Below, in pieces: positions 1-64,000 of a stretch of 64,000 nt of DNA. Below the pieces are notes generated by a model. That model was not told the origin of the DNA, searched no databases, and saw only the letters and a program-made list of their open reading frames with translations. Position 1 is the first letter of the stretch. Every line of letters starts with the position of its first letter. Origin of the DNA: Lachnospiraceae bacterium (GTDB lineage Bacteria; Bacillota; Clostridia; Lachnospirales; Lachnospiraceae); contig JAFXFO010000022.1 of the NCBI GenBank assembly GCA_017520425.1, positions 62,001-126,000 on the forward strand. The letters run 5' to 3'. A program made the position numbers and the translations under genes.

Positions 1-460
1 ATCCGGGCATATAGGTATCCAGATTTTCTTCCATCGTCTTCAATATGGTTTCCATCAGACTCTTTACCAGCACATCTGTCTGAACAACCTGTTCACGGGT
101 GTACAATCTCATATCCACTGCCACCTGATCGTTACGGCTGCGTCCGGTATGAAGTCTTTTTCCGGCTTCGCCCACTCTGTCAATCAGATTAGCCTCCACG
201 AAGCTATGGATATCCTCATATTTCATATCAATTACAAGAGTTCCGTTTTCCACATCCTCGAGAATCCCCTGCAATCCTTGCAATATAACTTCCTTATCTT
301 CCTGTGTAAGTATATTCTGCTTTGCCAGCATTTTCACATGGGCCATACTTCCCTGTATGTCCTGCTTATACAACTTTTTGTCAAAATTAATGGACGCATT
401 AAACTCATATACCATTCTGTCGGTATCCTTTGTAAAACGTCCTCCCCATAAATCTGCCAT
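1..460 (-). CDS. argH: Argininosuccinate lyase, N-terminal part (runs off window start)
   Basis: Catalyses the last step of arginine synthesis, argininosuccinate to arginine plus fumarate, in the cytoplasm. The reverse-strand translation starts MADLWGGRFT, the usual ArgH N-terminus, and carries the substrate-binding signature HTGRSRNDQV at residues 104-113. About 153 residues are visible; the family is about 460 residues, so two thirds lies beyond the left edge. The ATG at 458-460 follows a GGATGGAGAGGA ribosome site. A good vegetative promoter lies just upstream (493-521). No other arginine gene is in the window; argG may lie on the unseen side. Confidence 0.95.
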   Translation of the reverse strand, partial: MADLWGGRFTKDTDRMVYEFNASINFDKKLYKQDIQGSMAHVKMLAKQNILTQEDKEVILQGLQGILEDVENGTLVIDMKYEDIHSFVEANLIDRVGEAGKRLHTGRSRNDQVAVDMRLYTREQVVQTDVLVKSLMETILKTMEENLDTYMPG

Positions 461-492
461 AGTTATCCTCTCCATCCTTTAACTTTCTGTTG

Positions 493-521
493 ATAATAAC
501 ACAAACCTCGCTTTATTGCAA
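493..521 (-). promoter_or_regulatory. argH promoter (SigA type)
   Basis: On the minus strand TTGCAA (516-521) and TATTAT (493-498) are separated by exactly 17 bases and lie 33 bases upstream of the argH start. This fits a housekeeping sigma factor promoter. No obvious ArgR box was recognised. Confidence 0.6.
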
Positions 522-569
522 TAGAGTGCTTCGATTTTGCTTTCTGACACCACCTGAAAAGCTAATGAA

Positions 570-575
570 TATAAT
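570..575 (+). promoter_or_regulatory. Candidate -10 element for the ABC transporter genes
   Basis: TATAAT lies 29 bases before the ATPase start codon, in the 144-base divergent region with argH. The best -35 match (CTGACA at 544-549) sits 20 bases away, which is too far, so only the -10 is offered. Confidence 0.3.
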
Positions 576-604
576 AAAATCAAACAAAGAAAAGAGCCCC
601 TTAT

Positions 605-1384
605 ATGACACCTTATTTAATTGAACTTAAAAATATATGTTACTCCTACCATACATTACATGGGGAAACAAAAGCTTTGGACCGGATATCCTTCGGCGTT
701 AAGAACGGGGAATTTGTAGCCATTGTAGGCCCCAGCGGATGCGGAAAATCAACTCTTCTATCCATTATTGCCGGACTTATCAAACCGGAGGAAGGCACCA
801 TTGCGGTAAATAAACCGGATGGTTCCTTAGGATACCCCAAAATCGGTTATATGTTGCAGAAAGACCACCTTCTTGATTGGCGAAGTGTCTATCAGAACAT
901 GCTGTTAGGACTGGAAATCCGTAAAGAATTAACACAGGAAAATCTGGATTATGTAGATGAGTTATTGAAAGAATACGGTCTGGGAGCCTTTCGTGACAAA
1001 CGCCCCTTCGAACTGTCCGGTGGTATGAAACAAAGAGCTGCTCTCATTCGTACACTAGCTCTAAAACCGGAGCTTTTGCTTTTAGATGAAGCCTTCAGTG
1101 CCTTGGATTATCAGACCCGCTTAATTGTTTCCGCTGATATTTGTAATATTATTCGCAGCACCGGCAAAACCATGATTATGATTACCCATGATTTATCCGA
1201 AGCGGTACGCCTTGCGGACAGAATCATAGTTTTGACAGCACGACCAGCCACTGTGAAAGCAGAAGTCCCTATTCACCTGACCATAAATGAACCTTCCCCG
1301 CTTGCTGCCATGAATGCTCCGGAATTCAACGATTATTTTAATCTCATATGGAAGGAGTTAAATGATGAAAACTCATTCAAATAG
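605..1384 (+). CDS. ABC transporter ATP-binding protein, nitrate/taurine/thiamine-precursor class
   Basis: Energising subunit of an importer of the SsuB/TauB/ThiZ class. The 259 residues contain Walker A GPSGCGKST (42-50), a Q-loop (MLQKDHLLDW), the signature LSGGMKQRA, Walker B LLLLDEAFSALD and the H-loop ITHD. It precedes and overlaps by 23 bases a BPD-type permease gene, so the two are co-translated. Members of this class transport sulfonates, nitrate, cyanate or thiamine pyrimidine precursors; nothing here selects one. No substrate-binding protein gene is adjacent, which is unusual for this class. The ribosome site is weak (AAGAAAAGAG). Confidence 0.9.
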   Translation: MTPYLIELKNICYSYHTLHGETKALDRISFGVKNGEFVAIVGPSGCGKSTLLSIIAGLIKPEEGTIAVNKPDGSLGYPKIGYMLQKDHLLDWRSVYQNMLLGLEIRKELTQENLDYVDELLKEYGLGAFRDKRPFELSGGMKQRAALIRTLALKPELLLLDEAFSALDYQTRLIVSADICNIIRSTGKTMIMITHDLSEAVRLADRIIVLTARPATVKAEVPIHLTINEPSPLAAMNAPEFNDYFNLIWKELNDENSFK

Positions 1385-2180
1385 CCAATTAACCAATCAG
1401 GAACTCTTTGTAAAAGAACACCGAAAACACCATCATCAAGTGGCGGCCTATCGAATCCTCATTTTTATTGGTTTTCTCTTACTTTGGGAACTCAGTGTAT
1501 TCTTTGGAGGTCTGGATGCTTTCTTTTTTTCCAGCCCCAGCCGTGTATTACAATGCTTTATTGATTTAACCCTTAACAAATCCTTGTTTATGCATATTGG
1601 TATCACCCTGTTAGAAACACTCATTAGTTTCCTTTTAGTATTAATTATCAGCTTGGTGGTGGCCACCGCACTATGGTACTCCGGCAAGCTTTCCGAGGTA
1701 CTGGAACCGTATCTTGTCATCCTGAACAGTCTTCCGAAATCAGCACTTGCACCACTGTTTATTGTGTGGCTCGGTACCGGAATGAGCACAATTATTGTAG
1801 CCGGAATATCGGTAGCTGTTTTTGGTTCCATTATCAGTTTTTACACAGCTTTTCAGCAAATCAGCCAATCCGAAATCACACTAATTTATACATTGGGCGG
1901 CGACAAAAATCACGCCCTTACCAAAGTAGTACTGCCCGGCTCCATACCCACTCTGATCAGTACCGCCAAAGTCAATATCGGATTGTCTTTGGTGGGTGTA
2001 ATTATTGGTGAATTTCTGGCAGCAAGACGTGGTCTCGGTTATTTAATCATTTATGGTTCCCAGGTTTTTCAATTAGATATGGTGATTACCTCCATTATTC
2101 TTCTTTGTATTATTGCGATGGGCTTTTATAAAGTGATTCAATATATCGAACACTGCATCAAAAAGAAATTGTTAAAATAA
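1362..2180 (+). CDS. ABC transporter permease, SsuC/TauC-like
   Basis: Membrane subunit partnering the preceding ATPase. The 272-residue protein has about six hydrophobic segments and the EAA-type cytoplasmic loop (around TLGGDKNHALTKVVLPGSIP) that contacts the ATPase. This, with a start overlapping the ATPase gene and a GGAAGGAG ribosome site, indicates a two-gene operon. Its N-terminus is polar and His-rich (HRKHHHQ) before the first membrane segment. The missing partner is an extracytoplasmic binding protein; it may be encoded elsewhere. The operon ends at the hairpin at 2194-2231. Confidence 0.9.
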   Translation: MMKTHSNSQLTNQELFVKEHRKHHHQVAAYRILIFIGFLLLWELSVFFGGLDAFFFSSPSRVLQCFIDLTLNKSLFMHIGITLLETLISFLLVLIISLVVATALWYSGKLSEVLEPYLVILNSLPKSALAPLFIVWLGTGMSTIIVAGISVAVFGSIISFYTAFQQISQSEITLIYTLGGDKNHALTKVVLPGSIPTLISTAKVNIGLSLVGVIIGEFLAARRGLGYLIIYGSQVFQLDMVITSIILLCIIAMGFYKVIQYIEHCIKKKLLK

Positions 2181-2193
2181 ATTTCCGCAAAAG

Positions 2194-2231
2194 AAAAAGC
2201 ATCCCGGAGTTTTCACTCAGAGATGCTTTTA
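2194..2231. terminator. Bidirectional intrinsic terminator
   Basis: AAAAGCATC and GATGCTTTT form a stem around an 18-base loop, with A and T runs on both sides. It sits between the convergent permease gene and GH43 gene and can serve both strands. Confidence 0.75.
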
Positions 2232-2241
2232 TTATATACTT

Positions 2242-3216
2242 TTATTCTTCGTAAGGTTTCATAGGAACGATGGTTCCGTCTTCATTGTACTTTAATTCTC
2301 TGAATTTTACGCAACGAAGGTGGTTTACACCATTTGATAATGAACTGTCATGATAGAACAGATACCATTTACCCTTGAACTCAACGATAGAATGATGGGT
2401 TGTCCAACCGATAACAGGCTCTAAAATTCTTCCCTTATAGGTGAAAGGACCCTTCGGTGTATCGCCGATTGCATATACCAGATAATGTGTAGTACCTGTA
2501 GAATAAGACAGATAGTACTTACCATTGTACTTGTGCATCCAAGGACCTTCAAAATATCTTCTGTCCTCATCGCCTGCAGTGATGGGATTGCCATCCTCGT
2601 CCACAATCAGAATCTCCTGAGGGATTTCTTTAATAGAGAGCATATCATCACTAAGTTCAGCTACACGAGGACCTACTTCAGGTGCATCTGCAGCGGGTTC
2701 TACAAAATTCTTGGTGAAGTTATTAGTCATCCAAGACTCTAACTGTCCGCCCCACAAACCTCCGAAATAGATGTATGCTTTGTCATCATCATCAACTAAA
2801 ACAGCAGGATCAATACTGAAACTTCCTAAAATGAAGCTTTCTTCTGCTTTAAAAGGACCTTCCGGTCTGTCGGATGTTGCTACACCGATACGGAAAATAC
2901 CATTCTTATCTCTTGCAGGGAAATATAAATAATACTTACCATTCTTAAATGCTGCATCCGGAGCCCACATCTGACCACTTACCCAAGGAACATCCTTCAT
3001 ATGTAATGCTTCACCATGATCTACACAAGGTGCATCTACATCATCCATAGATAAAATGTGGTAATCCTCCATTTTGTACTGGTCACCATCATCATTGTCT
3101 TCACCGTCATGATCTAAGTCATGAGAAGGATAGATATAAATCTTGTCCTCGAATACGTGTGCTGAAGGATCTGCAGTATAAATATGTGTTACTAAAGGTT
3201 CATTCTGCTTTGCCAT
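2242..3216 (-). CDS. Glycoside hydrolase family 43 (arabinofuranosidase/xylosidase-like)
   Basis: A 324-residue single-domain GH43 five-bladed propeller enzyme, a family that removes arabinose or xylose from hemicellulose oligosaccharides. The three inverting catalytic acids are visible: D16 (ADPSAH), D136 (SIDPAV) and E223 (YFEGPW). There is no signal peptide, so it should work in the cytoplasm on imported oligosaccharides. It has a strong AGGAGG site 7 bases before the ATG. It stands alone: no transporter or regulator is adjacent, and the neighbour upstream is a tRNA gene. Substrate specificity (xyloside versus arabinoside) cannot be read from the sequence. Confidence 0.9.
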   Translation of the reverse strand: MAKQNEPLVTHIYTADPSAHVFEDKIYIYPSHDLDHDGEDNDDGDQYKMEDYHILSMDDVDAPCVDHGEALHMKDVPWVSGQMWAPDAAFKNGKYYLYFPARDKNGIFRIGVATSDRPEGPFKAEESFILGSFSIDPAVLVDDDDKAYIYFGGLWGGQLESWMTNNFTKNFVEPAADAPEVGPRVAELSDDMLSIKEIPQEILIVDEDGNPITAGDEDRRYFEGPWMHKYNGKYYLSYSTGTTHYLVYAIGDTPKGPFTYKGRILEPVIGWTTHHSIVEFKGKWYLFYHDSSLSNGVNHLRCVKFRELKYNEDGTIVPMKPYEE

Positions 3217-3261
3217 AAAATACCTCCTGTTTTATTTATAATCATTTCTTAGTTTGTTACA

Positions 3262-3290
3262 AGAGAATCTGCTTTATTGCAGATTCTCCT
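3262..3290 (-). terminator. Hairpin after tRNA-Thr
   Basis: AGAATCTGC and GCAGATTCT form a 9-bp stem just downstream of the tRNA and upstream of the GH43 gene. The following U-rich tract is interrupted, so it may be a weak terminator or an RNA processing structure. Confidence 0.45.
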
Positions 3291-3300
3291 GTTCTTATAA

Positions 3301-3372
3301 GCTGAAAATGGGACTTGAACCCACGACCCCTTCATTACGAGTGAAGTGCTCTACCGACTGAGCTATTTCAGC
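3301..3372 (-). tRNA. tRNA-Thr (anticodon CGU)
   Basis: On the minus strand the 72 bases fold into a full cloverleaf: acceptor GCTGAAA/TTTCAGC, D-stem GCTC/GAGC, anticodon stem CTTCA/TGAAG with loop CTCGTAA, and T-arm GTGGG-TTCAAGT-CCCAT. The anticodon CGT reads the threonine codon ACG. The 3' CCA is not encoded. It is a solitary tRNA gene. I saw no split or duplicated end suggesting use as an integration site. Confidence 0.95.
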
Positions 3373-3525
3373 AAATATAAGTACAAATAAGAAAATGTAT
3401 TATATATTTGTATTCACTATTATATCCGATTTGCCGTATTTTTTCAAGTCAAAATATTGCTAATTTTGCATAATTCAACAAAATATCACATCAAATACGA
3501 CAATTTTAGATAAAGTATCGACAAA

Positions 3526-4344
3526 TTAGTCATTCTTAACATGAACATCCATCTGAGGATAAGGAATCTGAATATCTGCCGCATCTAAAGCCAGCTTAAT
3601 TTCTTCATTCAGACGCCACAATCCCGTCCAATAATTCTCTTTCGCAAACCAGCATCTTACGCCCAAATTTACAGAAGAATTCGCCAGTTGGCTTACATAT
3701 ACCAGCATATCTTCGTCCTTCAATGTATCAGGGTCTTTCTGAAGCACTGACATTATTACATCCTTCGCCGCTTTTATATCAGAATCATAAGAAATCCCGA
3801 CCACGATATCACATCTTCTGATCTTTGATGCTGTCACATTAATCATACTGTTATTTGCCAGATTTCCGTTAGGTAATATTACAATTCTGTTATCACCGGT
3901 TCGAAGCTTGGTATAGATAATCTGAATCTCATCTACCACACCTTCATTACCGCTTGCATCAACGATATAATCTCCCACTCTGAAGGGTCTCATCAGAAGG
4001 ATCAGTACGCCGCCTGCCACATTGGAAAGACTTCCCTGCAAAGCTAGGCCCACAGCCACACCGGCCGAACCTAATAATGCAACGATACTGGCCGCATCCA
4101 TACCGCAATTGGATGCAACAAGAAATGCCAACAGTACATACAAAGATACCCGAATCAATGAATATAAAAATTGTTCTACACTCACCTCTATATCCGTACG
4201 TTCAAAGGCTTTCTTTAAAAGCTTTAATAAAAGCTTTATAAGCTTACTTCCTATGAATAAAATTACCAAAGCAAGCAATACACGTCCTCCAAGATTCATG
4301 GCCGTATTTGCCACTTTGTTTAAAAACATTTCAAAAAAATCCAT
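3526..4344 (-). CDS. mscS: Small-conductance mechanosensitive channel, MscS family
   Basis: A 272-residue membrane channel that opens under hypo-osmotic shock to release solutes. The N-terminal third has three hydrophobic helices. The pore-lining TM3 segment is Gly/Ala-rich (AGVAVGLALQGSLSNVAGG), as in MscS, followed by the conserved RPFRVGDYI entry to the beta domain. Length matches E. coli MscS (286). It lies 22 bases downstream of glgB with its own GGAGAATT ribosome site, so it is probably in the glgB transcript. The pairing has no obvious biochemical logic beyond co-transcription. Confidence 0.93.
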   Translation of the reverse strand: MDFFEMFLNKVANTAMNLGGRVLLALVILFIGSKLIKLLLKLLKKAFERTDIEVSVEQFLYSLIRVSLYVLLAFLVASNCGMDAASIVALLGSAGVAVGLALQGSLSNVAGGVLILLMRPFRVGDYIVDASGNEGVVDEIQIIYTKLRTGDNRIVILPNGNLANNSMINVTASKIRRCDIVVGISYDSDIKAAKDVIMSVLQKDPDTLKDEDMLVYVSQLANSSVNLGVRCWFAKENYWTGLWRLNEEIKLALDAADIQIPYPQMDVHVKND

Positions 4345-4366
4345 TATAAATTCTCCTTACCATATC

Positions 4367-6676
4367 TTAAGCATTCTTTCCTTTTGTTGTCTTGGCAGCA
4401 GATTTCTTTTTCACAACCTTGGCAATAATGGTACGTTTGCGGATACGATCTGCTATCACTTTCTCCAATTCATCTTCCGTATATGGCACAAAACGTAATA
4501 CAGAAAGAGATAGGGGAGCCATATTTATTTCTACAGACTGCTCCTTACCATCAAACCTTGTATCGTCTGCACAAATGTACGATTTCGCGATATCACTGTT
4601 ACCGCCAAAGCGCTTTTCATCTGTATTGAATATCTCACGATACTTTCCTTCGTAAGGCACACCGGTACGTATTCTCTGTTCTGCACCCGAGAAATTCGCT
4701 ACAACTAACAGAAGGTCACCCTCTTCTGCACCCTTTCTCAAATAACTCAAATAACATTTTGATGCAGAAATAGCATTAATCCACTCAAAACCTTCCGGCT
4801 TATCATCCAGCTCATATAAGGCCTTTTCGCTTCCGTACATTTTATTTAATTCTTCGCATAAACGCGACATGCCTGCATGCTCCGGATATTGAAGCAGATT
4901 CCACTGAAGGATTCTGTGTTCATTCCACTCATCAAATTCTGCCATATCCTGTCCCATAAAGACAAGCTTCTTGCCCGGATGAGTCATATAATAAGCAAAA
5001 GCAAGACGTAAGTTGGCCAGCTTCTGTTCTTTGGTACCCGGCATCTTACCTACCATGGAAGACTTACCATGAACCACTTCATCGTGCGAGAATACCGATA
5101 TAAACTTCTCGCTGTATGCATAAATCATGCTAAAAGTCAGCTCTTCATGATGGTGACTTCTAAAATAAGGATCATTACGCATATATCCGATAAAATCGTT
5201 CATAAAGCCCATGTTCCACTTCAAGTCAAATCCAAGTCCGCCGTCCTCCAAAGCTCCTGTAATCATGGGAAAGGCAGTACTTTCTTCCGCAATACTCAAA
5301 ACTCCCGGATTTCTCTTTTTCATTATGCTGTTCAGATGCTTTATGAGTTCGATGGCTTCCAGATTTTCATTACCGCCATACATATTAGCTACCCATTCAC
5401 CGTCGTTCTTGCCATAGTCCAAATACAACATACTTGCCACAGCATCCATACGAATACCGTCAGCATGGTACTTTTCTACCCAGAACAAAGCATTTGCAAT
5501 CAAATAGTTTGAAACCTGAGGTCTGCCATAATTGTAAATCAAAGTTCCCCAATGGGCATGTGTACTCTGTCTGGGATCCAAATGTTCGTACAAACATGTA
5601 CCGTCAAAGTGAGACAAACCATGTGTATCTCTGGGGAAATGGGCCGGAACCCAATCCAAAATCACACCGATTCCCGCTTTATGCATCTCATTTATGAAAT
5701 ACATAAAATCTTCCGGAGTACCATATCTGGAGGTTGGTGAATAATAACCAATCACCTGATAACCCCAGGATTCATCCAAAGGATGCTCCATAATCGGCAT
5801 CAATTCCACATGAGTGTAGCCCATCTTCTTGACATATTCAATAAGCTTGGGCGCTATATCACGATAATTTGCATAGACTTCCCCTTCTTTAGGCGCTGCA
5901 AAAGAACCCAAATACACCTCATATACGCTCATGGGCACATTGCCCTTTTGGAATAACTCTCTGTTCTTTATAAATTCTTCGTCATTCCATGGGAAGTCTT
6001 CAATATCTGCAATAACAGATGCATTTTCCGGTCTCAGCTGTGATTCAAATGCATAGGGATCCGCCTTTAAGTATGTCAATCCGCTTGGCGTCTTCAGCTC
6101 AAACTTATAGTTCATACCAATCATGGCCTGTGGTACGAATATCTCAAATATACCTGAATTCCACAAGCGTCTCATCTGATGAAGTCTGCCATCCCAGTTA
6201 TTGAAATCGCCGACCACACTTACACGCATGGCATTGGGCGCCCATACAGCAAAATACGTCCCCTCTTCACCTTCGGACACACAGGGATGTGCTCCCAGCA
6301 TATCATACACATGATAGTGGATACCTTTTGCAAACTTTTCCGTATCTTCCATGGAAATCATGGGTTTATGGCGATAGGAATCCAGCATAATAATTTCGCC
6401 CACTTCACTATCATCTACCACATATCTGTATTCGCCCATTTCCTTAGACGGTAACAAACACGCAAAAAATCCTTCGTCCACCTTTTCCATACGGAAATCT
6501 TTTCTTTTTTCCATTAAGCGCAGCTTAACAGAATTTGCCCCCGGATAAAAACATTGGAATAAAATGTCTCTTCCCACCTTGTGAGGTCCCAGTATTTCAT
6601 GTGGATTATCACATTCCGAATAGATAATCTCTTCAATTTTAGGCCAATTCATCAGCTTATACAATTTTTTGTCCAT
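4367..6676 (-). CDS. glgB: 1,4-alpha-glucan branching enzyme
   Basis: Introduces alpha-1,6 branches into glycogen. The 769 residues show two N-terminal beta-sandwich modules (about 1-105 and 120-225, the second with GDFNNWDG), a GH13 barrel and a C-terminal all-beta domain. GH13 signatures are intact: DWVPAHFP (region I), GIRMD with nucleophile D411, AEES with acid/base E464, and SHDE with D532. The last 25 residues are Lys-rich (KKKSAAKTTKGK), an extension not needed for catalysis. The start has an ACGGAG ribosome site. The gene is followed by mscS and preceded by the DUF1015 gene 57 bases away. No glgC, glgA or glgP is in the window. Confidence 0.97.
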   Translation of the reverse strand: MDKKLYKLMNWPKIEEIIYSECDNPHEILGPHKVGRDILFQCFYPGANSVKLRLMEKRKDFRMEKVDEGFFACLLPSKEMGEYRYVVDDSEVGEIIMLDSYRHKPMISMEDTEKFAKGIHYHVYDMLGAHPCVSEGEEGTYFAVWAPNAMRVSVVGDFNNWDGRLHQMRRLWNSGIFEIFVPQAMIGMNYKFELKTPSGLTYLKADPYAFESQLRPENASVIADIEDFPWNDEEFIKNRELFQKGNVPMSVYEVYLGSFAAPKEGEVYANYRDIAPKLIEYVKKMGYTHVELMPIMEHPLDESWGYQVIGYYSPTSRYGTPEDFMYFINEMHKAGIGVILDWVPAHFPRDTHGLSHFDGTCLYEHLDPRQSTHAHWGTLIYNYGRPQVSNYLIANALFWVEKYHADGIRMDAVASMLYLDYGKNDGEWVANMYGGNENLEAIELIKHLNSIMKKRNPGVLSIAEESTAFPMITGALEDGGLGFDLKWNMGFMNDFIGYMRNDPYFRSHHHEELTFSMIYAYSEKFISVFSHDEVVHGKSSMVGKMPGTKEQKLANLRLAFAYYMTHPGKKLVFMGQDMAEFDEWNEHRILQWNLLQYPEHAGMSRLCEELNKMYGSEKALYELDDKPEGFEWINAISASKCYLSYLRKGAEEGDLLLVVANFSGAEQRIRTGVPYEGKYREIFNTDEKRFGGNSDIAKSYICADDTRFDGKEQSVEINMAPLSLSVLRFVPYTEDELEKVIADRIRKRTIIAKVVKKKSAAKTTKGKNA

Positions 6677-6733
6677 TTAATCAACTCCGTTTTGTCAATT
6701 CAATATCAGTATATATCGGCATATCATTAAGAA

Positions 6734-7969
6734 CTATATAGCATGTACAAACAATCCGCTTCTCAGCTTAGGCTCAAACCAGGTAGACTTAGGAGGCATC
6801 AACAAATCAGCATCTGCCACACCAAAAAGCTCATAGATAGAGGTGGGATACATAGAAAATGCCACTGTCATATCCTTATGAACACGTCTTTCCAACTCCT
6901 TCAGTCCTCTGATACCACCTACAAAGTCAATTCTTTTATCTGTTTTGGGGTCCTGAATACCCAGTACAGGATTTAGTAAATAATCCTGCAAAATAGACAC
7001 ATCCAGTCCCTTAACCGCATCTTCACTCTTAATATCCTCATGGGCAGTCAGGCAATACCATACCTCATCCAGATACATACCGAATTCGCCCTTCTTAGCA
7101 GGCTTATAGCATTCTTTGCCAACTTCTTTTATATCAAAGCATTCTGATATCTTTGCCATGAATTCCTCTTTGCTGTAGCCATTCAAATCCTTAACCACAC
7201 GGTTATAATCCATAATGCTTAATTCATCCGCCGGGAATAATACGGAAAGGAAATAGTTAAACTCCTCAGCTCCGGTATATGCCGGATTTTCTGCTCTTCT
7301 CTTTAATCCAACCTTCACTGCAGATGCACATCTGTGATGACCGTCAGCAATATAAATCTCCTGAATACCCGCAAAAGTATCTGCAATGGTATTAATAAAC
7401 TCATCAGCTGCAATTACCCATACTCTGTGAGTAATACCATCTTCGGATACGAAATCATAAACCGGCTTGTCTTCCACGGTAGCTGCAACCACCTTCTGAA
7501 TCGCCTCATTGGTACGATATGCCAGGAAAATGGGTCCTGTCTGCGCACTACAGATATCTACATGATTAATACGGTCCTGTTCTTTGTCTGCACGGGTATT
7601 TTCATGCTTCTTAATAATATTGTTCTGATAATCATCGATAGACGCACAAGCCACAATACCCTTCTGGCTACGTCCGTCCATTACCTGTTCGTACAGATAA
7701 TAACAGGGCTTATCTTCCTGTACAAAACGGCCTTCTTTAATCCATCCCCACAAAAGATCATGTGCTTTTGCATATACTTCCGGTGCATAGGTATCCACAT
7801 CCGCAGAAAAAGAAGTTTCAGCTCTGTCTATTGCCAAAAAAGAACCCGGATTGTTCTTTACTACTTCACAAGCTTCCTCTCTATTGTATACATCGTAAGG
7901 CAACGCAGCGATTTCTGATTCTTTGCCGGGTGCCGGACGATAGGCACTAAACGGTTTAATTACTGCCAT
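6734..7969 (-). CDS. DUF1015 family protein (COG4198), function unknown
   Basis: A 411-residue soluble protein of the DUF1015 family, recognised from its N-terminus (RPAPGKESEIAALPYDVYNR), the KKHENT segment at 120-125 and YIADGHHRCASA around 206-216. From memory the family is often encoded beside serA and serC, as here: serC-serA lies just upstream in the same orientation, with one small convergent gene between. The DGHHR motif at 209-213 resembles the nucleotide-binding signature of the ParB/Srx superfamily, which includes ADP-dependent serine kinase SerK. A role in serine phosphate metabolism is therefore an inference, not established. It has its own promoter (8035-8063) and a strong AGGAGG site. 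Confidence 0.85.
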   Translation of the reverse strand: MAVIKPFSAYRPAPGKESEIAALPYDVYNREEACEVVKNNPGSFLAIDRAETSFSADVDTYAPEVYAKAHDLLWGWIKEGRFVQEDKPCYYLYEQVMDGRSQKGIVACASIDDYQNNIIKKHENTRADKEQDRINHVDICSAQTGPIFLAYRTNEAIQKVVAATVEDKPVYDFVSEDGITHRVWVIAADEFINTIADTFAGIQEIYIADGHHRCASAVKVGLKRRAENPAYTGAEEFNYFLSVLFPADELSIMDYNRVVKDLNGYSKEEFMAKISECFDIKEVGKECYKPAKKGEFGMYLDEVWYCLTAHEDIKSEDAVKGLDVSILQDYLLNPVLGIQDPKTDKRIDFVGGIRGLKELERRVHKDMTVAFSMYPTSIYELFGVADADLLMPPKSTWFEPKLRSGLFVHAI

Positions 7970-8034
7970 CTCTTATTCCTCCTAAGTTTTCTTATTTTCT
8001 GAAATCAATCACCTTTATATGAATTGATGTAATT

Positions 8035-8063
8035 ATTGTATCAAAAAACACTATACATAACAA
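8035..8063 (-). promoter_or_regulatory. Promoter of the DUF1015 gene
   Basis: Minus-strand TTGTTA (8058-8063) and TACAAT (8035-8040) are separated by 17 bases and lie 65 bases upstream of the DUF1015 start. Confidence 0.6.
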
Positions 8064-8112
8064 GTCTAAGGTGTTAAAATATTATGAGAAATAGAGATTG
8101 GAGGTAATTAAT

Positions 8113-8391
8113 ATGACTGAAGAAAATCGCAAGATTTTAGAACGTATAAATTCTTATTCCGAGCAGGTTCTGGGAGATATCGACCCACAAAAAACACCTG
8201 TTTCCATGCAGCTGGAAAAGCTGAAGCCCATTATGCAGGAAATCGCTGATGAAAAGGGTATGAAACTGGAGGATTTGTTTATTCTTTATATGGATTTGCA
8301 AACAGAAGCCAGTGTAAAATCCCAGCAAAAGTTAAAGGATTCTCTTTCCGATGTTAATGTTGGCGGTGGAATGCCATTATTATTCCGTTAA
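8113..8391 (+). CDS. Small conserved-looking protein of unknown function (92 aa)
   Basis: I do not recognise the family. The start chosen is the ATG at 8113, 8 bases after GGAGG (8100-8104); an in-frame TTG at 8098 would place the ribosome site inside the gene. The 92 residues are soluble, without signal peptide or membrane segment. They are predicted largely helical and mixed-charge through residue 80 (LEKLKPIMQEIADEKGMKLEDL), with a Gly-rich tail ending GGGMPLLFR. It is a single plus-strand gene between two minus-strand serine-linked loci and shares a terminator with serA. Confidence 0.75.
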   Translation: MTEENRKILERINSYSEQVLGDIDPQKTPVSMQLEKLKPIMQEIADEKGMKLEDLFILYMDLQTEASVKSQQKLKDSLSDVNVGGGMPLLFR

Positions 8392-8408
8392 TTTTTCGCA
8401 TTTTAAAA

Positions 8409-8439
8409 CCCTGTGAATGATAATATTCACAGGGCTTTT
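8409..8439. terminator. Bidirectional terminator between the small gene and serA
   Basis: CCCTGTGAAT and ATTCACAGGG form a perfect 10-bp stem with a 6-base loop (8409-8434). A U tract follows on the plus strand (CTTTTC) and on the minus strand (TTTTAAAA). Confidence 0.9.
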
Positions 8440-8450
8440 CATTTACTTAA

Positions 8451-9614
8451 TTATTTAACAACTCTTACGCGGAATACGCCTTCAATCGCTTTTAACTTTT
8501 CAATCATTTCAGCAGTTGCAGGTGCTTCCAGATCCATCATGGTATAAGCCACTTCACCTCTGGATTTGTTCATCATATCGGTAATGTTGATACCTTCATC
8601 ACCAAAGCAAGCAGTAAACTTGGTAATCATGTTTGCAATATTCTTGTGGAAGATTGCCACACGACCAGCCTGATTACAGATACCCATATCACAAGCAGGA
8701 TAGTTTACACTGTTCTTGATGTTACCATTCTCAAGGTAATCCATCATCTGTTCTACAGCCATCACAGCACAGTTATCTTCTGATTCTTCAGTACTTGCGC
8801 CTAAGTGAGGCATTACGATACATCCCGGCTGACCTGCAGTTGTAGGATTTGCAAAGTCAGAAATGTATTTACGAATCTTTCCGCTCTTCAAACCTTCCAA
8901 AACAGCCTCTTCATCAGCAAGCAAATCTCTGGAGTAGTTGATAATTACCACGCCATCCTTCATCTTCGCAATTGCTTCCTTGCTGATAGTGTTCTTTGTG
9001 CTGTCTAAAAGAGGCACATGAACAGTAATATAATCACAATCTGTAAAGATATCATCTTCATTAAATACATGCTTAACAGCACGGCTGATATTCCAAGCTG
9101 CATTTACAGACAAGTAAGGGTCATAACCATATACTTCCATACCAAGACTTACTGCGGCATTTGCTACCTGTGCACCAATTGCGCCCAAACCGATAACACC
9201 AAGCTTCTTACCCATAATTTCAGTACCTGCAAATTTACTCTTTGCCTTTTCAGCAGTCTTTGCAATATTTTCATCAGCTTTGTTCTCTTCCACCCACTTG
9301 ATACCACCAACAATATCACGGGCAGCCAGTAACATACCGGCAATTACAAGTTCCTTTACACCGTTTGCATTTGCACCGGGAGTATTGAATACTACAACAC
9401 CCTTTTCAGCACACTTATCCAAAGGAATATTATTTACACCTGCACCCGCTCTTGCTACTGCAAGCAAAGACTCAGGAAGGTCCATATCATGCATAGCAGC
9501 ACTTCTAACCAAAATACCATCAGCTGCATTTACATCATCTACGATCTGATAACTATCAGTAAAATTGGCCAAACCAATCTTAGAAATAGGATTTAAACAA
9601 TTAATCTGGAACAT
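8451..9614 (-). CDS. serA: D-3-phosphoglycerate dehydrogenase
   Basis: First step of serine synthesis: 3-phosphoglycerate to phosphohydroxypyruvate with NAD. The 387-residue protein has the NAD-binding GLGAIGAQVAN motif, the catalytic Arg in NYSRDLL, the catalytic His in MPHLGAST, and a C-terminal ACT domain (about 315-387) for serine feedback. It is a short form without the intervening domain of long SerA types. The usual Glu in the DVFxxEP loop is not evident: the equivalent stretch is SDFANP. It lies 2 bases after serC, so both are one operon, ending at the hairpin at 8409-8439. Confidence 0.95.
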   Translation of the reverse strand: MFQINCLNPISKIGLANFTDSYQIVDDVNAADGILVRSAAMHDMDLPESLLAVARAGAGVNNIPLDKCAEKGVVVFNTPGANANGVKELVIAGMLLAARDIVGGIKWVEENKADENIAKTAEKAKSKFAGTEIMGKKLGVIGLGAIGAQVANAAVSLGMEVYGYDPYLSVNAAWNISRAVKHVFNEDDIFTDCDYITVHVPLLDSTKNTISKEAIAKMKDGVVIINYSRDLLADEEAVLEGLKSGKIRKYISDFANPTTAGQPGCIVMPHLGASTEESEDNCAVMAVEQMMDYLENGNIKNSVNYPACDMGICNQAGRVAIFHKNIANMITKFTACFGDEGINITDMMNKSRGEVAYTMMDLEAPATAEMIEKLKAIEGVFRVRVVK

Positions 9615-9616
9615 AA

Positions 9617-10699
9617 TTATGCATTCTCCTCTTCAAACTTCTTCATAAATTCAACTAATTTCTCAACACCTTCGATAGGCATAGCATTGTAGATACTAGC
9701 TCTCATACCGCCTACACTTCTGTGTCCCTTAAGGTTGGTAAAGCCTGCTGCAGTAGCTTCCTTTACAAACTTAGCATCCATGTCAGCATCACCGGTAACA
9801 AAAGGAACATTCATGAGTGATCTGTCTTCCTTACGAACAGTACCCTTGAAAAGTTTACTCTGGTCAAGGAAATCATAAAGGATAGCAGCCTTCTTTTCGT
9901 TGTATTCCTTCATAGCCTCTAAGCCGCCCTGCTTCTTCAACCACTTGAATACTTTACCGCAGATATAAATACCGTATGCAGGAGGAGTGTTGTACATAGA
10001 ATCAGCATCTGCATGGGTCTTGTACTGAAGCATGGTAGGAGTTCCTTCCAAAACATCCTCAGTAATCAAATCCTCACGGATGATTGCGATAACCACACCA
10101 GCAGGTCCGATATTCTTCTGCGCACCACCGTAGATGATACCATACTTGGTTACATCCATAGGCTCTGACAAGAAGCAGCTGGATACGTCAGATACTAAAA
10201 TCTTACCCTTTGTATTAGGTAATGTCTTAAACTTGGTACCGTAAATGGTATTGTTTTCACAAATATAAACATAGTCTGCATCCTCAGAAATAGGAAGATC
10301 AGAACAATCAGGTATGTAAGAGAAATTGTCATCCTCAGAGGTGGCAATCTTGTTAGCTGTACCAAACTTCTGCGCTTCCTTATGAGCCTTCTTAGCCCAC
10401 ATACCGGTTACGATATAATCAGCAACCTTATTCTTCATCAGGTTCATGGGAACCATAGCAAACTGCAAGTGAGCACCACCCTGCAGGAATAATACTTTAT
10501 AATTATCAGGAATATTCAGCAAATCTCTTAAATCCGCTTCAGCTTCCTTGATAATGGTCTCGTAAGCTTTCGAACGATGGCTCATCTCCATAACCGACAT
10601 GCCGGTTCCTCTGTAATCCATCATTTCTTCTGCAGCTTCTTTTAAGACTTCTTCAGGCAAAACTGCGGGACCTGCTGAAAAATTGTACACTCTAGACAC
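9617..10699 (-). CDS. serC: Phosphoserine aminotransferase
   Basis: Converts phosphohydroxypyruvate and glutamate to phosphoserine; a PLP enzyme. The 360 residues open with YNFSAGPAVLPEEVL and include the PLP-lysine region YGGAQKNIGPAG, both typical of SerC. Translation starts at a GTG (10697-10699), supported by AAGGAGG 8 bases upstream and by the SerC N-terminus beginning right after it. It forms an operon with serA. No serB phosphatase gene is in the window, although a DUF1015 gene lies 1.6 kb further along. Confidence 0.97.
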   Translation of the reverse strand: MSRVYNFSAGPAVLPEEVLKEAAEEMMDYRGTGMSVMEMSHRSKAYETIIKEAEADLRDLLNIPDNYKVLFLQGGAHLQFAMVPMNLMKNKVADYIVTGMWAKKAHKEAQKFGTANKIATSEDDNFSYIPDCSDLPISEDADYVYICENNTIYGTKFKTLPNTKGKILVSDVSSCFLSEPMDVTKYGIIYGGAQKNIGPAGVVIAIIREDLITEDVLEGTPTMLQYKTHADADSMYNTPPAYGIYICGKVFKWLKKQGGLEAMKEYNEKKAAILYDFLDQSKLFKGTVRKEDRSLMNVPFVTGDADMDAKFVKEATAAGFTNLKGHRSVGGMRASIYNAMPIEGVEKLVEFMKKFEEENA

Positions 10700-10760
10700 A
10701 ATTCTTTCCTCCTTAATATTTTCTTTCGCTTTATTTTGTTAAAAAAATAACTTAAACCAC

Positions 10761-10789
10761 ATTTTATACCTAATTAATACTTTAGTCAA
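10761..10789 (-). promoter_or_regulatory. serC-serA promoter
   Basis: Minus-strand TTGACT (10784-10789) and TAAAAT (10761-10766) have a 17-base spacer, 62 bases upstream of the GTG start. It is the only good promoter between the L,D-transpeptidase gene and serC. Confidence 0.7.
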
Positions 10790-10807
10790 CTACATTATTA
10801 AACTTTT

Positions 10808-12205
10808 TTAATAAAACATTATAACCGGTGTGCCAATTTCATATTCATCATAAATCGTAGGCATCACTTCCGGCGGAATATTTACACAACCGTGAGAACC
10901 GTTCGTCATATAAATCTCGCCGCCAAACTCCTTTCGCCAGTCCGCATCATGAAGTCCTATACTGCCCTTAACAGGCATCCAAAAATCAACAGGCGTAGCA
11001 TAACCGGGGCCTCGAAGAGTCCTGTTTTTCTGCTTATTATACACGAAATTAACCCCTTCAGGAGTATTCCATTTCCGTTTCATATTGCCGGTTACAATAT
11101 CTGTTTCCAACAGTAGTTCACCATTCTTATAGGCATAAAGCTTTTGTATCCCCATATCTACTTCTATATAAGTATCACCGATATCATTCTTTCCTCTGAC
11201 ATATCCTTCTTGTAAATATGTGGGTACATGTTCTTCACGGATTCCCTGTGAAAAAGCTTCCTTCAAATAAGTTTTCTCCGCTTCTGCATCAAGCTCCGTT
11301 CCATAGGTTACATACTCTACCTGTACCGTTTCACCGCGTGTTGCATTAAATTCCAACATACTGTCCACCGTATTATATTCCATAGCCAAACGGTCTATAA
11401 ACAGTTCCACCGCCAACTCATCCAATTGAAATCCACCATGTTCATCCAAAATGAATCGGCCATCTTCATCCACTAGCACAAATTCACTGGCTATTTTATG
11501 ATCAATGGCTATTTTTTCAGCACCCATGTCATATACGATACCGCAATCCAAATACTCCTGCAGTTGTTCCCATTGCTTTCTCGTCTCTTCCTGCACAGCT
11601 GACGCCGGCATATCACGATAAGCATCACTCAGTTGCATCTGCACCGTCATTTCACCAAGCACAAAGCACTGATTCACATATTCTGCCAAAAGTTCCGGTT
11701 GCAACACATCATATAAATTGTCATAAAGTTCATAGCCGGCATCGCCTTTTATGATTTTCACCATTAAAACATCAGAGATTTCTTTCTTCACGATATCTAA
11801 TTCTGTGACAAGAAGTTTCAGAGCGCCTTCATCCCAGGTTCTTTGAGGCAACAGGCTGATATTCTTTTTCTTGCCAAGTTCAATAGGCCATAACCAGGGA
11901 TTTTGATTCTCCTTTTGCGCCTGCAAACTCACTGTATAATCTTCCTGATATGCCACTTCCGCCATATCGATAATACCGGTTTCTCCATCCCGATTAATAA
12001 TGGTAAGAAACGGAGCCTTTGTCTGTAACAAAAGCTCCGTATTAACCTCTTCCACAGACTTTCCGGTACAATAGATACCGTTTATCCATGTATTAATCAT
12101 AAAGACGTCCTTATAAAAACAAACAACTGCAAAATAACAAATCAAACCAAGTATTACCGCCACTAACAGTAAGCGTTCCAGCATCTTTGTTAATTTATTT
12201 ATCAT
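10808..12205 (-). CDS. L,D-transpeptidase (YkuD) with N-terminal membrane anchor
   Basis: Peptidoglycan cross-linking or modifying enzyme outside the membrane. The 465 residues start with a membrane segment (about 10-30), continue with a long extracellular region resembling the PG_binding_4 module that often precedes YkuD, and end with a YkuD domain. That domain carries the motif GSHGCVNIP with catalytic Cys440 and the upstream His in GLHDADW. It lies 12 bases after ilvB, so it is probably transcribed with the branched-chain amino acid genes although functionally unrelated. The start has an AGGT ribosome site 6 bases upstream. Confidence 0.92.
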   Translation of the reverse strand: MINKLTKMLERLLLVAVILGLICYFAVVCFYKDVFMINTWINGIYCTGKSVEEVNTELLLQTKAPFLTIINRDGETGIIDMAEVAYQEDYTVSLQAQKENQNPWLWPIELGKKKNISLLPQRTWDEGALKLLVTELDIVKKEISDVLMVKIIKGDAGYELYDNLYDVLQPELLAEYVNQCFVLGEMTVQMQLSDAYRDMPASAVQEETRKQWEQLQEYLDCGIVYDMGAEKIAIDHKIASEFVLVDEDGRFILDEHGGFQLDELAVELFIDRLAMEYNTVDSMLEFNATRGETVQVEYVTYGTELDAEAEKTYLKEAFSQGIREEHVPTYLQEGYVRGKNDIGDTYIEVDMGIQKLYAYKNGELLLETDIVTGNMKRKWNTPEGVNFVYNKQKNRTLRGPGYATPVDFWMPVKGSIGLHDADWRKEFGGEIYMTNGSHGCVNIPPEVMPTIYDEYEIGTPVIMFY

Positions 12206-12217
12206 ATGTATACCTGT

Positions 12218-13900
12218 TTATTTTTCTTTGTTCTTTAAATCGTCTCCATCAAACACTTCACTGATAGGTGCTCCTGCCGGAACCATAGGGAATACCTTAT
12301 CATCCTCGGGAATCATACACTCTATAAGTACGGGACATTTCAGGCTGATTGCCTTTTCGATTGCCGGTCCCATTTCTTCCTTTTTGGTTACACGGATAGC
12401 TTCACAGCCAAGACCTTCTGCCACCTTGCAAAAATCCACCTTATCATTCAGTACCGTCTGAGAATATCTCTTTCCATAGAATAATGTCTGCCACTGACGT
12501 ACCATACCCAAGACATGATTATTGATAACCACTTGGATAATCGGAATATTATAACGGCTGGCAGTAGCCAGTTCCTGCATATTCATACGGAAACATCCGT
12601 CACCTGCAATATTGATACAAATTTTGTCTGGTTGTCCTACCTGTGCACCGATACAAGCGCCCAAACCATATCCCATGGTTCCCAAACCACCGGAAGAAAG
12701 GAAGGTACGGGGCTCGGTATACTTATAATACTGTGCTGCCCACATCTGATGCTGGCCTACATCGGTAGTAATAATGGCCTTACCCTCTGTTACTCTGTCA
12801 ATTTCTTCAATGACATAAGGACCTGACAACGCACCATCCTCATATTTCATGGGATATTTAGCCTTTAACTCCTGAATCTTCGCCATCCATTCCGCATGGT
12901 CCTGCTGTTCCAGCTTGCTGTTTAATACCTTAAGAACCAGCTTTAAGTCACCGATAAGTGCAGCATCCACGCGTATATTCTTATTGATTTCCGCTGCATC
13001 CACATCAATCTGGACAATTTTGGCACCTTCTGCAAATTTCTTAGGATTACCGGTAACGCGGTCTGAGAAACGTGCACCTAATGCAATCAACAAATCACAA
13101 TCACTTACACCCAAGTTGGAGGCTTTGGTACCATGCATACCAATCATACCGGTATATCTGTCACTCTTTCCATTGAAAGCACCTTTACCCATAAGAGTAT
13201 CACAAACCGGTGCGTCAATTAATTCTGCGAACTCTGCCACTTCCTTATCCGCACCTGAGATTACTGCACCACCGCCCAGATAAATGAAAGGTTTCTTTGC
13301 TTTCTTAATCAGCTTGATCACCTTTTCCATATCCTCTTCTGTGTACTTGACAGGTTTTTCTACATTCCTTTTCTCCACAGGAGTATATTCACAAACGGCT
13401 GCTGTTACATCCTTGGTAATATCCACCAAAACCGGTCCCGGTCTTCCGCTTTTTGCAATATAAAAAGCTTTGCGAATAGTATCTGCCAAATCAGCAACAT
13501 TTTTAACAATATATCCATGCTTGGTAATAGGCATTGTTACGCCGGCAATATCCACCTCTTGGAAGGTATCCTTACCCAGTAAGGGAAGATTAACATTTGC
13601 AGTAATTGCTACCATGGGAACAGAATCCATATAAGCGGTAGCAATACCGGTAACAAGATTAGTTGCCCCCGGACCACTGGTTGCCATACATACACCAACT
13701 TTACCGGTGGCACGAGCGTAACCGTCTGCCGCATGTGCAGCACCCTGCTCATGGGATGTTAAAATATGATTAATTTCATCACTGTGTTTGTAAAGAGCAT
13801 CATAGATATTCAGAATAGTTCCGCCAGGATATCCGAATACGGTATCCACGCCCTGCTCTTTTAAACATTCTACTACAATTTCAGCACCTGTTAATTGCAT
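12218..13900 (-). CDS. ilvB: Acetolactate synthase, large (catalytic) subunit
   Basis: ThDP-dependent enzyme joining two pyruvates, or pyruvate plus 2-oxobutyrate, in valine, leucine and isoleucine synthesis. The 560 residues show the N-terminal ThDP region with the catalytic Glu ([16 protein letters not shown]), the central domain, and the C-terminal ThDP/Mg motif starting [12 protein letters not shown] and ending in VINN. It follows ilvD by 51 bases. No regulatory subunit gene ilvN is present on either side; the small subunit may be elsewhere. The start has a GAGG ribosome site 6 bases upstream. Confidence 0.95.
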
Positions 13901-13951
13901 GTTTTCCTCATTTCCGTCATATTAACGACCATTTTCTATTACATAAGTTGA

Positions 13952-15613
13952 TTACTTAATTTCTAATACCGCACCCTTGTTACCACTGGTAACCAATTCA
14001 CGATAACGGGCAAGATATCCGCTAACTTCCTTCAAATTCGGCTTCCAATTTGCCTTTCTCTCAGCCAGTTCTTCCTCAGAAACCAGCATATCCAGCTTGT
14101 TCTCAGGAATATTGATACGGATGATATCACCTTCCTGTACCAAAGCAATGGGTCCGCCCACTGCTGCTTCCGGAGAAACATGTCCGATGGATGCACCACG
14201 GGAAGCACCGGAGAAACGACCGTCGGTAATCAGTGCCACACAAGAGCCAAGACCCATACCTGCGATTGCAGAGGTAGGATTCAGCATCTCTCTCATACTG
14301 GGACCACCCTTAGGGCCTTCGTTACGGATAACAACTACATCACCTGCTACAATCTTACCGCCCTTGATTGCTGCGATTGCATCTTCTTCGCATTCAAATA
14401 CTCTTGCCGGACCTTCATGCACCATCATCTCAGCCACTACTGCAGAACGCTTTACCACACCGCCGTCGGGAGCCAGGTTACCCTTCAGCACAGCGATACC
14501 GCCGGTTTCGGAATAAGGATTCTCTACAGGTCTGATTACATCCGGGTTCTTATTTACACAATTCTTAATATTTTCACCAATGGTGGTACCATTGACAGTC
14601 ATACAATCTAAATTCAACAGGTTCTTCTTGGTCAGCTCGTTCATTACCGCATAAACACCGCCTGCCTCATTCAAATCTTCCATGTATGTAGGACCGGCAG
14701 GTGCCAGGTGACAAAGGTTAGGCGTCTTAGCAGACAATTCATTGGCAATATCCAAGTTCAAATCCACGCCTGCTTCCTTGGCAATAGCAGGAAGGTGAAG
14801 CATAGAGTTGGTAGAACAACCAAGTGCCATATCCACAACCAAAGCATTCATAAATGCCTTTTCTGTCATAATATCACGGGGCTTAATATCCTTTTCTACC
14901 AGTTCCATAATCTTCATACCAGCATGCTTCGCCAGGCGGATTCTTTCAGAATATACTGCAGGAATGGTACCGTTACCCTTTAAGCCCATACCAATAGCTT
15001 CAGTCAAGCAGTTCATGGAGTTTGCGGTATACATACCTGAGCAGGAACCGCAGGAAGGGCAAGCCTTTTCTTCGAATTCACAAAGCTTTTCCATGGTCAT
15101 GGTGCCAGCCGCCACACTACCAACAGCCTCAAACATGCTGGAAAGACTGGTCTTGTGTCCATCAATACGACCTGCCAGCATGGGACCACCGGATACAAAT
15201 ACAGTAGGAATATTTAATCTGGCAGCAGCCATAAGTAAACCGGGTACATTCTTATCACAGTTAGGTACGCAAACCAAACCGTCAAAGCCATGTGCCATGG
15301 TCATACACTCTGTGGAATCAGCAATCAAATCTCTTGTTACCAGGGAATACTTCATACCGGTATGTCCCATAGCAATACCGTCACACACTGCAATTGCAGG
15401 GAATACTACCGGCATACCGCCAGCCATAGCCACGCCCATCTTAACCGCATCTACGATTTTATCCAAATTCATATGGCCGGGTACGATTTCATTATAGGAG
15501 CTGACGATACCAATCATGGGGCGTCTTCTCTCTTCCTCCGTATAGCCCAGCGCATTAAACAAACTTCTGTGAGGTGCCTGTGCGGTACCTGTCTTTACTG
15601 CGTCACTTCTCAT
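13952..15613 (-). CDS. ilvD: Dihydroxy-acid dehydratase
   Basis: Iron-sulfur enzyme dehydrating 2,3-dihydroxyisovalerate and its isoleucine-pathway analogue. The 553 residues have the cluster ligands in PNCDKNVPG and [17 protein letters not shown], plus the ILVD/EDD motif [11 protein letters not shown] near the C-terminus. It is the first gene of the ilvD-ilvB-L,D-transpeptidase run. A 339-base leader separates it from leuB and carries its own promoter (15907-15936) and a long inverted repeat. The ATG has GAGG 6 bases upstream. Confidence 0.97.
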
Positions 15614-15952
15614 ATTTACCTCTTTCCCTTGGCTGAGGTCATTGGCTATTTACGAATTAGTCACTATACCAATTACTCACACACCGGATAAAAAACTTCC
15701 TCCCCAATATGTATGTCACTTGTCGGTCAGGTATGTCCGCCTGTGTCATACATATTGAGTCGTCAGTTCTTTTATACGGTGCATTACGTGATAGGTATAG
15801 CGCCTAATTCTCACATTGTCAATTTATCAGTCAGTATCAAATATATTAATAATCAATTATGTGAATTGCCCTATTTACAAAACAACGGCACGTACACATC
15901 TGTTTCATCATATCACACTTTGTATGTATTTGTAAACTTGTAAGATAGCTTG
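15614..15952 (-). promoter_or_regulatory. Leader region of ilvD with inverted repeat, mechanism unknown
   Basis: This 339-base gap holds a promoter at its far end and about 280 bases of apparent 5' untranslated RNA. A perfect 10-bp inverted repeat (AATATGTATG at 15706-15715, CATACATATT at 15747-15756) encloses a 31-base segment. It is followed on the minus strand by GGGGAGGAAG and six T. No T-box motif (GGTGGNACCGCG) was found. A 17-codon mini-ORF at 15846-15899 with three Ile codons in four starts next to the predicted transcription start but lacks a ribosome site. The arrangement suggests attenuation, but that is inference. Confidence 0.4.
15907..15936 (-). promoter_or_regulatory. ilvD promoter
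   Basis: Minus-strand TTTACA (15931-15936) and TATGAT (15907-15912) are separated by 18 bases. It lies just past the leuB stop, so ilvD can be expressed independently of leuB. Confidence 0.5.
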
Positions 15953-17035
15953 TCAGATGCGTTCTGCGATTAAGTCGCCCATCTTTGCACAGCCCACTTT
16001 TTCACATCCGTCTGAATAGATGTCTCCGGTGCGGAAGCCGTCTTCCAATACCTTCTTGACCGCTGTTTCAATAGCATCTGCTTCCTTGTCCAAATCGAAG
16101 CTGTAACGAAGCATCATAGCTGCACTTAATATGGTTGCGATGGGGTTCGCGATGTCCTTGCCGGCAATATCCGGTGCGGAACCATGGCTGGGTTCATAAA
16201 GACCAAACTTGGTATCATTTAAGCTGGCACTGGAAAGCATGCCGATGGAGCCGGTTACCATGCTGGCTTCATCGGATAAGATATCACCAAACATGTTCTC
16301 GGTTAAGATGACATCAAACTGCGCAGGGTCCTTTACCAGCTGCATTGCACAGTTATCCACCAGCATATGCTCCAAGGTCACCTCAGGATAATCCTTAGCC
16401 ACTTCATTGACTACCGCTCTCCAAAGTCTGGATGAGTCAAGCACGTTAGCCTTATCCACGCTGGTCACCTTTTTGCGGCGTTTCATGGCGATATCAAAGC
16501 CACGGATAGCGATACGGCGAATCTCGTTCTCATCATAGGTCAGTGTATCAATAGCCTTTCTCACACCGTTTTCTTCTACTGTCTTACGCTCACCAAAATA
16601 CAAACCGCCGGTAAGTTCTCTCATAATCATCATATCAAAGCCTGCTTCACTGATTTCCTTCTTCAAAGGACAGGCATCTGCCAATTCAGGATAAAGGTAG
16701 GCGGGACGTAAGTTTGCAAAGAGATTCAAAGCCTTACGAATCTTAAGCAGTCCTGCTTCCGGTCTTAAATTGGGTGGAAGCTGGTACCAGGGTGAAGTAT
16801 TGGTATCGCCACCGATAGACCCCATAAGTACTGCATCAGCCGCCTTAGCCGTTGCAATAGCCTCATCCGTCAACGGAACACCATGTACATCGATAGATGC
16901 ACCTCCCATTAAAATATCAGTATAATTCATGGTGTGACCGAACTTTTCAGCCACCTTATTCAAAACCTTTTTTGCTTCATTCATAATCTCAGGACCAATA
17001 CCGTCACCGGGAATGCATGTAATTTTCAATTCCAT
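15953..17035 (-). CDS. leuB: 3-isopropylmalate dehydrogenase
   Basis: NAD-dependent oxidative decarboxylation in leucine synthesis. The 360 residues begin with the family N-terminus ([15 protein letters not shown]) and contain the substrate-binding region [10 protein letters not shown] and the late [15 protein letters not shown] motif. GAGG lies 8 bases before the ATG. leuA, leuC and leuD are not in the window. The gene is transcribed from its own promoter (17096-17124), separated from yajC-tgt by a terminator. Confidence 0.97.
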
Positions 17036-17095
17036 AATATGTACCTCACTGTTTGTTTTTTGTAAATGCAGCCTATTTCTGACATCATTTTCTTA

Positions 17096-17124
17096 AGTTT
17101 ATCATGAATACAGGTATTCTTCAA
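17096..17124 (-). promoter_or_regulatory. leuB promoter
   Basis: Minus-strand TTGAAG (17119-17124) and TAAACT (17096-17101) with a 17-base spacer, 60 bases upstream of the leuB start. Confidence 0.6.
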
Positions 17125-17292
17125 ATACATATTTCTTATATTTGTTATAACCCGTCGTTATAGTTTTAATCGAGCAGGCTGACTCCTACTCGATTAGCAA
17201 CCAGTTCGAAGCAAGCTTCTCACTGTTCTTACGCCCTGCAAATGAAATTTCGTACAAGAACAATTTCTCTTGCAGGGCTTTTGCCACAAAAT

Positions 17293-17320
17293 AAGCGGCA
17301 CATGTTACCATGCACCGCTT
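17293..17320 (-). terminator. Terminator after yajC
   Basis: On the minus strand AAGCGGTGCATG and CATGTGCCGCTT form a 12-bp stem with one G-U pair and a 4-base loop, followed by ATTTTGT. It closes the tgt-yajC transcript. Confidence 0.75.
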
Positions 17321-17340
17321 CCTTGTTTCACGTTATACTT

Positions 17341-17661
17341 TTATGCCTCAGGCTTCTCAATACTGGTAATCGCATTTCTCTGCATAGGGATACGGCAGTT
17401 CTTGTTGCTGCCAAATTCTACGATTACGGTATCATCATTGATATCGATTACTACACCATAAAAACCTGCAGTGGTCAATACGTAATCACCGATTTCCAAG
17501 GATGCCAGCATAGCTGCCATCTGCTTCTGTTTCTTGCTCTGGGGTCTCATAAAGAAAAACCACAAACCGAAGAAAATTAATGCATACATAATCAAAATAC
17601 CGCCAAGACCCATACCACCGGGCTGTGCCGCATCTGTTGTTCCTGTTAAAATGATACTCAT
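17341..17661 (-). CDS. yajC: Preprotein translocase accessory subunit YajC
   Basis: A 106-residue single-pass membrane protein of the SecDF-YajC accessory complex. It shows the typical hydrophobic N-terminal helix (about 20-38, ending FFFMRPQSKK) and a small cytoplasmic domain with LEIGDYVLTTAGFYGVV. It follows tgt by 121 bases, the usual tgt-yajC arrangement. AGGAGG lies 7 bases before the ATG. secD/secF are not in the window. Confidence 0.96.
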   Translation of the reverse strand: MSIILTGTTDAAQPGGMGLGGILIMYALIFFGLWFFFMRPQSKKQKQMAAMLASLEIGDYVLTTAGFYGVVIDINDDTVIVEFGSNKNCRIPMQRNAITSIEKPEA

Positions 17662-17782
17662 GTTATTTCCTCCTAAACTTATCTTTCAAACACTGTAGTA
17701 TATCATACACAAATTTTGTCAATCCTACAAGTGCTTTTTACGGAATTCATATATTTTTTACACTTCTGCCGAATCAGCCTGT

Positions 17783-18916
17783 TTACTCCAAAGGTGTTGC
17801 CATATTTTCCAGCTTTTGCTTTTTGTATGCTGAAAAACGTCCCTCATCCAGTGCATTTCTGATTTCTTCCATCATAGTATTATAGAAATACAGATTATGA
17901 AGCACGCAAAGACGCATTCCCAGCATTTCCTTGGCCTTCAATAAATGTCTGATATAAGCCCTGGAATATCTCTGGCAGGCCGGACATCCGCAACCTTCCT
18001 CTATGGGTCTGCTGTCCAGCTCATACTTGGCATTAAAGAGATTAATCTTGCCATGGTTGGTATAAACATGCCCGTGACGGCCGTTACGGCTGGGATATAC
18101 ACAGTCGAAGAAGTCCACGCCCCTCTCTACCGCTTCCAAAATATTAGCAGGGGTACCTACCCCCATCAGATAAGTGGGCTTATCTTTCGGCAAATAAGGC
18201 ACCACTTCGTCCAGTACATAGTACATTTCCTCGTGGCTCTCCCCTACTGCCAAACCACCTACAGCATAGCCGTCCAAATCCATCTCACTGATTCTTTTGG
18301 CGTGTTCGATACGGATATCTGCAAAAACAGCACCCTGATTAATACCAAACAACATCTGATTCTTATTGATGGTATCCTCCAGGCTGTTCAGACGCTTCAT
18401 TTCCTTTTTGCATCTCTCCAGCCATCTGGTGGTACGTTCCACGGAATCCTGCACATATTTGCGCTCCGCTTTACTGGGAGGACATTCATCAAAGGCCATA
18501 GCGATTGTGGATGCCAAATTGGACTGAATCTGCATACTTTCCTCAGGACCCATGAAAATCTTCCGACCATCTATGTGAGAGTTGAAATATACGCCTTCTT
18601 CCTTAATCTTACGAAGACCGGACAAGGAAAACACCTGAAATCCGCCGGAATCCGTAAGGATGGGCTTTTCCCAGGACATAAATTTGTGTAAACCGCCTAA
18701 CTGCTTTACAATCTTATCTCCGGGACGCACATGAAGGTGATAAGTATTGGAAAGTTGTACCTGCGTCTTAATATTCTCCAAATCAGATGTGGCAACAGCA
18801 CCCTTTATGGCTGCTATGGTACCCACATTCATAAAAACGGGGGTCTGTATAGTGCCATGCACTGTTTCAAATTCCGCTCTCTTGGCACGACCTTCCTGTT
18901 TCAGTATTTTATACAT
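17783..18916 (-). CDS. tgt: tRNA-guanine transglycosylase (queuine tRNA-ribosyltransferase)
   Basis: Exchanges guanine for the queuosine precursor at position 34 of GUN-anticodon tRNAs. The 377 residues carry the substrate motif LTDSGGFQVFSL, with the first catalytic Asp, and FFDCVYPSRNGRHG, with the second. The C-terminal zinc site is GCGCPACQRYSR with a later HNL, all typical of bacterial Tgt. A GGAGG ribosome site supports the start. It is followed by yajC; upstream is the terminator of a glycosidase operon, so tgt starts its own transcript. Confidence 0.97.
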   Translation of the reverse strand: MYKILKQEGRAKRAEFETVHGTIQTPVFMNVGTIAAIKGAVATSDLENIKTQVQLSNTYHLHVRPGDKIVKQLGGLHKFMSWEKPILTDSGGFQVFSLSGLRKIKEEGVYFNSHIDGRKIFMGPEESMQIQSNLASTIAMAFDECPPSKAERKYVQDSVERTTRWLERCKKEMKRLNSLEDTINKNQMLFGINQGAVFADIRIEHAKRISEMDLDGYAVGGLAVGESHEEMYYVLDEVVPYLPKDKPTYLMGVGTPANILEAVERGVDFFDCVYPSRNGRHGHVYTNHGKINLFNAKYELDSRPIEEGCGCPACQRYSRAYIRHLLKAKEMLGMRLCVLHNLYFYNTMMEEIRNALDEGRFSAYKKQKLENMATPLE

Positions 18917-18963
18917 AATATTTCCTCCGTCAAACCAGACCTTCCGGTAACTGCTTGATTTTC

Positions 18964-19004
18964 CTCAAAAAGAACCTTCCTGCTACATCCGTAGGGAAGG
19001 TTCT
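18964..19004 (-). terminator. Terminator of the GH31-GH43 operon
   Basis: On the minus strand AGAACCTTCC and GGAAGGTTCT form a 10-bp stem followed directly by five T. It lies 44 bases after the GH43 stop codon. Confidence 0.85.
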
Positions 19005-19047
19005 ACATTTATTATATCCGTTTTCTCTAAAATCACAAGAGTGAATT

Positions 19048-20682
19048 CTACTTAACAATTATTTTTCTTGTAATCGTCCGAAACTCATCTCGCAAATCCT
19101 GTTGTGCAGAAAGTTCAAAGTCAGGTCTTCCATCCCTTCTGAAATGTACCCTTCTTATTCCGTCACAGCGAAGGGTATCCTTGATATCGTTCTCTCCATG
19201 ATAAGCTATCATTAATTCTCCGTCATCATTTACAAAGAAGGAATTGTGTCCCGGTCCATATTCACCTTCTACGGAATAATAGGTTAACACCGGTGTTACA
19301 CTCTTTTTCCAGGAGAAAATATCCGTCAAATCAGCGGTTTCATCTGCTGTTAAAAGTCCCAGGGCATAGGTATAACGATTGGCAGAACCACCTGAATAGG
19401 TCAAATACACCTTACCATCTTTTATAAAACAATATGGTCCTTCATTATTAATGGTACCGTCCACATTTTCCCAACCATACAGTGGTCTGGTCAAAAGAAC
19501 CGGCTCACTTGTAAGTCGCCAAGGTTCCTTCTCATCCACCGTTGCAATATAAAGCATGGAACCCGTATCCTTGGGAGTGCCGATATGCTTTCGATAGGAC
19601 CATACCATATAGGAACCGCTCTTTGCAGGGATATAGGTCATATCCAGGGAAATAGCTCCCGGTGCCAAAGGACTACCATCGGCTCGAATTACCGGTATGG
19701 GGTTTTCCCAGCTTTCTTCCTTAATAATACTCATACCCTTTTTCAAACGCATTACATGGCACTGAGGTCCCCATTCATGACCGCTAACCGCAAACAAAAT
19801 ATACAATTCACCACCAATCAAATGAAACTCCGGTGCCCAAAAAGTCTGTTCAAATCCTCTGACTTCATCAAAGGGCAATATAAGATGCTCATCCACTCCT
19901 TCTGCAAACAACCCCTCAACTGTATCCGCTTCTCTTGCATAGATGCCGATATCATCCAGATTGTCATTGGTTGCAATAAAGTACCATTTCCCTTCCCATT
20001 TCAAAAGTACCGGGTCTCCGTAGCCCTTTGCCAAAGGAAATTTCAGCTGTGGGGAACCAACGGTAGCACTTGCTTCATAAATCCCCGGCTTGGTAAAATC
20101 AATAGTAGAAGTATCCCAATGCAACTTCTTAACCGCTACGGAACCATCACTGTAAACAGCCGTCCCCTCTATATCATTCAGTTCTCCTTCATTACGAACT
20201 ATAATACATTCGGGCACATCCAAAGCTTTGTTTTCTACCGGTGTCCAATATTCTATGGCCTTAAGCGCCACTTCCTTCTCCACCTGTACAAAATCACCCG
20301 TTTTCCATTGGCTTAAGAATACAGGATCCACCAAGCCCACTCTTTCGAATTCAATGAAATCTTTCGTCAACCACAGCAGAATCTTGTCCCTGCTACTGTC
20401 ATCCAGGCTTCCGTCTTCTCTGGTACGATATCCGCAGATTCCGTACATTCCTTCGTCCATGCGAAACAGCTTAGGATCGCGTACACCTTTCGGAAATATA
20501 GTATTATCTCCTCGAACATCACCTTGTTCAAAAAGGATTCCGTAATTCTTATTTAAGGACTGATATTTCAAACCATCCAGGCTATATGCCAAATGAACAC
20601 TATATGCCAAACCGCCGGGATATTCCTCCGGCACTGCATTTCTGTGATAAACCGTAAATGTAATATTTTGATTGTTTCCCAT
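19048..20682 (-). CDS. Glycoside hydrolase family 43 with an inserted Ig-like module
   Basis: Cytoplasmic glycosidase, likely arabinofuranosidase or xylosidase class. The start chosen is the ATG at 20682, 5 bases after AGGGGAG; an earlier in-frame start would overlap the GH31 gene. In the 544-residue protein the first 140 residues are propeller-like (GVRDPKLFR), residues about 141-209 look like a bacterial Ig-like (Big_4-type) module, and the rest is a full GH43 propeller. Candidate catalytic acids are D223 (GYGDPV), D347 (SLDMTY) and E414 (NNEGPY). No signal peptide is seen. It follows the GH31 gene by 13 bases, so they act together on one oligosaccharide. Exact substrate unknown. Confidence 0.85.
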   Translation of the reverse strand: MGNNQNITFTVYHRNAVPEEYPGGLAYSVHLAYSLDGLKYQSLNKNYGILFEQGDVRGDNTIFPKGVRDPKLFRMDEGMYGICGYRTREDGSLDDSSRDKILLWLTKDFIEFERVGLVDPVFLSQWKTGDFVQVEKEVALKAIEYWTPVENKALDVPECIIVRNEGELNDIEGTAVYSDGSVAVKKLHWDTSTIDFTKPGIYEASATVGSPQLKFPLAKGYGDPVLLKWEGKWYFIATNDNLDDIGIYAREADTVEGLFAEGVDEHLILPFDEVRGFEQTFWAPEFHLIGGELYILFAVSGHEWGPQCHVMRLKKGMSIIKEESWENPIPVIRADGSPLAPGAISLDMTYIPAKSGSYMVWSYRKHIGTPKDTGSMLYIATVDEKEPWRLTSEPVLLTRPLYGWENVDGTINNEGPYCFIKDGKVYLTYSGGSANRYTYALGLLTADETADLTDIFSWKKSVTPVLTYYSVEGEYGPGHNSFFVNDDGELMIAYHGENDIKDTLRCDGIRRVHFRRDGRPDFELSAQQDLRDEFRTITRKIIVK

Positions 20683-20695
20683 ATATACTCCCCTT

Positions 20696-22675
20696 CTATA
20701 CGAAAGCATCCAGAACCTTACTTCCTTCTCTTACAAAAGCAATATACTCATGAAGTTCAGCTGATACTTCTACCCAACAGCCTCCCTCATATACCGTCTT
20801 ATCCTTTGTCAGCACCCAGTTCCCCTTGGGCAGATATACCTTTCTGAAAGTAGCCCCCTGTTCCATAATCGGTGCAAACAATATATCCTCACCAAACATA
20901 TACTGGTCTTCCAAAGTGTAGCAGACCTCATCCTCATAAAAATCATAGAACATGGGACGCATAATGGGAGAACCGGTAGCACTGGCAATATCCATATATT
21001 TCACAATATAGGGTTTCAAACGCTCTCTGGTTTCAATTAAGCGCTTTAAGCACTCATAATTATCTTCCCCGAAACACCAGATTTCATTGGGACCGCCACT
21101 CTTACACATCAGTTCCGGATGAGGATTTGGCTGGTCTTTGGTACGTTTTCTGTCACCATGCAGACGCATAATCGGGGAGAAAAGACCAAACTGGAACCAA
21201 CGAACCAACAACTCTCTAAACTCTTCACTTTCCGTATCCCCGTTTAAGAAACCGCCAATATCACTGTTCCACCAGGGAATACCGCACATAGCCATGGACA
21301 AGCCGCTGGTAACACTTTGTCTCAGTGCACGCCAGTCTGAAACAATATCTCCGTTCCACACTGCCGCACCGTACTTCTGGCTTCCCGGATATGCAGCACG
21401 AGTCAGGGAAATCACTTCCGTCTCTCCTACCGATGTCAGGCCGTCATAGAGCATCTTTACATAATAATAGGGATATAACATGGCTGTCTGCGCACCATTG
21501 CCCGGATAAAAATGCAAGTGTCCGAATTGCTGGGGATGAACCTCCGGTTCTGCTTCATCCAGCCAAAAGCTCTTGATTCCCTTATCATAATAATTCTCTT
21601 TAATCTTACTCCAGACAAACTCCCTGGTATGCGGATTCATAGTGTCAATAAAAGTCTGCTGTCCGAAAAAATTGAAGGTGCCGTATTGACCATTCTCCGT
21701 ACGTACAAGCATATTGTTTTCATTCATATATTCCCAGTTTTCACTATTAGGATTTATGGTAGGCCAAACGGATACGATGGGTTTAATTCCTAATTCCTTC
21801 AATTCGGCACACATGGCAGCAGGGTCCGGCCAGTATTTCGGTTCAAACTTCCATTCGCCCTGCTCCGTCCAATGGAAAAAGTCGATTACGATTGCATCAA
21901 TGGGAATGCCCCGTCTTTTGTATTCTCTTGCCACTTCCAAAAGCTGTTCCTGATCTTCATAGCGAAGCTTGCACTGCCAATAACCCGCAGCCCACTCCGG
22001 AAACTTAGAAGCATATCCGGTCAAATCTGCATATATTTTCATTACTTCGGCCGGAGTATCTCCCGAGAATACCAGAAAATCCGCCTGATAACAGCTTTCA
22101 GAACACCATAATATATGATTTCTGGTGGTTTCGCATCTTCCGGGCGAAGGATTGTTCCAGAAGAATCCGTAACCAAAGGAAGAATACAAAAACGGTAATG
22201 CAGATTTGGTATTATAATGCACCAGGTTGCAGGTACTTCCCTTTCTGTCAAAGGCATCCTCGGTTTCCTGACCCAAGCCGTAGAAATGCTCACCCTCATT
22301 GGCTTCAAATATCATCTTTGTACAATAATTATCACCCTCTGTATGAATATAATTATTTACATAATCTCCTTCATATTTTCTGCGAAGAATCTGTTTTCCC
22401 TTGCGGTAAAAGCTGATAATTCCGCCATACCATGGAAATCCGGCTTCAATCTTTGCACTGATATCTCCGTTGGTAATGGTTGCAACCGATTCATCCCCTT
22501 CAATTATGCAATTATCTTCTGTTACAGGGTCTAATAATGTCCATTTCTCTTCTGACACATAATTGTTTCTGGTGGCTCTGCAACGCAAACAATTGATACC
22601 GTAAGGTTCAATCACTATCAACTCATCTCTTCTTTGAAAAACCAAACGTTTTTCTTCTAACACAATTTTACCCAT
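20696..22675 (-). CDS. Glycoside hydrolase family 31, alpha-xylosidase/alpha-glucosidase-like
   Basis: Retaining exo-acting alpha-glycosidase. The 659-residue sequence has the N-terminal beta domain (GLGQETEDAFDRKG, near 133-146) and a catalytic barrel with WLDEAEPE (nucleophile D373). The acid/base region WNGD (D443) and the late SDIGGF motif follow. The overall pattern is closest to the YicI alpha-xylosidase branch, which would fit xyloglucan oligosaccharides; alpha-glucosidase remains possible. It is cytoplasmic (no signal peptide), first in an operon with the GH43 gene and divergent from an AraC regulator, so expression is probably sugar-induced. Confidence 0.92.
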   Translation of the reverse strand: MGKIVLEEKRLVFQRRDELIVIEPYGINCLRCRATRNNYVSEEKWTLLDPVTEDNCIIEGDESVATITNGDISAKIEAGFPWYGGIISFYRKGKQILRRKYEGDYVNNYIHTEGDNYCTKMIFEANEGEHFYGLGQETEDAFDRKGSTCNLVHYNTKSALPFLYSSFGYGFFWNNPSPGRCETTRNHILWCSESCYQADFLVFSGDTPAEVMKIYADLTGYASKFPEWAAGYWQCKLRYEDQEQLLEVAREYKRRGIPIDAIVIDFFHWTEQGEWKFEPKYWPDPAAMCAELKELGIKPIVSVWPTINPNSENWEYMNENNMLVRTENGQYGTFNFFGQQTFIDTMNPHTREFVWSKIKENYYDKGIKSFWLDEAEPEVHPQQFGHLHFYPGNGAQTAMLYPYYYVKMLYDGLTSVGETEVISLTRAAYPGSQKYGAAVWNGDIVSDWRALRQSVTSGLSMAMCGIPWWNSDIGGFLNGDTESEEFRELLVRWFQFGLFSPIMRLHGDRKRTKDQPNPHPELMCKSGGPNEIWCFGEDNYECLKRLIETRERLKPYIVKYMDIASATGSPIMRPMFYDFYEDEVCYTLEDQYMFGEDILFAPIMEQGATFRKVYLPKGNWVLTKDKTVYEGGCWVEVSAELHEYIAFVREGSKVLDAFV

Positions 22676-22733
22676 AACTTATCCTCTCTGATTATTAATA
22701 CTTAAAATGTATTATCAACTTTATATCAGTTTA

Positions 22734-22742
22734 ATTATATCA
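22734..22742 (-). promoter_or_regulatory. Extended -10 promoter of the GH31-GH43 operon
   Basis: TGATATAAT on the minus strand is an extended -10 element 59 bases before the GH31 start. No good -35 is present, as expected for an activator-dependent promoter next to an AraC gene. Confidence 0.5.
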
Positions 22743-22791
22743 TTTCAGCCTTGTCCACACTTCTGATTTCCTAATATTCACTAACACAATC

Positions 22792-22820
22792 TTGATATTT
22801 TTTATAAAAAATGCTATGAT
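22792..22820 (+). promoter_or_regulatory. Promoter of the AraC-family regulator
   Basis: TTGATA (22792-22797) and TATGAT (22815-22820) have a 17-base spacer, preceded by TGC (extended -10). It lies 34 bases before the regulator's ATG. Confidence 0.65.
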
Positions 22821-22853
22821 TTTACTATTCAGGAATACACAAAGGAGAAAATC

Positions 22854-23732
22854 ATGCCTTTCACCAGCCACAGCTCTTTATACGAAAACATAAAGCATCA
22901 AACCAACACGGCACCTTACTTAGTACATTATACAGAAATCGATTCACATACGAACCCTGCACTTTATATGCATTGGCATAATGAAATGGAATTTCTGGTT
23001 CTTACAAAAGGCAAATTACTTCTTCATATTGAAGATCGTAGCTTTTTGTTGCTGGAAAATGAGGCTGTTTTTATCCCTCCCGGACTACTTCATATGGGTG
23101 AACATGCAGATGCGAAAGGATGTTGTTTTTATGCCTTTGTATTTTCTTCGGACTTTTTATTTAGCAGCTTTGAAACCGACAAATTCAACAAATACATACA
23201 ACCCGTACTGCATAATAAGATTGATTTAGCCTTACATTTAACACCTGATTCTTTTTGGCAGCAATCCATTATTGATTATTTGCTACTAATTTTTGCTGCC
23301 GAACAGGAAGAATTAACCGTCCGCGGTCTTACCTATCTGATTTGGGATACCTTTTATAAGAATCATCTATTGTCCGATTCTATGATTGACACAACTGCCG
23401 CCCAAAATGAACGCTTTAACGGAGTAATTGACTATATCCGTGAACATTATCAGGAATATATAACATTAGGCCAAATGGCGGAACTAATCCATCTGAGTGA
23501 AGGTCAATTCTGCCGCCTGTTTAAATCCTTCACCGGTATGAGTCCCAATCAATACCTAATCCGATACCGGATCCTGCAAAGCTGTCAGCTTTTGCTAAAA
23601 ACAGATACTAGCATCACCGATATTGCCCTATCCTGCGGTTTTAACAATATCAGTTATTTTAACCGTGCATTTTTGAAAATCATGAACACCACTCCCGGTG
23701 ATTATCGCCGCTTTAATCGAGGTGAACTTTAG
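22854..23732 (+). CDS. AraC-family transcriptional regulator (cupin sensor plus double HTH)
   Basis: A 292-residue regulator with an N-terminal cupin sugar-sensing domain (HWHNEMEFLVLTKGKLLLHI, about 41-60) and a C-terminal AraC DNA-binding domain of two helix-turn-helices (LGQMAELIHLSEGQFCRLF and ITDIALSCGFNNISYFNRAF). It is transcribed divergently from the GH31-GH43 operon, which it most likely activates in response to an imported sugar. The start has an AAAGGAG ribosome site. Confidence 0.93.
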   Translation: MPFTSHSSLYENIKHQTNTAPYLVHYTEIDSHTNPALYMHWHNEMEFLVLTKGKLLLHIEDRSFLLLENEAVFIPPGLLHMGEHADAKGCCFYAFVFSSDFLFSSFETDKFNKYIQPVLHNKIDLALHLTPDSFWQQSIIDYLLLIFAAEQEELTVRGLTYLIWDTFYKNHLLSDSMIDTTAAQNERFNGVIDYIREHYQEYITLGQMAELIHLSEGQFCRLFKSFTGMSPNQYLIRYRILQSCQLLLKTDTSITDIALSCGFNNISYFNRAFLKIMNTTPGDYRRFNRGEL

Positions 23733-23740
23733 ATTATCAC

Positions 23741-23769
23741 AAAAACCCGCCTTTTCAGACGGGTTTTTC
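23741..23769. terminator. Bidirectional terminator
   Basis: CCCG and CGGG with flanking A5 and T5 runs (stem AAAAACCCG/CGGGTTTTT) between the convergent araC-type gene and the lactonase gene. Confidence 0.8.
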
Positions 23770-23781
23770 TTAACGGATATT

Positions 23782-24831
23782 CTATTGTTTGATTTTGTGG
23801 AAAATAATACAGTTGGGTTGTTGTATCTTCACGGGTGCACCGTTCATGGTAATAATTCCCTTTTCCAAATCCGCACGGAAGAAGGTCATGGTATCCGATT
23901 CATGGTTTAAAGAAACCAGGAATTGATTGCCAGGGAATAATTCCGCATCCTTAGGATACGTGCCGCTGATAGGTAAACAGAAATTGGTCTTCAGCATACC
24001 GGTTTTCTGATCCACATTATAAACCACTACCGAATTATCTCCTGCATTGGAACTGAGCAGATACTTATAATCCACGGAAAAGCTCAATGCACTGGCTACA
24101 GTTCCCTGTGTGGAATTCTTACGCAGGGTGGAAATACTCTGTATCTTTTCAAAATAAGGAATTCCTTCCTTATCTTCATATTTATAAACATCAATGAAAC
24201 ATTTCCATTCATGTACGATATAAATATATTTACCATCCTTGGATATCTTAATATGCCTGGGACCGGACTCCAGTTCACTGCGGATAACATCCGCCAGCTT
24301 CAGCTTGCCATGGGTCTTGTCCAAAGAATAAACATTCACATGGTCCATCCCCTGATCCGCTACCAAAAGATACTTATTATCATGAGTCATACGGGCACAA
24401 TTAATATGAGGTCTGAAATTACGCTCAGCCACGCTTCCCAATCCTTTGTGGAAGATTTCATCCGTAATAGGACCCACTCCTCCATCCTCTAATATCTTTA
24501 AAACCGTAAGCTTTCCGTCATGGTAACCTGCCACAAAAAGGTATTTGTCCGAATAATCACTGGACACATAACAACCGCGCATACCGTTAATCGGCGCAAA
24601 ATTAATTAATTCCAAACCGCCATCCGGTAATATCTTGTATGCTTCCAAACCAAAATCCGTAATGGAATACAAGAAACGTCTGTCATGAGAGATGCTGATA
24701 TACGAGGAATTGGTAATTTCCACCTTATCCTTTTCGATAAATCGGCCCTTTTCCATATCTACATCATATATACGAATGCCATGGCTGTCTCCCATGGTAT
24801 AAGTCGATACATAAGCTACATATTTTTCCAT
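23782..24831 (-). CDS. Seven-bladed beta-propeller lactonase (6-phosphogluconolactonase-like)
   Basis: Member of the cytoplasmic YbhE/Pgl-type lactonase family, which hydrolyses 6-phosphogluconolactone; other sugar lactones are possible. The ATG at 24831 is chosen because GGGAGG lies 7 bases upstream; the earlier in-frame TTG is part of that ribosome site. The 349 residues contain propeller repeats with family motifs RPHINCARMTHDNKYLLVADQG and SGPRHIKISKDGKYIYIVHE. It sits between a hemicellulose locus and the polyamine importer. No zwf or gnd is in view, so the substrate assignment is by family only. Confidence 0.85.
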   Translation of the reverse strand: MEKYVAYVSTYTMGDSHGIRIYDVDMEKGRFIEKDKVEITNSSYISISHDRRFLYSITDFGLEAYKILPDGGLELINFAPINGMRGCYVSSDYSDKYLFVAGYHDGKLTVLKILEDGGVGPITDEIFHKGLGSVAERNFRPHINCARMTHDNKYLLVADQGMDHVNVYSLDKTHGKLKLADVIRSELESGPRHIKISKDGKYIYIVHEWKCFIDVYKYEDKEGIPYFEKIQSISTLRKNSTQGTVASALSFSVDYKYLLSSNAGDNSVVVYNVDQKTGMLKTNFCLPISGTYPKDAELFPGNQFLVSLNHESDTMTFFRADLEKGIITMNGAPVKIQQPNCIIFHKIKQ

Positions 24832-24921
24832 AAAAAAGCCTCCCAAAAACTCTTGAAATTACTATACCACAAAAGCATGCGCAATTAAATACTTTTTTAT
24901 TGCTTTTTTTTGTCTAATTGA

Positions 24922-24950
24922 TTGACTTTCTACATGATAACATATAAAAT
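24922..24950 (+). promoter_or_regulatory. potABCD promoter
   Basis: TTGACT (24922-24927) and TAAAAT (24945-24950) with a 17-base spacer, 68 bases before the potA start. Confidence 0.7.
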
Positions 24951-25018
24951 TAACATATTCGGCATAAATCAATAGCTTGAATATTTATTTTTAATCCTAA
25001 AGAGAAAGGGCTTATTAA

Positions 25019-26104
25019 ATGAAAAAAGCATTGGTTAATTTGGAACATATTTCCAAATCTTATGACGGACAATTGATTCTGGACGATTTGAATCTTTATA
25101 TCCGTGAAAATGAATTTCTTACATTACTGGGACCCAGTGGATGTGGTAAGACTACAACTCTGCGTATACTTGGTGGTTTTGAAACGCCGGATGCAGGAAA
25201 AGTATATTTTGACGGTGTGGATATTACACATCTTCAGCCAAATAAAAGACAATTGAATACCGTATTCCAGAAGTATGCTCTCTTCACTCACATGAACATT
25301 GCAGAGAACATTGCTTTTGGTTTAAAAATTAAGAACAAAAGTAAAGCATACATTGATGACAAGATTAAGTATGCCCTTAAACTGGTTAATTTGGACGGCT
25401 ATGAGAAACGTATGCCCGACTCCTTAAGTGGTGGTCAGCAACAACGTATTGCCATCGCCCGTGCTATTGTAAATGAGCCTAAGCTTCTGCTTTTGGATGA
25501 GCCTCTCGGTGCTTTGGACTTAAAGCTTCGTCAGGACATGCAGTATGAATTGATTCGCTTAAAGAATGAGCTTGGTATTACCTTTATTTATGTTACACAC
25601 GATCAGGAAGAAGCTCTTACCATGTCCGATACCATCGTGGTTATGAATCAGGGATATATCCAGCAGATCGGTACACCCGAGATGATATACAACGAACCTG
25701 AGAATGCATTCGTTGCAGACTTTATCGGTGAAAGTAATATCATCAGTGCTACCATGATTCAGGACAGACTTGTTGAGATTCTGGGCACTAAATTTGCCTG
25801 CGTGGATGAAGGCTTTGGTAATAATACTCCCGTCGACGTGGTGATTCGTCCCGAAGATGTGGAATTAGTTGATTTAGCAGATGCAAATGCAAAATATATT
25901 ATTGAAGGTACTGTTACCCATGTAATCTTCAAAGGTGTACATTATGAGATGGAGGTTATGGCCAACGGCTTTGAGTGGCTGGTACACTCCACCGGTATGT
26001 TCCCCGTGGGTACTAAGGTTGGTATTCATGTAGATCCTTTTAATATTCAGATTATGAACAAGCCTGAGTCAGAGGACGAGGAGGCCGTAGGAGTCAATGA
26101 ATAA
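25019..26104 (+). CDS. potA: Spermidine/putrescine ABC transporter, ATP-binding protein
   Basis: ATPase of the polyamine importer. The 361 residues have Walker [10 protein letters not shown] (38-46), signature [14 protein letters not shown], Walker [13 protein letters not shown] and a C-terminal TOBE regulatory domain (about 280-350). Family and operon order potA-potB-potC-potD identify it. It overlaps potB by 8 bases. The ribosome site is GAAAGGG, 9 bases upstream. Confidence 0.96.
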
Positions 26105-26909
26105 GAAGCTTTTATCCGCACCCTTTCTGTTCTGGTCCGGATTATTCATCATAGTACCCTTACTTATGGTGTTTTATTACGGCTTAACTGACAAGACCGG
26201 TGCCTTTACTTTCGAAAACATAGCTGCCATCTCCTCTCCCGAGCATTTAAAGGCTCTTTGGGAAGCGGTGAAGTTGTCTGTTTTGAGCACCATCATTTGT
26301 TTGATACTGGCTTATCCATTGGCCATGATTCTGTGCAAAAGCGGAAGCAACAAAACTTCTTTCATGGTACTTATCTTCATCTTACCCATGTGGATGAACT
26401 TTTTGCTTCGTACCTTTGCATGGTTGACTTTGTTGGAAAAGACCGGTGTTATCAACACCTTGCTCAAGCTTGTAGGCTTACCTACCTTGAATATTATCAA
26501 TACTCCGGGTGCTATCGTACTTGGTATGGTTTATAATTTCTTACCCTTTATGGTATTGCCTATTTATAATGTTCTGATTAAGATTGACAAAAATGTAATT
26601 AATGCAGCCCGTGATTTGGGTGCCAATCCTTTTCAGACATTTATGAAAATTACATTACCCTTAAGTGTACCCGGTATTATCAGTGGTATCACTATGGTAT
26701 TTGTTCCTGCTCTTACCACCTTCATCATTTCCACCATTTTAGGCGGAAGCAAGATTTTACTGATTGGTAACGTAATCGAGCAGGAATTTACGCAAACCGG
26801 CAATTGGCATTTGGGCAGCGGCTTATCTATTGTACTTATGATGTTTATCATCTTCAATATGGTAATCAGTGCTGTTACTGACAAGGATGGGGAGGCACAG
26901 GCATTATGA
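26097..26909 (+). CDS. potB: Spermidine/putrescine ABC transporter permease PotB
   Basis: First membrane subunit of the polyamine importer. The 270 residues have about six transmembrane segments and the EAA-type loop [23 protein letters not shown], which docks PotA. It overlaps potA by 8 bases and potC by 4, so the three are translationally coupled. Confidence 0.95.
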
Positions 26910-27682
26910 TTAAGACGACCGCACAGAAAATTTACGTGGCGCTTATCTTCATCTTTTTATATGCGCCCATCTTTACCTTGATGGTTTTATCCTTTAATGC
27001 CAGCAAGACCCGTTCCAAATGGGGCGGATTCACTATCAAATGGTACAAGCAATTATTCCAGAATGAGGAAATCATGGAAGCACTATGGAACACTCTCCTG
27101 ATTGCCTTCCTTTCCGCACTGATTGCTACCATTATCGGTACCATAACCTGTTTGGCATTTAATTATTTGAAAAAGAGCAATCGTGCCATTTTATTGGGCA
27201 TGGCCAACATCCCTATGCTAAATGCTGAGATTGTAACAGGTATCTCGCTGATGCTTCTGTTTATCAGCTTAGGTATTAAATTCGGCTTTATGACCATTTT
27301 GCTGGCACATATTACATTTAATATCCCTTATGTAATCTTAAGTGTACTCCCCCGTATGAAGCAGCTGAATCCCAGCACCTATGAAGCGGCACTGGATTTG
27401 GGTTGCAATCAATGGCAGGCGTTTTTTAAGGTTACTTTTCCGGATTTACTTCCCGGTATCCTGTCCGGTTTTTTAATGGCATTTACCATGTCATTGGATG
27501 ATTTTGTCATCACCCACTTTACCAAGGGCCCCGGCATAGACACTCTTTCCACCAAGATTTACACAGAGGTAAAGAAAGGTATCAAGCCGGAAATGTATTC
27601 CTTATCCACCATTATTTTTGTGGCTGTACTGGTGCTTTTACTTTTGGTTAACTACACGCCAAAAGATAAAAAGAATAAATAA
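26906..27682 (+). CDS. potC: Spermidine/putrescine ABC transporter permease PotC
   Basis: Second membrane subunit of the importer, 258 residues, about six membrane segments, with the EAA loop YEAALDLGCNQWQAFFKVTFP. It begins inside the potB stop region (ATGA overlap) and is followed after 23 bases by the binding-protein gene potD. Confidence 0.95.
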   Translation: MIKTTAQKIYVALIFIFLYAPIFTLMVLSFNASKTRSKWGGFTIKWYKQLFQNEEIMEALWNTLLIAFLSALIATIIGTITCLAFNYLKKSNRAILLGMANIPMLNAEIVTGISLMLLFISLGIKFGFMTILLAHITFNIPYVILSVLPRMKQLNPSTYEAALDLGCNQWQAFFKVTFPDLLPGILSGFLMAFTMSLDDFVITHFTKGPGIDTLSTKIYTEVKKGIKPEMYSLSTIIFVAVLVLLLLVNYTPKDKKNK

Positions 27683-27705
27683 GTAACAAACGAGGAGAAA
27701 ATATT

Positions 27706-28773
27706 ATGAAAAAAATGAGAAAATTGATTGGAGCTTTACTTTGCGGAATTGTCGCTACTGCCCTTTTTACCGGATGCGGTAGTAAGGGTGGAGAAAACGG
27801 TGTTGTTTACGTTTACAACTGGGGTGAATATATTGATCCCGAAACCATCGAAATGTTCGAAAAAGAAACCGGCATCAAGGTTGAATACGAAGAATATGAA
27901 ACCAATGAAATCATGTATCCCAAGGTGGCCGCAGGTACATCTAATTACGATTTACTCTGCCCTTCCGATTATATGATTACCAAGCTCATGGAAAATGATA
28001 TGTTAGCCGAGTTAAACTATGACAATATTCCTAACGCTAAGGCTAATATCGGTGCTCAGTATTTTGAACAGGCTGCAGCATTTGATCCCGGCAACAAATA
28101 TTGTGTGCCCTACTGCTGGGGAACCGTAGGTATCCTTTATAACAAGACCATGGTTGACGGCCCTATCACCAGCTGGGATGTTCTTTGGGACGAAAAGTAC
28201 AAAGACAATATTCTGATGCAGGACTCCGTAAGAGATGCATTTATGGTTGCCTTAAAGCGAAACGGTTATTCCATGAACAGTCTTAATACTGCTGAATTAG
28301 AGCAGGCTAAGAACGATTTGATTGCACAAAAGCCCCTTGTTCAGGCATATGTAGTAGACCAGGTTCGTGATAAGATGATTGCCGGCGAAGCAGCTATCGG
28401 TGTGATTTATTCCGGCGAAGCTATTTATACACAGCGTGAAAATGCTGATTTGGAATATATTGTTCCTGAAGAAGGAAGTAATGTATGGATTGATGGTTGG
28501 GTCATCCCTAAGAATGCTGAGAATAAGGAAAATGCAGAAAAGTTTATCAACTTTATGTGTCGTCCTGACATTGCATTAATGAACTTTGATTATATTACCT
28601 ATTCTACCCCTAACGATGCTGCACGTGCATTGATTGAGGATGAAGAAATCCGTAACTCCGAAATTGCTTTCCCTGATTTAAGCAAATACAACAACATGGA
28701 AGTATTTATTTATCTTGGTGAGGATGGCGACGAATTATATAACAACCTTTGGAAGGAAGTTAAATCCAATTAA
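27706..28773 (+). CDS. potD: Spermidine/putrescine-binding lipoprotein PotD
   Basis: Extracytoplasmic receptor of the polyamine importer. The 355-residue protein has a lipoprotein signal: basic start, hydrophobic core and lipobox LFTGC with the lipidated Cys24. The mature part opens with VYVYNWGEYIDPETIEMFEKE, characteristic of PotD/PotF. Aromatic and acidic polyamine-binding residues (for example in WDVLWDEKY and WIDGWVIPK) are in the expected places. GAGGAG precedes the ATG. It ends the operon at the hairpin at 28783-28814. Confidence 0.96.
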   Translation: MKKMRKLIGALLCGIVATALFTGCGSKGGENGVVYVYNWGEYIDPETIEMFEKETGIKVEYEEYETNEIMYPKVAAGTSNYDLLCPSDYMITKLMENDMLAELNYDNIPNAKANIGAQYFEQAAAFDPGNKYCVPYCWGTVGILYNKTMVDGPITSWDVLWDEKYKDNILMQDSVRDAFMVALKRNGYSMNSLNTAELEQAKNDLIAQKPLVQAYVVDQVRDKMIAGEAAIGVIYSGEAIYTQRENADLEYIVPEEGSNVWIDGWVIPKNAENKENAEKFINFMCRPDIALMNFDYITYSTPNDAARALIEDEEIRNSEIAFPDLSKYNNMEVFIYLGEDGDELYNNLWKEVKSN

Positions 28774-28782
28774 AAAGAATAC

Positions 28783-28814
28783 AAATGCCCGGGCGAATAA
28801 GCTCGGGCATTTTC
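28783..28814 (+). terminator. Terminator of potABCD
   Basis: AAATGCCCG and CGGGCATTT form a stem around a 12-base loop, followed by T-rich TTTTCTTT. It lies directly after the potD stop. Confidence 0.85.
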
Positions 28815-28818
28815 TTTA

Positions 28819-29127
28819 TTACTTACAACCGCATTCTCTTCTATCATTGTCATTGTAATCGTTATAAGGCATCCATCTCTCTCTGACTCTTTCCTCTGCC
28901 GCACAAGAACAACCATCATTGCGACTACGGCTATTTTCTTCGTGCTCACAATCCTCTTCCTTTTCCCGCCTTATATTACATACATCCCGCTCCTGCATCC
29001 TGGGCTGGATACAAGAACTATGGCAATGATTGTGATGTTCATGACAATCGCAGCCCAAATCCGTCTGAGCAACACTGTTATTCTTTCCGCAACAGCATAA
29101 TAAAAGTAAAATAATCCAACAATTCAT
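28819..29127 (-). CDS. Small cysteine-rich secreted or membrane-tethered protein, unknown
   Basis: I do not recognise the family. The 102 residues start MNCWIILLLLCCCGKN, a short hydrophobic leader with three consecutive Cys. The remainder is very polar with 14 Cys in total (3, 11-13, 26, 28, 35, 39, 50, 60, 73, 75, 99, 101) and a His cluster (HEHHNHCH, 29-36). The CxC pairs (26/28, 73/75, 99/101) and His suggest metal binding or disulfides; that is inference. AAGAGG precedes the ATG. It follows the GlgX-like gene by 61 bases on the same strand and may share its transcript. Confidence 0.7.
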   Translation of the reverse strand: MNCWIILLLLCCCGKNNSVAQTDLGCDCHEHHNHCHSSCIQPRMQERDVCNIRREKEEDCEHEENSRSRNDGCSCAAEERVRERWMPYNDYNDNDRRECGCK

Positions 29128-29188
29128 TACAAAACCTCTTAAGGTTATTTTACTCCTATTCTATTCACAGTTTTCAAAACAGTTCCTC

Positions 29189-30988
29189 TTAATCGCCCAC
29201 AAATACCACAACACTTCTTTTGTCAATAACGTATACATCCCCTTGTGATTCTGCGCTCAGTTCTTTATCGGAAGTTGTCATAAGCTGCTTCCAAGCTTTT
29301 TTCTTTGGCAGCTTAGGAAGTGCGAATTCATGTTCCTCCCAATGCATATTAACAGCCACATAATAATACCGTCCTTCACACCCCTTTGCATATTCGCCGC
29401 AAAGCATAAAACCGATTTGTCTGCTGTAATGCTCCCAGGAAGGCTTCCATGCTTCTTCTCCGTGATAAGAAATATCAGGACATCCGCAGGATTTATAATC
29501 CATTATCATGCATTCCTTCTCCAGATGGAATACACCGGTATCTTTACGGAAGGCAATTAAGTCTTTTACAAAAGCAAACATTTTCTGATTCTTTTTCAAA
29601 TCCTTCCAATTTAACCAGGTAATATCATTATCCTGACAATAGGGATTATTATTACCCTTTTGAGAATTGCCGAATTCATCTCCCATAAAGAAGAACGGGG
29701 TGCCTTGGGAAAGCATCAGCATAGTAAATGCATTTTTTACCTGCTTTTCACGCAGTGCAACCACCTGTTTTTTACGCGTAGTACCTTCTGCTCCGCAATT
29801 CCAGCTGAAATTGTAATCCACACCATCCTTATTATCTTCTCCGTTGGCTTCGTTGTACTTACGGTCATAACTAAACAAATCCGCCATGGTAAAGCCGTAA
29901 TAATTGGTAATATAATTAATCACACCATTGGTAGCAGGATTGATACGCATATGCTTCATGACTTCATAAAGCATCCCCTCGTCTCCCTTCAGGAAACGAC
30001 GCATGTCATACATATATCCGTCATTATAGGTAGCCAGATTACGCTGAACCGGCTTCTCATGAGCCGCATACAGCTCACCTACAGGAAATTGATGATACCA
30101 AAGCTTGCAAGCTGCCAAAAACGCATCCTTCGCAATATCCTTAATCCGTGAAATCTCCCCAATCAGGTGAAAACCATCCACATGATAGACCATATGCCAG
30201 TATCGAAGCACAGAAATCACATCACTGACAGGTGTCTCCGGCTTAAAATACACTTGCATAATCACTTCCATCCGATTCTTATGAAATGCTTTTATCATAT
30301 CTTTGCATTCCGATACCGCATCAGTCTTAGAAGAAAATGCACGTTTGGGAGCATAATAAAAGGCATCTTGATATCCCCAATAATTCACCTTATCCGGGAT
30401 ACATTTCATCACCTTTTCCGTATTTTCTTCAGAGGCTTTCGGCCTTTCATTAAATTCATAAATAGGCTGCAATTCGACAGTGGTAATCCCCAATTCTTTC
30501 AGGTAGGGAATCTTCTCTACCACGCCCGCAAAGGTACCCTTTGCTTTTACTTCTGAAGATGCATGTTTGGTAAAGCCCCTTACATGCATACCATAAACAA
30601 TACTTTCCTCATAAGTAAGTCCGGGAAAGCTGTCATCCTCCCAATCATACTCACCAGTCTTTATCAATGCTTTAAATGCTTCTTCGTTTTTATATTCTCC
30701 GAAAGTATCCTTGCCTGCAAATTCTACTGCATATTTATCAGCAACTATCCTGCCCTCCTCATAAAAGGAATAAGCTACCGACTCTACAGCCTTCTCATCC
30801 AATGCCTGATAAAATACATTACCTAACTGATTTTGGAATGGATATCTTGCCTTCTCCTTTCCTGTATTTATGTCATATAACACAATACCGCAATCCTGTT
30901 TGTCCGACACAAAGGAGAATAATACTTGATCCCCTGATTTATTCACACCGAAAGGTTGTTTTAATAACGCCTGCTCCATCTGATACAT
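29189..30988 (-). CDS. GlgX/isoamylase-like GH13 protein with degenerate catalytic site
   Basis: Related to glycogen debranching enzyme GlgX by its C-terminal half (YNEANGEDNKDG, LSQGTPFFFMGDEFGNSQKGNNNPYCQDN). The ATG at 30988 follows GAGAGGTG; it gives 599 residues. Key GH13 positions differ: region II reads VDGFHLIG, so the nucleophile Asp of GFRFD is Ile (276). Region IV reads YYGFT in place of HDGFT (363-364). Region I lacks the DxxxNH pattern, and the acid/base Glu of AEPWD cannot be placed. The N-terminal CBM48 module is weak. I infer a non-hydrolytic homologue, comparable to plant isoamylase ISA2, but not a demonstrated function. Confidence 0.75.
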   Translation of the reverse strand: MYQMEQALLKQPFGVNKSGDQVLFSFVSDKQDCGIVLYDINTGKEKARYPFQNQLGNVFYQALDEKAVESVAYSFYEEGRIVADKYAVEFAGKDTFGEYKNEEAFKALIKTGEYDWEDDSFPGLTYEESIVYGMHVRGFTKHASSEVKAKGTFAGVVEKIPYLKELGITTVELQPIYEFNERPKASEENTEKVMKCIPDKVNYWGYQDAFYYAPKRAFSSKTDAVSECKDMIKAFHKNRMEVIMQVYFKPETPVSDVISVLRYWHMVYHVDGFHLIGEISRIKDIAKDAFLAACKLWYHQFPVGELYAAHEKPVQRNLATYNDGYMYDMRRFLKGDEGMLYEVMKHMRINPATNGVINYITNYYGFTMADLFSYDRKYNEANGEDNKDGVDYNFSWNCGAEGTTRKKQVVALREKQVKNAFTMLMLSQGTPFFFMGDEFGNSQKGNNNPYCQDNDITWLNWKDLKKNQKMFAFVKDLIAFRKDTGVFHLEKECMIMDYKSCGCPDISYHGEEAWKPSWEHYSRQIGFMLCGEYAKGCEGRYYYVAVNMHWEEHEFALPKLPKKKAWKQLMTTSDKELSAESQGDVYVIDKRSVVVFVGD

Positions 30989-31105
30989 TTTGTTCACCTC
31001 TCATATTCGCCAACATCTCTTACTTCTTATTCTACTTTATCCCGCAATCTATTGCAAGAAACACTTACATTTTCTTCCTCTTTACCAGATATTTCTTTCA
31101 ATTAC

Positions 31106-31134
31106 TTGAAACCCTCCTTATAATACGCTATAAT
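31106..31134 (+). promoter_or_regulatory. Promoter of the DUF1292 gene
   Basis: TTGAAA (31106-31111) and TATAAT (31129-31134) with a 17-base spacer, 41 bases before the ATG. Confidence 0.75.
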
Positions 31135-31175
31135 AATCGCAAATAAACATATATGTACTGTAAAAGGAGGCTTTT

Positions 31176-31490
31176 ATGGCAAAACAGGATCAGTTTGATG
31201 AAGAAATGACAGTGGATATCACTTTAGAAAATGATGAAGTGGTTACCTGTGCGGTTATTACTATTTTAGAGGTAGAAGGCAAGGATTATATCGTATTGCT
31301 TCCTCTGGATGAAGACGGAAACAATGATGACGGCGAAGTATGGTTCTACGGTTACAGTGAAAATCCGGACGACCCTAATGAAGAACCTGTTCTTGAATAT
31401 ATCGAGGAGGATGATGAGTACGAAGCGGTTGCAGATGCCTTTGATGAATATCTTGATAGCTGCGAGTTTGATGAATTGGTAGAGGAATAA
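31176..31490 (+). CDS. DUF1292 domain protein (YrzB family), acidic
   Basis: A 104-residue highly acidic cytoplasmic protein with the DUF1292 core (TLENDEVVTCAVITILEVEG, then YIVLLPLDEDG and EVWFYGY). Its C-terminal third is almost entirely acidic (EEDDEYEAVADAFDEYL). The family is widespread in Firmicutes and uncharacterised; it is often next to ruvX or alaS but is alone here. AAAGGAGG precedes the ATG. A clean terminator follows. Confidence 0.88.
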   Translation: MAKQDQFDEEMTVDITLENDEVVTCAVITILEVEGKDYIVLLPLDEDGNNDDGEVWFYGYSENPDDPNEEPVLEYIEEDDEYEAVADAFDEYLDSCEFDELVEE

Positions 31491-31496
31491 TCCTTT

Positions 31497-31523
31497 GGGA
31501 GTAGTCGATGCTACTCCCTTTTT
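31497..31523 (+). terminator. Terminator of the DUF1292 gene
   Basis: GGGAGTAG and CTACTCCC form an 8-bp stem with a 6-base loop, followed by TTTTT. Confidence 0.9.
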
Positions 31524-31529
31524 CTTTGT

Positions 31530-33419
31530 TCATTCCAAGCCACATTCTTCCTGATAGGCTTCTATTCCCAGCTCCTGTATAAAACGGCTTTTTAATCTCG
31601 GATTTTCTCTTGTACCTGTCATATAATACAACTCTACCTCCTGTCTGGCTCTGGTAATTCCTACATACATAAGTCTTCTTTCTTCCTCAATCAGCTTTTC
31701 AGGGATCTCGCCCTTGGGTAATCGGGGAAAAATCCCTTCATTCAGATTCATAATATATACTTTTTCAAACTCCAGTCCTTTAGATGCATGCAGGGTCATC
31801 AAATGAATTCCTTCTTTTTTGTCGTTCAACTTTGTGATACTGTTCTCCAAATCCAGTTTACAACGTTCCCAATGTTCTTTCCAATCATAGAAGGAAGCAA
31901 AAACTTCAGCATCTTCTGTTAGCCATTCCAAGATATGCTTCCATTCATCCGGCAAGTTCGAAACACTTCTTACCTTTGACAGTAGATAGGTCTCATAATT
32001 CATGGCATGCAGAATATACTTCATACCTAAGGACGGTCTAAAATTCTTTAATCGTGCCAAATGCCTTTCTAAATTCTCCAGACCAGATAACATTTGCTTA
32101 TCCTCATACCAATCCATTCGAAAATGTGACTTAATGTCCGAAAGAGAAATCGGGTCTTTTTTTAAATATTCTCTGCATGCAATCAAGCCGCTTTTGCTTA
32201 GGATTCGTAGCCACAGACTTCTATCCAAACATCCATTGGCCGCCATATAATAATCTTCCACATCCTTGGCAATAAAATGCTCATATACGGACTTTATTTT
32301 TTCTCTTAGCTGATAAGGTATTTTTTCCTTAGAAAGCTTCCCGGCCATCATTTGCAAGGAAGCATTGGTCCGGAACAGAATGGCTTCCCCACACAACTTT
32401 TCCTTATCAATAGCTTTTAACCTTTGTACTAATCTGTCACAGCTTGAATGTGTATTCATATCGCCGAAGACCGTTATTTTGCCCTTTTCACAGTCTTCAA
32501 CACCTGTCACCATATTCTTTTCCAGTCGCACCTTATTTTTCATTATCAGGCGTTTAGACGCATCCACAATGGTATTCTCGCACCTATAATTGATATTCAG
32601 ATAAATAATCCTGATATCCGGACAGCTTTTTTTAAGCTTTTCAAAGCAATCACTGTCTGAACCGCGAAAACCATATATAGCCTGGTCATCGTCCCCTACC
32701 ACAAACAGATTGTGATTTTTTTGCAACCATAGGGATATCAAATCATATTGCACGGGATTGATATCCTGATATTCATCAATCAGAATATATTGATAACGAT
32801 TTTGCCATTGTGCCAAGATTTCTGCATCCTCCTGAAATACTCTTTTGCACAGATACAGCATATCATCAAAATCCAATCTTCTATACCTTGTCAGCATATC
32901 TTCATATAAGCTAAATGCTTTTGCAAACCATTCCTCTTTCGGTTTTTTCGCAGTATTCTTATAGAAACTCACATGTTCTAAAAAGACACGTACATTTTCC
33001 TCAGAAATGGTATCTGTCAGACATTCTTTTAAAACCATACGGCCTATATTATATTTTTCTTTTTGGGTAATTAGTTGAAACTCTGAATATTTTTTGATTC
33101 TTTTGATAAATTGAAAAAAACAGGAATGAAAGGTTCCGAAACTAACCGGATAATATGGATAGGATGTTCGATTTTGATATTTCTTTAGTTCACGAACAAA
33201 TTTCTCCTGCATGGATACGGCGGCTTCTTTGGTATAGGTGATGACCAAAATCTTTTCCGCAGAGACTTTTCTCTCCAGCAAAAGGTACAGCACCCTGCGA
33301 ATCATTGTTAATGTCTTGCCGGAGCCGGGACCTGCCGCCACCAGGACAGGTCCTTCTCCGTGCATCACAGCCTCTCGCTGTGCTTCATTTAACCCTTCTG
33401 ACAAAGGTAATTTAAGCAT
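31530..33419 (-). CDS. UvrD/PcrA-family superfamily 1 DNA helicase
   Basis: ATP-dependent 3'-5' DNA helicase of the UvrD/Rep/PcrA group. The start at 33419 gives 629 residues and an ATGCTTAA overlap of 8 bases with the gltX stop; a further upstream in-frame start would overlap gltX by 86 bases. Motifs in order: LNEAQREAV (Q motif), AGPGSGKT (29-36), [10 protein letters not shown] (II), [13 protein letters not shown] (III), [13 protein letters not shown] (V) and MYVGITRAR (VI). It is about 100 residues shorter than typical PcrA, ending soon after motif VI. It may be a paralogue rather than the essential helicase. Confidence 0.9.
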
Positions 33420-34866
33420 TCTGCAAAAGCTCGATTCCCTTACGGATTCTGGCAAGAGATTCGTCCTTTCCAAGGATTTCCATAATCTCCGTAGCACCGG
33501 CAGGGGTCATCTGCTTGCCGGATACTGCGGTACGGATGGGCCACATTACATAACCGTTTTTACAGCCCTTCTCCTCCACATATTTTACAAGTGTCGCATA
33601 TAAAGCATCATTGCTATAATCTTCCTGAGCCTCTAAAAGAGGAAGGACTTCTGTGAGTACCTCCAAGGATGTCTCGCTATTGGTCTTCATCTTCTTGTGA
33701 GTATACATTTCCACATCATACTCGGGTAATGCTTCAAAGAAATCCACTTGAGCAGCAATGTCATTGAATGTCTCAATACGAGTCTTTACCATACCGGCAA
33801 TTTTCTTTAGATCAAAATCCTTGGTCAACGCAGCCTTCAAGTAGCTTTCTGCCATCTCAAAGAATTTATCATCATCCATAGCCTTCAGATACTCACCGTT
33901 CATCCAACGAAGCTTCACCATATCAAACACAGCGGGTGACTTACTGATACGCTTATAATCAAACTTTTCAATCAGTTCCTGTAAGCTGAAGATTTCGTTA
34001 TTATCCTCAGGACTCCAGCCAAGCAATGCAATATAGTTTACGATTGCCTCTGTTAAGAAGCCCTGCTCTAACAAATCTTCAAAGGAAGAATGGCCACTTC
34101 TCTTAGACAGCTTCTTATGGTTCTCATCGGTAATCAAAGGAAGATGTACGTAAACAGGCACCTCCCATCCGAAAGCATCATAAAGTCTTACATATTTAGG
34201 AGAAGAAGAAAGATACTCATTTCCTCTTACCACATGGGTTATGTTCATGGTATGGTCATCCACTACATTTGCAAAGTTATAAGTAGGATATCCGTCGGAC
34301 TTAATCAAAATCATATCATCCAATTCACTGTTTTGAACGGTAATCGCTCCATACAGCTCATCATGGAAGGTGGTAGTACCTTCTGTAGGATTGTTCTGAC
34401 GGATAACAAATGGCTTGCCGGCATCCAGATTGGCCCGGATTTCTTCTTTCGAAAGTCCCAGGCAATGCTTATCGTAAATGGTAATCTCTTTACCCTCTAC
34501 TACTTCACTTTTCAAAGTAGCCAATCTTTCCTTATCACAGAAGCAGTAATATGCCTCTCCCTTATCAATCAGTTCCTTGGCATACTTCATATAAATACCT
34601 GTCTGCATACGCTCACTCTGTACATAGGGACCATAACCGCCGTCCTTATCCGGACCTTCATCATGAATAAGGCCTGTCTTCTCCATGGTACGGTAAATAA
34701 TCTCCGTAGCACCTTCCACGAAACGTTCCTGATCCGTATCTTCAATACGAAGCATAAAGCTACCGCCGTCATGCTTTGCAATTAAAAACTCATACAAAGC
34801 GGAACGCAAATTACCCACATGCATTTTACCAGTAGGACTGGGTGCATATCTTGTTCTGATTTTCAT
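33412..34866 (-). CDS. gltX: Glutamyl-tRNA synthetase
   Basis: Charges tRNA with glutamate; class I synthetase. The 484 residues contain the HIGH-equivalent ([13 protein letters not shown], 7-19), the substrate region [13 protein letters not shown] and the KMSKS-equivalent KKLSKRSG. Its C-terminal anticodon-binding helical domain ends ...LLQNA. It lies 19 bases after the hydrogenase-like gene and overlaps the helicase gene by 8 bases, so all three are probably in one transcript. No T-box was seen before it. The organism may charge both tRNA-Glu and tRNA-Gln with it; gatCAB is not in the window. Confidence 0.96.
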
Positions 34867-34885
34867 TTCTATTCTCCTCCAAATT

Positions 34886-36388
34886 CTATTCTTCTATCAT
34901 ATCCGGCACATCTTTTTCTGCCGCTTCTTTAAATTTATTGACTTCCTTCATCGCTTGTGGCAATGCAATATTGGTTCCGGCACCGGCAATACATCCTCCC
35001 GGACAGGCCATACCTTCTATCAGACAACCATTTTTCTTTCCTGCCTTGGCCAAAAGAAGCATCTTTTTACACTCTGCCAGACTTTCCGCATGCTCAATCT
35101 TTACTTCCGTACCCGGATAGTATTTATTGATACATTCTTCAATGGCACTGGCCACTCCGCCTGCCACACCATATCCACGCCCCGCTGCAGTAGCATCCTT
35201 CATCTCATCCATAGCTTGGATTTCTTCTAAAAGAATGCCCTTTGCTTCAAACATACCGGTAAGTTCTTCAAAGGTGATTACAAAATCCACATCGGATCGT
35301 ACGGTTCTTCTTGATGCTTCCAGCTTCTTGGATGCGCAGGGTCCGATAAATACCACCAATGCTTCCGGATAATCCTTCTTGATAATTCGTGCCGTAGCTA
35401 CCATGGGTGTTAACTCGTTGCTGATTTTGTCAATGGTCTCCGGGAACAGATTCTTCGCCATAACTGACCATGACGGACAACATGATGTAAGCGCAAATGC
35501 CTGTTTTCCGGAAGCTACTTCCTTTACATAGTGTTCTGCTTCCGCAATACAACCCAAATCCGCACCGATTGCCGTTTCATACACTTCCGCAAAGCCCAAT
35601 TGCTTCAAGGCAGTCTTAAACATTTCCGGGGTCACCTTGGGGCCAAATTGTCCCACAAATGCCGGTGCAATCTGTGCGATTACCTTTTTACCGGACTTCA
35701 TAGCTTTAATCAGCTGGAAAATCTGGGATTTGTCTGCGATGGCTCCAAAAGGACAACTTACCATACATTGACCACAAGACACGCACAAATCATTATCAAT
35801 CACTGCTCTTCCACGCTCGTCGGATTTGATAGCTCCGATACCGCATGCGGCTTTACAGGGACGTTCTTTATGGGTAATGGCATCATAAGGACAAATTGCC
35901 TTACACTTGCCGCATTTAATACATTTTTCCTGATCAATCACAGACTTGCCGTTAACAAATGTAATGGCATCCTTTGGACAAACCTCCTGACAGGGATGTG
36001 CCACACAGCCCATACAGGCATTGGTTACAAAATACTCATTTTCGGGACAAGCATTACAAGCAGAAGGAATCACCTGCATCAATGGCGGTTCATAATACTT
36101 CTCATCAATATTACTTTCTTCCACACCTTCTGTTAAATGTCCGGGACGATTTCTGTTTTCCGGTCTAAGACTCATACCCATGGCCAGACGGATACGTTCT
36201 CGGATAATCGCTCTGTCACGATATACACTTTCCCAATATTCTGATTCATCATAGTCCACCAGCTTATAGGGCAAAGCTTCCATATCATCTTTCAAATTAG
36301 TAGATTCATAAGCCAATTTTGACACCTCCCGAAACACCATTCTGCGGCGCTTACGTATGGGTGTATCAATTCCTCTCATGCTGCTCAT
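34886..36388 (-). CDS. [FeFe]-hydrogenase-like iron-sulfur protein (group B-type H-cluster motifs)
   Basis: The ATG at 36388 follows GGAGAGG by 8 bases and gives 500 residues. A central ferredoxin region (about residues 110-225) has many Cys motifs: [22 protein letters not shown] and extra Cys clusters. H-cluster-binding signatures follow: TSCCPSW (301-307), GPCASKK (349-355) and MACPGGC (460-466). The TSCCPSW and GPC variants fit group B (HydB-like monomeric) hydrogenases rather than the TSCSPGW/MPC of group A. The function is likely electron-coupled hydrogen turnover but group B enzymes are poorly characterised. No maturases hydE/F/G nearby. First gene before gltX. Confidence 0.85.
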
Positions 36389-36458
36389 ACTGATTTCCTC
36401 TCCGATATTATATTTCCAATATTCTATCACAAATCCTGAATTCTAACATTCAACCTAT

Positions 36459-36464
36459 AGTATA
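36459..36464 (-). promoter_or_regulatory. Candidate promoter of the hydrogenase-gltX-helicase operon
   Basis: Minus-strand TGTTATACT is an extended -10 element 71 bases before the hydrogenase start. The -35 is weak. Confidence 0.4.
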
Positions 36465-36570
36465 ACATTAAAATACAATTTTCAAAAGATGGTTTTTGAC
36501 GAATTTACGAAAACATTATACATATTTATTGCCTATTATGACGTTTCTTTCACCACATTTTACCATGATT

Positions 36571-36581
36571 CATACAATATA
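36571..36581 (+). promoter_or_regulatory. Sporulation (SigE/SigK-like) -10 element of cotJABC
   Basis: CATACAATATA lies 27 bases before cotJA. It matches the SigE -10 CATACAnT exactly and the SigK -10 CATAnnnTA. The upstream ACCAC region could supply the SigK AC-type -35; a good SigE -35 is not visible. Confidence 0.55.
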
Positions 36582-36608
36582 CTAAAACCTTTATAGGAAA
36601 GGCATTCT

Positions 36609-36785
36609 ATGTATCAATATTCTCTTGAAAAACCTAAAGATGATTTTACCATAGCAATGGCTTATGTACCCTGGCAGAATTTTCAGAAAATCTGCGAAAA
36701 TCTTGAAGATGCCTACCGGGACGGCTCTATTTTCCCGGAACTCATCAAACCTTTTATGGGAAGGAGAAACGTCCATGGCAAATAA
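36609..36785 (+). CDS. cotJA: Spore coat-associated protein CotJA (58 aa)
   Basis: Small gene with ATG at 36609 and stop at 36783-36785. The 58-residue product (MYQYSLEKPKDD... AMAYVPWQNF) has the CotJA signature AYVPWQ, about 18-23, and PELIKPFMGRR near the end. AGGAAAGG precedes the ATG. B. subtilis CotJA is about 82 residues, so this is a short form. It overlaps cotJB by 11 bases. CotJ proteins are made in the mother cell and associate with the spore coat or forespore surface. Confidence 0.85.
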   Translation: MYQYSLEKPKDDFTIAMAYVPWQNFQKICENLEDAYRDGSIFPELIKPFMGRRNVHGK

Positions 36786-37032
36786 TGATATGCAATGTAT
36801 GTTAAATGATATCGGTATCGTAGATTTTACCTTAGTGGACTTAATGCTCTATTTGGATACTCATCCTACATGCAAGGAAGCCATGGAGTATTATAACCAT
36901 TATGCAAAGGTAAAAAATAAAATGATGAAGGAATTTTCTATGCTTTATTTTCCACTGACCAAAGAATATGCTGAATCAACCACGGAATGGAGATGGGGAA
37001 ATGCCCCTCTTCCTTGGGAAAGGAGCTGCTAA
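36775..37032 (+). CDS. cotJB: Spore coat protein CotJB
   Basis: The true start is the ATG at 36775, preceded by GGAAGGAG; upstream in-frame codons belong to cotJA. The 85-residue product has the CotJB pattern IVDFTLVDLMLYLDTHP (about 15-31) and ends TEWRWGNAPLPWERSC, as in the family. It overlaps cotJA and precedes cotJC by 3 bases, the canonical cotJABC order. Confidence 0.92.
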   Translation: MANNDMQCMLNDIGIVDFTLVDLMLYLDTHPTCKEAMEYYNHYAKVKNKMMKEFSMLYFPLTKEYAESTTEWRWGNAPLPWERSC

Positions 37033-37035
37033 TAT

Positions 37036-37665
37036 ATGTTCAATTATGAAAAAAGATTACAATTCCCTGTAAATATTAAAGAAAATAATGCAAAACTGGC
37101 ACAGGTAATTATTTCACAGTTTGGTGGTCCCGACGGTGAATTGGCAGCTTCCATGCGTTATCTGTCACAGCGTTTTGCAACCCCTTATAAGGAAGTAGCC
37201 GGTCTTTTAACTGACATTGGTACCGAAGAACTTTCCCATCTTGAGATGGTTGGTAGCATCATTTATCAGTTAACCTGCGACTTGCCAATGAGCGAAATCG
37301 AAAAGAATGGTTTTGATAAATATTATGTGGATCACACTTTAGGTCTCTGGCCGCAGGCTGCCGGCGGCGTTCCTTTTAACGCTAACCAGTTCCAGTCTAA
37401 AGGCGATATTATCACCGATTTGTTTGAAGATATGGCTGCGGAACAAAAGGCCCGCACCACCTATGACAATATCTTACGTCTGGTAAAGGATTATCCTGAT
37501 GTTTGTGCACCCATCAAATTCTTACGCGCCCGTGAAATCGTTCATTTCCAGCGTTTCGGAGAAGCTTTGCGTATCACACAGGATCATCTTGATGACCGTA
37601 ATTACTATGCCTTCAATCCGGGCTTTGATACCTCTAACAATAGTCCTGCTTGCGGATGTAAATAA
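37036..37665 (+). CDS. cotJC: Spore coat manganese catalase CotJC
   Basis: A 209-residue ferritin-like dimanganese catalase associated with the spore coat. The metal ligands are visible: E35, E65 and H68 (EELSHLE), the E near 147 (AAEQKARTTYD) and H182 (REIVHFQRF). It ends with a Cys pair (ACGCK). It protects developing spores from peroxide and is the third gene of cotJABC. AAAGGAGC precedes the ATG. The genes imply endospore formation, in agreement with spoIVA. Confidence 0.95.
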   Translation: MFNYEKRLQFPVNIKENNAKLAQVIISQFGGPDGELAASMRYLSQRFATPYKEVAGLLTDIGTEELSHLEMVGSIIYQLTCDLPMSEIEKNGFDKYYVDHTLGLWPQAAGGVPFNANQFQSKGDIITDLFEDMAAEQKARTTYDNILRLVKDYPDVCAPIKFLRAREIVHFQRFGEALRITQDHLDDRNYYAFNPGFDTSNNSPACGCK

Positions 37666-37683
37666 TAATATAGAAGCACAAAA

Positions 37684-37731
37684 AAGCGGATACCCGCGTA
37701 TCCGCTTGGGAGAATTGCTTCGCAATTCTCC
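37684..37731 (+). terminator. Tandem hairpins after cotJC
   Basis: AAGCGGATAC/GTATCCGCTT (37684-37707) is followed at once by GGAGAATTGC/GCAATTCTCC (37709-37731). Both are perfect 10-bp stems but no long T run follows, so efficiency is uncertain. Confidence 0.55.
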
Positions 37732-37771
37732 TTAATCTCCACTACTGTACTCGCGCAATTTCCTATAGTTC

Positions 37772-37803
37772 AAAAAGAACCCCGGCAAAAACTGTCGGGG
37801 TTC
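37772..37803 (-). terminator. Terminator of the nrdD-to-permease operon
   Basis: On the minus strand GGAACCCCG and CGGGGTTC form a stem with an 11-base loop, followed by TTTTT. It lies 14 bases after the permease stop. Confidence 0.85.
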
Positions 37804-37816
37804 CAATCATCAAACA

Positions 37817-39247
37817 TTAAATTGCAAGGAAGAACTTCACAAGGAAAATCAAGGATAAAATGTAAGTTAAAACAGATACATCCTTTGCCTTGCCGGTGAA
37901 TACCTTGATTACAGTATAGGAAATCAAACCTAAACCTATCGCATGTCCGATGGAGCTGGAAATGGGCATCGCAATCAACATAATCGCAACAGGTAAGCAC
38001 TGGTCGATTTCATCAAAATTGATTTTCTTCAAACCGGTAATCATCAATACACCAACATAAATCAGCGCTGCTGAAGTAGCTGCGGGAGGAATAATTGCCG
38101 CAATAGGTGCAATAAACATACAAGCCAGGAATACAATACCGGTGGTCAAAGCAGTTAAACCGGTACGTCCGCCTGCTTCTACTCCGGATGCAGACTCTAC
38201 GAAAGTAGTTACGGTAGATGTACCTGTGCCTGCACCAACTACAGTACCGATAGCATCTGAAAGTAAAGCTTCCTTCATATTGGTCATCTTACCTTCTTCG
38301 TCCAACATACCTGCACGGCTTGCAGTACCTACTAATGTACCGATGGTATCAAACATATCAATGATACAGAAGGATACGATTAATGTAATTACAGTAAACC
38401 AGCCCATCTTCGCAAATCCTGCAAAATTGAACTTAAATAATGTAGTCTCTGCCATATCCTTGAAAGGAGGAACGAAAGATGCACCTTCTAAAGCTGCAAA
38501 AGGATTGGTGTCCAGGAAAATAGCCTGTCCTGCCCAGTAAATCACGCTGGCAACCAACATACCTATAATAACGGATGCCTTAACACCCTTTTGTGCCAAT
38601 GCTACGATTACAAACAAACCAATAAACATGGTTGCAACAGTAAGAACCATGGGACCGTATCCGCTACCCATTACATCACTGGCCTGCTTTGCAGTTAATG
38701 CACCAAAAAAGTCTCTCATCACATAGAACGGACCACCGTTTTCGGAATAAATACCCGCATTGGAACCAAGCCCGATATTCATAAGCATAATACCGATTGC
38801 AGGTGAAATACCAAGACGTACACCTAAAGGAATCGCTTCTACTATTTTTTCACGAACATTGAATATTGAAAGAATAATAAACACAATACCTTCAATTAAA
38901 ATGATACAAAGAGCAGCCTGGAAAGATTCCACATAGCCAAGACCGGTAATCGCCACAATATTGGCTACTACGATTGCAAAAAAGCTGTTCAGACCCATAC
39001 CGGGTGCCATTGCAAATGGCTTATTTGCCAGGAATGCCATGGCAAACATACCTACTGCAGAAGCAATACAGGTCGCCATAAATACACCGTTCCACAGTGC
39101 AGGTGTTCCGCTGGTACCAAAATTGGTCAGCAGGTTCGGATTCAAAGCTATGATATAAGCCATGGTCATGAAGGTTGTCAGACCTGCAATGATTTCTGTC
39201 TTAACCGTAGTTTTGTTGTCCTTGAGTTTGAAGAATTTTTCTAACAT
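37817..39247 (-). CDS. NCS2-family purine permease (adenine/guanine/hypoxanthine, AzgA/PbuG-like)
   Basis: A 476-residue membrane transporter with about 12-14 membrane segments. The N-terminus (TEIIAGLTTFMTMAYIIALNP) and the GGRTGLTALTTG region match the AzgA/PbuG branch, which imports purine bases by proton symport. It lies 25 bases after dut in the nrdD-nrdG-dut operon, so purine uptake may be co-regulated with deoxynucleotide synthesis. No purine riboswitch is present since there is no leader. AAAGGAGG precedes the ATG. Confidence 0.92.
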   Translation of the reverse strand: MLEKFFKLKDNKTTVKTEIIAGLTTFMTMAYIIALNPNLLTNFGTSGTPALWNGVFMATCIASAVGMFAMAFLANKPFAMAPGMGLNSFFAIVVANIVAITGLGYVESFQAALCIILIEGIVFIILSIFNVREKIVEAIPLGVRLGISPAIGIMLMNIGLGSNAGIYSENGGPFYVMRDFFGALTAKQASDVMGSGYGPMVLTVATMFIGLFVIVALAQKGVKASVIIGMLVASVIYWAGQAIFLDTNPFAALEGASFVPPFKDMAETTLFKFNFAGFAKMGWFTVITLIVSFCIIDMFDTIGTLVGTASRAGMLDEEGKMTNMKEALLSDAIGTVVGAGTGTSTVTTFVESASGVEAGGRTGLTALTTGIVFLACMFIAPIAAIIPPAATSAALIYVGVLMITGLKKINFDEIDQCLPVAIMLIAMPISSSIGHAIGLGLISYTVIKVFTGKAKDVSVLTYILSLIFLVKFFLAI

Positions 39248-39272
39248 TGTTTTCCTCCTTTAATTTTTTTCT

Positions 39273-39785
39273 TTATTTCGTGGTGCTGCCAAAGCCACCA
39301 TTACGCACACCCTGAGCATCATCATCCGTGGTGATGCCATATTCCAAAAAGATACCCTGTATAAAGCCCATACCGGCAGATATCTCTACCGTCTTACCTT
39401 CATTCGAATCATTGGTAATCTTGGCCATTATATGACCTTCATTGTCGGAATAAAAATAATCACTGTCGATGATGCCAACCGTATTATTTAGCTGTAATCG
39501 ATACTTAAAACCAAGTCCGCTTCTGGGATAAAGCTTTAATACCCAATCCTCTTCCATCTCCGCACGAATACCGGTAGGCACCTTTACGGTAGAACCGGGT
39601 TCCATGGAAAATGCAAAGGGTGAAAAGAAATCATAACCTGCACTTCCCTTGGTTGCCCTTTTAGGCAATTCTATACTTTCGTAAATATCTTTAATATCCG
39701 CTTCCGAATACTCCGGAAACTCATCCTTCACAGCACTCATAAACTGTTCCAGACTTACTTTATGAAACTTCGCAATTCTTCTCAT
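39273..39785 (-). CDS. dut: Deoxyuridine triphosphatase (dUTPase)
   Basis: Hydrolyses dUTP to dUMP and pyrophosphate, keeping uracil out of DNA. The start at 39785 fits AAGAGG upstream; the longer in-frame version would overlap nrdG. The 170 residues have the dUTPase motifs GSAGYDFFS (I), PRSGLGFK (II), GIIDSDYFY (III) and the C-terminal RNGGFGSTTK (V). The motif III loop is extended relative to the usual DSDYRGEI. An N-terminal 45-residue extension (KFHKVSLEQFMSAVKDEF) is unusual. It lies 20 bases after nrdG. Confidence 0.93.
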   Translation of the reverse strand: MRRIAKFHKVSLEQFMSAVKDEFPEYSEADIKDIYESIELPKRATKGSAGYDFFSPFAFSMEPGSTVKVPTGIRAEMEEDWVLKLYPRSGLGFKYRLQLNNTVGIIDSDYFYSDNEGHIMAKITNDSNEGKTVEISAGMGFIQGIFLEYGITTDDDAQGVRNGGFGSTTK

Positions 39786-39805
39786 TATGTGTAACCTCTT
39801 ATCTT

Positions 39806-40321
39806 TTAAGCATAATCTCTGCAATGCAGTACAGGTACGGAAGGATCTGTATTCTCCGGTGACAATGTTTTTCTAACATCAATAACTCTTTGATTTTTAC
39901 TTCCCTTCCAAAGCAGTGTCACATCTCTCTCTTCAATATGGAATTCACCATCTACTACCACATCCACATACTGCATCATGGGATAATACATGATGTTTTC
40001 CCAAGAATCGCCGGTATACATCCAAATGGTCTTATTGGGATATTTCTCTTTAATCTCTGCCATCAGTCCGCGTACTGCCAGACGATTGGCCGGATGAAGG
40101 GGATCTCCGCCGGAAAAAGTAATTCCGGAAATATAGTCCTTGTCCAGTTGGTCAAACAACTCCTGTTTCGCCGCTTCGTCAAAAGGAAGTCCTCCGTCCG
40201 GGTCCCATGTAATAGGATTCTGACATTCTTTACAGCAATGGGTACAGCCCGCCACCCAAAGAACCACACGCAGACCGTCTCCGTTTAACATATCGTCCTT
40301 TGTAATATTATGATAACGCAT
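39806..40321 (-). CDS. nrdG: Anaerobic ribonucleotide reductase-activating protein (radical SAM)
   Basis: Generates the glycyl radical on NrdD using S-adenosylmethionine and a 4Fe-4S cluster. The 171-residue protein has the cluster motif in GCTHCCKECQNP (Cys26, Cys30, Cys33) and the SAM-binding FSGGDPL. It directly follows nrdD with a one-base TAATG overlap, so synthesis of the pair is coupled. Confidence 0.96.
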   Translation of the reverse strand: MRYHNITKDDMLNGDGLRVVLWVAGCTHCCKECQNPITWDPDGGLPFDEAAKQELFDQLDKDYISGITFSGGDPLHPANRLAVRGLMAEIKEKYPNKTIWMYTGDSWENIMYYPMMQYVDVVVDGEFHIEERDVTLLWKGSKNQRVIDVRKTLSPENTDPSVPVLHCRDYA

Positions 40322-42501
40322 TACATGCTCTTCCTTTCTGCTATCTCTGCCATCTTGGCATCGTTTAATCTGGTATCTCCGTGTACTCTGGAGTAGGAAA
40401 GATAACCATTCATGCGGTCAATCTTGGTCAGGTTCTTGCTGCCGCATTTTGGACAGACATCCATTTCCAATTCTTGATGTCCGCAGTCATCACAATAAGC
40501 CAGTGACAGATTCACACCTTCATAGAAGCCCATATCCATGGCTCTGCGAATCAACGTCTTAACTGCTTCTATATTGTAATCAATAGGATATTTTACATAC
40601 TGAATCTTGCCGCCATTGCTTAAATTCCAAAAACGTTCCTCCAGATTCTGCTTTTCAATCGGTGTAATGGTTTCGGAAACATGACAATGGAAGCTGTTGC
40701 TTACGTACTCTCTGTCAGAAACGCCTTCAATAATACCGTACTTCTGACGGAATTGCTTCACTTGTAAGCCGCAAAGATTTTCTGCGGGAGTACCGTAAAT
40801 CGCATACAGATTGCCGTCTTCTTCTTTAAATTCAGCCACCTTAGCATTGATATGCTCCAGTACTTCCACAGCGAACTGTCCGTCCTCTACCAATGACTTG
40901 CCATTATACAATTCCTGTAATTCGTTTAATGCTGTGATACCGAAGCTGGCTGTAGCCGCCTTCAGCAAGGGCTTAATCTTGTCCGTAAGCTTCAAATTAC
41001 CACCAAGGAAACCACCCTCGCAATAAGCCAAAGGATTGGTGGAAGCACGCATTTCACCTAAATATGCATAGGTTCTGATATGCAACTGACGGATCAAGTT
41101 CAAATAATAATCTAAAGTCTCATAAAAGTCCGTACCCTCTTTTCTGGATTTTGCCAAAATCATGGGTAAATGCAGGGAAACCGCACCAATATTGAAACGT
41201 CCCACAAAAATCGGACTGTCTTTTTCGTCTGCCGGATGCATACCTCCTCTGCGATACCAGGGAGATAAGAACGCACGACAACCCATAGGAGAAATGATTT
41301 CTCCGTACTGCTTATAAATACTTGCCACATAGCCCTTGCCTGTAAGACTCAGCCAGTCAGGATACATGGTCTTTGCGGAACACTGTACACCGGCCTCAAA
41401 TACATCCTCCAGAGGCTTGCCGGGGCCGTGTAAATTCTCATCATACAAGAATACAATCTTAGGGAAAAGAACGGGCTTTTTACATTCTTTTTTGCCCTGT
41501 CCTCTTCTTCTCACATTCAACATGGAAATAGTGGCCTGCTTTGCAAAACGTCCGGTACCGGTACCTGCTGTCACCGTAATAAAAGGATAATCTCCACGGC
41601 TGCTGGCTACGGTATTAAACTTATATTCCCACCCCTGGAAGCCCTGTTCAAACTCTCTTACCACATCTGCATAGCCTTCTGCTTCCGCAGTATCCTTATC
41701 AATACCAAGGCGCAGATATTTTTCCACATTACGCTTGTAGGATTTTTCTGCATAAGGCTCCAAAATCAAATCCACGCTGGGTACGGTAAAACCGCCGTAC
41801 TGCTGGCTTGCCGCACTGAGTACGATATCACCGATAACGTCAAAAGCCACATCCAGAGATTTGGGCTCATTGTACCAGATATTACCCATTTCAAAGCCGC
41901 CGGACAATACATTTTTTACATCAAAAAGACAACAGTTCATGGTATCACGGCGGGCAGACATATCATGCACATAAATATATCCGTCTCTGCATGCCTGTAT
42001 TTCTTCCGTAGTCATAAAGAACTTCTGATACAATTCCTTATTGAACTGATTAAATATCAAACTTCTCTTGGTAGATACCAATGCGGAGTCTGTATTTGCA
42101 TTTTCTTTATCACCTATGTACATAATAGATTGGCTCTTCAGATATACATCATCCAGCATACGTACAAAGTCTTGCTTATAGTTTCTGTAATCACGATAGC
42201 TCTTTGCCACCACAGGCTTTACCTGTTCCAAAGCACTTTCAACAATATTGTGCATAATTGGAATGGGAATCTGCTGCTTATTTAATTCATTTACCTTGTC
42301 CACAACATACTGACAAATCTGTTTCTTCTCCTCGTCAGTAAATTCCGTTAACGCTCTATAGGCACTCTTTCCTACTGCACTGATTACTTTCTGAACATTA
42401 AAAGCCTCTTTGCTTCCGTCCTTTTTAATCACATATACCTTTTTTTCAGGTACAAAGATTGCACTGTAATCAATACATTCCGCGCTTCCCGTATTACTCA
42501 T
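40321..42501 (-). CDS. nrdD: Anaerobic ribonucleoside-triphosphate reductase
   Basis: Class III oxygen-sensitive reductase making deoxynucleotides from NTPs. The 726 residues start with an ATP-cone regulatory domain (about 18-110) and carry a C-terminal zinc site (CDDCGHQELEMDVCPKCGSKN, 660s-680s). The glycyl-radical Gly699 lies in RMNGYLS. The N-terminal 17 residues precede the ATP cone. It is the first gene of nrdD-nrdG-dut-permease and is the only ribonucleotide reductase in the window. The promoter upstream has an NrdR-like box, consistent with repression when dATP is high. Confidence 0.97.
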   Translation of the reverse strand: MSNTGSAECIDYSAIFVPEKKVYVIKKDGSKEAFNVQKVISAVGKSAYRALTEFTDEEKKQICQYVVDKVNELNKQQIPIPIMHNIVESALEQVKPVVAKSYRDYRNYKQDFVRMLDDVYLKSQSIMYIGDKENANTDSALVSTKRSLIFNQFNKELYQKFFMTTEEIQACRDGYIYVHDMSARRDTMNCCLFDVKNVLSGGFEMGNIWYNEPKSLDVAFDVIGDIVLSAASQQYGGFTVPSVDLILEPYAEKSYKRNVEKYLRLGIDKDTAEAEGYADVVREFEQGFQGWEYKFNTVASSRGDYPFITVTAGTGTGRFAKQATISMLNVRRRGQGKKECKKPVLFPKIVFLYDENLHGPGKPLEDVFEAGVQCSAKTMYPDWLSLTGKGYVASIYKQYGEIISPMGCRAFLSPWYRRGGMHPADEKDSPIFVGRFNIGAVSLHLPMILAKSRKEGTDFYETLDYYLNLIRQLHIRTYAYLGEMRASTNPLAYCEGGFLGGNLKLTDKIKPLLKAATASFGITALNELQELYNGKSLVEDGQFAVEVLEHINAKVAEFKEEDGNLYAIYGTPAENLCGLQVKQFRQKYGIIEGVSDREYVSNSFHCHVSETITPIEKQNLEERFWNLSNGGKIQYVKYPIDYNIEAVKTLIRRAMDMGFYEGVNLSLAYCDDCGHQELEMDVCPKCGSKNLTKIDRMNGYLSYSRVHGDTRLNDAKMAEIAERKSM

Positions 42502-42528
42502 ACTCCATTCCTTCTTTCGTCATTCTTT

Positions 42529-42545
42529 ATACTATATATAGTGTG
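42529..42545 (-). promoter_or_regulatory. NrdR-like operator box
   Basis: Minus-strand ACACTATATATAGTA is a near-match to the NrdR palindrome ACACWATATATWGTGT. It sits between the promoter and the nrdD start. The usual second box about 30 bases away was not found. Confidence 0.55.
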
Positions 42546-42584
42546 CACTCATCAGCACAACTTCAACATTTTGTATGCTCTTTT

Positions 42585-42613
42585 AGTATAAAAAACCACG
42601 GGCGAAAAGTCAA
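42585..42613 (-). promoter_or_regulatory. nrdD operon promoter
   Basis: Minus-strand TTGACT (42608-42613) and TATACT (42585-42590) with a 17-base spacer. It lies 84 bases upstream of nrdD, leaving room for the operator. Confidence 0.75.
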
Positions 42614-42677
42614 CGGTTAATAAATTAACAAGCAAGAAACGTCAATAAGTACAAATTTTACCAAGTTTTTTTGTCAC

Positions 42678-43655
42678 TTATTCCTCTAAAAGATTCTGCA
42701 ACCAAGTTTTATATTCACAGGTCACTTCATCCGGTCCTTCTATACGAAGTTCCTTCCCCACACCGGCCACCCAGGCATAAAACTGGGGACTGACCATAAC
42801 CTTCACACGGGCACGCAGGCCATTCTTTACGGGACGGATACTGACGTCCTTTCCAAATCTGTCAATAATCACTCCAATCAATCTTTCCGTAAAGGTTAAT
42901 ATAACATCCTCTTCTTTGGCACCATACATGCCGAAGGCTTTATTTACATAATCGGCAGGATTTAGCTTTTCATAGATAGCATGCCCTATCCGCTTCTCCT
43001 CCAACACTTCCACATCCTTTAATTTGTCCACACGATAGTGACGTAAGGATTGACTGTTATGGTCATAAGCAACCAAATAGTATTTTTCTTCCTGCCACAT
43101 TAATATCCAGGGACTGACCAGATATTTTTCTTCTCTTCTGGGCACCAATTCCTTCTTGGCATTCCACTCCAAATACACAAACTCTATTTGCTTATTCTCT
43201 ACAATCGCCTTTTGAATGGCATCTACCTGATAATAAATACTTTCATTATCCGTTTTTACCCTTCCTGCCACATAAACCTGTCTGTGAAGTTCCTTGGCAT
43301 CATGCTTATTGACCAGCTTCTCCAGCTTGCCGATCAGCTCTCTTGATTTCCTCTCAGTCACAAATCTGGAGGACTGTACCGCATCCACCAAAAGTTTTAA
43401 CTCTACCAGTTCAAAATCACGACTACCCAGATAATATCCGCCACCGTTACGATTTTCCTTTTTGATAATGTCATATCCGTAATCCTGCAATCTGGCAATA
43501 TCATCATAAATACTCTTTCGTTCCGCTTCCACATCATAAAGTGCCAGTTTCTCAATCAATTCCCTAGTAGTTATCGGATGATTCTCATCCGTATACTCTT
43601 CCAATATCCTTATGATATATAGCATTTTCAGCTTTTGTCCCGAATTCTTCGCCAT
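42678..43655 (-). CDS. HTH plus WYL-domain transcriptional regulator
   Basis: A 325-residue regulator with an N-terminal winged HTH (about 5-75; ITTRELIEKLALYDVEAERK) and a central WYL ligand-binding domain. The latter is recognised by its family pattern at about 150-220, with REEKYLVSPWILMWQEEKYYLVAYD and HYRVDKLKDV. Such regulators often sense nucleic acid or nucleotide-like ligands, but the target here is unknown. It lies 10 bases after the HAD nucleotidase gene, so the two are co-transcribed. Confidence 0.9.
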   Translation of the reverse strand: MAKNSGQKLKMLYIIRILEEYTDENHPITTRELIEKLALYDVEAERKSIYDDIARLQDYGYDIIKKENRNGGGYYLGSRDFELVELKLLVDAVQSSRFVTERKSRELIGKLEKLVNKHDAKELHRQVYVAGRVKTDNESIYYQVDAIQKAIVENKQIEFVYLEWNAKKELVPRREEKYLVSPWILMWQEEKYYLVAYDHNSQSLRHYRVDKLKDVEVLEEKRIGHAIYEKLNPADYVNKAFGMYGAKEEDVILTFTERLIGVIIDRFGKDVSIRPVKNGLRARVKVMVSPQFYAWVAGVGKELRIEGPDEVTCEYKTWLQNLLEE

Positions 43656-43665
43656 ATCCCGCTCC

Positions 43666-44367
43666 TTATTTGAACATACCTAATACTTCATATATTTCAC
43701 ACAAATCACGTATCACATAATCTACCTGATAACCATTCTCCAAAGGCTTGTTCTTCGGATTATACCAGCAAGTCTTGATTCCTACGCTGTTACCACCCTT
43801 TATATCGCTGGTCAGGGAATCTCCCACAATCAGAATCTTATCCTTATCCTTCTCCTCGATATGTGCCAGGCAATACTCAAAGAATCCTTTATCAGGCTTA
43901 TTAAAGCCGATTTCATCCGATATATACAAGTCCTTCATCACATCCTTGAAACCGGACAATCCCAGCTTGCTATGTTGTGTTTTGGCCACACCGTTGGTTA
44001 CCACATATTGCTTATATTTTGTCTGTAAGGATTTGCATATGGTCAATGAATCATCCAGATAAGAATAAATAGTACCCAGGTTCTCCTGGAATTCCTCCTT
44101 AAACTTCAAATAATCGATATGCTCCAAATGAAACTCTGTCAGCAAATCCTGAAATCTTCCCACCAACAGCTGTGCCCTGGTTACTTCTCCCCTTTCTAAG
44201 CGCTTCCAGTATATATCGTTTATTTCCGCATAACGGTCTATCATTGCTTCAGAATCCGTTATACCCACTGTTTGAAAACATTGCTTCAAAGAATTCCTCA
44301 TGGAATAATCAAAATCCAGCAAGGTATTGTCCACATCCCATAAAATAGTTGTAAATCTTTGGCTCAT
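43666..44367 (-). CDS. HAD-superfamily hydrolase, YjjG-like pyrimidine nucleotidase
   Basis: A 233-residue HAD phosphatase with motif I DVDNTLLDFD, in which the first Asp is the nucleophile. Motif III Lys is in GFNKPDKGFFEY and motif IV is VGDSLTSDIKGG. The DVDNTLLDFD variant and length match the YjjG family, which removes phosphate from noncanonical pyrimidine nucleotides; specificity is inferred. It sits just upstream of the WYL regulator gene, transcribed with it. AGGAG lies 8 bases before the ATG. Confidence 0.85.
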   Translation of the reverse strand: MSQRFTTILWDVDNTLLDFDYSMRNSLKQCFQTVGITDSEAMIDRYAEINDIYWKRLERGEVTRAQLLVGRFQDLLTEFHLEHIDYLKFKEEFQENLGTIYSYLDDSLTICKSLQTKYKQYVVTNGVAKTQHSKLGLSGFKDVMKDLYISDEIGFNKPDKGFFEYCLAHIEEKDKDKILIVGDSLTSDIKGGNSVGIKTCWYNPKNKPLENGYQVDYVIRDLCEIYEVLGMFK

Positions 44368-44400
44368 AGCCTCTTCTCCTTTTACTAATCCCGAAAATAC

Positions 44401-44436
44401 AAAAGGCTGATGTACCTACATACAACAGCCCTTTTC
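44401..44436 (-). terminator. Terminator after the small membrane protein gene
   Basis: On the minus strand AAAAGGGCTG and CAGCCTTTT form an imperfect stem enclosing ATGT/ACAT, followed by TTTTGTATTTT. Confidence 0.7.
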
Positions 44437-44437
44437 T

Positions 44438-44587
44438 TTATTCCGCAGTTTCTGTTTCTGCAACAGCCGCTTTGGCATTCTTTCTCTTTCGCAAGAACAA
44501 TCCCAGTGAAAATCCAAGTGCTGCTACTGCTAAAATCACCAACATCAAAACGATATATGATAAAAACGTATTAATAAATGCAACCAT
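44438..44587 (-). CDS. Small single-pass membrane protein (49 aa), unknown
   Basis: Open frame of 49 codons with ATG at 44587 and TAA at 44438, preceded by a GGAAGG ribosome site. The product (MVAFINTFLSYIVLMLVILA...) has one hydrophobic segment (about 9-32), a basic stop-transfer RKRKN and a short acidic tail (AETETAE). The short length and lack of homology I can recall make this a hypothetical gene, but the ribosome site, membrane-protein layout and following terminator support it. It stands between the MutS-like gene and the HAD gene. Confidence 0.65.
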   Translation of the reverse strand: MVAFINTFLSYIVLMLVILAVAALGFSLGLFLRKRKNAKAAVAETETAE

Positions 44588-44691
44588 GTCTATTCCATTC
44601 CTTCCAACTATTATCTATCATGAACTCTCGTCCGCTAATCATTATACCAACGAATTACAACTTTCGTCAAGGGTATTTCCCTAATACTTAG

Positions 44692-46368
44692 CTAAGAAAG
44701 TTGCCATATTCCCTGCTTTAAGAAAACATCCGCCTGGGTTCTGGCTTTCTCAATAATATCCGGCTCGTACCCCATGATTTCCAGAAGCTTTATGGCATTG
44801 CGAGTGGTCGCTTTGCCCGGTTGCAAGCGATAGTTGAATAATACATCACCATCCTTGATTTCTTCCTCAAAATGATAGTTTTCAAAATAACCTTCCAAAA
44901 GACCGGTTAATTCAATATCATGGGTGGCTGCAAAGCATTGTATCTTTTCACCGCTCATACTGAGTAAAATCTGTGTAGATGCCGCAATACGTTCCACCGT
45001 ATTGGTTCCTCGAAGCACCTCATCCACAAAACACAAAACTTTGGTGTCTGATTCCTGCATCTGATCCAAAATACGCTTAATGGACTTAATCTCCACAATA
45101 TAATAACTCTCACCGCTATCCAAATCATCCTTCAGTGACATGGAAGAATACAATCGATAAAAAGGTGCCTGATACTCATCCGCAGTTACCGTATTTATGG
45201 TCTGTGCCAGCAACGCTGCCAATGCGGTAGTCTTTAAGAACGTGGACTTACCGGAAGCATTGGAACCGGTAAGCAACACATTTTTTCCTGTTTGAATGGT
45301 ATTTTTCACCGGATTGGTAAGCAACGGATGATAACCATTCTCTACCTGCAATTTTCCTTCACCAAACTTAGGTCTGCACCAACCATTCTCCAAAGAAGCC
45401 CGATACCTGGACACGGAACCGGCCGCTTCCACCGTTCCCATAGCCGTAATCATCTCATCCACTTGGTCCTTATGAAGCATCAATTCATCCAGCATATGAT
45501 TAAAATATATTAAATCCACATGAAAAAACATACGAACATAATCAAACAGGACATCCTCAGGAGAACCGGTTTTATATAGACTGCCAAACACCCAATTGGA
45601 GCCTTTCTTGGCCTTTTTCAGTTGCTTTGCCGCCTGTTTAATCTCTTCTTTTTCCTTTGCGCAAACCTCCGGAAGCGCCTCACTTACTTCCTGCCCCACA
45701 TCTACCATTCTCATAATATATGCCAGACTGGTTAAATAGGGTTCGTAAGAATTCTTTACTTTAAAATATCTTTGCAATTGAAATAAAGACCAAATCAGAA
45801 TGCAGGCAACACCCATTCCCGCCTGAAAGCAGGCAAGTACGATGAAAGCCACAAAAGCCAGAATACTCAATATCTCTCTTTTGTTGTCGTGTCTATCCAG
45901 ACGCTCCAGATAATACAAATAATCATATAAGGAGTACTTCCCTGTGGAACCCAGCTTGTGCATGAAACACTGATAATTTATAAGTTCTTCCTCATGCTCC
46001 GAAAAATATGTCACTATATCCTCAAAATGTTCCAGCTTCTCTTTTTCCAAAGCAGGGGTACGAAGCATATGATATAATACTTCATCTCCGGTAGAAGAAA
46101 CACAATAATTGATACGTCGAAACACATCATCCATGCCCAAATCACTCCAGGTGATATCATCAATCTGAAAGCCTTCCTGATGTTTTTCGAAATACCCGGG
46201 TATCCTTATAAAACGTTCTATTTTATACTCTTTTTCAGGCGCCTTACCCTTTTGCTCACGCAACTTCTGTTTAAAATATTCCAGTTGCTTCTTTTCATTT
46301 ACTTTACCCTGTATAAAAATATACAGAATCGCAGCCAATATAACACCGCTAAAAACAATATACTCCAT
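44692..46368 (-). CDS. Membrane-anchored MutS-like ATPase
   Basis: A 558-residue protein with the MutS C-terminal ATPase: Walker A GSNASGKST (368-376), Walker B FVDEV (447-451), signature region SSMSLKDDLDSGESYY (408-423) and C-terminal helix. It lacks the mismatch-recognition (F-x-E) and connector domains of MutS. It has an N-terminal membrane segment (4-20) and a second hydrophobic stretch (165-195), so it is likely membrane-bound. Members of this group are annotated as mismatch repair proteins but their role is unknown. The ATG overlaps the mtaD stop by one base, ending the purine salvage operon. Confidence 0.85.
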   Translation of the reverse strand: MEYIVFSGVILAAILYIFIQGKVNEKKQLEYFKQKLREQKGKAPEKEYKIERFIRIPGYFEKHQEGFQIDDITWSDLGMDDVFRRINYCVSSTGDEVLYHMLRTPALEKEKLEHFEDIVTYFSEHEEELINYQCFMHKLGSTGKYSLYDYLYYLERLDRHDNKREILSILAFVAFIVLACFQAGMGVACILIWSLFQLQRYFKVKNSYEPYLTSLAYIMRMVDVGQEVSEALPEVCAKEKEEIKQAAKQLKKAKKGSNWVFGSLYKTGSPEDVLFDYVRMFFHVDLIYFNHMLDELMLHKDQVDEMITAMGTVEAAGSVSRYRASLENGWCRPKFGEGKLQVENGYHPLLTNPVKNTIQTGKNVLLTGSNASGKSTFLKTTALAALLAQTINTVTADEYQAPFYRLYSSMSLKDDLDSGESYYIVEIKSIKRILDQMQESDTKVLCFVDEVLRGTNTVERIAASTQILLSMSGEKIQCFAATHDIELTGLLEGYFENYHFEEEIKDGDVLFNYRLQPGKATTRNAIKLLEIMGYEPDIIEKARTQADVFLKQGIWQLS

Positions 46369-47681
46369 TATATTCCACTTCCCTCAAAAATCCTTTTGGC
46401 AATCCTTTCGCAAGTCTTATAAATCTCTGCGGGCGATTCCCCTACATAATATTCTCCCTTATGATACAGTATTTTACCGTTTATCATAGTCATTTTCACA
46501 TTGGACTTACTACCACTGTACACAATATTTTTCGCCATATTGTGGATAGGTTGCATATTGGGCTGGTGCAAATCAATCATAATAAGATCTGCCAGTTTTC
46601 CCTTCGCAAGTACATCAGCTTTGGTAAGTCCCATAGCCTTTGCTCCGTTTGCCGTGGCCATCTGTAGGATTTCCATGGCATCCAGACTGGCCGCATCCAT
46701 TTCACGGAGATTACTGAGACCTGCCACCAAAAACATTTCCCGAAACATATCTAAACAATTATTGCTGGCAGCGCCATCCGTACCGATGGCTACCGGTATC
46801 TTTTTCTCCAGAAAGTCTTTTATGGGCGCCACACCACTTGCCAGCTTAGCATTAGAACCCGGATTGGTAATCACATGAAGCCGTCTTCTTCTAAACACAT
46901 CCATGTCCTCGTTATTAAAATGGACGCAATGATATGCACCTCCGCCATAATCAAACATGCCCAAAGAATCCATAAATACTGCCGGCGTCATTCCATATTT
47001 ATTCACACATTCCCTTACTTCCTTGGCTGTTTCAGACATATGCATATATACAGGCGCCCGATACTTATGAGCCAATGCAGAAAGCTTCATCAAAAGTTCT
47101 TTACTGCAGGTATATTCCGCATGACAGCCTAATTTATAGCTGATTAAGGATTTCTTTTGATTCCACTTATTATACTTCTCTTCTATCTCATCTATAGAAA
47201 AGACGAAATCATTTAATCCGCTGACCAAAACACAACGCATCCCCGTCTCCATACAAGCTCTAGCTGTCCCCTCCGGAAACAGATACATATCAAATATTGA
47301 AGTAATACCGGAGCTAAGATACTCTAATATAGCCAACTTGGCAAACTGATATACCTCTTCTTCCGTCAGCTTTTCTTCTACCGGAAATATCTTTTCGTTT
47401 AGCCATTTATCCAACGGCATACCATCTGCCAAAGAACGCATCAGGGTCATTGCCGAATGGGTATGGGCATTCTTAAACCCCGGCATCAGCAGATTTCCTT
47501 CACAATCGATTTCCCTGTCCCATGAAATCTTCGGAAAATCTTCCGTATTTAACTCACGTTGTAGCTCTTCTTCATCCGGTACATATACTATTTTTTCATT
47601 CTTAATCCACACTTCACCCTTAAAAATCTCTCTATCCTTTTCCATAGTTAAAATGTGGGCATTATACAATCTTATATTCAT
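46368..47681 (-). CDS. mtaD: 5'-methylthioadenosine/S-adenosylhomocysteine deaminase-like amidohydrolase
   Basis: Metal-dependent amidohydrolase of the MtaD/SsnA group that deaminates the adenine moiety of MTA or SAH. The 437 residues have the metal-binding HTH in GFKNAHTHSAM (about 71-81), a later His in MHMSETAKEV and an Asp in IGTDGAASNN. It is co-transcribed with punA, cdd and the MutS-like gene, which fits salvage of the resulting hypoxanthine-containing products by PNP. Closest alternatives are guanine- or atrazine-type deaminases; family context favours MTA/SAH. Confidence 0.82.
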   Translation of the reverse strand: MNIRLYNAHILTMEKDREIFKGEVWIKNEKIVYVPDEEELQRELNTEDFPKISWDREIDCEGNLLMPGFKNAHTHSAMTLMRSLADGMPLDKWLNEKIFPVEEKLTEEEVYQFAKLAILEYLSSGITSIFDMYLFPEGTARACMETGMRCVLVSGLNDFVFSIDEIEEKYNKWNQKKSLISYKLGCHAEYTCSKELLMKLSALAHKYRAPVYMHMSETAKEVRECVNKYGMTPAVFMDSLGMFDYGGGAYHCVHFNNEDMDVFRRRRLHVITNPGSNAKLASGVAPIKDFLEKKIPVAIGTDGAASNNCLDMFREMFLVAGLSNLREMDAASLDAMEILQMATANGAKAMGLTKADVLAKGKLADLIMIDLHQPNMQPIHNMAKNIVYSGSKSNVKMTMINGKILYHKGEYYVGESPAEIYKTCERIAKRIFEGSGI

Positions 47682-47686
47682 GTTGC

Positions 47687-48121
47687 CTAACCTTTCTGGT
47701 CAATTCCTCCGAAGCCAAAGGGCAATATTTCCCGTAAAGTATATATCTGATAATCCTCTTCTGATTTTGCTACGATTATCTGAAAATCCTTTTTACAAAA
47801 TTCCTGCATTACCTGACGGCAAATACCGCAGGGATATGCATATTCCGAAAAAGTATTTTCTGCCGCCGCGTCTGCAGGTGCTCCGACTACCGCAATAGCC
47901 TCAAACTCTTTAACCCCTTCACTGACCGCCTTAAAAAAAGCAGTTCTTTCCGCACAGTTCGTAGCACCGTAGGAGGCATTTTCAATATTACAACCGGTAT
48001 ATATCTGACCATTCGCCGCAAGTAACGCTGCTCCTACATGATAACCGGAGTAAGGTGCATAGGACATCTTGGTCATCTCCATGGCTTTTTTAATTAATTC
48101 TTTTTCTAATCCTTTGCTCAT
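47687..48121 (-). CDS. cdd: Cytidine deaminase
   Basis: Deaminates cytidine and deoxycytidine to uridine forms in pyrimidine salvage. The 144-residue protein has the zinc and catalytic motif NCAERTAFF (Cys and Glu), and the second zinc site YPCGICRQVM. It is the short homotetrameric form. It lies 16 bases after punA and 5 bases before mtaD. GAGG precedes the ATG. Confidence 0.96.
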   Translation of the reverse strand: MSKGLEKELIKKAMEMTKMSYAPYSGYHVGAALLAANGQIYTGCNIENASYGATNCAERTAFFKAVSEGVKEFEAIAVVGAPADAAAENTFSEYAYPCGICRQVMQEFCKKDFQIIVAKSEEDYQIYTLREILPFGFGGIDQKG

Positions 48122-48137
48122 AAAAGTACCTCATCCA

Positions 48138-48962
48138 CTATACAAACTTTTTGACTGACTCGGTCACCAACTTCTGGAAGAATGTTGCAGTTCTGTCCGC
48201 GGTCTCCTGTACCTCCTTATGATCCAAGGGTGCGCTGCTCATACCTGCCGCCAGATTGGTCACGCAGGAAATACCGCAAATCTTCATACCGCAATGGTTC
48301 GCTGCAATAGCCTCCGGTACGGTACTCATACCAACCGCATCCGTACCCAGCACACGAAGTGCTCTGATATCCGCCGGACTTTCATAAGAAGGACCGGTCA
48401 AATAGGTATATACACCTTCCTGCAGGGCAATATCATACTCCTTCGCAGTATTACGGATAATCTCTTGTAAATCCTCATCATATACATGACTCATATCCGG
48501 GAAACGGGTTCCCAGCTCATCCACATTTGCTCCCAACAAAGGATTCGGTGCAAACAACGCAATATGGTCTTTCAGCATCATCAAATCGCCGGCTTTGAAG
48601 TTCAGATTCACACCCCCTGCCGCATTGGTCAAAAAGAGAATTTCTGCACCTAGCATCTTCATAAGACGAATAGGCAATACCACATCCGAAATGGGATAGC
48701 CTTCATAATAATGGACTCTCCCTTTCATACAAACTACAGGCACTTCTCCGATATATCCGAAAATAAACTTTCCGGCATGTCCCGGCACGGTAGATACCGG
48801 AAATCCTTCAATATCACTGTAAGAAAGCTCCGCTTCTACCTTAATTTTCTCTGCATAATCGCCCAATCCCGAACCAAGTACAATGGCCACCTTGGGCACA
48901 AAGCTTATCTTTTCTCTCACGCAATTGTAGCAATTCATTAATTTTTCATAGATTGTATTCAT
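48138..48962 (-). CDS. punA: Purine nucleoside phosphorylase
   Basis: Phosphorolysis of inosine/guanosine-type nucleosides to base plus ribose-1-phosphate. The ATG at 48962 has GGTGG 8 bases upstream; an alternative ATG at 48968 is possible. The 274-residue trimeric-PNP family protein has the phosphate site VLGSGLGDY, the HAGKF motif (VPGHAGKF), FLTNAAGGVN and the base-specificity region DAVGMSTVPEAIAANHCG. First gene of the punA-cdd-mtaD-MutS-like run. Confidence 0.95.
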   Translation of the reverse strand: MNTIYEKLMNCYNCVREKISFVPKVAIVLGSGLGDYAEKIKVEAELSYSDIEGFPVSTVPGHAGKFIFGYIGEVPVVCMKGRVHYYEGYPISDVVLPIRLMKMLGAEILFLTNAAGGVNLNFKAGDLMMLKDHIALFAPNPLLGANVDELGTRFPDMSHVYDEDLQEIIRNTAKEYDIALQEGVYTYLTGPSYESPADIRALRVLGTDAVGMSTVPEAIAANHCGMKICGISCVTNLAAGMSSAPLDHKEVQETADRTATFFQKLVTESVKKFV

Positions 48963-49092
48963 TGACATTACCACCCTTTCCCAATCTCTCATTACTTCCG
49001 GAATCCCTATACATTTTCTTTGCTTTTTGTCAATTCAAAAATCATCCTTGGGTATCCTTCCTGCCACACCTTTTAACAGTGTACTTAAATAA

Positions 49093-49101
49093 AGTATACC
49101 A
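49093..49101 (-). promoter_or_regulatory. Extended -10 promoter of the punA operon
   Basis: TGGTATACT on the minus strand, an extended -10, lies about 130 bases before punA. No convincing -35. Confidence 0.4.
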
Positions 49102-49160
49102 CAATCTTCCATTAAATTCATTAAATTTACAGATATTTATGAATCTTTTAAGAAAATGCC

Positions 49161-49192
49161 AAAAAAGGAGTCCCTTATTAGGAACTCCTTTT
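49161..49192 (-). terminator. Terminator of spoIVA
   Basis: On the minus strand AAAAGGAGTTCC and GGGACTCCTTTT form a stem with a 6-base loop, followed by TTTTTT. It lies 22 bases after the spoIVA stop. Confidence 0.85.
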
Positions 49193-49214
49193 ATCCCTGA
49201 ATTATGCGCTTTTT

Positions 49215-50699
49215 CTAGATAATAATACAAACCATACCGCCGTTGCTGTCATTTACCACCTTCTGCATGGTATCCTGTAGCTTCACCTGGCATTCTTCTC
49301 CGATGGACGCTGTTTTTACGGATATTCCGTCGTTCACCAGCTGTTCCACTGTTTTGCCGAATATATTTGTTTCCCAGATACCATTCTCTGCTTTTGCACT
49401 TTCACCGATATAGCGTATTAAGTCCTCTGCCTGTTGCTGAGTTCCTACGATTGGTGCAATCTCGGTCTCAATATTTGCCTTAATCATATGCACGGAAGGA
49501 CTGACTGCCTTAATTTTCACACCGTACTTATTGCCGTGGCGGATGACTTCCGGCTGCATCAGCTCAATTTCATCCCGGGTAGGCTTTACCACACCATAGC
49601 CCTTAAAACGCACATCATTCATAGCCTCCAATACCTTGGTATACTCATTTTTCATGGCAGCATATTCCTTTAGCTTCGCAAAAAGCCTGTACTCATCCTC
49701 AACTTTTTCTCCCAACATACCGGAAAGCATCTCGTAATAATAGGAATCATCCATCTCCATACGGATTTTCACACAGCCATCTGCCAGATTCATATGTTCC
49801 GTTTTCACGGCTTTTACATACTCACCCTCCAAAGAAATCGGTTTTTCACGGCAATCACGCAAAGTGCTGTAATCATTCATTCTCGCACTGATGGTCTTCA
49901 TCAGCTCCTGTTTCATGGGATGTGTATCAGATAACATTTCCACCCATTTGGGCATATAAAACTCCATAACGGATATAGGAAATTCATACAATACGTTCTG
50001 CAAAATCTGATGAATGTCTTCTTTCTTCAGCTGGGCACAATTCATAGGAAGTACATTTACTTCGTATTTATTTTTCAATTCTTCTGCCAGTCTGAGAGTC
50101 TCCTCAGAGTATGGTTTTTGACTGTTCAAAAGTACCAGAAATGGCTTATGTAATTTCTTCATGGTCTGTATGGTTTTCTCTTCTGCCGGCACATAGTTGC
50201 TACGGGGGATTTCTCCGAAGCTTCCATCCGTAAGCACAATCAATCCAATGGTGGAATGATCATTTATTACCTTATCCGTACCGATTTCTGCTGCTTTGGT
50301 AAAAGGAATCTCCTCTTCAAACCAGGGAGTTTTCACCATCCGTTCCGTATCCTCTTCCATATGACCGCCGGCACCCTCTACCATATATCCCACACAATCA
50401 ATCAGACGTACCTTTACCTTCATTCCATCATCCACATTAATTTCAGCGGCTTCCTTAGGGATGAATTTAGGCTCCGTGGTTGTAATAGTCTTACCCCCTG
50501 CACTCTGAGGCAGTTCATCCATAGCACGTTGCTTTGCATGTGCATCCATCATATAGGGCAACACACATACATCCATAAATCTTTTTATAAATGTAGATTT
50601 ACCTGTTCTTACCGGGCCTACCACGCCCACATAAATCTCCCCACCACATCTTTCCTGTATATCGTGATAGAGATCATATGTATCCTTATTATTTTCCAT
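49215..50699 (-). CDS. spoIVA: Stage IV sporulation protein A (spore coat basement layer ATPase)
   Basis: Mother-cell ATPase that polymerises on the forespore to anchor the spore coat and support cortex formation. The ATG at 50699 is chosen because AGGAGGT lies 7 bases upstream. The 494-residue length is close to B. subtilis SpoIVA (492). It contains Walker A GPVRTGKST (about 27-35 in this frame), the switch-like region TTTEPKF and the C-terminus ending in hydrophobic MVCIII, as required for targeting. The start region contains a regulatory hairpin with a SigE-like promoter. Its presence indicates endospore formation. Confidence 0.96.
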   Translation of the reverse strand: MENNKDTYDLYHDIQERCGGEIYVGVVGPVRTGKSTFIKRFMDVCVLPYMMDAHAKQRAMDELPQSAGGKTITTTEPKFIPKEAAEINVDDGMKVKVRLIDCVGYMVEGAGGHMEEDTERMVKTPWFEEEIPFTKAAEIGTDKVINDHSTIGLIVLTDGSFGEIPRSNYVPAEEKTIQTMKKLHKPFLVLLNSQKPYSEETLRLAEELKNKYEVNVLPMNCAQLKKEDIHQILQNVLYEFPISVMEFYMPKWVEMLSDTHPMKQELMKTISARMNDYSTLRDCREKPISLEGEYVKAVKTEHMNLADGCVKIRMEMDDSYYYEMLSGMLGEKVEDEYRLFAKLKEYAAMKNEYTKVLEAMNDVRFKGYGVVKPTRDEIELMQPEVIRHGNKYGVKIKAVSPSVHMIKANIETEIAPIVGTQQQAEDLIRYIGESAKAENGIWETNIFGKTVEQLVNDGISVKTASIGEECQVKLQDTMQKVVNDSNGGMVCIII

Positions 50700-50700
50700 A

Positions 50701-50747
50701 AAAAGACCTCCTGCATTACCTATTCCAAGTATATGCAAGAGGTTTTT
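50701..50747 (-). terminator. tyrS terminator hairpin that also covers the spoIVA Shine-Dalgarno
   Basis: On the minus strand ACCTCTTGCAT (50733-50743) and ATGCAGGAGGT (50706-50716) form an 11-bp stem with one G-U pair and a 16-base loop. The 3' arm contains the spoIVA ribosome site, and the tail is CTTTTT running into the spoIVA ATG. Confidence 0.7.
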
Positions 50748-50756
50748 TAATCATTC
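50728..50756 (-). promoter_or_regulatory. Candidate SigE promoter of spoIVA
   Basis: Minus-strand GAATGAT (50750-50756) and CATATACT (50728-50735) with a 14-base spacer approximate the SigE consensus KMATATT/CATACAnT. Known spoIVA promoters are SigE-controlled. The predicted start lies inside the hairpin loop at 50717-50732. Confidence 0.5.
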
Positions 50757-51980
50757 CTAGTTGAATATTACTTTTTTGAAGCTCTTCTTACCGCGCTTTA
50801 CTACCTTACCGTCTCCTGCAAAATCGTCCTTTGTGTAAACGGTCTTCACATCGGTAATCTTCTCACCGTCCACAGTCACACCGCCCTGTTCTACAGCACG
50901 TCTTGCCTCGGAACGGGAAGCACATAAACCTGCGGATGCTACCACACCGATAATATCGATGGTGCCGTCACGGAAATCTTCTTCCTTAAGTTCGTAGGTC
51001 GGCATATTTTCCGCATTACCTGCGCTGAACAGTGCCTTGGAAGCGTCCTTTGCCTTGGTAGCTTCTTCCTCACCATGAACCAACTTGGTCAACTCAAATG
51101 CAAGGATTTCCTTCGCTTCATTTAATTGGCTGCCTTCCCAAGCATCCATCTTCTCAATCTCTTCCAAAGGAAGGAAAGTCAGCATACGAATGCACTTCAG
51201 TACATCAGCATCTGCCACATTTCTCCAGTACTGGAAGAATTCAAAAGGAGTTGTCTTGTTAGGATCAAGCCATACAGCACCCTTCTGGGTCTTACCCATC
51301 TTCTTGCCTTCTGAGTTAAGAAGTAAGGTAATGGTCATAGCATATGCATCCTTGCCTAATTTACGACGAATCAGCTCTGTACCACCCAACATATTGGACC
51401 ACTGGTCGTCACCGCCAAACTGCATATTACAGCCGTAATCCTGGAACAGCTTGTAGAAATCGTAAGACTGCATGATCATGTAGTTAAACTCAAGGAAGCT
51501 TAAGCCTTTCTCCATACGCTGCTTGTAGCATTCTGCAGTAAGCATACGGTTTACTGAGAAATGTGCACCAACTTCACGAAGAACATCCACATAATTCAGG
51601 TCCAAAAGCCAGTCAGCATTGTTTACCAAAAGTGTCTTATCTTCAGAAAAGTCAATAAACTTACTCATCTGCTCTTTAAAGCATGCCACATTGTGTGCAA
51701 TAGTTTCCTTGGTCATCATGGAACGCATATCAGTTCGTCCACTGGGGTCACCAATCATAGCGGTACCGCCACCTATTAAGGCGATGGGTTTATTGCCGGC
51801 CATCTGCAATCTCTTCATCAGGCAAAGTGCCATGAAATGTCCTACATGCAAGCTGTCTGCTGTAGGGTCGAAACCAATGTAGAAGGTAGCCTTACCATTA
51901 TTAATCATTTCTTTGATTTCTTCTTCGTCAGTTAACTGTGCAAGAAGGCCTCTTGCTTTTAATTCATCAAAAATAGTCAT
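50757..51980 (-). CDS. tyrS: Tyrosyl-tRNA synthetase
   Basis: Charges tRNA-Tyr. The 407-residue class I synthetase has the HIGH-like motif [14 protein letters not shown] (about 38-51), the Tyr-binding region, the KMSKS-like segment [11 protein letters not shown] and a C-terminal S4 RNA-binding domain (about 345-407). AAGGAG precedes the ATG. It is controlled by the T-box riboswitch just upstream. spoIVA follows 57 bases further in the same direction. Confidence 0.97.
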
Positions 51981-52300
51981 TGTTTTTTCTCCTTTTCTTA
52001 AAAATAGAAAAGCTCGCCCTTATTCAAAAGGACGAGCTAAAACTCGTGTTACCACCTCTAGTTCCCATGTTGCTCACGCTTCATGGCTTAGCGAGTATCA
52101 AACAATACTCCGGCAAATATCGGTGCCTACCGGTAATCTCTACTGGGTGTCTGTCACACCGTTCAAAATCACTGCTCCGAGATGTACTTCCCATTATCTG
52201 CTTCAGCGCCTCTCACCAACCGGCAACTCTCTGTGGAAACCTTGATAAAGGTACTCTTCTCTTCAACGCATCTATCTATTTTGTTACAACTTATTTGCAT
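51981..52300 (-). promoter_or_regulatory. T-box riboswitch controlling tyrS (tyrosine)
   Basis: The untranslated leader of tyrS has the classic T-box order. Stem I carries the AGAGAGTTGCCGGTTGGTGA element and a specifier region GGAAGTACATC, where TAC (52184-52186) is a tyrosine codon. The antiterminator motif AGAGGTGGTAACACG lies at 52042-52056, followed by a terminator hairpin. Uncharged tRNA-Tyr pairs with the specifier and the T-box bulge to allow tyrS transcription. This region has no protein gene. Confidence 0.92.
52003..52038 (-). terminator. T-box terminator of tyrS
   Basis: On the minus strand AGCTCGTCCTT and AAGGGCGAGCT form an 11-bp stem with G-U pairing, followed by TTTCTATTTTT. 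Confidence 0.85.
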
Positions 52301-52327
52301 TATACATAGGGGCAGGCTATTTGTCAA
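52299..52327 (-). promoter_or_regulatory. tyrS promoter (consensus SigA)
   Basis: Minus-strand TTGACA (52322-52327) and TATAAT (52299-52304) with a 17-base spacer: a perfect consensus promoter. Its -35 overlaps the stop codon of the neighbouring Rpn-type gene. Confidence 0.85.
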
Positions 52328-53259
52328 CCACAAATTTCTCGCATTTTCTGTCCAAACAGCTCCTCTGACATATTAGCCCGTTTCGCTGCTTCCTCCAGTT
52401 TCAGTAATCCGTCCTTTACAAGACTACATAATGTAACAAGTATTCCTTCTTCTCTACCTTCTTCTCTACCTTCTTCTCTACCTTCTGCTCTTTCATCCTC
52501 AAATGCCTTACACATATCCAATCCTCCTTCTTCCTGTGGAAACAACTTTAAACTCTTCTTCCCTATCAAAACACCCATGGTATCTATGGAAATCTCATCC
52601 AATTGTCGGAAGCGTTCCTTATGTTCCAAATAGTACTGTTTCATAGCCTCTCTGTCCTTGCTTCGCTTAAATATGGCTATAATTTCACGCAGGCTGGTTT
52701 CGTAGTTTTCTTCTTCCAAATCCTTTAAGTTGTAAATCTTAACCCTATAATCCTTCAGAAGTTTCCGGAAATCCTTACTCACTTCTTCCACATCCATCAT
52801 ATCTAAGATTCCCTCCGGACCATCATAGACTTCTTCCCCGCAATACAGCCCTATGGTATGAACGGGAAGCAGCTTATCCGTCTTCCGGAAACCATACAGA
52901 TAAATACCAGCTTTGTCCTTCTTTTCTTCCCGATTTCGCTGTCGGATGTCTTTTATCTGCCTTTGCAGCTCCTGCACATTATAGTCCATGACCTTTACCG
53001 GCATGGTATAATCCAAGGTTGCCATCACCTCTACTCCCAGTAGCACATCCTTCTTTCCCTTACAATGCATCTGCACATCCCTGCGCACATTGCCGGTCTT
53101 GCCTTTTTTATTCTTCGGCTTGTAATACTCCCTGTCGTGCCTTTGTAACTGCCAGATTTTAATCTTTCGCTTCCCACGAAACACTGTTCCGTTCCAGAAA
53201 TCTGCATAATACCCGGGAAGCCCCAGATAATCGCAGACCATATTATTGATTTCTCCCAT
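52324..53259 (-). CDS. Rpn family recombination-promoting nuclease / putative transposase
   Basis: A 311-residue protein of the Rpn/PDDEXK (Transposase_31-like) class, related to RpnA, which promotes RecA-independent recombination in E. coli. Recognised by the VLLGVEVMATLDYTMPVKVMDY core (about 72-93) and by the C-terminal EGREEGREEGREEG repeat (about 266-281). That repeat arises from a 12-bp unit (CCTTCTTCTCTA on the plus strand) repeated three times exactly at 52445-52480 plus a partial copy; units are in frame so copy changes add or remove four residues. There are no inverted repeats marking an IS. AAAGGAGG precedes the ATG. Confidence 0.8.
   Translation of the reverse strand: MGEINNMVCDYLGLPGYYADFWNGTVFRGKRKIKIWQLQRHDREYYKPKNKKGKTGNVRRDVQMHCKGKKDVLLGVEVMATLDYTMPVKVMDYNVQELQRQIKDIRQRNREEKKDKAGIYLYGFRKTDKLLPVHTIGLYCGEEVYDGPEGILDMMDVEEVSKDFRKLLKDYRVKIYNLKDLEEENYETSLREIIAIFKRSKDREAMKQYYLEHKERFRQLDEISIDTMGVLIGKKSLKLFPQEEGGLDMCKAFEDERAEGREEGREEGREEGILVTLCSLVKDGLLKLEEAAKRANMSEELFGQKMREICG
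52445..52486. repeat. Tandem 12-bp repeat inside the Rpn gene
   Basis: Three exact copies of CCTTCTTCTCTA and a partial fourth. In frame, encodes repeated Arg-Glu-Glu-Gly. Likely to vary in copy number by slippage. Confidence 0.9.
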
Positions 53260-53418
53260 AAAAAAACCTCCTTTCGGACGAATTTGCCATGGGAAAAATA
53301 TCGCAGCTATTCAAAAATAGCAAAAACAAACCCGCCATACAATTATTGATTAGAGTAAAATGGCTGATTTGCCGCGAATGTGCCGAATACACTTTTCTTT
53401 AGATTACTCGATATAATA

Positions 53419-53447
53419 ATTGTAGGGCGGATCACTATTTTTGTCAA
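53419..53447 (-). promoter_or_regulatory. Rpn gene promoter
   Basis: Minus-strand TTGACA (53442-53447) and TACAAT (53419-53424) with a 17-base spacer, 159 bases upstream of the Rpn-type start. The long leader shows no clear structure. Confidence 0.65.
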
Positions 53448-53541
53448 CTGTGATTTGATTAATTCCTTCTACCTTCACTATGCATTATTCTAATCAAAAT
53501 ACACATACTATCCACGAAAGGATGGTCCCGGAGGGGAATAA

Positions 53542-54582
53542 CTATTTCTTGCGTTTTAACACAATTACAGCCACCACGCCAAGGACAACAACCACACCGC
53601 CCAAGGCAATCCAAGGTATAAGAAAGTTGTTTTCCTCTACAGGCTCAGTAACAACGGGAGTATCTACCACAGGTGCAGGCGTAGAATCTACAGTAGGTTC
53701 AGTCGTTGCTTCTGCCGTAGGTTCGTCTACTACAGGCGCTTCGGTAGAAATCACGGTAGGTACAGGAGTTGCCACTGGCTTTTCTGTAGGTTCGGGAGTA
53801 GGTGCTTCCGTAGGCATTTCTGTAGGTGCTTCCGTAGGTTCGGGCGTTGCTGTAGGCTCAGCCGTGGGTTCTTCCGTAGGAACAGGTGTAGGTTCGGGTA
53901 CATCTGTCACATCCTCAACCTTTTCGATAGGCTTGTCGGCAAAATACTTAGATACACTGAAACCAGTAGTACCATTATACTCCAAACGATACCAACCGTT
54001 AGAGGTCTTACCTGTTACATGTACCTTTTCGTTTTGAGGTACATTACCCACCTTGTTTGTATTGGTACTAGGCTCTACACGAACATTTACGTCTGTGGTT
54101 GCGTAACTTTCCATATCACAGTCCTCAATGGTGTATTGAGGGGTGATAGGGGTATTCGGTTTTCTCAAGTCCTCATGTGCATATGGTGTACACCATTCTT
54201 TATATCCCCAGTCCACCAAACTTTCCTGCGCAAACTGATATATTTCATATGATACAAAATCACTTAATGCACCACAGTCCAATAAACGTTGTTCCGTTTC
54301 CGGAAAAAAAGCAGCAAATACTTCCGCATATTTTTCTTCTAAGTTTCCACTTTGATAAACAGGAATTAAGATCCATTCACAGGCATTTGTTGAAGAAATT
54401 GCCCCATCCAAAACATACGTAACAACTCCTGAAATTCCATAGATATAATAATAGTTCGGTCCATTTGTAGCATTAATATCTGCACGAACTTCTAAATTAA
54501 TTGTAGAAAACATAAATATTGCAATCCAAATTCCTAGCAACTTCTTAAACATCTTATTATGCTTTTTCCTAAAATTTCTCAT
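53542..54582 (-). CDS. Surface protein: signal peptide, SH3 domain, Pro/Thr/Glu-rich stalk, C-terminal membrane anchor
   Basis: Start ATG at 54582 has AAGGAG 9 bases upstream; 346 residues. Signal peptide: basic then hydrophobic (LLGIWIAIFMFSTI). It has an N-terminal region of unknown fold (about 35-160), a bacterial SH3 domain (about 165-220; TTDVNVRVEPS... SNGWYRLEYNG) and a stalk of repeated PTEAP/EPT units (about 230-315). A single C-terminal helix (WIALGGVVVVLGVVAVIVL) is followed by KRKK. The SH3 domain suggests cell wall binding, and the stalk spans the wall. It follows the VWA gene by 64 bases on the same strand. Confidence 0.85.
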   Translation of the reverse strand: MRNFRKKHNKMFKKLLGIWIAIFMFSTINLEVRADINATNGPNYYYIYGISGVVTYVLDGAISSTNACEWILIPVYQSGNLEEKYAEVFAAFFPETEQRLLDCGALSDFVSYEIYQFAQESLVDWGYKEWCTPYAHEDLRKPNTPITPQYTIEDCDMESYATTDVNVRVEPSTNTNKVGNVPQNEKVHVTGKTSNGWYRLEYNGTTGFSVSKYFADKPIEKVEDVTDVPEPTPVPTEEPTAEPTATPEPTEAPTEMPTEAPTPEPTEKPVATPVPTVISTEAPVVDEPTAEATTEPTVDSTPAPVVDTPVVTEPVEENNFLIPWIALGGVVVVLGVVAVIVLKRKK

Positions 54583-54646
54583 AAAATGTATCTCCTTATT
54601 TACAATCAGATTATCCACTATAATCACAAATATTCTACTTTTTCTA

Positions 54647-55849
54647 CTACCTATTCACCATCAATTTCACCATAGCCTGATTCAAGCCATCTACCGTCAG
54701 CTTATACATAGGGAATAATTCTTTTATCGCGGTCTCTGCCTCTCTCCAGGGTGCTCGTCCGGGAGCCATCTTAGGATTCAGCCAAACCACCTTTTTATAC
54801 TTACGCTTTACCAGTTGTAGCCAGTCCCAGCCGGCCAATCCGCCATTGGGTCCTCGGTAGTTACCGGTGGTGGAATACAACTCTTCCGGAGCCATAGCCG
54901 CATCCCCTACGATGATGACCTTGTAATCACTGTCAATATTGCGGAATACCCACTCTGTATCTACCCAGTCACCATTTTCGCACTCCGGTGTTTTGTACAG
55001 CTTACTATAGATACAGTTGTGGAAATAATAGGTCTTTACATCCTTATAATGGTTGGATTTATGGACTGCCTGGAACAAATCGTTCAACAGATTACTAAAG
55101 GGAATCATGGTTCCGCCGGAATCCATCAGTAAAAGCAGCTTTACCGCATTCTTACGGGGCTTCTTCATCACAATTTGCAAACAACCGCCATTGTTACAGG
55201 TTTTATCCACAGTTCCGTCAATATCCAGCTCACTTTCCGGAATATCCAGTCGGGAAGAAAACTGACGCAACTTACGGAAAGCCATCTGAAACTGACGGTT
55301 ATCCAACACTCTGTCATCTCTGAAATCACGGTATTTACGTGCGCCTACCACCGCAAAGGCAGACTGGTAGCCGGTCTTGCCGCCCACACGGACACCGCCA
55401 ACATTACCACCCATATTACCGAAGGAGGTCTTACCCATGGTACCAATCCAGAAGCTACCGCCGTTGTGTTCACTATCCTGGTCCTTCAGACGCTGGCGGA
55501 ATTTCTCCTCCACGTCCTCTTTGTCCACCATGATTTCTTCCACCTGATTCAAGTGGGAACGGGCTTCCTCGTGGGCCATTTCCATCATCTCGGACTTATC
55601 CAACCAGCGAAGCATCTCTGCCCCCACTTCCGTCTCTCTCTGGGCCGCCTTAAAGGTTTCCTCAAAAGCCATATCAAATTTATCAAAATCGGTTTCGCTC
55701 TTCACCAAAATCATACGAGAAACATAATAAAACTGTGTGAGGCTGCTTCCGCACAAGTCCTTATCCAGTGCTTCCTGCAGCGTCAGCCACTCACCCAGAG
55801 TGACCCTGAGACCCTTGGCACGAAGAGCATGAAAAAACTTTATGAACAT
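54647..55849 (-). CDS. VWA domain protein, CoxE-like
   Basis: A 400-residue protein whose C-terminal half (about 235-395) is a von Willebrand A domain of the CoxE/YehL-associated type. The N-terminal half is an alpha-helical adapter region (about 1-130) plus a Gly-rich segment (150-165). The first MIDAS motif reads DSGGT at 243-247, where DxSxS is canonical; the second position is Gly, so Mg binding may be weak. It follows the MoxR-type ATPase gene by 4 bases with little ribosome site, suggesting translational coupling. MoxR/VWA pairs act as chaperone-like activators of partner proteins; the client here is unknown. Confidence 0.88.
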   Translation of the reverse strand: MFIKFFHALRAKGLRVTLGEWLTLQEALDKDLCGSSLTQFYYVSRMILVKSETDFDKFDMAFEETFKAAQRETEVGAEMLRWLDKSEMMEMAHEEARSHLNQVEEIMVDKEDVEEKFRQRLKDQDSEHNGGSFWIGTMGKTSFGNMGGNVGGVRVGGKTGYQSAFAVVGARKYRDFRDDRVLDNRQFQMAFRKLRQFSSRLDIPESELDIDGTVDKTCNNGGCLQIVMKKPRKNAVKLLLLMDSGGTMIPFSNLLNDLFQAVHKSNHYKDVKTYYFHNCIYSKLYKTPECENGDWVDTEWVFRNIDSDYKVIIVGDAAMAPEELYSTTGNYRGPNGGLAGWDWLQLVKRKYKKVVWLNPKMAPGRAPWREAETAIKELFPMYKLTVDGLNQAMVKLMVNR

Positions 55850-55853
55850 ATTT

Positions 55854-56669
55854 TTAGAGCTGTCCCTTCGAATTTCTTACAATTTCCAAATCTTCATCTT
55901 TCTTTACTACCACACCAATAAAAGGCAATGCCGATTTAATAGTGTTTGTAGGGATACCACCAATCTGAAGGGCATTGACCCAGTCAATCAATTCTGAAGT
56001 GCTGGGTTTCTTACGAATATCCCGAATGGCACGGATATTGTAAAACACTTCCATGGCATTCTTTAAGAGATGCTCCTCCACATCCGGGAAATGTACCTTA
56101 ACAATCTCCTCCATCAATTCCTGATTGGGGAAATCAATGTAGTGGAAAATACATCTTCGAAGGAACGCATCCGGCAATTCCTTCTCTGCATTGGAAGTAA
56201 TAATCACGATAGGTCTGTGTTTTGCCTTAATAGTTTCCTTGGTTTCATTGATGTAGAATTCCATCTGGTCCAGCTCCCACAAAAGGTCGTTGGGGAATTC
56301 TAAGTCTGCCTTATCGATTTCATCAATCAAAAGCACCACCTGCTCCTCGCTGGCAAAGGCTTCTCCCAGCTTACCCAGCTTAATATATCGGGCAATATCA
56401 TCCACACCCTCTTCTCCGAACTGACCGTCATAGAGTCTCTGGATGGTATCATATACATACAAGCCTTCCTGCGCCTTGGTGGTGGACTTAATATTCCAGA
56501 TTAACAATCTTTTGCCCAAAGCTTTTGCTACTGCTTCCGCCAGCATAGTCTTACCTGTGCCCGGCTCACCCTTAATCAGAAGTGGCTTCTTCAGTGCAAT
56601 CGCTATATTTACACTGGCCATCAGCTCCTCACTTGCCACATATTCCTGCGTTCCTGTAAAATTGCTCAT
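55854..56669 (-). CDS. MoxR-family AAA+ ATPase
   Basis: A 271-residue AAA+ ATPase of the MoxR group. Walker A GEPGTGKTM (34-42), Walker B LLIDEIDKAD, sensor-1 TSNAEKELPDA and the arginine-finger segment RRCIFHYIDFP are all present. It is paired with the VWA gene immediately downstream, as typical for MoxR systems, where the ATPase and VWA protein remodel or activate an enzyme. AAGGTGAGG precedes the ATG. The DNA upstream is shared with the divergent metF gene. Confidence 0.92.
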   Translation of the reverse strand: MSNFTGTQEYVASEELMASVNIAIALKKPLLIKGEPGTGKTMLAEAVAKALGKRLLIWNIKSTTKAQEGLYVYDTIQRLYDGQFGEEGVDDIARYIKLGKLGEAFASEEQVVLLIDEIDKADLEFPNDLLWELDQMEFYINETKETIKAKHRPIVIITSNAEKELPDAFLRRCIFHYIDFPNQELMEEIVKVHFPDVEEHLLKNAMEVFYNIRAIRDIRKKPSTSELIDWVNALQIGGIPTNTIKSALPFIGVVVKKDEDLEIVRNSKGQL

Positions 56670-56735
56670 ATTTCCTCACCTTCCGCCTTTTAAAGGCATA
56701 GCTTTATTTCTTTATCACATTAAATCAAAAAATCC

Positions 56736-56764
56736 TTGAATTCAGACTATAATCATGTTACGAT
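56736..56764 (+). promoter_or_regulatory. metF promoter
   Basis: TTGAAT (56736-56741) and TACGAT (56759-56764) with a 17-base spacer, 53 bases before metF. No SAM or THF riboswitch was recognised in the short leader. Confidence 0.6.
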
Positions 56765-56817
56765 ATTTCCTAATGAAAAGCAAGTTTTTCAAGCAATTTA
56801 CATAGGAGGATTTTCTT

Positions 56818-57672
56818 ATGATTCAGTCATATTTCAAAAAAGAACCCACTCTTTCTTTTGAGGTATTCCCTCCCAAGAAGGATGGCGAGTTAGACCAGGC
56901 CTTTCATATCTTAGACGAACTGGCCACTTTAAAGCCTGATTTTATCAGTGTGACCTACGGTGCCGGCGGCAGCAAGTCCAAAAAGACCGTAGAGCTGGCT
57001 TCTTATATTCAGAATACATTAAAAATTCAGGCTTTGGCTCATTTAACCTGCGTAGGTAATACCGCTGCTCAGGTAGAAGCTGTCATTAACGAATTAAAGG
57101 CTAATAACGTAGACCATGTGCTGGCACTTCGCGGAGACCGTCCCAAGGATATGACCGACGAACAGTTTAACAGTCGTGAATTCTTACATGCCAGTGATAT
57201 GATCCATTATTTGAAGGAACGCACGGATTTCCACATTGCAGGTGCCTGCTATCCGGAGAAGCATTTTGAATCCTTCAGCATGGAGTCTGATTTGAATCAC
57301 TTGAAGCTGAAACAGGATGCCGGTGCAGAATTCTTCATTACTCAGCTTTTCTTTGACAATGATTATTTCTACACCTTCCGTGAAAAAGCTGCGAAAAAAG
57401 GGATTAACATCCCTATTTGTACAGGTATCATGCCCATTACCACTGCGAAACAGATCGGAACCACGGTTTCTCTCTCCGGCTCCAGTGTACCCAAGGCCAT
57501 GGCTGATATGATTGCCAAGTATTCCGAATCACCGGAGGAATTATACAAAGCAGGTATCGATTATGCCATCCGTCAGATTATGGACCTGAAGGAAAATGAT
57601 GTGGACGGCATCCATATTTATACGATGAACAAGCCTGCTATCGCTGCTGAAATTGTTAAATCAATTATTTAA
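56818..57672 (+). CDS. metF: 5,10-methylenetetrahydrofolate reductase
   Basis: FAD enzyme supplying methyltetrahydrofolate for methionine synthesis. The 284 residues have the family motifs FEVFPPKKDG (19-28), FISVTYGAGGS (about 41-51), ALRGDRP and the late FFITQLFFDND. In acetogenic relatives the same enzyme works in the Wood-Ljungdahl pathway with an electron-transfer partner; no metV is adjacent here, so a biosynthetic role is assumed. AGGAGG precedes the ATG. Confidence 0.96.
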   Translation: MIQSYFKKEPTLSFEVFPPKKDGELDQAFHILDELATLKPDFISVTYGAGGSKSKKTVELASYIQNTLKIQALAHLTCVGNTAAQVEAVINELKANNVDHVLALRGDRPKDMTDEQFNSREFLHASDMIHYLKERTDFHIAGACYPEKHFESFSMESDLNHLKLKQDAGAEFFITQLFFDNDYFYTFREKAAKKGINIPICTGIMPITTAKQIGTTVSLSGSSVPKAMADMIAKYSESPEELYKAGIDYAIRQIMDLKENDVDGIHIYTMNKPAIAAEIVKSII

Positions 57673-57682
57673 ATATAACAAA

Positions 57683-57712
57683 CAAGCCCCGGACCTATAT
57701 ATCCGGGGCTTG
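57683..57712. terminator. Terminator between metF and the EAL gene
   Basis: CAAGCCCCGGA and TCCGGGGCTTG form an 11-bp stem with an 8-base loop. The T tract is poor on the plus strand but the stem is very stable. It separates convergent genes. Confidence 0.75.
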
Positions 57713-57731
57713 CGCTTTCAATTCTCACTTT

Positions 57732-60128
57732 TTATTCATTAATCTTAATATTTCTCTTAGAATTCATCAGTTCCAATCGGCCGTTCTTACTGCCAATATC
57801 TAAAATATCCTTCGCAAGTATGGTCATAATCATATTTGCATTCTGTATACTTACATTTCCTCGTCCGTTCATATCACCGATACCAACCACCGAGTTTCCT
57901 TCGCAATAGAATATGGTATTTGTATTTTCAACAATACAGTCCAAAGCACCATAGTCCGAACCGACACAAACCATACTTTTACCTCGAATATCACATTCAA
58001 TGGTACCGTCTGAGACTAAAACACTGCCCTCTCCGTTGCTTAACACGCCGATTCCGCAAAGGTTATTGCCGGATTCCGTAATATTCAGACTATAGTTATG
58101 CATAATAACACTGGTACGTCCTCTCATCGCACCGATTCCCACAGCATTGGCGCATGACATTTTTATTTCCAGACTGGAGTTTTTAATATCCATTCTGCTG
58201 TTTCCGTCAAAGCTTCCCACGCCTATAGCATTTCCGCCTGCACATTCTAAATGGATGCCGCTATGCACGATATATATATTGGAATCCGCGGTGTTTTTTC
58301 CACCACCAATACCCACACAGTTTTCTCCGTTAATATCTATCACAAGCTGCGGAAGCTGTTCAATATGGATATTGCCATAAGAACTTTCCTTATCACCGCC
58401 AATAGCAAAGGAATTTTGCATTTCACAATGAATGTATAAGCTACCGCTTCCGGTAACCCAAAGCTCAGATCCTTGAGGTACTCTGATTCCTCGATTATGT
58501 ATCTCATTGATACCTTCTATCTGAATTTTCACATTACTTCCTGCTCCGATATCAATAAGCGGAACTTCCTTTTCTGTAATAATATTAACATTTTTCAAAG
58601 TAATGTTTGACTGAACATTTTCTTTTACTGCGATGCTACAACTAATGGAAGTACCTACAACCCCCTCTATTGTTACATTTTCTTTGTCAATAAAGATAGA
58701 GTTGTAATGCAGCGTAGCAAGCTGCGAAAGATTTACCTTTTCATTCTCCGAAGGTGTATACACTTTAACAATGTATTCTGAACGCATCAGATTCAATGCA
58801 ATGATTTCTTCCTTGTATTTTTCCTCTATCTCATCCGGCAATACTGCATCCGGCTTGGCCAAATAATATCCCTGGATAAAATCCGTGCCTAAGCCTATCA
58901 TTGTCTTTAACTCTTCGTAGGTTTCCACGCCTTCCGCCAGTGCGGAATATCCATTTTCATGAATAAACTCAATAATACCCGTAACAAGTTTCTGTATCTT
59001 TGGCTTATCTTCAATATTCTTAATCAATGCCCTGTCAATCTTTACATAATTGGGGCTGTAACGTATTAGGTTTGAAAGATTAGAAAAACCGGTTCCATAA
59101 TCATCAATTGCCAATGAAATATTAAATCTTTTCAAACGATTCCGGAATTTGGCAAGCTGCTCATCACCCATTTCCGTTTGTTCCGTCATTTCCACTACCA
59201 GTTTGCTCATCAAACTGCCGTATCTGTTCACCAGCTGTTCCCAGTCAGACAGTTTCAACATATGTGCGGGAATGGAATTTATGAACATTTTCCGCTCTTC
59301 AAAGGCATCAATGTGCTGTTCCAGATATTCCATCACATTACTCATGGTGGCTTTCTCGATTTCATAAAGCTTGTCCAGCTTTGTGGCAATATCTATCACC
59401 TCTAAGGGACGCATATTGATAACGGGATCCGTACGCATCAATGCTTCATAGCCGAATATGGTACCATTTTGTGCGTCTATTATAGGTTGAAAATGATAAT
59501 GGAACATATTCTTTTCCACCAATAGCTGGAATACCTCCTGATGCTTCCACAATACGGCACGTGAAGTTCCTGTCGATGTTACATCCTTTTGCAGGCGTTT
59601 CAAAAGCATTTCATTATTACTCAGACGTAAATAGTTTTCAAAGCCACCTTCCCATCCGGGTTCCAATAAAATATAACCGTAGTCCGCCTCAAGAAAATAA
59701 GGTTTGCCGGCTATAATATTATATCCTTCAATCTCCTTTATCAGGCATTGATTCTGTTCTTCCAAAAACGACGCAATATCTTCCCGACTACAATCATATG
59801 CAAATTGAGCAATAACAACCAGTCGTTCGTCCGAAATATGTCCGATGTAAGTACCATTTCCCCAACACTGTTGCAACATCCTCGTAAATACCGAAAGAAT
59901 CTCATCCACGCATTCAATACCGAAATTCTCAAGTATATAAACATATTTTGAAATTTCATAAACTGTTACGGATAAACAACCATTCTTACTGCAAGATAAC
60001 GAAAAATCTTTAAACCATCTGAACACCTGACGCAAAGTCGGCAATCCGGTAACAGAATGAAGCCCTGTCCTTTTCTCTTCCTTATTATCGTCTACCATTA
60101 TCGCTTGCATTTGTATCCCTTTTGCCAT
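57732..60128 (-). CDS. EAL-domain protein with C-terminal GIG-repeat (beta-helix-like) domain
   Basis: Probable cyclic di-GMP phosphodiesterase, 798 residues, no signal peptide or membrane segment. Residues about 20-180 look like a GGDEF-like domain without its signature (SDERL). The EAL domain (about 205-430) keeps the catalytic residues: E228 (EAL), N284, E313, D342-D343 (IDDYGTGF), K364 (KID), E399 (AEGVET) and Q419 (IQGYY). The C-terminal 330 residues contain about eight repeats of about 28 residues, each with a GIG or GVG turn (575, 606, 635, 663, 691, 719, 748, 775), typical of a right-handed beta-helix and possibly carbohydrate binding. GGAGCG precedes the ATG. Confidence 0.85.
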   Translation of the reverse strand: MAKGIQMQAIMVDDNKEEKRTGLHSVTGLPTLRQVFRWFKDFSLSCSKNGCLSVTVYEISKYVYILENFGIECVDEILSVFTRMLQQCWGNGTYIGHISDERLVVIAQFAYDCSREDIASFLEEQNQCLIKEIEGYNIIAGKPYFLEADYGYILLEPGWEGGFENYLRLSNNEMLLKRLQKDVTSTGTSRAVLWKHQEVFQLLVEKNMFHYHFQPIIDAQNGTIFGYEALMRTDPVINMRPLEVIDIATKLDKLYEIEKATMSNVMEYLEQHIDAFEERKMFINSIPAHMLKLSDWEQLVNRYGSLMSKLVVEMTEQTEMGDEQLAKFRNRLKRFNISLAIDDYGTGFSNLSNLIRYSPNYVKIDRALIKNIEDKPKIQKLVTGIIEFIHENGYSALAEGVETYEELKTMIGLGTDFIQGYYLAKPDAVLPDEIEEKYKEEIIALNLMRSEYIVKVYTPSENEKVNLSQLATLHYNSIFIDKENVTIEGVVGTSISCSIAVKENVQSNITLKNVNIITEKEVPLIDIGAGSNVKIQIEGINEIHNRGIRVPQGSELWVTGSGSLYIHCEMQNSFAIGGDKESSYGNIHIEQLPQLVIDINGENCVGIGGGKNTADSNIYIVHSGIHLECAGGNAIGVGSFDGNSRMDIKNSSLEIKMSCANAVGIGAMRGRTSVIMHNYSLNITESGNNLCGIGVLSNGEGSVLVSDGTIECDIRGKSMVCVGSDYGALDCIVENTNTIFYCEGNSVVGIGDMNGRGNVSIQNANMIMTILAKDILDIGSKNGRLELMNSKRNIKINE

Positions 60129-60177
60129 ACGCAGTCACGCTCCAACGCCATGTAAATTAACAGTTATCTATGCATAT

Positions 60178-60206
60178 ATTACATCATTTTTTGCACAATT
60201 TGTCAA
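60178..60206 (-). promoter_or_regulatory. Promoter of the EAL gene
   Basis: Minus-strand TTGACA (60201-60206) and TGTAAT (60178-60183) with a 17-base spacer, 49 bases upstream of the start. Confidence 0.65.
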
Positions 60207-60248
60207 GTATCATACATTGTTTCTGCTTTTATCTGTAAATTTGTGCAT

Positions 60249-60280
60249 CAAAAAATCCTCCGGACGATTCCGGAGGATTT
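60249..60280 (-). terminator. Terminator of gpsA
   Basis: AAATCCTCCGG and CCGGAGGATTT form an 11-bp stem with a 6-base loop; on the minus strand TTTTTTGATG follows. It lies just after gpsA. Confidence 0.9.
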
Positions 60281-60294
60281 ACTGTTATTTTTCA

Positions 60295-61308
60295 TTATTC
60301 TTCTTCCCAAGGGGCGTCAGACACCTCAATCTTTTTATCACGAAGCATCAGGTCTTTCACTGCTTCTGATGCCGGCTTCCCTTCAAAAAGTACCTTATTC
60401 ACCTGCTCAATAATAGGAAGCTGTACATTATACTTCTCAGCTAACTGCATAGCTGCCTTTGCGGAGTAAACACCTTCCACAACCATCTTAACCTCTGCCA
60501 TAGCTTCTTCCATACTCATACCCTGGCCGATTAAGATACCGGCACGACGGTTTCTGGAATGCATGCTGGCACAGGTAACAATCAAATCACCGATACCTGT
60601 CAAGCCTGAGAAGGTCTCATACAAACCACCCATGGCAATACCCAAACGACCTATTTCCGTAATACCGCGGGTGATTAGCGCCGCCTTGGTATTGTCTCCG
60701 TAACCAAGTCCGTCTGCAATACCGGCTGCAAGTGCTACCACATTCTTCAAAGAACCACCCAGCTCAATACCCAAAATATCCGGGCTGATATAAACACGGA
60801 ACACTTCGTTCATAAACAGGCTACGAATATATTCAGCCGTAGATTTCTTCTTCGCACCCACAACAATTGTAGTGGGTACACCGCGGCTTACTTCCTCTGC
60901 ATGTGAAGGTCCGGACAATACAGCTACCTGACACTGAGGAATCTCCTGTTCGATGATTTCCGTCAGAGTCATTACTGTATCCTCTTCGATACCTTTTGCC
61001 ACATTCACAATAATCTGGCCGGGTGCTATCAGATCTTTAATTCTTCTTGCCGTAGCTCTGGTATAGGAACTTGCCACTGCCATAACCAGCATATCCTTAC
61101 CGGTTACCGCTTCTTTTTCGTCCGTGGTAAATTTCATATCATCAGCCAGCTTTACACCGGGAAGCATCTTATGTTCATGCTCCGAACTAAGCATCTCAAT
61201 TTCCTTTTCTAATGCAGACCATACAGTAATCTCATGTCCGTTCTTATGTAAAAGTACCGCTAATGCGATACCCCAGCTACCGCCGCCTAAAACAGCTACC
61301 TTTGCCAT
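60295..61308 (-). CDS. gpsA: Glycerol-3-phosphate dehydrogenase [NAD(P)+]
   Basis: Reduces dihydroxyacetone phosphate to sn-glycerol-3-phosphate for phospholipids. The ATG at 61308 has AGGAGG 7 bases upstream. The 337 residues have the N-terminal nucleotide motif VLGGGSWGIALA (about 5-16), the SGPSHAEEV segment, KNVVALAAGI with the catalytic Lys, and NTKAALITRG. It lies 14 bases after plsY, so product and user of glycerol-3-phosphate are together. Confidence 0.96.
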   Translation of the reverse strand: MAKVAVLGGGSWGIALAVLLHKNGHEITVWSALEKEIEMLSSEHEHKMLPGVKLADDMKFTTDEKEAVTGKDMLVMAVASSYTRATARRIKDLIAPGQIIVNVAKGIEEDTVMTLTEIIEQEIPQCQVAVLSGPSHAEEVSRGVPTTIVVGAKKKSTAEYIRSLFMNEVFRVYISPDILGIELGGSLKNVVALAAGIADGLGYGDNTKAALITRGITEIGRLGIAMGGLYETFSGLTGIGDLIVTCASMHSRNRRAGILIGQGMSMEEAMAEVKMVVEGVYSAKAAMQLAEKYNVQLPIIEQVNKVLFEGKPASEAVKDLMLRDKKIEVSDAPWEEE

Positions 61309-61322
61309 GTTCATTCCTCCTG

Positions 61323-61970
61323 TTACTGCTTATTCTTCTTCGTTAAATAAGTTTTTCTTTCCTCATCGCGAAGCAATCTTTTAATGTTCTCCCTATGCTT
61401 CCAGAAAGCCATAATCGCCAACAAAATTGCTACGATATACATCTCCGTCAAAAGGCTCTGCTCCATATCAAAAAAGCCGTTTTGTCCAAAGATAATAAGC
61501 TGGGTTACAAAGCCCACATATACTAACAAAGAACCCAAAGAAACATAATGTGTAATAAAGAATGCTCCAAAGAACAATACTACTCCTACCGGGATAAACC
61601 AGGGATGGAAGGACAAAATCAGACCGGCTGTAGCCGCTATTCCTTTTCCCCCCTTAAATCCCATGTAAAAAGGGAAATTGTGACCCAAAATCGCTCCTGC
61701 GGCAGTATAGATACAGAGCAGGTAAATCATATCAGCATGACTTTCTCCAAAAATCAAACGGCATACAATCACTGCCAGAATACATTTAAAACAATCTCCC
61801 AACAGTACAATCAATCCCGCTTTTGTTCCCAGCACTCTCAATGCATTGGTAGTACCGGAATTGCCACTGCCATGCTCACGGATATCAATTCCATGAGCTT
61901 TTCCGTAAAAGAAAGCTGTCTGGAATAATCCAAAAACATATCCTATAATAATACAAATCAAACGACTCAT
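61323..61970 (-). CDS. plsY: Glycerol-3-phosphate acyltransferase PlsY
   Basis: Integral membrane acyltransferase that uses acyl-phosphate to acylate glycerol-3-phosphate. The 215 residues have several transmembrane segments and the PlsY motifs HGSGNSGTTNALRVLG (about 33-48), GHNFPFYMGFKGGKGIA and a C-terminal HREN region. The start overlaps the der stop by one base (TAATG). It is followed by gpsA, the supplier of its substrate. Confidence 0.96.
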   Translation of the reverse strand: MSRLICIIIGYVFGLFQTAFFYGKAHGIDIREHGSGNSGTTNALRVLGTKAGLIVLLGDCFKCILAVIVCRLIFGESHADMIYLLCIYTAAGAILGHNFPFYMGFKGGKGIAATAGLILSFHPWFIPVGVVLFFGAFFITHYVSLGSLLVYVGFVTQLIIFGQNGFFDMEQSLLTEMYIVAILLAIMAFWKHRENIKRLLRDEERKTYLTKKNKQ

Positions 61971-63310
61971 TACTGATCTTTTTCCTTTCGTTCACGAATG
62001 ATAAAGTGAAGCGGAGTACCCTTGAAGCCAAAAGTATCTCGAATTTGATTCTCAATATATCGGGTATAAGAGAAATGCATCAATTCCTTATCATTTACAA
62101 AGATTACAAATGTAGGAGGTTTTACCGCCACCTGGGTAATATAATACAGACGCAGTCTCTTACCCTTATCAGAAGGAGGCTGCTGCATAGCCACTGCTTC
62201 CGCCATAATCTCATTCAACACACCCGTTGCCACTCTCATTGCATGGTTTTCGCTTACCATATCAATGGTTTCATAAAGCTTGGGCAGACGCTGTCCGGTC
62301 TTTGCAGAGATAAACAGCATTTCAGCATAAGGCATATAGGATAAGGTATTGCGTACCTTCTCTGTAAAGCGATAAATGGTCTTATCATCCTTTTCAATGG
62401 CATCCCATTTATTTACGGCAATAATCACCGCTTTACCTCTGTCATGTGCAATACCGGCAATCTTTGCATCCTGCTCAGTTACACCCTCGGAAGCATCGAT
62501 GACCATTACCACCACATCCGCACGCTCTACCGCACTTACGGTACGCACAATCATGAAATGCTCCAGCTCTTCCTTGATTTTGTTCTTTCTGCGAAGACCT
62601 GCCGTATCGATGAATACATATTCTTTGCCGTTATAGGTAATCTCCGTATCCACCGCATCTCTGGTAGTACCTGCAATATCGGATACAATCAGACGGTTTT
62701 CACCTAATAATTTATTGATGATAGAGGACTTTCCTACATTGGGCTTTCCTACGATAGCCACACGAATCCTGTCATCCTCTTCCTCTTCTTCGTCCGTCTC
62801 AGGGAAATACTGACTCACTTCATCCAGCATATCACCTATACCAAGACGGTTAGCTGCTGAAATAGGATGAGGGTCACCAATACCCAGATTGTAAAATTCA
62901 TACACATCCGCCATATATTTCTCAAAGCTGTCCACTTTATTTACCACCAATACCACAGGCTTATGACAACGACGAAGCATATCTGCCACCTTGGCATCCG
63001 CATCCTGAAGGCCCTGTTTCACATCTACCAAAAAGATAATCACATCTGCGGTCTCCATGGCAATCTCTGCCTGCTCACGCATCTGCGAAAGGATAATATC
63101 CTTGCTGTCCGGCTCAATACCACCGGTATCAATCAGGGTAAAGGATTTGTCCAACCAGGTAATATCCGCATAAATACGGTCTCTGGTAATACCGGGAGTA
63201 TCTTTTACGATAGATATATTTTCACCTGCCAACACATTAAACAGTGTGGACTTACCCACATTGGGACGTCCCACCACCGCTACAATGGGCTTGGATTTTC
63301 TCTTACTCAT
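61970..63310 (-). CDS. der: Ribosome-biogenesis GTPase Der (EngA)
   Basis: Essential tandem GTPase involved in 50S ribosome assembly. The 446 residues have two GTP-binding domains, GRPNVGKSTLF (about 13-23) and GKPNVGKSSIIN (about 187-198). Each has its G3 (DTGG and DTAG) and G4 (NKVD and NKWD) motifs, followed by a C-terminal KH-like domain. It lies 34 bases after the DUF512 gene and precedes plsY with one-base overlap. GGAGG lies 6 bases before the ATG. Confidence 0.97.
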   Translation of the reverse strand: MSKRKSKPIVAVVGRPNVGKSTLFNVLAGENISIVKDTPGITRDRIYADITWLDKSFTLIDTGGIEPDSKDIILSQMREQAEIAMETADVIIFLVDVKQGLQDADAKVADMLRRCHKPVVLVVNKVDSFEKYMADVYEFYNLGIGDPHPISAANRLGIGDMLDEVSQYFPETDEEEEEDDRIRVAIVGKPNVGKSSIINKLLGENRLIVSDIAGTTRDAVDTEITYNGKEYVFIDTAGLRRKNKIKEELEHFMIVRTVSAVERADVVVMVIDASEGVTEQDAKIAGIAHDRGKAVIIAVNKWDAIEKDDKTIYRFTEKVRNTLSYMPYAEMLFISAKTGQRLPKLYETIDMVSENHAMRVATGVLNEIMAEAVAMQQPPSDKGKRLRLYYITQVAVKPPTFVIFVNDKELMHFSYTRYIENQIRDTFGFKGTPLHFIIRERKEKDQ

Positions 63311-63344
63311 TTCATCCTCCTTGTGCCCGTCCTAAGAACAAACA

Positions 63345-64000
63345 CTATTCTATTCCTAACACTGTGTTTACAAAGTCATATCCGCTTGATTTTACAATAT
63401 AAATAGGGACTTGTAAAGACTTTTCCAAATCAGATTTGGTAAAATCATCTAAAAAAACTTCCTCGCCGCTTCGAAGTACATTCTGAGGCAATAATAGTCC
63501 GGTTCCTAATTCTTTTCCCTTAAGCTGCTTTTCAATATCCTGCCCGGTAAGCAATCCGGAAACCGTAATATGCTCTCCGAAGAAATCATTTACAATCGGA
63601 TAAACATGCACCTTCAAGTTCGGAAAGCTGTCTTCCATCTCATTAATCATTCTTTGAATATAAGGATATGCCAGAAGGCCGGTTGCCAGCGAAACTTCTC
63701 TCTTTATGCTGTCATCCGGTAATATTCTCTCCTCAGCCAGCTTATTCATGCGGTCTGCAAATTCTTCCAATAAAAGTCTGGTCATACCCACACCATTTTC
63801 CAGCTGCAGATATCCGTCATATCTCTCTTCCTCCGGCAATTCTCTTTCCGCCAGAATATACCACTCATCACTGGCATGGATAAAATGCAAACCATGCTCC
63901 GGGTACAATTTCTTCTGCCAGCTTTCAATGGTATCAATTACCTTGTAGGCATCCTCTTTGGTAAAAGGCTCCAAAGGATACAGACCTTCCCGATACTTTG
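63345..64000 (-). CDS. DUF512 family protein, C-terminal part (runs off window end)
   Basis: The frame stays open to the right edge, so the gene begins beyond the window; about 210 C-terminal residues are visible. The visible sequence (YREGLYPLEPFTKEDA near the edge, then FIHASDEWYILA and NGVGMTRLLLEEF) belongs to DUF512, a family usually encoded next to der in Firmicutes. Full-length members of about 440 residues have an N-terminal PDZ-like and radical SAM-like part, which is not in view. Function is unknown. Confidence 0.85.
   Translation of the reverse strand, partial: KYREGLYPLEPFTKEDAYKVIDTIESWQKKLYPEHGLHFIHASDEWYILAERELPEEERYDGYLQLENGVGMTRLLLEEFADRMNKLAEERILPDDSIKREVSLATGLLAYPYIQRMINEMEDSFPNLKVHVYPIVNDFFGEHITVSGLLTGQDIEKQLKGKELGTGLLLPQNVLRSGEEVFLDDFTKSDLEKSLQVPIYIVKSSGYDFVNTVLGIE

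Follow-up and report, generated by a model that had tools for sequence, protein, structure and literature searches.

A predicted cytoplasmic EAL phosphodiesterase with a right-handed parallel beta-helix behind its catalytic domain in Lachnospiraceae and other Clostridia

The gene and its surroundings

The window (the whole 64,000-nucleotide stretch of Lachnospiraceae DNA that was analysed) contains one open reading frame of 798 codons on the minus strand, which in the ORF check fitted positions 57732-60128 exactly. Its features, in the order of translation, are as follows.

57732..60128, minus strand: whole gene, a single ORF of 798 aa comprising a degenerate GGDEF domain, an EAL domain and a predicted C-terminal beta-helix
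59664..60053, minus strand: degenerate GGDEF domain, residues 26-155 (Pfam PF00990, 23.2 bits; 26.4 bits at the DNA level)
59820-59834, minus strand: SDERL in place of the GGDEF motif, residues 99-103 (by motif position)
58851..59525, minus strand: EAL phosphodiesterase domain, residues 202-426, active-site residues present (Pfam PF00563, E 2.1e-48)
58686..58850, minus strand: linker helix and N-terminal cap, residues 427-481 (conservation over 76 sequences; helix and first strands in the structure model)
57735..58685, minus strand: predicted right-handed parallel beta-helix, residues 482-798, with IG/GIG/GVG turns every 27-30 residues
57682..57713, minus strand: terminator-like hairpin just 3' of the gene, 13 pairs with a T-rich tail (pattern scan)

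The gene is solitary, with the terminator-like hairpin on its 3' side. Between 57600 and 60400 the pattern scan counted five terminator-like sites, where shuffled sequence had 1.6 on average. The hairpin at 60253-60280 was a plus-strand one in the scan; a run of T also follows it on the minus strand, and read in that direction it would end gpsA. Around the genes of relatives (79 loci, L124 left out), the most frequent neighbour clusters occurred in 19, 16, 11, 11 and 10 loci. By eye, these look like housekeeping genes kept by descent, and no neighbour gene in the 79 loci points to a partner of the beta-helix.

The whole genome gave 20 GGDEF matches, this gene included, and three PilZ matches, indicating that a c-di-GMP network is present. 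To our knowledge, c-di-GMP signalling has been little studied in gut and rumen Clostridia.

Elsewhere in the window, the minus-strand gene at 53542-54627 encodes a hydrophobic signal-like start, a stalk rich in Pro, Thr and Glu, and a C-terminal hydrophobic segment, and judged by eye its product is a cell-surface protein. A plus-strand ORF (53480-54037) lies antisense to this gene and overlaps it. Also on the minus strand, a T-box leader (RF00230, 111.6 bits) occupies 52025-52275 and precedes the ORF 50757-51980.

GGDEF and EAL domains

Pfam EAL matched residues 202-426 with 165.2 bits (E 2.1e-48), far above the curated cut-off of 31.3. The active-site set, which we take to be E228, N284, E313, D342, D343, K363, E399 and Q419, is present in full in the window protein, in agreement with the sequence-only reading, which had found the main EAL residues in place. 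All eight are also kept in 109 of the 110 aligned members of the family (window included), L058 having T for K363. Judged by these residues, the EAL domain is apparently an intact c-di-GMP phosphodiesterase.

The GGDEF domain at residues 26-155 scored 23.2 bits, slightly below the cut-off of 23.8, and a search of the whole genome at the DNA level gave the same stretch 26.4 bits, above the cut-off. The GG(D/E)EF signature of an active diguanylate cyclase is absent, the sequence at residues 99-103 being SDERL, so the earlier statement that this part had lost its signature holds. Only six of the 91 members with a complete N-terminus (window included) have an intact GGDEF motif.

The protein resembles known EAL phosphodiesterases (YahA, DosP, Lmo0131) in an EAL domain above the Pfam cut-off, in the active-site residues and in a GGDEF-like domain before EAL, but differs from them in the beta-helix of more than 300 residues behind EAL.

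The C-terminal repeat and its predicted fold

IG/GIG/GVG turns were found at residues 527, 576, 606, 635, 664, 692, 722, 749 and 778, spaced by 49, 30, 29, 29, 28, 30, 27 and 29 residues. Compared with itself, the segment 441-798 is most similar at lag 28 (z 5.6), and none of 1000 shuffles reached this value even at its best lag between 15 and 64. The GIG/GVG repeats of about 28 residues that had been noticed by eye are thus real, with turns 27-30 residues apart after one spacing of 49.

In the structure model, the C-terminal part has a pLDDT of 93.9 over 376 residues and forms a right-handed parallel beta-helix from about residue 463 to 798. Structure comparison gave beta-helix entries throughout the best 50 matches listed. 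The sequence-only reading had proposed a right-handed beta-helix and named structure prediction of the C-terminus as a check; the confident model and its matches to solved beta-helices uphold that proposal, the predicted structure being a repeat fold of this very kind. The assignment of a right-handed parallel beta-helix is therefore well supported by the model.

Sequence searches gave the domain no name. Pfam named no family after residue 426 of the window protein, and the C-terminal parts of this protein and two relatives drew no NCBIfam family at E <= 0.1. A PDB sequence search with the C-terminal profile returned nothing at E <= 10, and no solved structure matched the C-terminal part by sequence below E 0.1. 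The C-terminal profiles used in this work carry a few final EAL residues.

Distribution of the EAL plus beta-helix architecture

The architecture had been put forward for a search in Lachnospiraceae, and it proved to have many members among gut and rumen bacteria, of which 110 were aligned; the window protein is not unique. In the relatives set of 61 genomes, 11 genomes with the genus code of the window (its own genome included) have at least 13 matches covering EAL and the C-terminal part. When 200 genomes of the family were searched with the C-terminal profile, 20 matched at E <= 0.001. Matches above 100 bits numbered 21, in 16 genomes, and every one was in frame with EAL motifs (one is cut by a contig end). 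Seven matches were weaker: L047 (EAL with a stub), L048 and L056 (secreted-looking), and the uninspected L049, L050, L055 and L057.

Among 391 genomes of the class, 15 matched at E <= 1e-10. Thirteen of the class genomes hold 15 strong matches, all with EAL, and two (G442 and G587) hold six matches of 41-61 bits in proteins lacking EAL. The family and class surveys together gave 33 distinct strong matches (three common to both), all behind EAL. Three of 398 phylum genomes matched, each already known from the other surveys. At most five candidates per genome were scored in the class survey and four in the phylum survey, and copies lacking EAL may therefore be missed in these counts.

A scan of named genomes matched at least 594 stretches, of which 250 were confirmed; the best 80 of these 250 were taken and all 80 carry the C-terminal domain, the scan patterns sitting in EAL and being blind to a helix that lacks it. 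The EAL regular expression passed over seven of the 80 loci, in which the alignment shows the EAL residues. The titles of members include Ruminococcus flavefaciens, R. albus 8, Acetatifactor sp., many Lachnospiraceae MAGs and other Clostridia. The family is large, and it retains behind EAL a beta-helix that has no family name in Pfam or NCBIfam. Among the papers listed in searches of the open-licence PMC literature, outside which most subscription papers lie, none dealt with a fusion of EAL and a beta-helix. As the family is present in cultured R. flavefaciens and R. albus, the role of the helix is open to experiment.

Constancy of the core and variation at both ends

Input domains vary among the members. 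Pfam found GGDEF in 43 of the 78 named members whose N-terminus is complete, a LacI-type Peripla_BP_3 domain in 22, GNAT in two and NUDIX in one. At least one membrane-type hydrophobic stretch lies before EAL in 17 of the 91 N-terminally complete members. The N-terminal input is modular, and the core of EAL and helix is constant. L008 and L009 have a GNAT acetyltransferase domain and L093 a NUDIX domain at the N-terminus; these are unusual inputs for c-di-GMP enzymes.

The length of the beta-helix is 367-421 residues, with a median of 383, in 98 full members. In all 11 close pairs, dN/dS of the helix was 0.014-0.23, with rough values since dS exceeded 1 in five of them; dN/dS of EAL was 0 to 0.09, one EAL pair having saturated dS. 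The beta-helix is under purifying selection, and is maintained, not decaying. L047 is a natural truncation, an EAL plus helix relative in which the C-terminal domain ends after about 146 residues.

Some members bear a short extra C-terminal cap after the helix, ending in a Y(L/I)P-like motif; by motif it was seen in 11 members. Cap-bearing members are L007, L033, L034, L087, L090, L094, L095, L096, L100, L102 and L110, among others. Searched for in the ORFs of all loci, the cap came up in 23 loci (28 rows), each belonging to the EAL plus helix family, and in no secreted beta-helix protein.

Conserved residues of linker and helix

Helix columns that reach 60% identity over 76 members consist for the most part of Gly, Ile, Leu and Val. 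At the same threshold, conserved polar or aromatic residues occupy five of the 55 linker and cap positions (E441, N446, K455, Y457 and Y475) and nine of the 317 helix positions (503, 513, 541, 554, 579, 651, 667, 743 and 797). The mean top-residue frequency is 0.446 in the linker and 0.430 in the helix. In nine columns of the helix, acidic residues account for 50% or more, and six of these columns fall within 579-614; the acidic share is 86% at column 503 and 82% at column 743, and N541 is conserved at 91%. Conserved aromatic columns of the helix are 574 (57%) and 584 (61%) only, Trp averages 0.34 per domain, and no column exceeds 51% in basic residues.

Relation to secreted beta-helix proteins and location in the cell

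The proteins without EAL in G442 and G587 carry the first approximately 160 positions of the helix, with at least four copies in one frame of 2477 residues. The best secreted matches in the two genomes scored 61.2 and 49.5 bits, compared with no more than 28.6 bits for reversed ORFs. Seven loci from these genomes (L187-L193) encode large EAL-less proteins with several copies of the beta-helix module; the copies score 22-59 bits (further fragments lower), and in every protein the best copy scores no less than 39 bits. A signal-like start is visible by eye in L191 and L193 but not in L188, a 220-residue fragment; the others start outside the locus.

Profile comparison of the family with eight of these secreted modules gave 98.9% (E 2.8e-17) over 154 columns, against 18.2% for a reversed alignment; since the modules had been found with the family profile itself, and include two weak copies (22 and 27 bits), the comparison is not independent. 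With 19 Cthe_2159 domains, the corresponding value was 86.8%, against 5.7% reversed. Each comparison had one reversed control. Pfam Beta_helix_3 (PF18889) scored above its cut-off in L188, L191 and L048 and below it in L187, and did not match L056. As evidence from the plain profile, the secreted GIGGG proteins L048 (27.6 bits) and L056 (17.5 bits) were rejected: the family's reversed ORFs reach 28.6 bits with that profile, so weak repeat matches mean little.

Like the Beta_helix_3 modules, the window helix has GIG turns and a GI.VP..S.L...G.G.L stretch, and the profile match of 154 columns is colinear. Those modules stand several to a large secreted protein, whereas the window helix is single, cytoplasmic by prediction and richer in Cys. 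PF18889 itself did not match the window C-terminal part at E <= 10. On the profile evidence, the beta-helix can be placed in the same superfamily as modules of secreted proteins of Clostridia, and its link to Cthe_2159 appears weaker than that to the secreted Beta_helix_3-type modules. Cthe_2159 (PF14262, PDB 4peu) is a shorter chain of 250 residues, titled polysaccharide lyase-like, while the window helix is fused to EAL; a Pfam search of the window C-terminal part did not find PF14262 at E <= 10. Cthe_2159 binds cellulose or uronic acids and calcium.

No signal peptide core or membrane segment was detected by hydropathy in the window protein, for which the absence of both had been claimed: the highest 19-residue mean is 1.15, and 0.58 within the first 60 residues. 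From EAL onward, one member in 110 (L033) has a hydrophobic membrane-type segment. Per 376 residues, Cys averages 8.6 in 76 EAL-linked domains, 1.9 in the eight secreted modules and 3.4 in the 19 Cthe_2159 domains, and its high content in the EAL-linked helices is as expected of the reduced cytoplasm.

The sequence-only reading had described a secreted type of repeat on a cytoplasmic enzyme, and homology to secreted modules, the lack of an export signal and richness in Cys bear this out. Together with the EAL site, these support the view that the window product is probably a cytoplasmic c-di-GMP hydrolase with a domain otherwise seen on secreted proteins. From sequence and model, the order is a GGDEF domain without its catalytic motif, an EAL domain with its active-site residues and, directly behind it, the predicted beta-helix. 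We regard architecture, fold and cytoplasmic location, taken jointly, as nearly certain.

Proposed role of the beta-helix

Our leading explanation, to which we give a probability of roughly 0.4, is that the beta-helix serves as a docking or oligomerisation rod of a cytoplasmic c-di-GMP phosphodiesterase. The degenerate GGDEF domain would take up a signal and tune EAL; in relatives, the same task would fall to the input domain present there (LacI-type, GNAT, NUDIX or membrane). The beta-helix, coupled to EAL via the linker, would be a rigid rod for docking or self-association, positioning the enzyme at a target in the cytoplasm or oligomerising it there, and c-di-GMP might then be removed locally, or only once the complex has formed. 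We favour this because conserved polar and aromatic residues are denser in the linker (5/55) than in the helix (9/317), and prefer it to a glycan site since the helix conserves so few aromatics. In its favour we also count the confident fold, the constant pairing with EAL under differing input domains, the nearly fixed length, the purifying selection on the helix and the signs of a cytoplasmic location. The docking role is deduced chiefly from the lack of an evident ligand site. Against it, the acidic columns and N541 would equally suit binding of a ligand or metal, the top-residue frequencies of linker and helix are nearly equal, and the neighbour genes point to no partner. The binding to a polymer or scaffold that the sequence-only reading suggested is likewise a proposal. 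If the helix does dock or assemble the enzyme, it would provide a structural basis for local control of c-di-GMP and an unusual intracellular use of a beta-helix.

In a bolder version, which we think quite unlikely, gut and rumen Clostridia would have moved a beta-helix of the secreted adhesin or carbohydrate-module type into the cytoplasm as a fixed output module of the phosphodiesterase. It would self-assemble or dock along a cytoplasmic polymer, c-di-GMP breakdown would depend on the assembly, and varied inputs (sugar sensor, acetyltransferase, NUDIX, membrane) would be mounted on the common core.

The conserved acidic columns, six of them within 579-614, keep alive a ligand reading, in which the helix, possibly aided by a metal, would sense an internal carbohydrate or polymer (glycogen, a precursor of the cell wall or nascent exopolysaccharide) and link the level of that compound to c-di-GMP breakdown. 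We consider such a sensor unlikely, though worth taking seriously. Aromatics are the usual platforms for glycans, but only helix columns 574 and 584 conserve them and Trp is at 0.34 per domain. PF14262 was found at E <= 1 in four of 76 C-terminal domains (best 0.0003), the window domain not among them, and unrelated families came near that value (best 0.00072). The acidic columns would also suit an enzyme akin to polysaccharide lyases or epimerases, and the fold is pectate-lyase-like, with AlgE4, AlgG and RbmB among the structure matches listed. A fold in common proves no function, however, and polysaccharide lyases of this kind need a base, while the columns of at least 60% identity are mainly Gly, Ile, Leu and Val and no basic helix column is above 51%; catalysis by the helix is very improbable.

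Bactofilins offer a precedent for a right-handed beta-helix at work in the cytoplasm (PMC12448750), and in this they are like the window helix. As far as that source describes them, they have a domain of about 110 residues without fusion to a signalling enzyme, whereas the window helix is fused to EAL. Bactofilin-like polymerisation end to end, giving filaments that carry or gate the phosphodiesterase, would agree with the likewise cytoplasmic helix of nearly fixed length, yet we hold it to be decidedly unlikely. The domain is about three times as long as that of bactofilins, its N-terminal end adjoins EAL and probably leaves one free end, and Pfam shows no bactofilin in the window C-terminal part at E <= 10. 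Bactofilins are also missing from the best 50 structure matches listed, to which we attach no weight. Secreted relatives and the stub of about 146 residues in L047 would be in line with a domain that was acquired from a secreted protein and now serves passively, as a relic or spacer, but dN/dS of 0.014-0.23 in 11 of 11 pairs and the nearly fixed length in 98 full members leave this with very little probability.

Gene tree and genome lineage

The Der protein of the window genome is 88% identical to that of Acetatifactor sp., 77-81% to those of three genomes titled Lachnospiraceae and 58-59% to those of five Ruminococcus/Oscillospiraceae genomes; Der of L126 (a Lachnospiraceae MAG) gave a partial weak match. 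By Der identity, Lachnospiraceae is thus the most likely family of the window genome. In a quick tree, the EAL plus helix protein of the window lay among Oscillospiraceae rows (a 14-row set with SH-aLRT 99), its closest fork being with L059 and L061 (SH-aLRT 88). The protein of a congener, L002, belongs to the same 14-row set. The grouping of a Lachnospiraceae gene on the Oscillospiraceae side could reflect transfer between families or old paralogy, MAG labels being not fully reliable. The protein of L113, on a contig titled Bacteroidales, is the same as that of L037, which has the family code of the window, over the aligned part, and L113 is probably a mislabelled or contaminated bin.
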